Of a stretch of 35,803 bases of DNA, positions 1 to 35,803 are shown one piece after another. How positions within the stretch are numbered: position 1 is the first letter of the stretch; each line of letters starts with the position of its first letter. The translations under genes were made by a program, and so were the position numbers. The stretch is from Alphaproteobacteria bacterium (GTDB taxonomy: Bacteria > Pseudomonadota > Alphaproteobacteria > Puniceispirillales > UBA1172): positions 1 through 35,803 of the forward strand of contig JADHOM010000023.1 of NCBI GenBank assembly GCA_016778985.1, in the 5' to 3' direction. Below the pieces are notes generated by a model. It saw only the letters and a program-made list of their open reading frames with translations, had not been told where the DNA came from and made no database searches.

Positions 1-1113
1 TATCTATCTGGCATTGAAGAGATTGCTATTCCTGTTAAACGACGAAAAATCCAAAAAAACAAAACTATCACGGTCAAAGGCGCGACAGGTAATAATTTGA
101 AAAATGTTAGTGCTGATTTTCCGCTTGGGGTATTAACCTGTGTGACCGGGGTATCTGGTGGCGGTAAGTCAACGCTTGTGCTGGAAACGCTGTGGAAGAC
201 AATGGCGAGGCGTCTGCATAATGCGCGCGAAGTTCCTGCCCCACTTGAAAGAATTGAAGGTCTGCATCAAGTCGATAAAGTTGTTGATATTGATCAATCA
301 CCGATCGGCCGTACCCCGCGATCTAATCCAGCAACCTATACAGGAGCCTTTACACCTATCAGAGAATGGTTTGCTGGGCTGCCTGAATCGCGGACGCGTG
401 GATATAACCCCGGACGCTTTAGCTTTAATGTCAAAGGTGGCCGCTGTGAGTCTTGTCAAGGTGACGGCCTGATTAAGATTGAAATGCATTTTCTGCCTGA
501 TGTTTATGTCACTTGTGAGAGCTGTAAGGGTAAAAGATATAATCGTGAAACATTAGAAATTATGTGGAGAAACAAATCCATAGCGGACATTCTTGATATG
601 ACAATTGATGATGGAGTGAGCTTTTTTAAGGCGGTGCCGTCGGTTCGCGATAAGCTCATTACCATGCAACGTGTCGGGCTTGGCTATATCAAAATTGGGC
701 AACAGGCAACGACGCTTTCGGGCGGTGAGGCGCAGCGTATCAAACTATCAAAAGAATTATCAAGACGCGCAACCGGCCGCACCGTTTATATTTTGGATGA
801 GCCAACGACAGGGCTGCATTTTGAAGATATTCGCCGGCTTTTGGGAGTCTTGCAAGAACTGGTCGAAGCCGGCAATACGGTTATAGTTATTGAACATAAT
901 CTTGATGTTGTCAAAACCGCTGATTGGATTATTGATATCGGCCCCGAAGGTGGTGACGGTGGTGGTCAGATTGTGGCAACCGGAACACCTGAAGACTTGA
1001 TTAAGAATAAGGCATCTATCACCGGCGCTTATCTTAAGACATTGATGGACAGGCAAGCCGACCGGAAAAGACTTAGCCAAGCGCCTAAAAACAAAGCATT
1101 AACAGGATCATGA
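1..1113 (+). CDS. uvrA: UvrA, excinuclease ABC subunit A (3' part; 5' end outside window)
   Basis: DNA-damage recognition ATPase of nucleotide excision repair; it loads UvrB at lesions. The frame is open from base 1, so about 370 C-terminal residues of a protein usually near 940 are present. Visible in order: Walker [10 protein letters not shown] (about residues 50-58 of the visible part), a zinc module with CESC and, 20 residues on, CESC, the ABC signature [12 protein letters not shown], Walker [14 protein letters not shown] and the H-loop VIEHN. These are the second ATPase half of UvrA. A TTG at 97 could be mistaken for a start, but UvrA-like sequence continues upstream of it. The stop overlaps the trmFO start (ATGA), so the two genes are probably cotranscribed. 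Confidence 0.97.
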
Positions 1114-2465
1114 CGCGTTCCGTCCATATTATTGGTGGCGGTCTTGCTGGGTCTGAGGCGGCGTGGCAATGTGCTGAGATGGGGGTGCCGGTTATTTTGT
1201 ATGAAATGCGCCCACAACGCGGAACAGAGGTTCATAAAACTGATCATTTGGCTGAACTTGTGTGTTCAAACTCCTTTCGCTCAGATGATCATACGGCCAA
1301 TGCGGTGGGCGTCTTACATGAGGAAATGCGGCAATTAAACTCACTTATTATGCGCATGGCGGATCAACATGCTGTCCCTGCTGGTGGGGCATTGGCTGTT
1401 GATCGTGATGGCTTTTCCTTGGCTGTCAGTGAAGTCATTAATGATCACCCTTTGATCACCTGTCAGCGTCAGGAAATGACCTCATTAGAGCAATTCAAAG
1501 ACACACCTGTCTTAGTCGCAACAGGTCCCCTCACCTCAAGCCAACTTGCCTATTCTATCCGCACATTAACAGGTCAAGAAGACTTAGCTTTCTTTGATGC
1601 TATCGCGCCGATAATCTATCGTGAGAGTCTGGATATGAGCAAGGCGTGGTTCCAGTCGCGCTATGATAAAGGCAGCGGTAAGGACTATATCAATTGCCCG
1701 TTAGATGAGAATCAATATGCTGATTTTATTGCCGCTCTATTAAATGCTGAAAAGATTATTTTTCATGAATGGGAGGCAAATACCCCATATTTTGAAGGCT
1801 GTATGCCAATTGAAGTGATGGCTGAACGTGGCCACGACACGCCGCGCTTTGGACCGATGAAGCCTGTTGGTCTGACTGATCCAAATACGGGCAAGCGGCC
1901 CTATGCCGTGATCCAGTTAAGACAAGATAATGCTCTAGGTACGCTCTATAATATGGTTGGCTTTCAAACAAAGATGAAATATGCCGAGCAAGTTCGCGTC
2001 TTTCGGATGATCCCCGGCCTTGAAGATGCTGAGTTTGCGCGGCTAGGCGGGCTTCATCGCAATACTTTTATTCGCTCACCTGTTCTGCTTGATGATCAAT
2101 TACGCCTAAAATCACAACCAAATATTCGGTTTGCTGGCCAGATTACAGGGGTTGAAGGATATGTGGAATCAGCGGCGACAGGATTAATGGCTGGCCGCAT
2201 GATGGCGGCAGAGCTTGCGAATGATAACTTTACTCTGCCTCCTGCTGTAACCGCGCATGGTGCCTTGCTTCGCCATATTACTGGCGGCGCTAATAGTGAT
2301 AGCTTTCAGCCGATGAATATCAATTTTGGATTGTTTCCACCGCCATCGGATAGTGAAGCGGTCGTTATCACAGCCAATGGCAAACGCCGCAAGCTAAAAG
2401 GCCTGGACCGTAAAGGCTTTATGGCTAAACGGGCGCTTGATGCGTTAGCGGCTTGGTCGGCTTAA
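1110..2465 (+). CDS. trmFO: TrmFO, folate-dependent tRNA (uracil-54-C5) methyltransferase
   Basis: Uses methylene-tetrahydrofolate and FADH2 to make ribothymidine at position 54 of tRNA. The 451-residue length is normal for the family. The N-terminus has the FAD-binding glycine motif [11 protein letters not shown] (residues 7-17). Cys52 in LVCSNSFR matches the catalytic cysteine known in this family. A second conserved cysteine lies in INCPLDE near residue 196, and the C-terminal FAD segment reads [16 protein letters not shown]. The ATG overlaps the uvrA stop by four bases. The gene runs convergently into the next minus-strand gene, and their stop codons share TTAA, leaving no room for a separate terminator. 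Confidence 0.96.
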
Positions 2466-3103
2466 ACGCGCCTGAACACAACAGCCAACATCATTTTTAA
2501 TGCCAATAAAGGCTGCTGGTCAGGATAATATAGTCGCGATGGCTCACGCAGCAGCCATATGATCAGCCGCAAGATTATGTTTTTTCCAGCAAAGGTTGGA
2601 ATGGGCATTTCACGTTGCCCTAACAAATATTGATCTAGTCTATGCAATATCTGGCTCGCCTGGTTTATTATCTCTGATCCTTTTTCTGGCTCGTCATTAT
2701 CTTTTCGACCAAGCCGAATGATTTGGCTCGCAACTGCGCTATGCCATATTGCTAACGACTCTTCTTTAGGCGCTCCGCCAGCAAGCAGAGAAATCATCTG
2801 GTTCAATGTATCCGTTATTGCGCTTAGGTCATTGGGATGCCCCTCGCCCCAAGCGATAAGGCGATCTGCCAACGGCACAGACTGGCTGTCTTTATTGATG
2901 ATGGCATCACGCCACCAGGCTAGCCGAACGGCTGAAATCATAGACTCATTAGCATAAGTCGCGCGCCTTGCTTCCATCCAAAGCAAGAACAGGTCTGCAT
3001 AGAGTGGTCGTTTTTTACGAGGGATAAATGTAATAGCAAGTGCCAACGCCGGAAACTCATGCCGCAAAGATGTTACGGCTGAAGAAACGGCTTGCGATGC
3101 CAT
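2462..3103 (-). CDS. Squalene/phytoene synthase-fold protein, NDUFAF6-like
   Basis: A 213-residue protein resembling the trans-isoprenyl diphosphate synthase fold, best matched by the segment [13 protein letters not shown] (about residues 56-68), typical of the NDUFAF6-like branch. In mitochondria NDUFAF6 helps assemble respiratory complex I. The Asp-rich substrate motifs of true squalene or phytoene synthases are absent: the first-motif region reads [20 protein letters not shown], without DxxxD. The protein is also shorter than the enzymes (about 280 or more). A non-catalytic assembly or lipid-binding role is therefore more likely than terpene synthesis; this is inference. Its ATG overlaps the stop of the NDUFAF3-like gene (TAATG), implying translational coupling. 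Confidence 0.8.
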
Positions 3104-3504
3104 TAGTCACCTGTTTTCTTGGCTGCAGGAATAGCGATCATGGCAACCTTTCGGCCTTCTGAAAGTAGTAAATTCCATGTCCGGCAAGCTGCTCCTGTCG
3201 GCAGAATCTCACCTTTTAAACCAATCTGCTGCAACTTTTTCCGAATATCCATAAACGGATGGCTCATCGTACCACCAATACCGATAACTAAGAGATGTGG
3301 GTTTTCGCTTAAATTAGAAAATAAATCTAAATCTGTGGGTGAGATGGTATCATTAGTCATCATATCGACTTGCGTGATGGCATAGCCAACTTCATAAGCA
3401 CCCAGAATAGCCATAGCACCATCAAAACGGACATGATCAATAACAAACCCATCCTTATCGTAATCGGTGATGATAGGCGTATCAGTTTTATGGTGTTGAG
3501 TCAT
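3103..3504 (-). CDS. Mth938/DUF498 family protein, NDUFAF3-like
   Basis: Small single-domain protein of the Mth938-like (DUF498) family. The core is seen in VIDHVRFDGAMAILG near the start, LLVIGIGGTMSHPF in the middle and ILPTGAACRTWNLLLSEGRKVA near the end. Eukaryotic relatives (NDUFAF3) assemble the membrane arm of complex I; the bacterial role is not established. I chose the ATG at 3504 (MTQHHKTD, 133 residues); the ATG at 3513 or the longer frame from 3534 is possible. All overlap the 3' end of secF, and no clear ribosome site helps decide. It is followed directly by the NDUFAF6-like gene, pairing two complex I assembly-type proteins. Confidence 0.85.
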   Translation of the reverse strand: MTQHHKTDTPIITDYDKDGFVIDHVRFDGAMAILGAYEVGYAITQVDMMTNDTISPTDLDLFSNLSENPHLLVIGIGGTMSHPFMDIRKKLQQIGLKGEILPTGAACRTWNLLLSEGRKVAMIAIPAAKKTGD

Positions 3505-4447
3505 TGCGCTCATGTGTCGGCAACATATCATCATCGTCTGATGGTCTTAAATCAAAGCGTGATAGAATGCTTGAAGCCACATAGATAGATGAATAGGTGC
3601 CGATTAATACTCCCCAAATCATAGCAAGAGCAAAGCCGCCAAGCACCGCCCCACCAAAGAAATAAATAGCTGATAAAGCGATCAAGGTGGTAATTGATGT
3701 CATTAATGTTCGTGAGATTGTCTGATTAAGTGAGACATTGATAATCTTGTCATTATCCCATGATTTATATTTTTTCAGATTTTCTCTGATGCGGTCAAAT
3801 ATAACTACCGTATCATTAATCGAATAGCCGGCTATGGTCAGCAATGCGGCAACCGTCGCTAAATTAAACTCAATTCCGGTTAATGAGAATAAGCCTATTG
3901 TCGTGATAATATCATGGGCAAGCGCCAGAATAGCCGAAACCGCAAATGGCCACTCAAAGCGAAACCATATATAAATCATGATCGAGCCAAGAGCGGCAAT
4001 AACGGCATAGATAGCGTTTTGCTTCAACTCATCACCAACAACTGCACCCACAAACTCCGTCCGGCGGATTTCATAACGATCAGCGATTTGATCCTGTACC
4101 AGCTTAATTGCCTGCTTATTGGCATCACTTAAATCTGTGGCCAGACCTTCATCTTGTGACTGAACACGGATGAGGACCTCGCGGTCACTGCCAAACTCTT
4201 GTAAGCTAATATCGCCAAGCTGGAGATCGCCAAGCTCTTCCCTTAAGGCTTCAACATCAGTTTTCCCTTGGAGCGTTTTGACCTCAATCACAAAGCCGCC
4301 TCTGAAATCAATGCCAGTGTTTAACCCAACCAATAGCCAAAATAATATTGAGCCAGCAATCAGCAGAGCGGAAAACATAGAAGCCAGGCCTCTGCCGTTC
4401 ATGAACGCAATCGTAAAATCAGCAGGAATAAAACGAAATAATGCCAT
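3488..4447 (-). CDS. secF: SecF, protein-export membrane protein
   Basis: Partner of SecD in the proton-driven helper complex that pulls translocating polypeptides out of SecYEG. At 319 residues it has the usual SecF size. TM1 (about residues 23-43) is followed by the hallmark GLNTGIDFRGG, a periplasmic domain (about 50-140), then a five-helix C-terminal block with ALAHDIITTIGLFSLTG and AGYSINDTVVIFDRIREN, both strongly conserved SecF motifs. The ATG lies in a TAATG junction with the secD stop, indicating coupled translation and a fixed SecD:SecF ratio. The C-terminal tail is short and acidic (SDDDDMLPTHE). Confidence 0.97.
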   Translation of the reverse strand: MALFRFIPADFTIAFMNGRGLASMFSALLIAGSILFWLLVGLNTGIDFRGGFVIEVKTLQGKTDVEALREELGDLQLGDISLQEFGSDREVLIRVQSQDEGLATDLSDANKQAIKLVQDQIADRYEIRRTEFVGAVVGDELKQNAIYAVIAALGSIMIYIWFRFEWPFAVSAILALAHDIITTIGLFSLTGIEFNLATVAALLTIAGYSINDTVVIFDRIRENLKKYKSWDNDKIINVSLNQTISRTLMTSITTLIALSAIYFFGGAVLGGFALAMIWGVLIGTYSSIYVASSILSRFDLRPSDDDDMLPTHERNDSTP

Positions 4448-6024
4448 TATTTATCTCCTGCGGCTGATTTAGGGATCAATATACTGCTAGGTTTTATAGT
4501 GTTAATCCATAACGCCAGAAGTACCCGCATAACAACAATGGTTGAGAACATGGATGAAATAACGCCAACAGAAATGGTCACAGAAAAGCCCTTAATCGGC
4601 CCTGACCCTAAGAAATAAAGGAATAAAGCCGCCGCTAATGTTGTCAGATTAGCATCAATAATTGTGCCTGTGGCCTGATTAAAACCTGTCTTAAAAGCTG
4701 TTGATAGTTTTCGACCAGCGCGCAATTCTTCTTTAATGCGCTCAAAGATAATGATATTTGCATCAACCGCCATACCAATAGTTAATACAATTCCGGCAAT
4801 CCCCGGCAAGGTTAATGTCGCGCCAAGAATGGATAGTTGGCCATAGAGCAGAAGCATATTAATAAAGACAGCGAACACCGCCAATAATCCAATCATGCCG
4901 TAACTTGAGATCATGAATATAGCAACCCCGGAAAGCCCTACAATTGATGCGACTTGTCCAGCCTTAATCGAATCGCTTCCTAAACCAGGCCCAACAGACC
5001 GTTCCTCAACAACGAGAAGCGGAGCAGGCAAAGCTCCTGACCGTAATAGCAAGGATAGCTCATTTGTTTCTTCAACCGAAAACCCGCCAGAAATCTGACC
5101 ATTAGCAAAAATCTGGCCTCTAATGACTGGTGCTGATACAACCTCATCATCAAGCACAATAGCAAAAGGCCGCCCAATATTCTGTCCCGTAACACGGCCA
5201 AAGCGTTCAGCACCAGTAGAGTTCAGCGTGAAGGAAACGACAGGTTCATTGCTCTGACCATCAAAAGACGGTCTCGCATCTTCGAGCATTTCACCACTTA
5301 CTAAAACGCGCTTATTGAGCAAATAATGTTGATCAGGATTATCACGAGAAGGCAGTAATTCTGATCCCGGAGGCACCCGACCTGATGCTTTCACCGATTC
5401 TGCGGTGGCTGATATATCAACCAGCTGAAACCCAAGTTTAGCTGTCTTCCCAAGTAAGGATTTCACCTGTTCAGGGTTATCAACCCCCGGCAGTTGCAGC
5501 AAAATACGATTTCTGCCCTGACGCTGAATAACAGGCTCTTTCGTCCCTGTCTCATCGACTCTAGCCCGCACAATCTCAATCGCCTGCCCCACAGTTAATG
5601 TCGTCAAACGGGCTAGACCAGCCTCATCAAATTGGACACTGAGCATAGCGTTATCCGATGTCATGACAACCATTTCAGGTGAGATTAAGCCGTTTAAGAT
5701 TTCTCTCGCCTCAACAAACGCAACTTGTTCACGGACATTAAAACTTAATTGATCGGAGCTAACGCTTAGATTGCTGATACCTATGCGGTTGTTGCGCATA
5801 CCAACGCGAACTGTTTCGGCCAGATTATCCATTCTCTCTTGGACAACTGCATCCATATCTACTTCGAGCAAAAGATATGATCCACCTTGTAAATCCAACC
5901 CCAGATTTACACCTATACCGCCACCATCATCATTGTGCATGACAACAGTGCTGACAGCGACTGAGGCGGCCAGTAAGACAATAACAATGGATAGGTTATA
6001 AAACCAAGAAGACAGGCGTATCAT
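4447..6024 (-). CDS. secD: SecD, protein translocase subunit
   Basis: Inner-membrane SecD of 525 residues. TM1 lies at about residues 9-29, followed by NLGLDLQGGSYLLLEVD, the hallmark of the first periplasmic domain. A large periplasmic P1 region contains RVDETGTKEPVIQRQGRNR and LPGVDNPEQVK. The C-terminal membrane block contains GIAGIVLTIGMAVDANIIIFERIKEELRAG, with the Asp that SecDF uses for proton coupling. It lies 39 bases downstream of yajC and is coupled to secF by TAATG, giving the standard yajC-secD-secF operon. Nothing unusual was seen. Confidence 0.97.
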   Translation of the reverse strand: MIRLSSWFYNLSIVIVLLAASVAVSTVVMHNDDGGGIGVNLGLDLQGGSYLLLEVDMDAVVQERMDNLAETVRVGMRNNRIGISNLSVSSDQLSFNVREQVAFVEAREILNGLISPEMVVMTSDNAMLSVQFDEAGLARLTTLTVGQAIEIVRARVDETGTKEPVIQRQGRNRILLQLPGVDNPEQVKSLLGKTAKLGFQLVDISATAESVKASGRVPPGSELLPSRDNPDQHYLLNKRVLVSGEMLEDARPSFDGQSNEPVVSFTLNSTGAERFGRVTGQNIGRPFAIVLDDEVVSAPVIRGQIFANGQISGGFSVEETNELSLLLRSGALPAPLLVVEERSVGPGLGSDSIKAGQVASIVGLSGVAIFMISSYGMIGLLAVFAVFINMLLLYGQLSILGATLTLPGIAGIVLTIGMAVDANIIIFERIKEELRAGRKLSTAFKTGFNQATGTIIDANLTTLAAALFLYFLGSGPIKGFSVTISVGVISSMFSTIVVMRVLLALWINTIKPSSILIPKSAAGDK

Positions 6025-6063
6025 ATCAATGCGCTATATTTTTATGTCAAGTTTCAACAGGGT

Positions 6064-6438
6064 TTACTTAGCGTTTTGGTTTTGCTGTGCGCCAGCAGAA
6101 AGCACACGCCCATCTTTATCTCGACATTCAGAAATAAAGTGCCGCAATATGCTGACCGTAACGCCTTTTGCGATTTCAACATCAACAGACTCATTACCTT
6201 CGGAAGCTTTCATCACTTTTCCAGAAATACCACCAGCGGTGATAACCATATCACCTTTTTTCAGGTTACTAACCATAGCTTGATGTTCTTTAGCACGTTT
6301 TTGCTGAGGTCGGATAAGCAGAAAATAAAACACAACAAAGATCAGAAGAAATGGCAGAAGCGCACCGAATATGCCGCCTGCTCCACCACCACCTGCCGCT
6401 TGTGCAAAGGCTGGGGAAATGATCATAATAAGCTCCAT
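6064..6438 (-). CDS. yajC: YajC, SecDF-associated translocase subunit
   Basis: Small single-span membrane protein of the SecDF-YajC complex. It has a short N-terminus, a glycine-rich stretch (AAGGGGAGG), one transmembrane helix (about residues 25-43) ending in the family signature LLIRPQQKRAKEHQAM, and the soluble motif LKKGDMVITAGGISGKV (about 59-75). Length 124 residues is typical. The start may be Met1 at 6438 or Met5 at 6426; the latter puts the hydrophobic region closer to the N-terminus. First gene of a minus-strand operon running through secD, secF and the two complex I assembly-like genes; its promoter should lie in 6439-6558. Confidence 0.95.
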   Translation of the reverse strand: MELIMIISPAFAQAAGGGGAGGIFGALLPFLLIFVVFYFLLIRPQQKRAKEHQAMVSNLKKGDMVITAGGISGKVMKASEGNESVDVEIAKGVTVSILRHFISECRDKDGRVLSAGAQQNQNAK

Positions 6439-6558
6439 TAGATTAATAAACTAGCGTCAACAACATACAACTATGCGCTTGCCAAAGGCAAATGCAAATG
6501 CTGATTTTTAGTAATAAATCAGAGCTTTTACATATATAAGATGTATCGGTATTGACGA
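6439..6558. other. Divergent intergenic region between yajC and the DUF815 gene
   Basis: About 120 AT-rich bases that should hold promoters for both flanking genes. The one clear structure is the palindrome TTGCC-AAA-GGCAA at 6479-6491. A possible -10 for the rightward gene is TATAAG at 6535-6540, but no good -35 lies at the right distance. I could not assign a promoter with confidence. Confidence 0.35.
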
Positions 6559-6585
6559 TTGGCAGAACCAAAGCATAATAAAGCC

Positions 6586-7461
6586 ATGCTAAAAAAACCT
6601 GAAGATATGTTAATAGAACTTCAGCGTATCGCAGATGCGCTAGAACAAATGGCTAAAATGGGCAAGCCGCCTATGCTGACTGATGGCTATCACGCTTATA
6701 TATGGGGCGCAAACCCCGATATTTTGATGCCTGTTGAAAAAGTTAATCATGTGCCGCTGTCGCTGTTGCAGGGCATTAATCAGCAAACGGATATTCTTTA
6801 TAAAAATACTGATCGCTTTGCGAGAGGGTTTCCTGCCAATAATGCTCTGCTTTGGGGAGCGCGCGGAACTGGCAAATCATCTTTGGTGAAAGCCATTCAT
6901 GCTGATATCGTAAAATCTGCGGATATTACCCTGATTGAAATTCATCGCGAAGATTTAGATAGTTTGCAGCGATTACTATCATGTCTGAACATCGATAAAA
7001 GCAAACGCTTTATTGTGTTTTGTGATGATCTTGCCTTTGAAGGCGCGGAAACATCATATAAATCATTAAAAGCCGTGCTTGAAGGAGGGATCGAAGGTAA
7101 GCCAGATCATGTTATTTTCTATGCAACATCAAACCGCCGCCACCTTATGGCGAGGGAAATGATTGAAAACGAACGCTCCACCGCCATCAATCCATCGGAA
7201 GCAGTCGAAGAAAAAGTATCGCTTTCGGATCGATTTGGTCTTTGGCTAGGCTTTCATAGTATTGATCAAGGCACCTATCTCATGATGATCAATGCTTATG
7301 CTGATGCCATTGGACTGGCCAGGGATGATACGTCGCGCGCGGCTCTGCATCGTGCTGCTTTAGAATGGTCGGTCACCCGCGGCAGTCGGTCTGGACGTGT
7401 GGCTTGGCAATTTATAACCGATGCCGCAGGACATGCTGGGATAATGATTGACCTGACATAA
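6586..7461 (+). CDS. DUF815 family AAA+ ATPase
   Basis: P-loop ATPase of the DUF815 family; cellular role not established. Walker A is GARGTGKSS, preceded by the family-typical LLWG (NNALLWGARGTGKSSL). Walker B-like hydrophobic sequence ends in FIVFCDDLAFE. A sensor-like stretch reads VIFYATSNRRHLMAREM, followed by EKVSLSDRFGLWLGF, both family hallmarks. I chose ATG 6586 (291 residues); the frame also opens at TTG 6559, adding nine residues. Neither has a clear ribosome site. In related genomes I recall this gene near yajC and nlpD. Here it lies between them but on the opposite strand, converging on nlpD with 24 bases between stops, so it must have its own promoter. Confidence 0.88.
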   Translation: MLKKPEDMLIELQRIADALEQMAKMGKPPMLTDGYHAYIWGANPDILMPVEKVNHVPLSLLQGINQQTDILYKNTDRFARGFPANNALLWGARGTGKSSLVKAIHADIVKSADITLIEIHREDLDSLQRLLSCLNIDKSKRFIVFCDDLAFEGAETSYKSLKAVLEGGIEGKPDHVIFYATSNRRHLMAREMIENERSTAINPSEAVEEKVSLSDRFGLWLGFHSIDQGTYLMMINAYADAIGLARDDTSRAALHRAALEWSVTRGSRSGRVAWQFITDAAGHAGIMIDLT

Positions 7462-7485
7462 ATAATACTGCCAAGTAATGATGCG

Positions 7486-8451
7486 TTAAGACATGAATTG
7501 CAGTGGGTCAACAGGTTGGCGTGATTTTCTGATTTGAAAGTGGAGTTGTGGCTGATTAACTTTACCGCTATTGCCGATGGTGCCAATAACCTCACCTTTG
7601 GCTATCATCTGACCTTCGGTAACTTGAACATCACCGAGATGGGCATAGGCGGTAATCCATCCATTATCATGCTTTATTAAAACCATATTACCAAATGATT
7701 TCAGCTCTTTACCGATAAATGCTACTGTACCATCATAAGATGAATACACGGCATCACCAAGATTTCCTGCGATATTAATCCCGTCATTCTTAACCCCACT
7801 ACTAACCAATCCATAGGTTTCAATAATCTTACCATTGGCTGGCCAACCAAAGGCTAAAGCCCCTGCTGGAACTGGCTTTGTTGGGATAGAATCAGGAATT
7901 GAGGAGGCAGCAGAGCTTGCTGTATTGGCTGAAATTTCTGCTTCAGGGACAACCTTAATATTGCTAGATGGATTAATCCCCGGCAGATCAAGCATGGAAT
8001 AATCCAATGCCCGCGGAATTGCAATCGTCGTCCCCGGACGCAGGGTATACGGCGCTTTCAGCTGATTTAAGCGGATCAATTCATGCCGTGTCACGGCATA
8101 GCGTTCGGACAGCGCATCAATTGTATCCCCCGGTTTTACCCGATGGTCACGCGGTTTAGGTAGAACTAATGTGGTTAAGCCATCAAGTAAATATGGCGGC
8201 TTCAACTGATTCCCCAAAATAATCTTGCGAGGTGTCACCCCATAGCGATTTGCCATTGTATATATTGTATCCCCTGGCTCGACAGGGACAACACCATCGG
8301 GTGGAACGTCTTTAGTATCAACACGATTAGGCGCATTAATAACAGGAACAGACGCCCGCTCCTGGTTTTGACATGACGTAAGTATTATTGCCAATAATAC
8401 CAAAAGCAGTGCTGATTTTTGTTTTATAATATCAATATAAGAGGCCATCAT
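7486..8451 (-). CDS. nlpD: NlpD-like LysM/M23 lipoprotein, probable amidase activator
   Basis: A 321-residue lipoprotein. The signal peptide ends in a lipobox (IILTSC, Cys about residue 27). Two LysM peptidoglycan-binding repeats follow (about 59-102 and 105-148; DTIYTMANRYGV and DTIDALSERYAV). After a Ser/Pro linker comes a C-terminal LytM/M23 domain. In active M23 enzymes the first zinc ligands sit in HxGxD; here the site reads NDGINIAG, so both His and Asp are replaced, while YAHLGD and LHFQIR remain. E. coli NlpD is similarly degenerate and activates the amidase AmiC, so an activator role is inferred. It starts two bases after the pcm stop and ends the long minus-strand cluster. Confidence 0.9.
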   Translation of the reverse strand: MMASYIDIIKQKSALLLVLLAIILTSCQNQERASVPVINAPNRVDTKDVPPDGVVPVEPGDTIYTMANRYGVTPRKIILGNQLKPPYLLDGLTTLVLPKPRDHRVKPGDTIDALSERYAVTRHELIRLNQLKAPYTLRPGTTIAIPRALDYSMLDLPGINPSSNIKVVPEAEISANTASSAASSIPDSIPTKPVPAGALAFGWPANGKIIETYGLVSSGVKNDGINIAGNLGDAVYSSYDGTVAFIGKELKSFGNMVLIKHDNGWITAYAHLGDVQVTEGQMIAKGEVIGTIGNSGKVNQPQLHFQIRKSRQPVDPLQFMS

Positions 8452-8453
8452 GT

Positions 8454-9152
8454 TTAGCCATCTCCATTATCTATATCAGATAACAACGGAACAAAACGGA
8501 CATCGATAATATCTTTTATCACAGCCTCGCTTCTATCGACATTCCACATTATCTTTTTCAGCTTCTGTTCACCATTTTCACCATCAACTGGGATAATCAT
8601 AATACCATCATCCTTGATTTGTTCCAGTAAATGAAGCGGTATTTCTGATGCACCGCAAGTAACAATGATGCGATCAAAGGGTGCGGCCTCTGGCCAGCCA
8701 AAGCGGCCATCTGCTAACCTGCTGGTAACATTAGTGATTTTGAGCTTCTTGAACAGCCTATCCGCCTCAACAAGCAGTGGTCTAATACGTTCGATTGTAT
8801 AGACGCGGCGGCTGATATGCGATAACACGGCGGCTTGATAGCCGCTACCAGTACCAATTTCAAGCACTCTCTCCTTACCTGTTAACGATAAATGCGCGGT
8901 CATAAGCGCCACGATAAAAGGCTGACTAATCGTCTGACCAAAGCGAATAGGTAGGGATACATTATCATAGGCATGTTGGCGCAGCGCAGCAGGAACAAAT
9001 GCCTCACGCGGGGTATGTTCAATGGCCGCCAGTGTATTTTTGTCACGAATGCCCATGCCACGCAAAAGCATAATAAGACGCGCCCGTGATTCCATTAAAT
9101 GCTGATTAATATTATCCGTTTCTGTCATCGAAAAGGACTTTAAGATCATCAA
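8454..9152 (-). CDS. pcm: Pcm, protein-L-isoaspartate O-methyltransferase
   Basis: Repairs isoaspartyl residues in aged proteins by SAM-dependent carboxyl methylation. Canonical features: HTPREAFVP (about residues 46-54), the substrate motif FGQTISQPFIVALMT (about 73-87), and SAM motif I LEIGTGSGYQAAVLS (about 96-110), then VYTIER and FDRIIVTCGA. At 232 residues the length is normal. The ATG at 9152 overlaps the surE 3' end; Met9 at 9128 (MTETDN) is an equally good start. surE and pcm are neighbours in many proteobacteria as stress-survival genes. A second, diverged family member lies at 27366-28025. Confidence 0.93.
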   Translation of the reverse strand: MMILKSFSMTETDNINQHLMESRARLIMLLRGMGIRDKNTLAAIEHTPREAFVPAALRQHAYDNVSLPIRFGQTISQPFIVALMTAHLSLTGKERVLEIGTGSGYQAAVLSHISRRVYTIERIRPLLVEADRLFKKLKITNVTSRLADGRFGWPEAAPFDRIIVTCGASEIPLHLLEQIKDDGIMIIPVDGENGEQKLKKIMWNVDRSEAVIKDIIDVRFVPLLSDIDNGDG

Positions 9153-9900
9153 GCTCTTGTTGACTAGTCATATTCAGTGCCAATGGCGTCACGGTGATAT
9201 AATCATTCATAATACCAAAATAATCATCATGATTATGGACATGCCGCCGTTGTCGCAACAAACCTATTCGAAATGCATTTTCGGCATCAGATGGCAAAAT
9301 CTCATCTGAGGCTTTGTGCCTTCCTACTGGAAATGGTTTAATCCCTTTCGGCTGATCTGAAGGAAAATTGATATTCATGATGACATCTTCTGCCCAGCCT
9401 TTTTTGATCAAATCGGTTAACACGGGCAATGCTTCGGCACGCGTGATCGTATAAGCATCCATAGGATCAACAGGCATTTTTTGGCGATTAATTTTCTGTG
9501 AGATAGCAATCGAAGGGATGCCGTGAACCGTTGCCTCCCACGCCGCCCCGATAGTTCCTGAACAGGTGATATCATCGGCAATATTCATGCCCAGATTAAC
9601 GCCACTCAAAACTAAATCAGGCATAGAGGATTTCATAAAATGATTAAGCGCTAAGACCATGCAATCAGCAGGTGTTCCATCACAGGAATACCGTTTATCA
9701 CCATGTTTAGTCACCTTCAAATCACGCTTTAAAGTTAATGCTCGGCCATAGCCTGAACAATTATCATCCGGCGCAAATACCCACACATCTTGCGCTAGGG
9801 AATAAGCGATATCTTCCAGTACTTTGAGCCCTGCTGCATCAATACCATCATCATTTGAGATTAGTACTCGGCCAACTTTACCGCTTGCCATAGGTTTCAT
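9112..9900 (-). CDS. surE: SurE, 5'/3'-nucleotidase
   Basis: Metal-dependent nucleoside-monophosphate phosphatase linked to stationary-phase survival. The N-terminus carries the metal-binding signature ISNDDGIDAAGLKVLE (DD at about residues 17-18). The family motifs DNCSGYGRALTL, CDGTPADCMVLAL, LVLSGVNLGMNIADDITCSGTIGAAWEA and NINFPS all follow in order. Length 262 is normal. The start overlaps the serS stop by four bases (ATGA), and the 3' end overlaps pcm, so serS-surE-pcm form a coupled unit. Confidence 0.96.
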   Translation of the reverse strand: MKPMASGKVGRVLISNDDGIDAAGLKVLEDIAYSLAQDVWVFAPDDNCSGYGRALTLKRDLKVTKHGDKRYSCDGTPADCMVLALNHFMKSSMPDLVLSGVNLGMNIADDITCSGTIGAAWEATVHGIPSIAISQKINRQKMPVDPMDAYTITRAEALPVLTDLIKKGWAEDVIMNINFPSDQPKGIKPFPVGRHKASDEILPSDAENAFRIGLLRQRRHVHNHDDYFGIMNDYITVTPLALNMTSQQELDDLKVLFDDRNG

Positions 9901-11189
9901 GTTTTCATTCTTTCTAATGTTGTCTGGCCACCCATATAAGCATGCAAAACAGGCGGGAGCGCGATACTTCCATCAGCGTTTTGACCATTTTCTAAAATAG
10001 CAATCATGGTTCTGCCGACAGCCAAGCCTGATCCATTAAGCGTATGGACGAAGGCATTTGATTTGCTCTCAGCACTTTTATATCTAGCCCGCATGCGGCG
10101 GGCCTGAAAATCACCACAATTTGAGCATGATGAGATTTCTCTATACATCCCCTTGCCTTCATTCTGACCAGGGAGCCAGACTTCTATATCATAAGTCGTG
10201 CGCGCAGAAAATCCAGTATCACCTGAACAAAGCTTCATCACCCGATATGATAAATCAAGCCTTTGCAATATGGTTTCCGCGCATGACGTCATCCGTTCAA
10301 GCTCATCATTGGAATGATCAGGATGGCTAACTGACACCAACTCGACTTTGCTAAATTGATGCTGGCGGATCATGCCGCGCGTATCCCGGCCAGCAGCACC
10401 AGCTTCGGCGCGAAAACATGGAGTATAGGCGGTCATACGCATTGGCAGACTTGCCTCATCAACAATTTCACCAGCAACCAGATTTGTTAATGGCACTTCT
10501 GCGGTTGGGATCAACCATCGATCATCCGTGGTGCGAAACAGATCAAGAGCAAACTTTGGCAACTGTCCTGTCCCAGCCATAGTTTCACTTTTCACCAGAT
10601 AAGGTGGCTGATATTCCGTATAGCCAAACTCTCTTGTATGGACATCCAGCATGAATGCGGCAAGCGCCCGTTCAAGCCGCGATAAATCGCCTTTCAAGAC
10701 AACAAAGCGTGAGCCAGAGAGTTTTGCCCCTAACCCAAAATCCATCATGCCAAGCCCCTCACCTAATGAGACATGATCTTGTGCTGGAAAATCAGGGAGG
10801 ACAGCCTCACCATAGGAGCGGATGAGACGATTTTCACTCTCATCACTACCATCAGGAACATCGGCGTCAAGAATGTTGGGATAATCCATCAACATATTAT
10901 CTAGTGTTGCCGCAAGCTCACGATCTTGGTCTTCCATGTCAGCTAATTCGGATTTAAGCGCAGCGACCTCTTCGATAAGAGATGTGGCATCACCACCAGA
11001 AGATTTGATCTGCCCGACTTGCTTGGAGGCATCATTACGGCGATGCTGTTTTTCCTGCATTTCAGTTTGAATATGACGACGCTTTTCATCAATAGCTAAG
11101 ATTTCCGCTGCAACCGGTTGAATATTGCGTCTAGCCATAGCGGCATCAAATTCATTGGGATGGTTTCGGATAAACCGAATATCGTGCAT
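9897..11189 (-). CDS. serS: Seryl-tRNA synthetase
   Basis: Class II synthetase charging tRNA-Ser (and tRNA-Sec where present). The N-terminal tRNA-binding coiled-coil arm spans roughly residues 25-110 (RRHIQTEMQEKQHRR and LKSELADMEDQDRELAATL). The catalytic core has TAEVPLTNL, motif 2 FRAEAGAAGRDTRGMIRQHQF with FSKVELV, SSCSNCGDFQARR, and motif 3 LNGSGLAVGRTMIAILEN. At 430 residues it is a normal length. It lies between tatC (35 bases upstream) and surE (overlapping). Nothing unusual. Confidence 0.97.
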   Translation of the reverse strand: MHDIRFIRNHPNEFDAAMARRNIQPVAAEILAIDEKRRHIQTEMQEKQHRRNDASKQVGQIKSSGGDATSLIEEVAALKSELADMEDQDRELAATLDNMLMDYPNILDADVPDGSDESENRLIRSYGEAVLPDFPAQDHVSLGEGLGMMDFGLGAKLSGSRFVVLKGDLSRLERALAAFMLDVHTREFGYTEYQPPYLVKSETMAGTGQLPKFALDLFRTTDDRWLIPTAEVPLTNLVAGEIVDEASLPMRMTAYTPCFRAEAGAAGRDTRGMIRQHQFSKVELVSVSHPDHSNDELERMTSCAETILQRLDLSYRVMKLCSGDTGFSARTTYDIEVWLPGQNEGKGMYREISSCSNCGDFQARRMRARYKSAESKSNAFVHTLNGSGLAVGRTMIAILENGQNADGSIALPPVLHAYMGGQTTLERMKT

Positions 11190-11224
11190 GACTAGTTTCC
11201 TTTAATTTATGAAGACAGTTATGG

Positions 11225-12049
11225 TTATTCGTCGTCTTCGGAATCGTCCTGTTTGACCGTTAATGAAATGGCAATTATGGATAATTCATACAATAAAATC
11301 ACAGGAACGGCTAGCATCACCTGCGTTATGACATCTGGCGGTGTCAATAAGGCGGCGGCGACAAAAGAAAATACAATCGCGTAACGACGTTTAGCTCTTA
11401 ATCCTGCTACGGTCACGATACCAACTTTCGCTAATAGCATCAGAACAACAGGCAACTCAAAGGCGACGCCAAAAGCAAAGATTAGTCGCATAACAAGGTT
11501 TAGATATTCACTAATTCGCGGCTCGACTTCTGTCGGGAGTGAGCTTTCTGTGCCAGAAAACTGATAGCCTAGAAAGAAATTCCACGCCGGTGGGATGACT
11601 AGGTAATACACCATAGCGCCGCCAAGAAGGAATAAAACCGGAGTCGCAATCAAAAACGGTAAGAACGCATTACGTTCATTTTTGTATAGCCCAGGCGCAA
11701 TAAAACGCCATACTTGAAGCAAAATAAAGGGGAATGCGACAAATAATGAGGTGAAGAAAGCAACCTTGATTTGCGTAAAAAATCCTTCATGCAAGGCGGT
11801 GAAAATCATCCGCCCTTCGAGATTATTTGCGCTAAACCAGTTGGCCAAGGGTTGTTGTAAAAATAACTGAACTTGGGTCGCAATCGTATTACTAGCAGAG
11901 CCGTAAGGAATCAAACAGACAATGAATAGCAGCAAAAACAAACCCATTGAGATGGCAAGGCGATTACGCAACTCGGTCAGGTGATCGAGTAAAGACATAG
12001 TGCCCTGATCGTCTTCTGCCTCAGATGTAATGCTCTCTTGATCGATCAT
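11225..12049 (-). CDS. tatC: TatC, twin-arginine translocase subunit
   Basis: Multi-span receptor for twin-arginine signal peptides. 274 residues with about six hydrophobic helices. The N-terminal cytoplasmic segment carries MSLLDHLTELRNRL, typical of TatC. FPFILLQVWRFIAPGLYKNERN after the second helix is the most conserved TatC signature. The N-terminus has an acidic extension (MIDQESITSEAEDDQG) and the tail is acidic (KQDDSEDDE). Last gene of tatABC, 22 bases after tatB. Confidence 0.96.
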   Translation of the reverse strand: MIDQESITSEAEDDQGTMSLLDHLTELRNRLAISMGLFLLLFIVCLIPYGSASNTIATQVQLFLQQPLANWFSANNLEGRMIFTALHEGFFTQIKVAFFTSLFVAFPFILLQVWRFIAPGLYKNERNAFLPFLIATPVLFLLGGAMVYYLVIPPAWNFFLGYQFSGTESSLPTEVEPRISEYLNLVMRLIFAFGVAFELPVVLMLLAKVGIVTVAGLRAKRRYAIVFSFVAAALLTPPDVITQVMLAVPVILLYELSIIAISLTVKQDDSEDDE

Positions 12050-12071
12050 GATGTGCTAATCTAATTAACGG

Positions 12072-12602
12072 TTAAGATGATTTTTTTGATGATTTAGAAC
12101 GGCTTGCGCTTGATGCTACAGATTTGGATGCTACAGATTTGGATGCTGATGACTTGGATGCTGATGCCTTGGATGGTGCAGATTTAGGCTTGCTAGATTT
12201 AGAACCCGAGGGTTTGCTTTTGGCAGCTTTGGCAGGTTGCTTTTTGATATCATTGGATAGGCTTGCAGCCGTATCCTTAATCGATGTCACTGTCTCAGTT
12301 AAATTGATATCATCCGCCACATCTTCGGCCACCGTTTCCATATCTTTCTTAATCTCACTTATCGGTTGTTTTGTCTGTTCAATCAACCCGGCCTTAGTTT
12401 CGTCTAAAGCTTTTTTAACATCGCGAAACTCTTCCTGGTCAGCGACTTCAAGCATGGATTTACGAAACTCATTCGCCATGCCACGCATCTTACCGACAAA
12501 ATTGGTAAATCCTTTTAAGGCGCGGGGCATGTCTTTTGGCCCAACAACGAGGACAAGGACAAAAGCCACCACCATGATCTCTTGCCAACCAAAATCTAAC
12601 AT
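12072..12602 (-). CDS. tatB: TatB, twin-arginine translocase subunit
   Basis: Signal-peptide-binding partner of TatC. N-terminal membrane helix with the TatB pattern MLDFGWQEIMVVAFVLVLVVGPKDMPRAL (Glu8 and VGPKDMP), then an amphipathic helix (FVGKMRGMANEFRKSMLE), a charged region and a long low-complexity tail of Ser, Lys, Ala and Pro (about residues 125-176). The tail is encoded partly by five tandem 15-base units, so its length is probably variable. It is preceded by tatA (45-base gap) and followed by tatC. Confidence 0.94.
   Translation of the reverse strand: MLDFGWQEIMVVAFVLVLVVGPKDMPRALKGFTNFVGKMRGMANEFRKSMLEVADQEEFRDVKKALDETKAGLIEQTKQPISEIKKDMETVAEDVADDINLTETVTSIKDTAASLSNDIKKQPAKAAKSKPSGSKSSKPKSAPSKASASKSSASKSVASKSVASSASRSKSSKKSS
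12112..12186 (-). repeat. Tandem 15-base repeat inside tatB
   Basis: Five units of 15 bases (plus-strand unit GATGCTACAGATTTG). The first two are identical, the others diverged by a few bases. They encode the repeating Ser/Lys/Ala/Val tail of TatB and keep the frame. Confidence 0.9.
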
Positions 12603-12647
12603 ATGTTATCCATTGATAGGTTCAGATTTATAAATAGGGTCAACGCA

Positions 12648-12953
12648 TTAAGCCGATGTTTTCTTGCGGCTAGTTGTTTTTTTAGCGGGTTTCTTAGCTG
12701 TTGTTTTTTGGCTTACCGATTTTTTAGCAGCTGGCTTCTTTTTTGGTGCTGGCTTTGCTGCACCCTCATCTTCGATAAGATCATCATCTTGAGAGGCATC
12801 ATTTTCATCACCGCTCATTCCGCTTTTGAAATTGCGAAGACCTTTACCAAAGTCGCCCATTAGACTGGAAATCTTTCCACGTCCACCAAATAGCAACAGA
12901 ACAATCACAAGAACGATTACCCATTGCCAAATTCCGAATGCACCACCAAACAT
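12648..12953 (-). CDS. tatA: TatA, twin-arginine translocase pore subunit
   Basis: 101-residue TatA. N-terminus [23 protein letters not shown] is the single membrane helix with the FG-x-GK hinge, followed by the amphipathic helix [16 protein letters not shown]. An acidic patch ([15 protein letters not shown]) precedes a Lys/Pro/Thr-rich tail ([27 protein letters not shown]) that is longer and more basic than in many TatA proteins. First of the tatABC genes. A 92-base gap separates it from the ABC ATPase gene upstream, with a small palindrome AATAAC-CT-GTTATT at 13019-13032. Confidence 0.94.
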
Positions 12954-13045
12954 TTTTCCCTCGTCATTATATAATTCTTAATTCATTATCGTTATCATAT
13001 TCAGGTAATGGATACTACAATAACCTGTTATTTTATTTGTCACCT

Positions 13046-14095
13046 TTATGAAAAAACAAAAACCTGACTATTATCAAGTTTAATTGAGACTTCTGTCCCT
13101 GCATCATACCAAGTTATTCCCGGAACCCGAGCATGTAAATGCATTGCGCCTAAGCGTTGCCAGTTCAATTCCAGATGCACAATACTGTAACGCCCTAGCA
13201 TAATCGTCTCCACCACAACCGCGTCAGTAACCTCACCTCTGGGGTCTATGATAAGGCCATCATTGCGTATGATCATTGTCGCATGTTCGGTATCATCAAT
13301 ATCTTCCACTGGAAATAATCCAAACGGAGTATCTGCCATGCCATTTTTGACAGAAGTCTCAAAGCGATTAACCTCACCAAAGAACTCCGCTACAAAAGCA
13401 TTATCTGGCCGGCAAAACACATCAACCGGCGCACCAGACTGAATAATTGCGCCTTTATCCATAACCAATAACCGATCTGCCATGAACATGGCTTCCTCAC
13501 TGTCATGAGTGACAATTAACACGGCTGTGCCAATTTCATGCAAGACATGAAGCATATCATCGCGGATTTGTTCTTTCAGCCGAACATCCAATCCGCTAAA
13601 CGGTTCATCAAGTAAAATCAGCGCCGGATTTGGGGCAAGCGCCCGCGCTAATGCCACTCTTTGTTGTTGCCCACCCGAAAGCTGATGCGGAAAACTGTCT
13701 CTGTAATCCGTGAGATGGGTTTGCTCTAACGAATCTAGCGCCATTTTATTTTTTTGACCTTGGCTAAGCTTATTATAGCTCTGGCTATTCAGGGCAAAGA
13801 GGATATTATCCATAATCGTCATATGCGGGAAAAGTGCATAATCTTGAAATACCATCCCTATTCCGCGATCTTCAGGGCGAAGGCTGGTTGTGGCATCAGC
13901 AATTTTTTCGCCCTTAAGCCAAATCTCACCCTGTGATGGGGTCTCAAGGCCTGCGGCAAGTCGCAAGATGGTTGATTTACCACATCCTGATGGCCCAAGT
14001 AATCCAACAACCTCATGGCTATTAACAGAAAAGCTAATATCATGAACTGATGGCAGATGGTCATATTGATGGCTGATATGCTTAAACTCAATCAT
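13046..14095 (-). CDS. ABC transporter ATP-binding protein, FbpC/PotA-like
   Basis: ATPase subunit resembling importers of ferric iron, thiamine, spermidine or similar solutes. Walker A GPSGCGKST, Q-loop GMVFQDYALFPHMT, signature LSGGQQQRVALARAL, Walker B LILLDEPFSGLD, and H-loop VTHDSEEAMFMADR are all intact. About 110 further residues follow, consistent with a regulatory OB-type (TOBE) domain. I chose ATG 14095 (MIEFKH), which overlaps the scpB stop. The longer frame from 14179 reads scpB repeats out of frame as a false IW-rich N-terminus. No permease or solute-binding protein gene lies nearby, so the substrate is unknown. Confidence 0.9.
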   Translation of the reverse strand: MIEFKHISHQYDHLPSVHDISFSVNSHEVVGLLGPSGCGKSTILRLAAGLETPSQGEIWLKGEKIADATTSLRPEDRGIGMVFQDYALFPHMTIMDNILFALNSQSYNKLSQGQKNKMALDSLEQTHLTDYRDSFPHQLSGGQQQRVALARALAPNPALILLDEPFSGLDVRLKEQIRDDMLHVLHEIGTAVLIVTHDSEEAMFMADRLLVMDKGAIIQSGAPVDVFCRPDNAFVAEFFGEVNRFETSVKNGMADTPFGLFPVEDIDDTEHATMIIRNDGLIIDPRGEVTDAVVVETIMLGRYSIVHLELNWQRLGAMHLHARVPGITWYDAGTEVSIKLDNSQVFVFS

Positions 14096-14825
14096 TGATA
14101 TGCTCATCATCTTCATCAGAAGCCAGATCATTATCCAGATCATTAGCCAGATCATTAGCCAAATTATGGGCAATCTCATATTCGGTAATCAACTCATCCA
14201 TTACAAGCTGATCCATATCTTCGATATCATCTTCACTGTCACCGTCATCGTCTTCGGACTGGTCTGACCGCATAACGTCACTAATTGTCTGTCCAGTTGT
14301 TAGCAGACCTGTTTTCTTAAGCTCATCCAAACCTGGTAAATCATTAATTTGTGTTAGTCCAAAATGGTCGAGAAAACCGGCACTCGTCGCCCAAGTTATT
14401 GGACGTCCGGGGGTACGGCGGCGCCCTTTCGGTCTAACCCATCCCATTTCAAGCAAAATATCAAGCGTTCCTTTGGATATGGACACGCCTCTGATTTCTT
14501 CTATTTCTGCCCGGGTTACAGGTTGGTGATAGGCGATAATAGACAAGGTTTCAAGCGCCGCCCTCGAGAGTGGCTTTTCGCTCTCACGAATAGTTTTTAG
14601 ATGCTCAGCCACATCGGCGGCGCTTCGCATTGCCCAGTTGCCATCAAATTGGACAAGATCAATACCGCTATCATCACCATATCTGGATTGCAATTGTGCC
14701 ATAACAGAATCATAAGTGGCGTCGTCCGGCAAATGTTGACGAATAGTTTTATCAGTGACAGCATCAGGTGAGGCAAAAATCAAAGCCTCAATAATGCGAC
14801 AATAATGAAGTATTGATTGATCCAT
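14088..14825 (-). CDS. scpB: ScpB, segregation and condensation protein B
   Basis: Winged-helix dimer of the SMC-ScpAB condensin. The core shows LIFASPDAVTDKTI, SEKPLSRAALETLSIIAYHQPVTRAEIEEIRG (the strongest ScpB signature, residues about 80-111), DILLEMGWVRPKGRRRTPGRPITW and LDHFGL. 245 residues includes an unusually acidic, Asn/Asp/Leu-rich tail (ANDLANDLDNDLASDEDDEH) encoded by tandem 12-base units. Coupled to scpA by TAATG. Confidence 0.95.
   Translation of the reverse strand: MDQSILHYCRIIEALIFASPDAVTDKTIRQHLPDDATYDSVMAQLQSRYGDDSGIDLVQFDGNWAMRSAADVAEHLKTIRESEKPLSRAALETLSIIAYHQPVTRAEIEEIRGVSISKGTLDILLEMGWVRPKGRRRTPGRPITWATSAGFLDHFGLTQINDLPGLDELKKTGLLTTGQTISDVMRSDQSEDDDGDSEDDIEDMDQLVMDELITEYEIAHNLANDLANDLDNDLASDEDDEHIND
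14122..14157 (-). repeat. Tandem 12-base repeat inside scpB
   Basis: Three units of GCCAGATCATTA on the plus strand (one base differs in the middle unit) plus a degenerate fourth. They encode the (L/D)-A/D-N-D repeats of the ScpB tail, and frame is kept. Confidence 0.9.
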
Positions 14826-15613
14826 TAAATATGTTGTTCCATAGAGGCCAGATAAATCGGCCCAAATTGATTATCTTGTCTGACTTGAGCTTGGCCATCA
14901 CGCACCATTTCTAACGTAGCAGTAAAATGTGAGGCGATAGCAGAGCGGTGATCTAATTCTGTTTTAAGGTTTGGCGGTAAAAAGGACAACAAATTGTTCC
15001 ATCCTTTCGCATATTTAATCAATTCACCCAATCGCGAAACCGCTTCTTCTACTGTGTAGAGGTGAGAGGCGGAGATTGTTAACGTGCTTGCTTCTTCGCG
15101 GCTAGCGATCTGACCATAGGCTTGCAGCAAATCATAAAGTGTCGCCGTATGCGAGACAACGGTTACAGGAGAAAATTGTTCATGATGAGCGCCTTTAAAA
15201 CGGGTTTTACCTAACCGCGGCAGTGCCATCAGCTCTTGCCCAGCCTTCCGCATGGCCTCTAGCTGTAATAGCTGTCGCCGCAACGCATCAGCCATATCCA
15301 GCGTTTCCATCTGTTCTTCGGGTTCAGGGTCTGGCAATAGCAACCGCGATTTCAAATAGGCAAGCCATGCCGCCATCACCAGATAATCTGCGGCAATTTC
15401 AATATCTAATTCACGCGCATTACTAATATAGGCCAGATATTGTTCGGCGAGCGGCAGGATAGCAATTTGTGATAAATCAATTTTCTGATCCCGCGCCAGA
15501 TCAAGCAGGAGATCAATGGGCCCTTCATAACCGTCGAGCACCAAGAAAAGCGATAACTGGCCAGCTTGCCGCGCCTCTTTTGCTGTTAAGTTGTCTTCAA
15601 AGCCATCAGTCAT
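14825..15613 (-). CDS. scpA: ScpA, segregation and condensation protein A
   Basis: Kleisin subunit linking SMC heads. The N-terminus has the diagnostic FLVLDGYEGPIDLLLDLARDQKIDLSQI, followed by LAEQYLAYI and ADYLVMAAWLAYLKSRLLLPDPE, all typical of ScpA/kleisin. 262 residues is normal. It lies 39 bases after the SPOR-domain gene and overlaps scpB by one base. In many alphaproteobacteria I recall nagZ (beta-hexosaminidase) sitting just upstream of scpA; it is not here. Confidence 0.95.
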   Translation of the reverse strand: MTDGFEDNLTAKEARQAGQLSLFLVLDGYEGPIDLLLDLARDQKIDLSQIAILPLAEQYLAYISNARELDIEIAADYLVMAAWLAYLKSRLLLPDPEPEEQMETLDMADALRRQLLQLEAMRKAGQELMALPRLGKTRFKGAHHEQFSPVTVVSHTATLYDLLQAYGQIASREEASTLTISASHLYTVEEAVSRLGELIKYAKGWNNLLSFLPPNLKTELDHRSAIASHFTATLEMVRDGQAQVRQDNQFGPIYLASMEQHI

Positions 15614-15652
15614 AAAACGCTTATCCCTTTATATCTACATTTCACGAATGTC

Positions 15653-16645
15653 TTAATTCCATGAACGCAAAATACAGTCCTGTCCAACAGATTTGAAAAT
15701 ATTACATAACTTTTTTGCATTAGCTCGTGGCATAGGATCAGTAACAACTCGCCAATACATGCCATCTTCACCAGCGTCAAATAATGTAACCCCAATTAAA
15801 ATATCATTGAGCCGTGAGTTGTGTTTATCCATTAGCACCGCAGCCGTTTGCATGGCTTTATTTTCATCCCGGAAAGAAGCTAGCTGAACCCGATAAAATG
15901 CTGTTTCAGTCTCATCAGGGCGGTTTAGTTTCTTCCCAGCCTTAGGCAGCGGAACGCCGGCATCAGATAATTCCGTATCAGATGATGAGCTATCTTCTGG
16001 CGGTTTTGTGCTGGCAACATCCTCACTCTCTGTTACCGCCTCATTAGAAGCACCAATTTGTCCACTATTCTGGTCACTGGCTTGGTTATTGTCTTGATTA
16101 GCGGTTTGGTTTGATTGCGAATTAGCAAGATTTTCCGGAAGGTTTTCTGGAAGATTTTCCGGTTGTATTTTTGATGAAGTTTGCGTTGGGGCATCATTGG
16201 TATCTAAGTCGGGATCAGATGTCTCGGTTAAATCTGCTTGTTGCTGATTATTTTGATCATCTGCAAGCGCTTCGACATTATTACCATCTGGATTACTATC
16301 TGGATTATTAACTGGACTATTATCTGGCGTTTGCCCATTCGGGGCCTCTAGTGCCAGATCAATAGTGATATCTATTGGCGGCAATTCAGGAACAGGGTCT
16401 TCAGGTAATAATTGCTCACCGCCTTCGGGGATTGGGCTACCACGATCTAATGTGCTCAAAAAGGAACTATCTGTATTTTTAATGACTGCACCACCGGGAT
16501 TGGTTGGAACAACTTTGTAGGGGGATTTTTCAGCTGTAATAATGGCGACTTTTTCCATCTGTGTGGGCGCAGACATCCAAACATAGGCTATGCCAGCACC
16601 AATTAGCACCACAGCACCAGCAATCAGCATTAGAATAATTCGCAT
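15653..16645 (-). CDS. SPOR-domain membrane protein
   Basis: Likely cell-division or envelope protein that binds denuded septal peptidoglycan. One N-terminal membrane helix (about residues 5-27) is followed by a long disordered linker rich in Asn, Gln, Asp, Pro and Ser (about 90-235), and a C-terminal SPOR domain (about 245-330; YRVQLASFRDENKAMQTAAVLM, and MYWRVVTDPMPRANAKKLCNIFK). The layout matches the SPOR protein usually found after argS in alphaproteobacteria. Part of the linker is three tandem 12-base units. It starts 26 bases after the argS stop. Confidence 0.9.
   Translation of the reverse strand: MRIILMLIAGAVVLIGAGIAYVWMSAPTQMEKVAIITAEKSPYKVVPTNPGGAVIKNTDSSFLSTLDRGSPIPEGGEQLLPEDPVPELPPIDITIDLALEAPNGQTPDNSPVNNPDSNPDGNNVEALADDQNNQQQADLTETSDPDLDTNDAPTQTSSKIQPENLPENLPENLANSQSNQTANQDNNQASDQNSGQIGASNEAVTESEDVASTKPPEDSSSSDTELSDAGVPLPKAGKKLNRPDETETAFYRVQLASFRDENKAMQTAAVLMDKHNSRLNDILIGVTLFDAGEDGMYWRVVTDPMPRANAKKLCNIFKSVGQDCILRSWN
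16127..16162 (-). repeat. Tandem 12-base repeat in the SPOR-protein linker
   Basis: Three units of AAGATTTTCCGG on the plus strand (middle unit with two changes), encoding the PENL repeats of the linker. In frame. Confidence 0.9.
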
Positions 16646-16671
16646 CTACAACCTCAATCCATATTGGATGA

Positions 16672-18414
16672 TTACATTTCATTAATGGCATCAACACCCA
16701 GAACAGCAAAGCCATTCCGGATAACAACGGCTGTTGCGTTAACAAGATTCAATCGCGCCGCAGTCAGAGCAGTATTATCAGTAATGAAGCGTAAACTGGG
16801 ATCATCACGTCCCTTATTCCACAAGCCATGAAACGCCGCCGCTAAATCCATTAAATAAAAGGCAATCCGATGTGGCTCAAACGCCTGCCCTGCGGCCTCA
16901 ACTTGCCGTGGATAACTAGCCAAAAGGCGAATTAACGCCATTTCCGTAGGATCAGATAACAAGCTAAGATTGGCACCGCTAACATCAATTTTAACAGCCT
17001 CATCCTGACGCAAAACCGAACAGGCACGAGCATGGGCATATTGGACATAGAAAACAGGATTTTCGCGCGATTGCGTGGTCACTTCGGCATAATCAAAATC
17101 CATCGTTTGATCAGCTCTTCGGGTTAGCATGATAAAACGCAAGATATCCTTGCCAACAGTATCAAGAACATCCGACAAGGTAACAAATGTGCCCGCACGT
17201 TTCGACATTTTGATCTGCTTACCGCCATCCAATAACTTGACAAAATTAACAAGCTGAATATTTAGGCTATCTTTTTGACCAGTAAAAGCCGATACCGCAG
17301 ACTTCATGCGCTTAACATAGCCGCCATGATCAGCACCCCAGATATTTATCAATTTATCTGACCCGCGTTCTAGCTTATCCAGATGATAGGCAATATCAGA
17401 GGCAAAATATGTCCATGTATCATCTGATTTTTTAACCGCCCGATCAACATCATCACCAAAATCGGTTGACCGAAACAGCAATTGTTCTCGTGGCTCCCAG
17501 TCGTCTGCATTACCAGCCTTCGGCTTTTCCAAGACACCTAGATAAATTAATCCATTGTCTTTGAGTTTTCCAATAGCCGTATCGACTGCCCCATTTTTTA
17601 CTAATTGCCGTTCTGATGAAAAGCGATCCATATGGATATTTAGCCGTCCCAGATCAGCCTTAATCGTTTCCATCATATCATCAATGGCAAATGATCGCGC
17701 CAGCGGTAGCCATTCACTTTCATCCATATTTAGTAACTCATCACCGTGAACTTTCGCAAGCTTTTGGCCAGTATCAATCAGATATTCGCCCGGATATTGA
17801 CCATCCGCAACCTTAGCGCTGCTATCACCTAATGCCTGTTTATAACGTGTAAAAACCGATCTGGCTAAAACATCCACCTGATTACCAGCATCATTAATAT
17901 AATATTCTCTTGTTACATCATAGCCGCAGGTTTCCAGCAAGTTTGCTAGACTATCACCAATAATTGCACCGCGGGCATGGGCAGCATGCAATGGCCCAGT
18001 CGGATTAGCCGATACATATTCGACATTAATCTTTTCCCCCTTACCGATATCATTAACACCCCAAGCGGTATTGGCAGCTAGAATATCATCAATGCGTTGC
18101 TGCCAGATCGCCGGATCAAGGGTCAGATTAATAAATCCGGGGCCGGCGATATTGACATCTGTAACGCCATCAAGATGTGCGATATCTTTCACCAAATGGG
18201 CAGCCAGATCGCGCGGTGACATACCCGCAGACTTTGCCATAACCATAGCGTAATTGGTGGAAATATCACCATGACTAGAGTCTCGCGGCGGCTCACAAGC
18301 GGCAGGTTTTGCCGTATCGGTGAGCGTTATCGTGCCATTTTTAATTAAGGTATCAGTGATATCTGTTATCTGCTGACTGAAATGGGAAAAAATATTCATT
18401 AAGTTTTGTCTCAA
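16672..18414 (-). CDS. argS: Arginyl-tRNA synthetase
   Basis: Class I synthetase of 580 residues. The N-terminal Add-1 domain is followed by the HIGH-equivalent in SANPTGPLHAAHARGAIIGD (about residues 116-135), where HAAH stands for HIGH, typical of ArgS. NIWGADHGGYVKRMKSA follows, and the KMSKS-equivalent is QIKMSKRAGTFVTLSD. The C-terminal anticodon-binding helical domain contains YVQYAHARACSVLR, a strong ArgS marker. It begins 7 bases downstream of the dgt stop. Normal in all visible respects. Confidence 0.96.
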   Translation of the reverse strand: MRQNLMNIFSHFSQQITDITDTLIKNGTITLTDTAKPAACEPPRDSSHGDISTNYAMVMAKSAGMSPRDLAAHLVKDIAHLDGVTDVNIAGPGFINLTLDPAIWQQRIDDILAANTAWGVNDIGKGEKINVEYVSANPTGPLHAAHARGAIIGDSLANLLETCGYDVTREYYINDAGNQVDVLARSVFTRYKQALGDSSAKVADGQYPGEYLIDTGQKLAKVHGDELLNMDESEWLPLARSFAIDDMMETIKADLGRLNIHMDRFSSERQLVKNGAVDTAIGKLKDNGLIYLGVLEKPKAGNADDWEPREQLLFRSTDFGDDVDRAVKKSDDTWTYFASDIAYHLDKLERGSDKLINIWGADHGGYVKRMKSAVSAFTGQKDSLNIQLVNFVKLLDGGKQIKMSKRAGTFVTLSDVLDTVGKDILRFIMLTRRADQTMDFDYAEVTTQSRENPVFYVQYAHARACSVLRQDEAVKIDVSGANLSLLSDPTEMALIRLLASYPRQVEAAGQAFEPHRIAFYLMDLAAAFHGLWNKGRDDPSLRFITDNTALTAARLNLVNATAVVIRNGFAVLGVDAINEM

Positions 18415-18421
18415 ACTAAAG

Positions 18422-19600
18422 TTATCTTAAAATAGGGCCAGGGGAAAACAGCCGCTCATGTTCCATGACGGCAAAACGGTCTGTCATGCTGGCAATATAA
18501 TCAGCAATATGTCTAGCTTTCATGCTGATGTCTATCGCATTCAAATGGCTTTGGTCAAGATATTGCCATTCTTCGGGGAGCGTATTTGTTTCTTCCATAA
18601 AGAGGGTAAACATCTCACGGATCACGCGCTTAGCTTTGCTGGTCATCCTATTAACTTTATAGTGCCGCCAGACATGCTGGTATAGAAACGCCCGCAGCAC
18701 CGTTAAATCTTCTAACATCGTATCCGAAAAAGCCGCAACAGCCGCATTAGCCGCCCTGATATCCGCAACATGCCCAGGGTTGAGTTCAGCTAACCGGCGG
18801 CCGGTTTCTGTCAGCAAATCAGTAACTGCCATTTTAATCAGGTTTCTAGTCAATTCGTGAACAAGGCGAGAGGTTTTTAATTCACCATGTTGATCATATA
18901 TTTGCTTTAACACCGGCCCTGCTAATGGCAGATCAAGCATTTTTTTGGGATCAAGCAAGCCTGCCCGAATACCATCATCACAATCATGGGCAAGATAGGC
19001 AATATCATCTGCAAGATTAGCAATTTGTGCCTCTAATGACGCAAAGCTATCAAGCCCTAACGCCATATCCTTATCAAGTGCAATGACAGTTTGACGGCGA
19101 TGCTGCGCGTCTAACGGGCCATTATGCTTTATGACACCTTCTATCGTCTCCCACGTTAAATCCAATCCATCAAAGCCAGCATAACATTGTTCAAGCATTG
19201 TGACGACGCGGATAGTTTGCTCATTATGATCAAAGCCGCCATACGCCTCCATCATCTGATCAAGGGCAGTTTCGCCAGCATGGCCAAATGGGGTATGTCC
19301 CAGATCATGCGCTAAGGCAATGGCTTCTGCCAAATCCTCATCTAAATTTAGATGCCTGCAAATCGTCCGCGCTATTTGTGAGACTTCTAATGAATGAGTA
19401 AGGCGGGTGCGAAAATAATCACCTTCATGATAGATAAAGACCTGCGTTTTATATTTCATTTTGCGGAATGCCGCTGAATGGATAATCCGATCACGGTCAC
19501 GTTGAAACACTGTCCGCATAGTATCATGACTTGAAGCTTTCGTGATATGACGGCCACGGCTGTCGCTAGCTTGTGATGCATAAATCGCTAGTTGTGTCAT
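18422..19600 (-). CDS. dgt: Deoxyguanosinetriphosphate triphosphohydrolase-like protein
   Basis: HD-superfamily dNTP triphosphohydrolase (dNTP to nucleoside plus triphosphate). Motifs: RDRDRIIHSAAFRKMKYKTQVF, then TRLTHSLEVSQIARTI (metal His), AIALAHDLGHTPFGHAGE (HD pair), the family motif FDHNEQTIRVV, and the distal metal Asp in NLADDIAYLAHDCDDG. 392 residues fits the shorter dGTPase-like branch common in alphaproteobacteria. First gene of the long minus-strand cluster; a good promoter lies at 19665-19694, giving a leader of about 58 bases. Confidence 0.94.
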   Translation of the reverse strand: MTQLAIYASQASDSRGRHITKASSHDTMRTVFQRDRDRIIHSAAFRKMKYKTQVFIYHEGDYFRTRLTHSLEVSQIARTICRHLNLDEDLAEAIALAHDLGHTPFGHAGETALDQMMEAYGGFDHNEQTIRVVTMLEQCYAGFDGLDLTWETIEGVIKHNGPLDAQHRRQTVIALDKDMALGLDSFASLEAQIANLADDIAYLAHDCDDGIRAGLLDPKKMLDLPLAGPVLKQIYDQHGELKTSRLVHELTRNLIKMAVTDLLTETGRRLAELNPGHVADIRAANAAVAAFSDTMLEDLTVLRAFLYQHVWRHYKVNRMTSKAKRVIREMFTLFMEETNTLPEEWQYLDQSHLNAIDISMKARHIADYIASMTDRFAVMEHERLFSPGPILR

Positions 19601-19664
19601 AGATGAAAACTGGCCTTTTCATATGGATTAGGCATTGCTTTAGCTCCAAGACAATAGCGCGGTT

Positions 19665-19694
19665 AGTATATTGAAGCAATGCTGGAAACATCAA
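19665..19694 (-). promoter_or_regulatory. Predicted sigma-70-type promoter for the dgt cluster
   Basis: On the minus strand: -35 TTGATG (19694-19689), 18-base spacer, -10 TATACT (19670-19665). It lies 64 bases or more before the dgt start and would drive the thirteen-gene cluster. Sequence match only. Confidence 0.5.
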
Positions 19695-19742
19695 AAACAG
19701 GCTAAGATTAATGCCAAGAAAACACCAATAAAAGGAACACTC

Positions 19743-19771
19743 TTGATGGTGGGCGCGATGCGGATTATATT
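19743..19771 (+). promoter_or_regulatory. Predicted promoter for the erpA-like gene
   Basis: -35 TTGATG (19743-19748), 17-base spacer, -10 TATATT (19766-19771). Transcription would start about 14 bases before the ATG, leaving just room for the ribosome site AAAGGGG. It forms a divergent pair with the dgt promoter. Confidence 0.45.
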
Positions 19772-19791
19772 AGTAGAAAGGGGATTTTTTG

Positions 19792-20163
19792 ATGAATGAT
19801 CAAGACACACCTATAAATAACGATGCCATATTGTTTTCGGTTAGTGATCAGGCGGCAGAGCGCATTGCTAAAATCATGACAGCAGAAGGCGGTTCTTACT
19901 TCCGTGTTGCTGTTCTTGGTGGCGGCTGTTCAGGGTTTCAATATAAATTCAGTATCGAAAACGATAAAGCCGATGATGATGTCGTCCTAGAGAATACTAT
20001 AGCATCTGGCGGTAACGTCACCACACTAATTGATACAATGTCACTTGAGCTAATCTCTGGCGGTCAGCTTGATTTTGTTACTGAGCTTGCTGGTCAATAT
20101 TTTCAGGTCGTCAATCCCAACGCAACTGCCGCTTGTGGCTGTGGAACATCTTTTGCGCTCTGA
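19792..20163 (+). CDS. erpA: ErpA/IscA-like A-type iron-sulfur carrier
   Basis: A-type carrier delivering Fe-S clusters to apoproteins. HesB/IscA domain with the three cluster cysteines in place: GGGCSGFQY (Cys about residue 45) and CGCGTSF near the C-terminus. FSVSDQAAERIAKIM opens the domain. I chose ATG 19792 (123 residues) because AAAGGGG lies at the right distance upstream; the TTG one codon earlier is less likely. Its end overlaps the exonuclease III gene. It could be named iscA instead; the subgroup cannot be settled by eye. Confidence 0.9.
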   Translation: MNDQDTPINNDAILFSVSDQAAERIAKIMTAEGGSYFRVAVLGGGCSGFQYKFSIENDKADDDVVLENTIASGGNVTTLIDTMSLELISGGQLDFVTELAGQYFQVVNPNATAACGCGTSFAL

Positions 20164-20995
20164 TCCCTTTACTATCGCTACGTGGAACGTCAATTCCATT
20201 AAAGTCCGATCAAATGCTGTGATTGATTGGTTAATGCAAGGCCATTGCGATATTCTGCTCATGCAAGAGCTTAAATCTATGGATGAGAATTTTCCGCTTG
20301 CGGCGTTTCATGATGCCGGTTTTGAAGTTCATGTACATGGCCAGAAAACCTATAACGGCGTTGCCATAGCGTCACGCGTGCCGCTTACTCTCCGGCAAAA
20401 AGGCTTGCCCTTGCTTGCTGCCCAAACCCAAGACTCTCAAGCTGAAGACATGCAAGCCCGTTACATTGAGGTAGAGTTTGAGCAATTCATCATTGGTTGC
20501 TTGTATCTGCCAAATGGTAATCCGGTCATGACAGATGGCAATATAACGGAAAAGTTTACTTATAAACTTAACTGGATGGACAGATTAAATCATCATGCCG
20601 CTTCCTTAAACCGCTTAAACCGGCCGGTCATATTGGCAGGTGATTATAATATCATTCCAAACTCTATTGATTGCTATGATATTGACGCATGGCAAGGTGA
20701 CGCCCTCCATCATCCAGAAACACTAAAAAAATGGCGGCAATTAAATTATCATGGTTATATAGAGGCATGGCGCGCCTTACACCCATCACAAATAGCGTAT
20801 AGTTTTTGGGATTACCAAGGCGGAGCATGGCAAAAAGACCACGGTATCCGTATTGATCATTTCATGCTAAATGCGGAGGCGGCAGACAGGCTTATCGCCG
20901 CCGATATCGACAAAGCCCCCAGAGGGTTAGAACGCGCAAGCGATCATACCCCTGTGTGGTGCCAACTGGCACATGATGTGCCAGTTTACGACTAA
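20153..20995 (+). CDS. xthA: Exodeoxyribonuclease III family protein
   Basis: AP endonuclease/3'-5' exonuclease of base excision repair. Opens with TIATWNVNSIKVR (metal Asn), then LLMQELK (catalytic Glu), YNGVAIASR, YLPNGNP, ILAGDYNIIP (catalytic Asp/Asn), LNAEAADRL and a C-terminal SDHTPVWCQL (catalytic Asp-His). All key residues are present. No ATG is available near the domain start. TTG 20153 (280 residues) is my choice, GTG 20141 the alternative; both lie inside the erpA-like coding end, so translation is probably coupled. It ends 8 bases from the convergent ilvD stop. Confidence 0.92.
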   Translation: MRSDPFTIATWNVNSIKVRSNAVIDWLMQGHCDILLMQELKSMDENFPLAAFHDAGFEVHVHGQKTYNGVAIASRVPLTLRQKGLPLLAAQTQDSQAEDMQARYIEVEFEQFIIGCLYLPNGNPVMTDGNITEKFTYKLNWMDRLNHHAASLNRLNRPVILAGDYNIIPNSIDCYDIDAWQGDALHHPETLKKWRQLNYHGYIEAWRALHPSQIAYSFWDYQGGAWQKDHGIRIDHFMLNAEAADRLIAADIDKAPRGLERASDHTPVWCQLAHDVPVYD

Positions 20996-21003
20996 TTTAT
21001 TTA

Positions 21004-22728
21004 TCAGATATCTGCATAAACATGCGTTTCTGCCTTGCCGCCCGGGTGGGTTAATGCGCCTTTTTCAGCCGAGCCTACGGTTTGTGCATATTTCCATAAA
21101 GTGCCTGATTGATAATCGGTTTCGCGAGGCTTCCAGTCTTGGCGACGTGTCGCTAATTCCGCTTCACTGAGATCAACAGATATCGTGCCTTGCTTGGCAT
21201 CAATGGTAATTTGATCACCATCTTTTAACAGCCCAATAGGTCCACCAACCGCCGCCTCAGGCCCAACATGACCAATACAAAAGCCTCTGGTTGCGCCAGA
21301 GAAACGGCCATCCGTGATGAGCGCAACCTTATCACCCATGCCCTGCCCGTAAATCGCAGCAGTAGTGGCCAGCATTTCACGCATACCGGGGCCGCCTTTA
21401 GGCCCTTCGTAACGGATAACTATCACTTCGCCCTCTTTGTAATCACGCCGTTCAACCGCGGCAAAGGCATCTTCTTCGCAATCAAAGCATCTGGCGGTGC
21501 CGGTAAAGACCAGATTACTCATGCCAGCGACTTTAACGATAGCTCCCTCAGGTGCCAGATTACCGCGTAAACCAACGACACCGCCTGTTGGTGATAATGG
21601 CGCTGAAACAGGTCTAATCACATCCTGATCTGATGGGAACAATACATTAGCCAGATTTTCAGCCATCGTCTTTCCTGTCACCGTCAAGCAGTCACCATGA
21701 ATAAAGCCGCCCTCATAAAGAGTTTTCAGCAAAACAGGAACGCCGCCAATCTCATACATATCTTTGGCAACATAACGCCCACCAGGTTTAAGGTCAGCAA
21801 TATATGGCGTGCGCTTAAAAATCTCTGCCACATCATGAAGATCAAACTCAATCCCACATTCGGCTGCTAGTGCCGGCAAATGCAGGCCAGCATTGGTAGA
21901 GCCACCTGATGCGGCGACTATTGTTGCGGCGTTCTCAAATGCTTTTCTTGTCAAAATGTCACGCGGGCGGATGTTATTCTTGATCAACTCCATAACATGA
22001 CGGCCAGAATGATAGGCATATTCATCACGACTTTCATAAGGTGCAGGCGCCCCTGCTGAACCCGGTAAGGCTAGGCCAATGGCCTCAGATACGCAGGCCA
22101 TAGTATTTGCGGTAAATTGCCCACCACAAGACCCTGCACTTGGGCAAGCAACACATTCCAATTCATGCAAATCATCATCCGACATATTGCCTGCTGCATA
22201 AGCACCAACGGCTTCAAATACATCCTGCACCGTGACATCTTTGTCTTTGTAACGGCCGGGCAGAATTGAGCCGCCATACATAAACACTGATGGCACGTTT
22301 AATCTAGCCATAGACATCATCACCCCAGGGAGTGATTTATCACATCCAGCAAGGCCAATAATCGCGTCATAACAATGCCCGCGGACGGTAAGTTCAATAG
22401 AGTCGGCGATAACTTCACGGCTAACGAGGGATGATTTCATACCCTGATGCCCCATCGCAATACCATCCGTGACGGTAATGGTAGTGAACTCTCGCGGGGT
22501 TCCTGCATGATCAGCAACACCTTTTTTGGCGGCTTGCGCTTGCCTGCTCAGGGCAATATTACAAGGTGCGGCTTCATTCCATGTCGAAACGACACCAACC
22601 AGCGGCTGATTAATCTCCTCCTCGGTCATGCCCATCGCATAATAATATGATCGATGTGGTGCTCGCTCTGGCCCTACGCTCACATGGCGGCTGGGCAGCT
22701 TTGATTTATCCCATGACTGTGATGACAT
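21004..22728 (-). CDS. ilvD: Dihydroxy-acid dehydratase
   Basis: Fe-S dehydratase of valine, isoleucine and pantothenate synthesis. 574 residues. Cluster ligands visible: AGCDKSLPG (about residue 128), [19 protein letters not shown] (about 190-208), and [11 protein letters not shown] (about 430). Also [19 protein letters not shown] in the C-terminal domain. The longer bacterial form (about 610) differs, but this length suits the shorter IlvD branch. A strong AGGAG lies before the start, overlapping the valS 3' end 13 bases away, so it is likely in the valS operon. Confidence 0.96.
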
Positions 22729-22741
22729 GATTGATCTCCTC

Positions 22742-25399
22742 TTATTGCAATCGCATTAAAGCCGTACTTAATTTGTCGCGCCGTTCTAACTCGGCGTCAA
22801 GTCTGCGTTTATTTTCTTCAATGACTTCTGCCGGTGCTTTGCTAACAAATCCGGGATTATTAAGCTTTGATTCAAGCTTCTTTGCCTCTGCTTCGGTAGC
22901 TTTAAGCGCATCAGAAAGTCGCTTTCTTTCTGCATCAAAATCGAGAACACCAGCCAGCGGAATGGCAATCTCAATGCCGCTAACCACCGCTTGCGCAGAT
23001 TGCGAAGGCATATCGCCTTCAATGCGAATATCATTAAGCCGCGCCAGCCGCAAAATAGCCTCACGGTGATCATTGATCCAGTCATGATTGAGCGTTTTAT
23101 TATCTAAAATGACTAAATCAGGCTTGGCGGCAGCTGGCACATTCATCTCATTGCGAAGCGAGCGGATCGTTGAAATAATTGCAAAGATGAAGCCAATTCT
23201 TTCCCCGGCATTAGCATAATCGTCTGTCGCCCGTTCTGGCTCACCTTCTGGCCAAGATGAAGAAATGAGCATCTCATCACCATTAAATATTTCTTTCCAT
23301 AGCTCCTCTGTGATGAACGGCATGATAGGATGAAGCATGGTGATAGCATCTGCCATGACAGTTGCGGCGACACGTGTATATTCATTATTAGAGGCGTCAT
23401 TCGCATCGTCAGAAGCCCCTAAAACAGGTTTTATCCATTCCAGATACCAATCACAGAAAGAATGCCAGATGAAATGATAGATGGCATCAGCGGCATCATT
23501 AAAACGATACTCAGCAATCGCGGTTTTCATCGTCTCACTTGTCCGATTAAGCTCATATAAAATCCATTGATTAATCGGGTCAGTAATGGCAAGGCCAGCT
23601 AATCCGGGCTTGCCTGTTGCCTTGTTCATTTCAAGGAAGCGGCAGGCATTCCAGATTTTTGTAGCAAAATTGCGATATCCTTCAATCCGGCTTTCTGCCA
23701 GTTTGATATCCCTACCCTGTGCTGCTAATGCGGTCAGCGTAAAGCGTAAAGCATCAGCTCCATATTTCTCGGATAAATCCAACGGGTCCATGACATTACC
23801 CTTGGATTTAGACATTTTCTGGCCTTTTTCATCACGCACAAGGGCATGGATATAAATATCGCGGAACGGCACTTCGCCATCCATGAAATGCATGCTCATC
23901 ATCATCATACGCGCGACCCAGAAAAAGATGATATCAAAACCGGTTACAAGAACATCACCCGGATAATAGCGCTTGAGATGCTCGGTTTCTTCTGGCCAGC
24001 CAAGGGTTGAAAATGGCCATAAGCCACTTGAAAACCATGTATCTAAGACATCTTCGTCTTGTCTTAAATCGACATCCTTACCGTAATACTTTTTCGCTGC
24101 TGCCATAGCCGCCACTTCATCCATGGCGACAAATGGCGTATTATCAGGACCATACCATGCCGGGATACGGTGCCCCCACCATAGCTGACGGGAAACACAC
24201 CATGGCTGAATATTCCGCATCCATTCAAAATATGTTTTTTCCCAGCGCTTAGGAACAAACCGAGTGCGTCCGTCTTCAACCGCTTTAATCGCTGGCTTAG
24301 CAAGAGTTTTGGCATCAACATACCACTGATCCATCAGCCAAGGTTCAAGCGGAACACCTGATCTGTCACCATGCGGAACACTATGCGTAGTCGGCTCAGT
24401 CTCTGCCAGTAAATCATCAGCTTCGAGTTGTGCGATGAGTTTCTTTCTGGCGTCAAACCGATCCATGCCTTGATAGGCTTCAGGCACGACATCATTCATT
24501 CGGCCTTCGGCATCCATGACATTAATCATTTCTAAATCATGGCGTCGCCCAACCTCAAAGTCATTAAAATCATGCGCAGGGGTAATCTTAACCGCCCCTG
24601 ATCCCTTTTCCATATCGGCATAGTCATCAGCAACAATCGGGATACGCCGCCCCATTAACGGTAAAATGACATATTTTCCGATTAGGTCTTGATAGCGCGG
24701 ATCATCAGGATGAACGGCTACCGCTGTATCACCAAACATGGTTTCAGGTCTCGTCGTTGCAACAACCAGATGCTTATCACTATCCTCGACGGGATAGCGA
24801 ATATGCCAGTAATGGCCGTTCACATCTCGCTGTTCAACCTCAAGGTCTGAAATAGCGGTTTGTAATTTTGGATCCCAATTGACCAGTCTCTTATCTCGAT
24901 AGATCAGACCTTGTTCATGCATCTGAACAAATACTAGCCGTACCGCTTTTGATAATCCCTCATCCAGAGTAAAGCGATCCCTCGCCCAATCTGGTGATGC
25001 ACCAAGCGATTCTAATTGCCGCGAGATTGTTCCACCAGATGTGTCTACCCATTTCCAGACCTCATCAATAAACTTATCGCGGCCTAAATCACGGCGCTTA
25101 ACTCCCTCTGCATCTAGTTTACGTTCAACAACCATTTGCGTGGCGATACCAGCATGATCTGTGCCCGGTTGCCATAACGCATCACGGCCAATCATGCGAT
25201 GATAGCGGATAAGAATATCCTGCAACGTAAAAGTCAGTGCATGACCAATATGCAGTGATCCTGTCACATTGGGCGGCGGCATCATAATCGTATAAGGTGA
25301 TTTAGGGCTATTGGGGACACTAGCAAAAGCGTTGCTATCAACCCATGCTTTATACCACCGCGCTTCAAACTGTTTAGGATTATAAGTTTTATCTAACAT
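22742..25399 (-). CDS. valS: Valyl-tRNA synthetase
   Basis: Class I synthetase of 885 residues. [20 protein letters not shown] holds HIGH (about residues 42-61). The editing domain has [31 protein letters not shown]-type sequence ([21 protein letters not shown]) and the KMSKS loop [18 protein letters not shown] follow. The C-terminal coiled coil typical of ValS is present (about 815-885). It is followed at 13 bases by ilvD. Upstream, 158 bases separate it from the PopZ-like gene, room for its own promoter. Confidence 0.97.
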
Positions 25400-25557
25400 A
25401 TCAAAAGATGAATTAAAGGTTTCACAAACTGCTTTTTAGACATTTACGCCAGATATCACAAGTCTTATGACTAAAGACATTGTGATCAGGCTTATCCCTG
25501 TCGCTTTTTTTGCCATCACTCTTGTCAAAAAAGCCTTTGCGGGATGACATATGGCGC
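25400..25557. other. Intergenic region between the PopZ-like gene and valS
   Basis: 158 AT-rich bases expected to hold the valS promoter on the minus strand. A stem GCTTTTTT/AAAAAAGC flanks a 15-16-base loop around 25503-25535, but it lacks a GC-rich stem plus T-run and so is not a convincing terminator. No gene or RNA recognised. Confidence 0.3.
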
Positions 25558-25980
25558 CTATTTATCGGCATCATTCTCTGGACTAGATTTGTCTTCAGAT
25601 AATTGTCTCGATATGGTCTCAGAAAATACCGTCGGTAGCCGATTTCGAATCCAGTCTTCTAATTCTTTGATGATCACCGCTTCGATAGATGATCGGATAT
25701 TATCGTTAAATGTATTCGATAAATCACTGCTAATCGCGGCTTTTGATACCGAAGCCGTCTCAATGAGCTTAGTCACCTCTTGCAGGATAAGCACGGCTTT
25801 ATCTTCAGGAATGGATGAAAGTTTTGCTTCAAGCTCATGTAAAACAGACTTCAGCGAGGAATCAGCCGATTGACCTTTTGAGATCACTTGCTTTAATTCC
25901 AGTATAGAAGCCGCGTCATTCGTTTTTGCCCGATCTTTTGCCCGATCTTTTATCCGATCTTTTATCTGGCGGGACGGCAT
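25558..25980 (-). CDS. PopZ-like DUF2497 protein
   Basis: Short 140-residue protein. The C-terminal segment ELEDWIRNRLPTVFSETISRQL resembles the conserved end of PopZ/DUF2497 proteins, the polar organising protein that anchors chromosome origins and signalling proteins at the cell pole in alphaproteobacteria. Position between tolC and valS is the usual one for this family. A predicted helical middle lies at about residues 30-85. The N-terminus is a basic repeat (RIKDRIKDRAKDRAK) from tandem 12-base units rather than an acidic, proline-rich linker as in Caulobacter PopZ. Homology is inferred from the C-terminus and context; function is uncertain. Starts 3 bases after the tolC stop. Confidence 0.7.
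   Translation of the reverse strand: MPSRQIKDRIKDRAKDRAKTNDAASILELKQVISKGQSADSSLKSVLHELEAKLSSIPEDKAVLILQEVTKLIETASVSKAAISSDLSNTFNDNIRSSIEAVIIKELEDWIRNRLPTVFSETISRQLSEDKSSPENDADK
25928..25963 (-). repeat. Tandem 12-base repeat at the start of the PopZ-like gene
   Basis: Units GCCCGATCTTTT, GCCCGATCTTTT, ATCCGATCTTTT on the plus strand, then a degenerate unit. They encode the KDR(A/I) repeats near the N-terminus, in frame. Confidence 0.9.
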
Positions 25981-25983
25981 GAC

Positions 25984-27342
25984 TTAGTCTTGATAGATAA
26001 CTTGTGAGGGGAAGCCACCATAAGGCACATCATAACGCGGCAATTCATCAACCGAAACAAAAGTCGGAATAAGCCCAAAGGCTTCGGCATTTAATTGGCC
26101 CATATGGGCAAGCAATGTATATCCAGACAACACGTAGTCGCCTCGGGTGCTGATTAAGCTAAGCTCGGCATTGACCACATCTTGTTCGGCATCAAGCAAA
26201 TCCAATAAGGTTTTCAATCCAAACTCGACCTCTTTTTTAACACCATCACGGAAAAGGCTGGCGGCATCACGTTCCGCCTGATTAGCCTTAATTAAGCTTT
26301 TGACAGCAATGAACTGCCGATACGCATTTTCCGCATTGAGACGCGTCACCAATTCAGAATCCGTCAGTCTCAGCATCATGGATTTATGATCCGCGACCAA
26401 TGCACGAGATTTGGCGCGTGATGTATTTGTCGAATATAACGGTGTCGTCAAAGTGATGGCAGCGGAAACGGCATCGACATTTGATGTCGTCACATTTGAA
26501 TTGTTTGTTGACCCTGTAACACTAAAATCAATCTGTGGCCTGATCTGTGTGACAAGCGCATCAATGCCGAAGCGTGACAAACGCTCATTGACTTTAACCT
26601 GCTGATGGCCAGGATGATTATCAAGGGCAAGATCACCAGCAAAACCGGCGCTAGCCGGCTGATTTGTGATTACTTCGGGTAAAGTTAACTGGCCTGGGAT
26701 TTGACCAAAATAACGACGATAAGTTGCGCTTGCTATATTGAGCTGAGTCTCCGCTGAAATCAGTGAAGATTCTGCCCTGGCAAGCCGCGATTGCGTTAAG
26801 GCTAGTTGCGTTGGAGTTGTATCACCAAGCTGAACTCTTAACTCACTGGCAGAAACCTGTTGCTTGAGCCGCTCAACATTAGATTGCTCAACTTGCAAGC
26901 GTTGCCGCGCCGTTACCAAGTTTACATGCGCGGTTAAAGCATTCATGAGAACATTCTGCTCGACCGTTCGATAAGACAGGATCGCATTGTCTAGTTGCAA
27001 TCTAGCGGTAATTCGATCGACCTTCGCCTCCCCGCCATCGTAAAGCGGTTTCGTAACCGTTAGGCTGAGATTTTCATTTGCAGTATCTATACTAGTGCCG
27101 CCATTTACAGATCGCTCACCGCGATTAATATATGAGCTTAACGATGTTGTTAAATCCATGCTAGAGCCAGCGATTATAAGCTCCTCTCGCACCGATTTGA
27201 TGGTTTCGACTTCAGCTTGTAACAGCTCACTTTTGATCAAAGCCTGTTGCAGATAAGTCTGTATTGGATTGGTTTCATTATCAGCATAGGCTAATGAAAC
27301 TGCCCCAATAAGACCGAAAACCGTCAATATGCGTGCAAACAT
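25984..27342 (-). CDS. tolC: TolC family outer membrane efflux protein
   Basis: Outer-membrane channel for tripartite efflux or type I secretion. The signal peptide (about residues 1-20, ending SLAYA) precedes two repeated OEP halves. Coiled-coil helices such as LQLDNAILSYRTVEQNVLMNAL and QTRLARAESSLISAETQLNIAS-type sequence, with LGDTTPTQLALTQSRLARAE and FGLKTLLDLLDAEQDVVNAELSL, are characteristic of TolC. 452 residues is normal. It lies 23 bases downstream of the pcm-like gene, an arrangement common in alphaproteobacteria. Confidence 0.93.
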   Translation of the reverse strand: MFARILTVFGLIGAVSLAYADNETNPIQTYLQQALIKSELLQAEVETIKSVREELIIAGSSMDLTTSLSSYINRGERSVNGGTSIDTANENLSLTVTKPLYDGGEAKVDRITARLQLDNAILSYRTVEQNVLMNALTAHVNLVTARQRLQVEQSNVERLKQQVSASELRVQLGDTTPTQLALTQSRLARAESSLISAETQLNIASATYRRYFGQIPGQLTLPEVITNQPASAGFAGDLALDNHPGHQQVKVNERLSRFGIDALVTQIRPQIDFSVTGSTNNSNVTTSNVDAVSAAITLTTPLYSTNTSRAKSRALVADHKSMMLRLTDSELVTRLNAENAYRQFIAVKSLIKANQAERDAASLFRDGVKKEVEFGLKTLLDLLDAEQDVVNAELSLISTRGDYVLSGYTLLAHMGQLNAEAFGLIPTFVSVDELPRYDVPYGGFPSQVIYQD

Positions 27343-27365
27343 AAATATTCCCGTAAAATTGGGGG

Positions 27366-28025
27366 TTAAAATTGAAATTCAGCTATTTTTGAAAACTCAT
27401 TTAAAATTGGTGTCTGGGCATCAAATAAATATTGTTTTGAAAACCCGTTTTTGCCTCTCTTGAATAGAACGGCTTTACCGGGGGCAGAATGATGCTCCCG
27501 AATGACTGTCGCTAGGCGGCCCTTATCAGATAACTGGTCAAGGATAACCTCTGGCACCTCCGCTACCGCGCCCTCTATGATAATCGCATCATATGGGGCT
27601 TCACTAGCAAATCCAAGATTATGATCACTATGAAGAATCACACTATTATCAACCGATAATTTGATCAGATTTTGTTGCGCCGCATGAGCGAGACTTTCAT
27701 CCGCTTCAATGCCAACGACTGACTGCCCTAATGAAGATAAAACTGCCGTGCTATATCCGCATCCTGCCGCAATATCCAGAATAGTATCATCGGCTTTGAT
27801 AGCTAAAGCCTGCATCAATCTGGCTAAAACCATAGGCTCAAGCATGAACCGACCTGACCCAAGAACAAGGTCTTCATCAATATAAGCCAAGCCCTTAAGC
27901 TCCGGGCTAACAAACTCCTCACGTGGCATATTTTCAAACGCCATAATGACCCTGTCATCGGTAACTTTGTTCACACGGAGCTGGGATTCAACCATATTTC
28001 GCCGACGACTAGCATAAACAGACAT
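27366..28025 (-). CDS. Protein-L-isoaspartate methyltransferase-like protein (diverged)
   Basis: 219-residue Pcm-family protein. It keeps MPREEFVSPELKGLAY and a SAM motif I LDIAAGCGYSTAVLS (about residues 83-97). The substrate motif that reads GQTIS in true Pcm is GRFMLEP here (about 57-63), so isoaspartate repair is doubtful. The family usually sits before tolC in alphaproteobacteria and its target is unknown to me. Ribosome site AGGAG at 28035-28039, 9 bases before the ATG. First gene of the pcm-like-tolC-PopZ-like cluster. Confidence 0.85.
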   Translation of the reverse strand: MSVYASRRRNMVESQLRVNKVTDDRVIMAFENMPREEFVSPELKGLAYIDEDLVLGSGRFMLEPMVLARLMQALAIKADDTILDIAAGCGYSTAVLSSLGQSVVGIEADESLAHAAQQNLIKLSVDNSVILHSDHNLGFASEAPYDAIIIEGAVAEVPEVILDQLSDKGRLATVIREHHSAPGKAVLFKRGKNGFSKQYLFDAQTPILNEFSKIAEFQF

Positions 28026-28186
28026 ATAAAGGGACTCCTACTTACGGGTTCCTGATAAAATAGATGACTTAATATACCCAATTGTAAGTTAAATGACTAG
28101 AATATAAAAAGATGGGATCAATTTAATATTTCTGAAGCAGCAGCATATTGAACTTAATATCACTGATATGTATGTTGCGGGAATAG

Positions 28187-28215
28187 TTGACGTTATGTTC
28201 CAGTTGCGCTATTCA
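28187..28215 (+). promoter_or_regulatory. Predicted promoter of tRNA-Cys
   Basis: -35 TTGACG (28187-28192), 17-base spacer, -10 TATTCA (28210-28215), predicting a start about 11 bases before the tRNA. The -35 is good, the -10 weak. Confidence 0.45.
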
Positions 28216-28232
28216 AGTCGTGCTTGCATGAT

Positions 28233-28306
28233 GGCCCGGTGGCAGAGTGGTGATGCAGCGGCCTGCAAAGCCGTGTACACCGGTTCGATTCCGGTCTGGG
28301 CCTCCA
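28233..28306 (+). tRNA. tRNA-Cys (GCA)
   Basis: Folds as a full cloverleaf: acceptor GGCCCGG with CTGGGCC, anticodon stem GCGGC/GCCGT, loop CTGCAAA giving anticodon GCA, T-loop GGTTCGATTCC, discriminator T73 (typical of tRNA-Cys), and encoded CCA at 28304-28306. No clear terminator hairpin follows, only a T-run near 28326. Confidence 0.97.
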
Positions 28307-28352
28307 TCCCCTGAAAGCATATATGGTTTTTTGGTAATTAATTCAGAGTAAT

Positions 28353-28940
28353 ATGATTAGATATTTATATATACTCTTAACTTTTTTAATCTTCGACCTG
28401 TCGCCTTTATCTGCTTCAACGGGCCAATCAAACCAATCTGATACCCAGCATGCGACACTATCTGCTGCCATAGAACAGATTGATGCCAATGTTGTCTTTA
28501 TGCGGCATGCCCTCGCTCCTGGCTATGGTGACCCTGATCATTTTGATATTGAACAATGCGCTACACAACGGAACCTCAGTGATACCGGGCGCCAGCAAGC
28601 GCAAGATATCGGCCTCTATATAAAGTCCCAAGGAATAAAGTTTGATGCTATTTTATCGAGCCAATGGTGCCGCTGTGTCGATACTGCCATTGAATTAGAT
28701 TTAGGGGCCTGGCAACGCTTTGCTGGTCTTAATTCTTTCTTCCAGGATCATGTCGATAGAACAGAAACGCTAGCTTTGCTGTCTGATTGGTTAGAGACAG
28801 TCGCAGATGATGAGCTTATTTTGATGGTCACACATCAAGTTGTCATCTCTGCCGCAACAGGATATTCAACGCCAAGCGGCGGGCTTGTGCTTTATAATAC
28901 CAGAACAGGCAAGGCAATGCCTGTTTCAATCACCTATTGA
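28353..28940 (+). CDS. Exported histidine phosphatase family protein
   Basis: 195 residues with an N-terminal signal peptide (hydrophobic about 4-20, then SAST) suggesting a periplasmic protein. The catalytic RHA of the branch-2-like family is in VVFMRHALAPGYGDP, followed by LSDTGRQQAQDIGLYIK, SSQWCRCVDTA (second Arg) and MVTHQV (second catalytic His). All four expected active-site residues are visible. Substrate unknown; relatives include SixA-like and phytase-like phosphatases. It follows tRNA-Cys by 46 bases and converges on the mttB-like gene, 27 bases between stops. Confidence 0.9.
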   Translation: MIRYLYILLTFLIFDLSPLSASTGQSNQSDTQHATLSAAIEQIDANVVFMRHALAPGYGDPDHFDIEQCATQRNLSDTGRQQAQDIGLYIKSQGIKFDAILSSQWCRCVDTAIELDLGAWQRFAGLNSFFQDHVDRTETLALLSDWLETVADDELILMVTHQVVISAATGYSTPSGGLVLYNTRTGKAMPVSITY

Positions 28941-28967
28941 TATCAGCAAGTATGAATTTGGGCTGTG

Positions 28968-30602
28968 TTATAATGGGCGGTCGCCAATCACCTCTTTACG
29001 CTTGGCAACATAACCATGCAACGCATCGGCAATGTCAGGATCAAGAGGTGGCGGCTCAAAAAGATTAAGAACGTCTTTCCATTTGTCTTCGGCGCGTTCA
29101 AATGCTGTTTTTGAACCATTAGCTTGCCAGTTCTCAAAGGTCTGCCAGTCACTCAATATCGGTGCAAAAAAGGCTGTTTTATATCGATCAAGAGTGTGGT
29201 TATGACCAAAGAAATGGCCGCCTGGCGCGACTTCACCAATCGCATCAAAGCCCAACTCATCAGGTGAAAAATCTATTGGCGTCAGCATTTTTGCAAAAGC
29301 ATCAATCATATCGCCATCCAGCATGACTTTTTCATAACAGGCAACCAGCCCGCCTTCCATCCATCCCGCCGCATGATAAATCATATTAGCCCCGCCAAAA
29401 ACCGCACCCCATAACGACATTTGGGTTTCAAAAGCGGCTTGTGCATCAGGAATATTAGAGGCGCTGCATGCGCTGCTTCGGTAGGGCAGCCCATAATGTC
29501 GGCACAACTGACCGCCAGCTAAATTGGCGATAGCATTTTCAGGCGTGCCAAAGGCTGGTGAGCCAGTTTTCATATCAACATTAGATGTAAATCCACCATA
29601 GACCACAGGCGCACCAGGGCTAACAGACTCAATCATGGCAATAACAAATAAAGCCTCTGCATTTTGCTGCGATAACGCGGCAGGCAAGCTAACCGGTGCC
29701 ATCGCCCCCATTAAGGTAAATGGCGTGACTATTGTGGCTTGATTCAGTGCCGCCATAGCTAGTGCCGCATCTGACATTTCGGTATCTAAGACACGCGGGG
29801 AATTGACATTAATATTGGTGATAGCAGATGGCGACAGTTTCATATCTTCTGTTGATATACCGCGCGCTATGGCGAGCATTTCAATCGCATCACTGACCCG
29901 TTCCTGGCCAACCGACATACACGCCGACACTTTATCTGAATTGATTAATGTTGCCAGCATACTATCCAGATGTCTTGTATAGACATTGAGATCATTGGTG
30001 GCGGCGGTTTGATTGCCAAAGAAATTAATATTAGGCTGCATCTGGCCAAGTTTAATAAGATCAATGAAATCCGAAAATTGTGAAGATTGTCTGCCGCGTG
30101 TTCTATCACTGATATTTGGCGGGCCTGAGACCATACCAAAATTGATATAATTGCCGCCGACAATGATTTGCTTATCAGGGTTTCTGGGGGTCAAAGTGAA
30201 TTGTTTTGGCGCCAATGCGATATGCGTCATAACAAAATCTTCATCAGCGCGGACAATCATGCTGTCATCATCTACCAAACAGCCCATCATTTTTAAATGT
30301 TGGCGCAAAGTTGGGCTTAATACCTTGATCCCATGATTACGGATGATGGCCATGCTGTTATCATGGATGCTTTGAATATTGTCATGGCGTAATGGATTGA
30401 TATAGCCCATTGTATTCTGTAACTGCTTGAAAACAGACGGGGCTTTATGCTCTGACGTATCTGGCGCTTGGCGTTGTCGTCTGCCACGGCGTATGGGTTT
30501 ACTAATACTATTTTGAGCATCTGGATTATCTGGATTTGTCTGGCTTGGGCTTTGTTTATTAGGATGTTGACGTGAATGATTATTTGAATGTTTTGTGGGC
30601 AT
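28968..30602 (-). CDS. Trimethylamine methyltransferase (MttB) family protein, non-pyrrolysine
   Basis: 544-residue COG5598/MttB superfamily protein. The N-terminal about 55 residues are polar low complexity rich in Asn, Gln, Pro and Arg, followed by the TIM-barrel domain with GGQLCRHYGLPYRSSACSAS, ANMIYHAAGWMEGGL and a C-terminal EEVAP-like GEVAPGGHFFGHNHTLDRYK, typical of alphaproteobacterial members. The frame has no internal TAG, so it is not a pyrrolysine enzyme. Relatives demethylate quaternary amines such as glycine betaine onto a corrinoid protein; the substrate here is unknown. No corrinoid protein or reductive activator gene adjoins. Good ribosome site AGGAG at 30609-30613. Confidence 0.88.
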   Translation of the reverse strand: MPTKHSNNHSRQHPNKQSPSQTNPDNPDAQNSISKPIRRGRRQRQAPDTSEHKAPSVFKQLQNTMGYINPLRHDNIQSIHDNSMAIIRNHGIKVLSPTLRQHLKMMGCLVDDDSMIVRADEDFVMTHIALAPKQFTLTPRNPDKQIIVGGNYINFGMVSGPPNISDRTRGRQSSQFSDFIDLIKLGQMQPNINFFGNQTAATNDLNVYTRHLDSMLATLINSDKVSACMSVGQERVSDAIEMLAIARGISTEDMKLSPSAITNINVNSPRVLDTEMSDAALAMAALNQATIVTPFTLMGAMAPVSLPAALSQQNAEALFVIAMIESVSPGAPVVYGGFTSNVDMKTGSPAFGTPENAIANLAGGQLCRHYGLPYRSSACSASNIPDAQAAFETQMSLWGAVFGGANMIYHAAGWMEGGLVACYEKVMLDGDMIDAFAKMLTPIDFSPDELGFDAIGEVAPGGHFFGHNHTLDRYKTAFFAPILSDWQTFENWQANGSKTAFERAEDKWKDVLNLFEPPPLDPDIADALHGYVAKRKEVIGDRPL

Positions 30603-30803
30603 AATATTCTCCTCACCTTTATCAAAGGCTGGATCATCGCACCGATTTAATCAATATAAGACATAATATGGTGATTATACGACACAGAAAGTCATCTCTC
30701 TGCACTAAAATCATAACTAATAAAATAAAATTAGGTATAGTATTCAAGGCATGGCGCTTGTATAAAGTTTAAATGTTTTTGTTTGTCATGTGATTGCCCC
30801 CCC
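30603..30803. other. Divergent intergenic region between the mttB-like gene and the EamA transporter
   Basis: About 200 AT-rich bases. It contains the mttB ribosome site, a TATAAT-like hexamer on the minus strand (30674-30679) and TATAGT on the plus strand near 30735, but neither has a convincing -35. No gene or RNA recognised. Confidence 0.35.
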
Positions 30804-31727
30804 ATGTCTTTGCTAACCAGGTCTTTGCTAACCTCTCGCTATTTTGCTCATGCGCTTCTCATGCTAACTGCATTTATCTGGGGGGTGAGTTTTGTTTTTC
30901 AGACAACAGGGATGAGAGATTTAGGCGCGTTTGGCTTTCAATTTTACCGGTTTTTAGCTGGCGCTATTTCGCTATTGCCCTTTGCTATCATGGAATATCG
31001 CCGAAATCCGTTTTGGAAAGAGCATAAGCAAATAAGCCGACAGCAGGTGTTATGGGGCGGTTTAGGGCTTGGAATTTTCATGTTTGTTGGCTCAAGCCTT
31101 CAGCAAATTGCTCTTCATACGACAAGTGTCGCAAACGCCGCCTACCTGACGACTTTATATGTGCCATTAGTACCTGTATTTGGCTTAATCCTCTTTGGTA
31201 TTCACCTGCCGTGGATGCGCTGGATGGCTGTTGTTGTTTTTATGATTGGCAGTTGGTTTATGACCGGCACCGATTTTCAAACGATCACCTATGGAGACTG
31301 GCTGGTTATCTCTAGTGCGATATTCTGGGCCTTTCACATCATGCTGGTTGGTGCCTTGGTTGGGTTGACGAAAATGCCGTTTCAGCTTGCCTTTGTGCAA
31401 ACAATTTTAACCGCCATATTATCCTTACTTATTTACGTTGTGATTGATCAGATTGATCTGATGTTAGCTTATGCAGTGCTGCCAGATATTTTATTTGCTG
31501 GAGTTTTATCTATTGCTCTTGGTTTCACTTTGCAACTAATCGCTCAGCAAAACTGCTCATCATCTGCGGCGGCAATTTTATTATCTTTAGAAGGCGTTTT
31601 TGCCGCGCTCGCTGGCTGGGTCTTACTAGAACAGGATATGACGTTACTGGCTATTTTTGGCGCTGGTCTTATTATGATTGCCATTTTATTGGTTGAACTA
31701 ACCCCCGCTCGCCAGCCCACCGATTAA
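30804..31727 (+). CDS. EamA/DMT family transporter
   Basis: Ten-helix drug/metabolite transporter of about 307 residues with two EamA repeats. Repeat 1 starts at LLMLTAFIWGVSFVFQTTGMRDLGAFGFQFYRFL, a classic EamA opening. Repeat 2 starts at GDWLVISSAIFWAFHIMLVG. The end has LLSLEGVFAALAGWVLLEQDM, another EamA hallmark. Substrate unknown. I chose ATG 30804; the frame extends upstream to TTG 30783, but the added CDCPP segment looks unlike a transporter start. A 12-base direct repeat lies just after the ATG. It is followed 55 bases later by the SelD fusion gene; cotranscription is possible. Confidence 0.9.
   Translation: MSLLTRSLLTSRYFAHALLMLTAFIWGVSFVFQTTGMRDLGAFGFQFYRFLAGAISLLPFAIMEYRRNPFWKEHKQISRQQVLWGGLGLGIFMFVGSSLQQIALHTTSVANAAYLTTLYVPLVPVFGLILFGIHLPWMRWMAVVVFMIGSWFMTGTDFQTITYGDWLVISSAIFWAFHIMLVGALVGLTKMPFQLAFVQTILTAILSLLIYVVIDQIDLMLAYAVLPDILFAGVLSIALGFTLQLIAQQNCSSSAAAILLSLEGVFAALAGWVLLEQDMTLLAIFGAGLIMIAILLVELTPARQPTD
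30807..30833 (+). repeat. 12-base direct repeat at the EamA gene start
   Basis: TCTTTGCTAACC occurs twice with a three-base spacer, encoding SLLT-R-SLLT. The period of 15 keeps the frame. Confidence 0.9.
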
Positions 31728-31782
31728 ATCGCCGCATCAGACTAGATAGACGCTTAGTCAAAAACCGATTATATTATTATAG

Positions 31783-34029
31783 ATGAAGTCAATAACTCCT
31801 GAACTGATGCACCTGGTTTTGCTGGGTGGTGGTCATGCACAGATATCTGTTCTCAAATCATTGGGGATGGAACCGATGGCCGGGTTGCGGGTGACCCTTG
31901 TCAGTAGAGATAGGTTAACCCCCTATTCAGGCATGCTTCCCGGATATATTGAAGGGAAATATACAAAATCAGAGGCGATGATAGATTTGGTACGGTTGGC
32001 GCATTTTGCTGGCGCTCGCTTTATTCATGATACGGCAACCGGCATTGATGCTGATAAACATATCCTAACACTAGCCAATCATCCACCTCTGCACTTTGAT
32101 CGGTTATCTATCAATATTGGCTCAACCCCTCGCCTTGATCATATTGATGGTGCGTCAGAACACGCCTTGCCAATAAAACCTGTGCCTGAGTTGATGGAAC
32201 AGTTAGATGCCATTACCCAAGGCCATCGGCAATGCAAGAATATTAATATCATTGGTGGCGGCGTTGCTGGGGTTGAGGTTGCTTTTGCGCTTCATCAGCG
32301 GCTTAATATAAACGCCCAAAGGCAAGTCAATATCAGGGTTATTCACGCGGGCAAGCGGCTGGCTGATCAATTTAATAGTAAAGCCACCAATCTAGTGATG
32401 CAAGCCATGATAGCGCGCGACATTACAGCAATAACACAGCGCAAAGCGATTGCTGTATCGGCGCAACAAATTATCCTTGATGATAACTCTGTTCTTAATA
32501 ATGATCTAACCCTTATCACGACCAGCGCAACACCGCCTGCATGGCTCAAGGATACAGGCTTAGCGACCTGCCCTGCTGGGTTTCTTGCTATCAACCGATA
32601 TTGTCAGAGCATCTCCCATGAGTATATTTTTGCCGCTGGCGATATCGCCACACTGACAAGCGATGTGCGGCCAAAATCTGGCGTTTTTGCGGTTAGGGCT
32701 GGCCCCATTCTGCGTGATAATATCAGACGCTCGCTTCTCAGTAAGGCATTAAGGCTTTGGTCTCCTCAACGCCAACATCTGGCACTGATTGGTGTTGGTG
32801 GCGGCTCTGCTATGGCTGTTAGAGGCCGTATAGCGTGGAAACCTAGACCGATATTATGGGCTCTCAAAGAATGGATCGACCGCCGCTTTATTAAACAATT
32901 TACTGATCTGCCAGATATGCCGATGCCGCGACCACCAGTCATTGCGCAGGATATGAAAGCATCTGATGATCCGGCTTTCTTGGCTATGCAATGTATGGGA
33001 TGCGGGGGCAAGGCTGGCTGGTCGACATTGTCACAAGCGATAGAAAAAGCCTATCATTTGGCCAAACAGATGCGACCTGATCTGCCATTTTCTAGCCTCC
33101 GCGATAGTATAAATACTGATGCCAGTCAGGTGCCTATTCCTAGAACCAAAACATCATATGATTTGGTTCAGTCTGTTGATGCTATCTCTGCCATAACTGA
33201 TGACCCGTTCATGCTAGGGCGCATTGCCACGCTGCATGCGCTTAGTGATCTTTTTGCGGCACATGCAAAGCCATTTTCCGCTCTCTGTTTGGTGTCTCTG
33301 CCGAGAGCTAGCCGCGTTCAACAAGGTGATGATTTGCTCCATATCATATCAGCAATACTGATCACTTTGGCTGAACACGAGATTGGCTTAAATGGCGGGC
33401 ATACGATGTCTGCTGATCAAATGCAGGTTGGTCTGGCAGTTAATGGATTGCGGCCGTCATCTCTCACCGAACATACACCTGTTATTGGGGACTGTCTGAT
33501 CCTGACAAAACCTTTGGGGGTCGGGTTGATCATGGCGGGATATCACCGCAATCATCCAACGGTTTCTGGGCTGATGGTAAAAGCAGCCTTAGATGTCATG
33601 GCGATCAGTAATGCTAAAGCTGCTGAAATAGCCTCACATTATGGCTATTTCCCAATGACTGACGTGACCGGCTTTGGCTTGATGCGGCATGCGCGGTCTC
33701 TGGCAGATCGCTATGACCCGCAGATGGGATTATCTATATCATTAGCCAAACTGCCCTGCCTGCCGGGAGTTTCTACTTTACTATCAAATAATATCGCCTC
33801 CTCTATGGTTGCCGATAACTTGGCGGCTACCAAATATGTAAATGCCTCTAGCCAGTTGCTCCCCTATGCGTTACTTCATGATCCACAAACGAGCGGAGGG
33901 CTGTTGATGATGGTACCACCAGAGCATGCTGAGACAATTTGTAATCAACTAAAGGAAAGTGATCATGAGGCCGCTATCATAGGCCATATTACAGATACAA
34001 ATGACGGCATGATTGCCGTTTTGGATTAG
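31783..34029 (+). CDS. selD: Pyridine-nucleotide oxidoreductase-SelD fusion (selenide, water dikinase)
   Basis: 748-residue fusion. Residues 1 to about 385 are an FAD/NAD(P)-dependent oxidoreductase of the NDH-2/disulfide-reductase type: LVLLGGGHAQ, a second Rossmann motif IIGGGVAGVEVAFAL, and IFAAGDIA. Residues about 400-748 are SelD, making selenophosphate from selenide and ATP: MQCMGCGGKAGW holds the active-site Cys and Lys, with SVDAISAITDDPFMLGRIATLHALSDLFA and GGHTMSADQ. The active site uses Cys, not selenocysteine. The N-terminal domain may reduce selenium or couple redox state to synthesis; that is inference. selU follows after 6 bases. Confidence 0.94.
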   Translation: MKSITPELMHLVLLGGGHAQISVLKSLGMEPMAGLRVTLVSRDRLTPYSGMLPGYIEGKYTKSEAMIDLVRLAHFAGARFIHDTATGIDADKHILTLANHPPLHFDRLSINIGSTPRLDHIDGASEHALPIKPVPELMEQLDAITQGHRQCKNINIIGGGVAGVEVAFALHQRLNINAQRQVNIRVIHAGKRLADQFNSKATNLVMQAMIARDITAITQRKAIAVSAQQIILDDNSVLNNDLTLITTSATPPAWLKDTGLATCPAGFLAINRYCQSISHEYIFAAGDIATLTSDVRPKSGVFAVRAGPILRDNIRRSLLSKALRLWSPQRQHLALIGVGGGSAMAVRGRIAWKPRPILWALKEWIDRRFIKQFTDLPDMPMPRPPVIAQDMKASDDPAFLAMQCMGCGGKAGWSTLSQAIEKAYHLAKQMRPDLPFSSLRDSINTDASQVPIPRTKTSYDLVQSVDAISAITDDPFMLGRIATLHALSDLFAAHAKPFSALCLVSLPRASRVQQGDDLLHIISAILITLAEHEIGLNGGHTMSADQMQVGLAVNGLRPSSLTEHTPVIGDCLILTKPLGVGLIMAGYHRNHPTVSGLMVKAALDVMAISNAKAAEIASHYGYFPMTDVTGFGLMRHARSLADRYDPQMGLSISLAKLPCLPGVSTLLSNNIASSMVADNLAATKYVNASSQLLPYALLHDPQTSGGLLMMVPPEHAETICNQLKESDHEAAIIGHITDTNDGMIAVLD

Positions 34030-34035
34030 ACATTT

Positions 34036-35157
34036 ATGCCAGCTCCGATAAAAAAAACAGATACTTGGCATGGTCAATATGATGCTATTATTGATGTTCG
34101 TAGCCCGTCTGAATATGCCGATGATCACATCCCCGGCGCCATTAATCTGCCTGTCTTATCAGATGCAGAACGAGTTCAAGTAGGAAAGCTCTATAAGCAA
34201 CACTCGCCCTTTGAAGCAAGAAAAATTGGCGCCGCAATCATAAGCCGAAATATCGCAAGCCATTTAGATCATCAGTTAAACACTTATCCACCGAATTGGT
34301 CGCCTTTGCTGTATTGCTGGCGTGGTGGCCAGCGGTCAGGGGCAATGGCGCAAATCTTATCAGAAATTGGCTGGTCAGTAGATGTCTTGGAAGGCGGTTA
34401 TAAATCATATCGGCGACAAGTTCAGGCTGAGCTAATCGGCATTACTAAACAGCTTCACCCTGTCATGCTAGATGGGGCAACCGGTGTTGGCAAAACAATT
34501 ATCTTACATGCCTTAGAGGCAAATCATGTTCAGCATATCGACCTTGAGGGCTTGGCGGCGCATCGTGGGTCTGTGTTAGGTGCTATCCCGGGATTGGAGC
34601 AACCGTCACAACGCCTGTTTGAAAGCAGGCTTTATGCTGCTTTGCATCAGCTTGATCTGAATAAGCCAATTGTTTTTGAGGCTGAGAGTAGCAAAATCGG
34701 AAATATCCATATTCCTGACTGCCTGTGGAAAGCCATGTTGCCAGCCCCTAGCATCATCATAACAGCGGATATAACAGCGAGAGTTGATTATATTCTGCAA
34801 GACTATGATCACATTACAACTGACCCATCAGCCTTGAGTAAGCTGGTTAACGGTATGATTAGACGGCATGGGCATGACATAATGATGCTTTGGGCAAGTT
34901 TGATCGCTGAGAAAAACTGGGCTGAATTGGTCACGCATTTGATGAACACTCATTATGATCCAGCTTATCTGGCATCATCAAAGCGCCGGCAACGTCATAA
35001 ATTGGGCGAGATTGCGATGGAACGGATTGATGCTGATCATGCCACTGCCGCCGCCAACCAAATCGCTGATATGATCACTAGCCAAATTGTTACCCTGACC
35101 GCAGGCCTTACCGTACCCCCGACCAGTGACCTGATCGTAACCCCGATCGTAACCTGA
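34036..35157 (+). CDS. selU: SelU/MnmH, tRNA 2-selenouridine synthase
   Basis: Replaces sulfur with selenium in the 2-thiouridine of wobble position 34 of tRNA-Lys, -Glu and -Gln, using selenophosphate from SelD. The N-terminal rhodanese domain has IIDVRSPSEYADDHIPGAINLP and the catalytic Cys in LLYCWRGGQRSGAMAQIL (about residue 95). The C-terminal P-loop domain has DGATGVGKT and the family marker IDLEGLAAHRGSVLGAIPG. 373 residues is normal. The C-terminus ends in a tandem 12-base duplication immediately before the stop. It forms an operon with the SelD fusion. Confidence 0.95.
   Translation: MPAPIKKTDTWHGQYDAIIDVRSPSEYADDHIPGAINLPVLSDAERVQVGKLYKQHSPFEARKIGAAIISRNIASHLDHQLNTYPPNWSPLLYCWRGGQRSGAMAQILSEIGWSVDVLEGGYKSYRRQVQAELIGITKQLHPVMLDGATGVGKTIILHALEANHVQHIDLEGLAAHRGSVLGAIPGLEQPSQRLFESRLYAALHQLDLNKPIVFEAESSKIGNIHIPDCLWKAMLPAPSIIITADITARVDYILQDYDHITTDPSALSKLVNGMIRRHGHDIMMLWASLIAEKNWAELVTHLMNTHYDPAYLASSKRRQRHKLGEIAMERIDADHATAAANQIADMITSQIVTLTAGLTVPPTSDLIVTPIVT
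35133..35156 (+). repeat. Tandem 12-base repeat at the end of selU
   Basis: GATCGTAACCCC followed by GATCGTAACCTG, the last codons plus stop region. In frame. Confidence 0.85.
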
Positions 35158-35207
35158 CCCTCAATAAAGATAAAAATGATAAAAGCCGCAAAAACTAATC
35201 TTTTTTC

Positions 35208-35236
35208 TTGCATGGGCGAGCAAGTTTGATTATCAA
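35208..35236 (+). promoter_or_regulatory. Predicted promoter of tRNA-Asn
   Basis: -35 TTGCAT (35208-35213), 17-base spacer, -10 TATCAA (35231-35236), predicting a start about 9 bases before the tRNA. The geometry matches the tRNA-Cys promoter. It overlaps a direct repeat CAAGTTTGA (35221-35229 and 35234-35242). Confidence 0.4.
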
Positions 35237-35251
35237 GTTTGAACAATGTGA

Positions 35252-35326
35252 TCCCCAGTAGCTCAGCGGTAGAGCAAGCGACTGTTAATCGCTTGGCCGG
35301 CGGTTCGAATCCGTCCTGGGGAGCCA
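35252..35326 (+). tRNA. tRNA-Asn (GTT)
   Basis: Cloverleaf: acceptor TCCCCAG with CTGGGGA, D-arm GCTCAGCGGTAGAGC, anticodon stem AGCGA/TCGCT, loop CTGTTAA giving GTT, T-arm GGTTCGAATCC, discriminator G, and encoded CCA at 35324-35326. The anticodon arm contains AGCAAGCGACT and TAATCGCTTG, the same word repeated in the non-coding region downstream. Confidence 0.97.
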
Positions 35327-35376
35327 TTTTCTAGGGTTTGACTAGGGTTTAGGCTCTTTTTCTTAACTAAATTCGG

Positions 35377-35391
35377 TTAAACTTTGGTTAA
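35377..35391. promoter_or_regulatory. TTAA-N7-TTAA, CtrA-type binding site
   Basis: TTAA-ACTTTGG-TTAA is a perfect match to the full CtrA consensus known in alphaproteobacteria. A third TTAA lies at 35363-35366. Sequence match only; TTAA is common in AT-rich DNA. Confidence 0.35.
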
Positions 35392-35395
35392 TTTT

Positions 35396-35603
35396 AGCAA
35401 GCGATTATACCTAAATACCATCGCTTGCTTAGATTCTAAGTAATCGCTTGCTCAATGTAAAGAGCTTTAATTTCCCTTTATACTATTGAAACCCTTGCTC
35501 ACAGATGCTTTCTGATGATTTGAGCTTGAGTTGATAGATTGCTCATTTCAGCAAGCGATTTTTTAAAGCACAGCAAAACAGTCGATTATCATAGCAAGCG
35601 ACT
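35396..35603. repeat. Cluster of AGCAAGCGA repeats in both orientations
   Basis: Exact copies of the 9-base word: 35396-35404 (+), 35421-35429 (-), 35444-35452 (-), 35550-35558 (+), 35593-35601 (+). Longer agreement: AGCAAGCGATTA at 35396-35407 and inverted at 35441-35452; AGCAAGCGATT at 35550-35560; AGCAAGCGACT at 35593-35603, identical to 35273-35283 in the tRNA. The first two can pair as a 9-bp stem with a 16-base loop. A looser copy AGCAGCCGATTA is at 35621-35632. Confidence 0.85.
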
Positions 35604-35695
35604 AGTATTTAGCCCCTTAGAGCAGCCGATTAATGGTCTCTTTTGTGAGTAATTAACCCCTAGAAATAGACCACAAAAAGCGTTAGATTTTAGGT

Positions 35696-35803
35696 ATGAC
35701 AACTGCTTTATCAAAAATAGAAGAATATCGAAAGTTTCAAGAAGAACTTTTGTATCTGCAAAATGAATACAGAAAGGGTTTTGAAGATGCAGAACGTGCA
35801 GCT
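35696..35803 (+). CDS. Start of an unidentified gene, cut by the window edge
   Basis: ATG at 35696 opens a frame of 36 codons that runs to the last base with no stop. It begins MTTALSKIEEYRKFQEE and is rich in Glu, Lys, Tyr and Leu, likely helical and soluble. AGGT lies directly before the ATG, too close to be a normal ribosome site. I do not recognise the family. It could be the first gene of an accessory element. Confidence 0.5.
   Translation, partial: MTTALSKIEEYRKFQEELLYLQNEYRKGFEDAERAA

Follow-up and report, generated by a model that had tools for sequence, protein, structure and literature searches.

What does a cluster of short words that copy the anticodon arm of a tRNA gene signify when it lies 3' of that same gene? 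The question is raised by the end of the 35,803-nucleotide stretch of DNA analysed here (the window), which is the entire contig C35 of an alphaproteobacterial genome and ends at 35803. Judged by its kinship with relatives of the order, the host is presumably a marine SAR116-type bacterium. Because the window is the whole contig, a gene starting at 35696 is cut after 36 codons, and the integrase and the right end of the presumed element lie beyond view. The features of the locus are as follows.

35252..35326, + strand: tRNA-Asn(GTT), found by ARAGORN and Rfam; attachment gene, read as the attL copy restoring a full tRNA
35275..35295, + strand: presumed core, a dyad of half-site CAAGCGA, 7-bp loop CTGTTAA (presumed crossover) and half-site TCGCTTG
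35396..35407, + strand: array word 1, AGCAAGCGATTA
35418..35429, - strand: array word 2, AGCAAGCGATGG
35441..35452, - strand: array word 3, AGCAAGCGATTA
35550..35561, + strand: array word 4, AGCAAGCGATTT
35579..35588, + strand: degenerate word, CAGTCGATTA, with 2 mismatches
35593..35604, + strand: array word 5, AGCAAGCGACTA, which has AGCAAGCGACT in common with the tRNA
35623..35632, + strand: degenerate word, CAGCCGATTA, with 2 mismatches
35696..35803, + strand: presumed first gene of the element, cut by the contig end, 36 codons visible

The window contains six exact copies of AGCAAGCGA, one inside tRNA-Asn (35273+) and five 3' of it (35396+, 35421-, 35444-, 35550+, 35593+), the five falling within 206 bp and in both orientations; two further degenerate copies lie at 35579 and 35623. 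The 11-mer AGCAAGCGACT is common to the tRNA (35273) and the copy at 35593, and the anticodon arm itself reads as a dyad (CAAGCGA, 35275-35281; loop CTGTTAA, 35282-35288; TCGCTTG, 35289-35295). In 20,000 dinucleotide-Markov resamples of 35327-35803, AGCAAGCGA was expected 0.008 times and occurred at most once, and any 9-mer reached five or more copies in 21 of 3,000 resamples of the same region. Among 354 stretches, each of 477 bp, taken along the window, only four hold some 9-mer at least four times; all four overlap the cluster. These counts bear out the preliminary description of the locus, which had reported five exact copies in both orientations 3' of tRNA-Asn, an 11-base form identical to the tRNA, a dyad of the same word in the tRNA arm and a density above chance for a 9-mer. 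It had also called the cluster tandem, but the copies are interspersed in both orientations and not arranged head-to-tail.

A search for the word over the whole genome, as the preliminary description had suggested, revealed 39 copies of AGCAAGCGA in 2.10 Mb, 33 of them scattered off this contig with the nearest pair 1,675 bp apart. The word is neither clustered nor a frequent repeat elsewhere, and a dispersed genome repeat was ruled out. Rfam detected one tRNA and nothing else in 34800-35803, and the array region showed no terminator-like site and two promoter-like sites, no more than chance. No plasmid or phage record covered 80% of 35240-35803; the record matches to this region (20 of 75 and 20 of 844 records examined) fall in or just beside the tRNA. 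The gene at 35696, with 36 residues searchable, had no match beyond itself in 136 genomes of the order, matched no viral contig (one degenerate DNA pattern) and no Pfam family, and its likeness to the cargo gene of contig C38 and to the first gene of the viral contig L229 (both described below) was not significant. In the window genome, a search for an integrase adjoining the array, whose contig ends at 35803, and for a second copy of tRNA-Asn yielded neither; five other integrase-family genes are located on other contigs. Two imperfect inverted repeats, possibly due to chance, span the array (35328-35344/35650-35666, 82%; 35407-35426/35678-35697, 80%).

Comparison within the order showed how the cluster is distributed. 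tRNA-Asn was detected at E <= 1e-14 in 98 of the 136 genomes, and the loci fetched gave 80 distinct full-length sites; 76 of these had at least 200 bp downstream and were used, while the four with shorter downstream sequence were set aside, as was every partial tRNA copy. At least three CAAGCGA words within 450 bp downstream were present at 10 of the 76 sites, and one site (L119) has three words upstream. Altogether, 44 CAAGCGA words were counted in 33.5 kb downstream versus 7 in 32.6 kb upstream, and 60 permuted control words gave a downstream mean of 3.5, a highest total of 18 and a maximum of 5 at one site. All 10 array sites fall among the 41 tRNAs with the stem CAAGCGA, and at each of the 35 tRNAs whose stem differs, the word of that tRNA occurs at most once. 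A constant trait of the tRNA-Asn locus was thereby ruled out: an array next to tRNA-Asn in all relatives, which would have spoken against the reading in the preliminary description, is not what we found, as 66 of the 76 sites have at most one word downstream. The ten arrays represent about eight independent cases, since G022 and G100 are nearly identical (98.8-99.8%) and G093 and G094 have a common element; p-values for the chromosomal tRNA-Asn arrays are not independent either, because the words themselves served to select the arrays.

A partial tRNA-Asn copy lies downstream of four of the ten arrays (G107, G094, G093, G090), and three others (the window, G096, G102) reach a contig end within 1 kb. 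For the arrays of G022, G100 and G039, no second tRNA-Asn copy was detected in the genome at E <= 1e-14. Several contigs stop at or within a few bases of tRNA-Asn (G020 C66, G033 C5, G013 C39, G123 C95), as would be expected if the site varied within populations. In G007, G025 and G009 (L044, L053, L051), a frame that by eye resembles a tyrosine integrase of a different kind follows tRNA-Asn after about 80-100 bp, with no CAAGCGA array; integrases of several types may use tRNA-Asn. A further pair of words, CCAACTGATT and ATCAGTTGG or near variants, occurs about 40-150 bp after tRNA-Asn (L101, L102, L085, L111) and is recurrent in the arms of G093, G094, G125 and G130; it may serve as a site for another protein.

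Partial tRNA-Asn copies 0.9-2.8 kb downstream of the full gene in five genomes point to small integrated elements. Measured from anticodon to anticodon, they are 920 bp (G107), 930 bp (G094), 931 and 2788 bp in a row (G093), 2011 bp (G090) and 1258 bp (G125) long; the G125 element has one exact word only, near its left end. Some related att blocks start or stop near the anticodon loop (nt 29-75, 31-75, 31-77, 1-43) and others start further upstream (nt 12-22). The elements carry one to few genes, encoding a DUF3764 protein in G093 and G094, and an OsmC-like protein in the second G093 element. Those of G107 and G090 encode small proteins that belong to no Pfam family; one frame in G090 (243 aa) and one in G125 (254 aa) were judged by reading, outside the Pfam scan. 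An integrase is recognisable only in the second (2.8-kb) G093 element, adjoining its right end, and five of the six elements have none. An order-wide search with this integrase (E <= 1e-12) detected it in 5 of 136 genomes, which do not include G107, G094, G090 and G125. The right ends of the two G093 elements are alike (90% over 160 bp), and the first element keeps, by eye, just the start of the integrase gene.

Individual alignments of G093 with G094 showed 74.6% identity for the chromosome upstream (1081/1449), 98.4% for the element gene (310/315), 91.7% for the array (388/423) and 93.0% for the right end (119/128). Since the element is far more alike than the chromosome, these alignments argue that the integrase-less cassette, or its DNA by recombination, has spread between species. 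In G003, a genome of the window's genus, contig C36 carries tRNA-Asn with a 34-bp flank and contig C239 an element, a partial tRNA (29-75) and the same flank, which fits a sample containing the site both empty and occupied. A tRNA-Arg arm, degenerate in sequence, is also present on C239 (L108) at 74-118, some 160 bp away from the tRNA-Asn right end, which suggests stacked elements of two target types. In G092 (L105), a 5' tRNA-Asn fragment (nt 1-55, at 1223-1277) lies 2 kb upstream of the full gene (3212-3286), an order opposite to that in the other elements. Partial copies are stacked at tRNA-Asn, which is a hotspot.

An alignment headed by the G093 integrase led to two viral contigs, L229 (IMGVR_UViG_3300006793_007439) and L228. 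The attP of L229 consists of tRNA-Asn nt 29-75 beside the integrase and is surrounded by eight exact CAAGCGA words (832-, 859-, 891-, 927+, 982+, 1033+, 1055-, 1192+). The contig encodes a phage RNA polymerase, a gp2.5-like protein, an endonuclease and a primase/helicase. T7-like genes are also found in L228, where one word is visible; its array cannot be judged because the contig begins inside the core. Repeated 8-mers were counted, without bias towards any word, in up to 900 bp of sequence preceding 58 related integrases; only L229 had a word at least four times, and this was the array word. Scanning viral contigs with the close integrases of L229, L228 and G093 returned only L229 and L228, and a 16-mer scan gave 8 matches and no cluster, one of them with two words 360 bp apart. 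A scan for spaced CAAGCGATT pairs detected 36 contigs, with the tRNA-Asn core only in the L229 contig; of the 30 contigs with CAGCTGAT pairs none matched tRNA-Arg, and a few hold 8-9 such words for another reason. A PF00940 search for a T7-like RNA polymerase matched no genome, not even the controls, and so does not speak for an absence. Against named phages, the integrase matched 17 records with 25-32% identity, 10 of them pelagiphages. The study of Mizuno et al. (PMC3861242) ties the phage group G16 to SAR116 through attP-tRNA identity.

The layout of the words was compared between these loci by their offsets from the tRNA end: 72+, 95-, 118-, 226+ and 269+ in the window; 70-, 97+, 120-, 171-, 239+ and 271+ in G107; 64-, 114-, 165-, 233+ and 265+ in G022 and G100; 24-, 191+ and 223+ in G094; 24-, 192+ and 224+ in G093; 13-, 192+ and 225+ in G096; and 52+, 75-, 126-, 181-, 216+, 248+ and 275+ in phage L229. 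Spacings of 23, 32 and 51 bp recur, by simple count, in phage and chromosomal arrays; the array word is likewise common to the chromosomal arrays and L229. The window's last word pair is 43 bp apart, and G039, G090 and G102 are laid out differently. The 46 words chosen on CAAGCGA alone continue with T (36/46), T (26/46) and A (30/46), which extends the word to CAAGCGATTA and matches the tRNA 3' half-site GGCCAAGCGATTAACA. CAAGCGATTA is the reverse complement of this half-site including the loop-side TTA, and corresponds to the crossover-proximal half of the anticodon arm.

Sites at tRNA-Arg provide an independent test, because they were found by integrase and neighbour-gene homology and not by words. 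In the window genome, contig C28 starts with a related integrase that reads away from a full tRNA-Arg(TCT), and contig C38 holds a partial tRNA-Arg copy. CAGCTGA, the 5' stem word of tRNA-Arg(TCT), is present five times on the element side of C28 and three times on that of C38. When the 3' word was also counted, the numbers were 5 (C28) and 4 (C38, where one word is on the other side) versus shuffle means of 0.34 and 0.26, and were reached in 0 of 300 shuffles each. The corresponding empty site, with joined flanks in one piece, is contiguous in three of six same-genus genomes (G002, 88%; G005, 80%; G001, 79%); no one-piece match to the joined flanks was detected in G003, G004 and G006. A pooled one-mismatch test over all tRNA types was noisy, the own type being often outscored for tRNA-Arg and tRNA-Lys, and was therefore replaced by exact 7-mers of the specific tRNA.

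Relatives of the integrase at tRNA-Lys have 0 (G016), 1 (G095) and 2 (G099) words. Among 24 wider-family elements at other tRNAs, none has three or more words, the maximum being two, in a few of them (L253, L250, L272). These 24 elements (21 viral contigs and 3 genome loci with a clear tRNA block, no named phage) were taken from 58 integrase loci; those dropped had no clear tRNA block, were near-duplicates or had already been counted. As the tRNA-Lys relatives and the 24 elements show few or no words, the array is a trait of a subgroup. A tRNA-Lys-like 5' part that ends at the anticodon arm lies beside related integrases in G016 (L130, 6517-6559; a single-contig genome of the order, 2,753,527 bp), G095 (L132, 5158-5198) and G099 (L131, 3222-3265), with a coaD-like gene near this site in G016 and G095. 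At the tRNA-Lys-like gene, the predicted integration is in the other polarity.

Pfam analysis of the G093, G016 and C28 integrases identified a SAM-like (core-binding) and a Phage_integrase domain only, and no arm-binding domain in any of the three. When modelled with AlphaFold2 (35 sequences, mean pLDDT 87), the L229 integrase displayed residues 1-50 without secondary structure (pLDDT 42-55), followed by core-binding and then catalytic helices. Its best PDB matches were the Tn1549 integrase fragment 82-397, then XerA, XerH and an integron integrase. At the extreme N-terminus, a simple regular expression detected a QxxLF-like motif (QFDFF, QNDLF, QPSLF) in 6 of 35 integrases (L229, L246, L236, L241, L233, L266), and QHDLF in G016 and QFDLF in G099 and G095 were seen by eye. 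We take this motif to resemble a beta-clamp-binding motif; a literature search for such a motif in these integrases found nothing. From their domain content and the model, the integrases fall among the simple recombinases as classified in PMC8138268, which consist of a core-binding and a catalytic domain.

Taken together, the region 35327-35632 is probably the element-side arm of attL, with the words as putative accessory sites for a simple tyrosine integrase and copies of its core half-site. The comparison of loci establishes, on the level of sequence, the word, its recurring spacings, the att duplication and the links of the array with partial tRNA copies, an integrase and a phage attP; it likewise shows that the word changes with the target tRNA and that one integrase-less cassette spread horizontally. 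Binding of the words by the integrase itself, and the effect that this binding would have, we infer. The preliminary description had offered several readings, in the first of which the words were arm-type integrase sites that adjoin a tRNA attachment site and mark the edge of an element. The integrase sites, attachment site and element edge of this first reading find support in the comparison; classical arm-type sites do not, the words being copies of the core half-site.

A possible mechanism starts with a mobile element, either a temperate phage with T7-like genes or a related small cassette, that would integrate in the anticodon arm of tRNA-Asn. The words would act as accessory binding sites of the element's tyrosine integrase, with core specificity; as the enzyme would have just core-binding and catalytic domains, its arm sites would be copies of the core half-site CAAGCGATTA. 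Crossover would take place in the 7-bp anticodon loop CTGTTAA, and integrase protomers on the array could help to join attP and attB over the loop and set direction and specificity, a role in synapsis or direction comparable to that of DR1 and DR2 in attI1. Words near the first gene of the element might also regulate that gene. A broader proposal, which we advance tentatively and with less than even confidence, is that integrases without an arm-binding domain assemble their recombination complex on arrays whose units are core half-sites, copied from the anticodon arm of the target tRNA, that a change of target means rewriting the whole array, and that cassettes of less than 1 kb, reduced to an array and two att ends, are mobilised in trans by integrases of this family.

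An unlikely alternative is that the words form an array of operators for a regulator, either of the gene at 35696 or of the integrase, the tRNA likeness being secondary or reflecting integrase autoregulation. All five words precede the gene at 35696 by 95-300 bp, the words of C28 sit at the start of the integrase frame, and TCAGCTGA in the tRNA-Arg arrays is palindromic, which fits an operator too. Regulation of the KplE1 integrase gene reportedly takes place at its attachment site. The title of PMC2951348 describes that gene as tightly regulated. Against an operator, the word equals the half-site of the target tRNA at both tRNA-Asn and tRNA-Arg; moreover, in phage L229 seven of eight words are separated from the integrase by the core, and similar arrays stand upstream of quite different genes. 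The words could also be a decayed scar, att remnants that successive integrations at tRNA-Asn left behind and that no longer serve any function; the hotspot with its stacked partial copies and the arrays without integrase or second tRNA copy (G022, G039) would speak for such a scar. We regard this as quite improbable: the words are exact and have common spacings in several genera and a phage, and single crossovers would leave tRNA fragments rather than 10-bp words in both orientations. Clustered repeats and small elements without integrase would also suit a plasmid-like or satellite element that replicates from an iteron-type origin, but with words in both orientations that match a tRNA half-site and adjoin a phage core, and with no replication protein among the cargo proteins scanned, such an origin is very improbable. 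Chance, which gave five copies of some 9-mer in the 21 of 3,000 resamples mentioned above, can practically be dismissed for a word that is found in the neighbouring tRNA and again, at the same position, at nine further tRNA-Asn sites and in a phage.

We preferred the attL arm with core half-site copies and compared it with known systems. A literature search by titles and the opening of abstracts, with subscription papers outside its scope, found no description of such arrays among the papers listed, and the combination of anticodon loop, integrase, arm-type and core-type gave no result. Elements bordered by tRNA genes that carry cargo in marine plankton and use a tyrosine recombinase are known as tycheposons or tRNA-borne islands (PMC10872708). 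They measure 4-200 kb, whereas the six elements measured here are 0.9-2.8 kb long and five have no recognised integrase. The arrays draw attention to very small cassettes that lack an integrase and lie at tRNA genes of SAR116-type plankton, and at least one such cassette appears to have spread between species; searches for integrases or large islands alone would overlook such cassettes. They may also let the target tRNA be read from sequence. T7-like cyanophages (PMC8776855) and pelagiphages, as marine podophages that integrate in tRNA genes, are similar in their related integrases, their att blocks in tRNA genes and the T7-like genes of L229 and L228; in contrast to L229, 0 of the 24 wider-family elements, among which there is no named phage, have an array of anticodon words.

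Similarly, the tRNA/attB identity block, the integrase beside attP (L229, G093) and the clustered arm sites resemble the heterobivalent attP of the lambda type, from which the locus differs in that the accessory sites have the core half-site sequence and no arm-binding domain was detected. According to PMC8138268, the arm-binding domain is a regulatory acquisition that is essential for the mobility of mobile-element recombinases and is present in most phage and ICE integrases; 27 phages with simple tyrosine recombinases stand there against 410 with recombinases that have an arm-binding domain. The simple recombinases have the same domain make-up as the integrases analysed here, but the passages of that paper considered here make no mention of an arm array of core-like half-sites. 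In the integron site attI1 (PMC8946536), a recombinase without an arm-binding domain likewise has extra sites beside the crossover, the direct repeats DR1 and DR2, which favour attI1 x attC reactions; they are two repeats versus 5-8 words here, and attI1 has no tRNA target. If our reading is true, arm sites copied from the core and used without an arm-binding domain would be another route to the same end, closer to attI1 than to lambda, and how direction is set with one DNA specificity would become testable.
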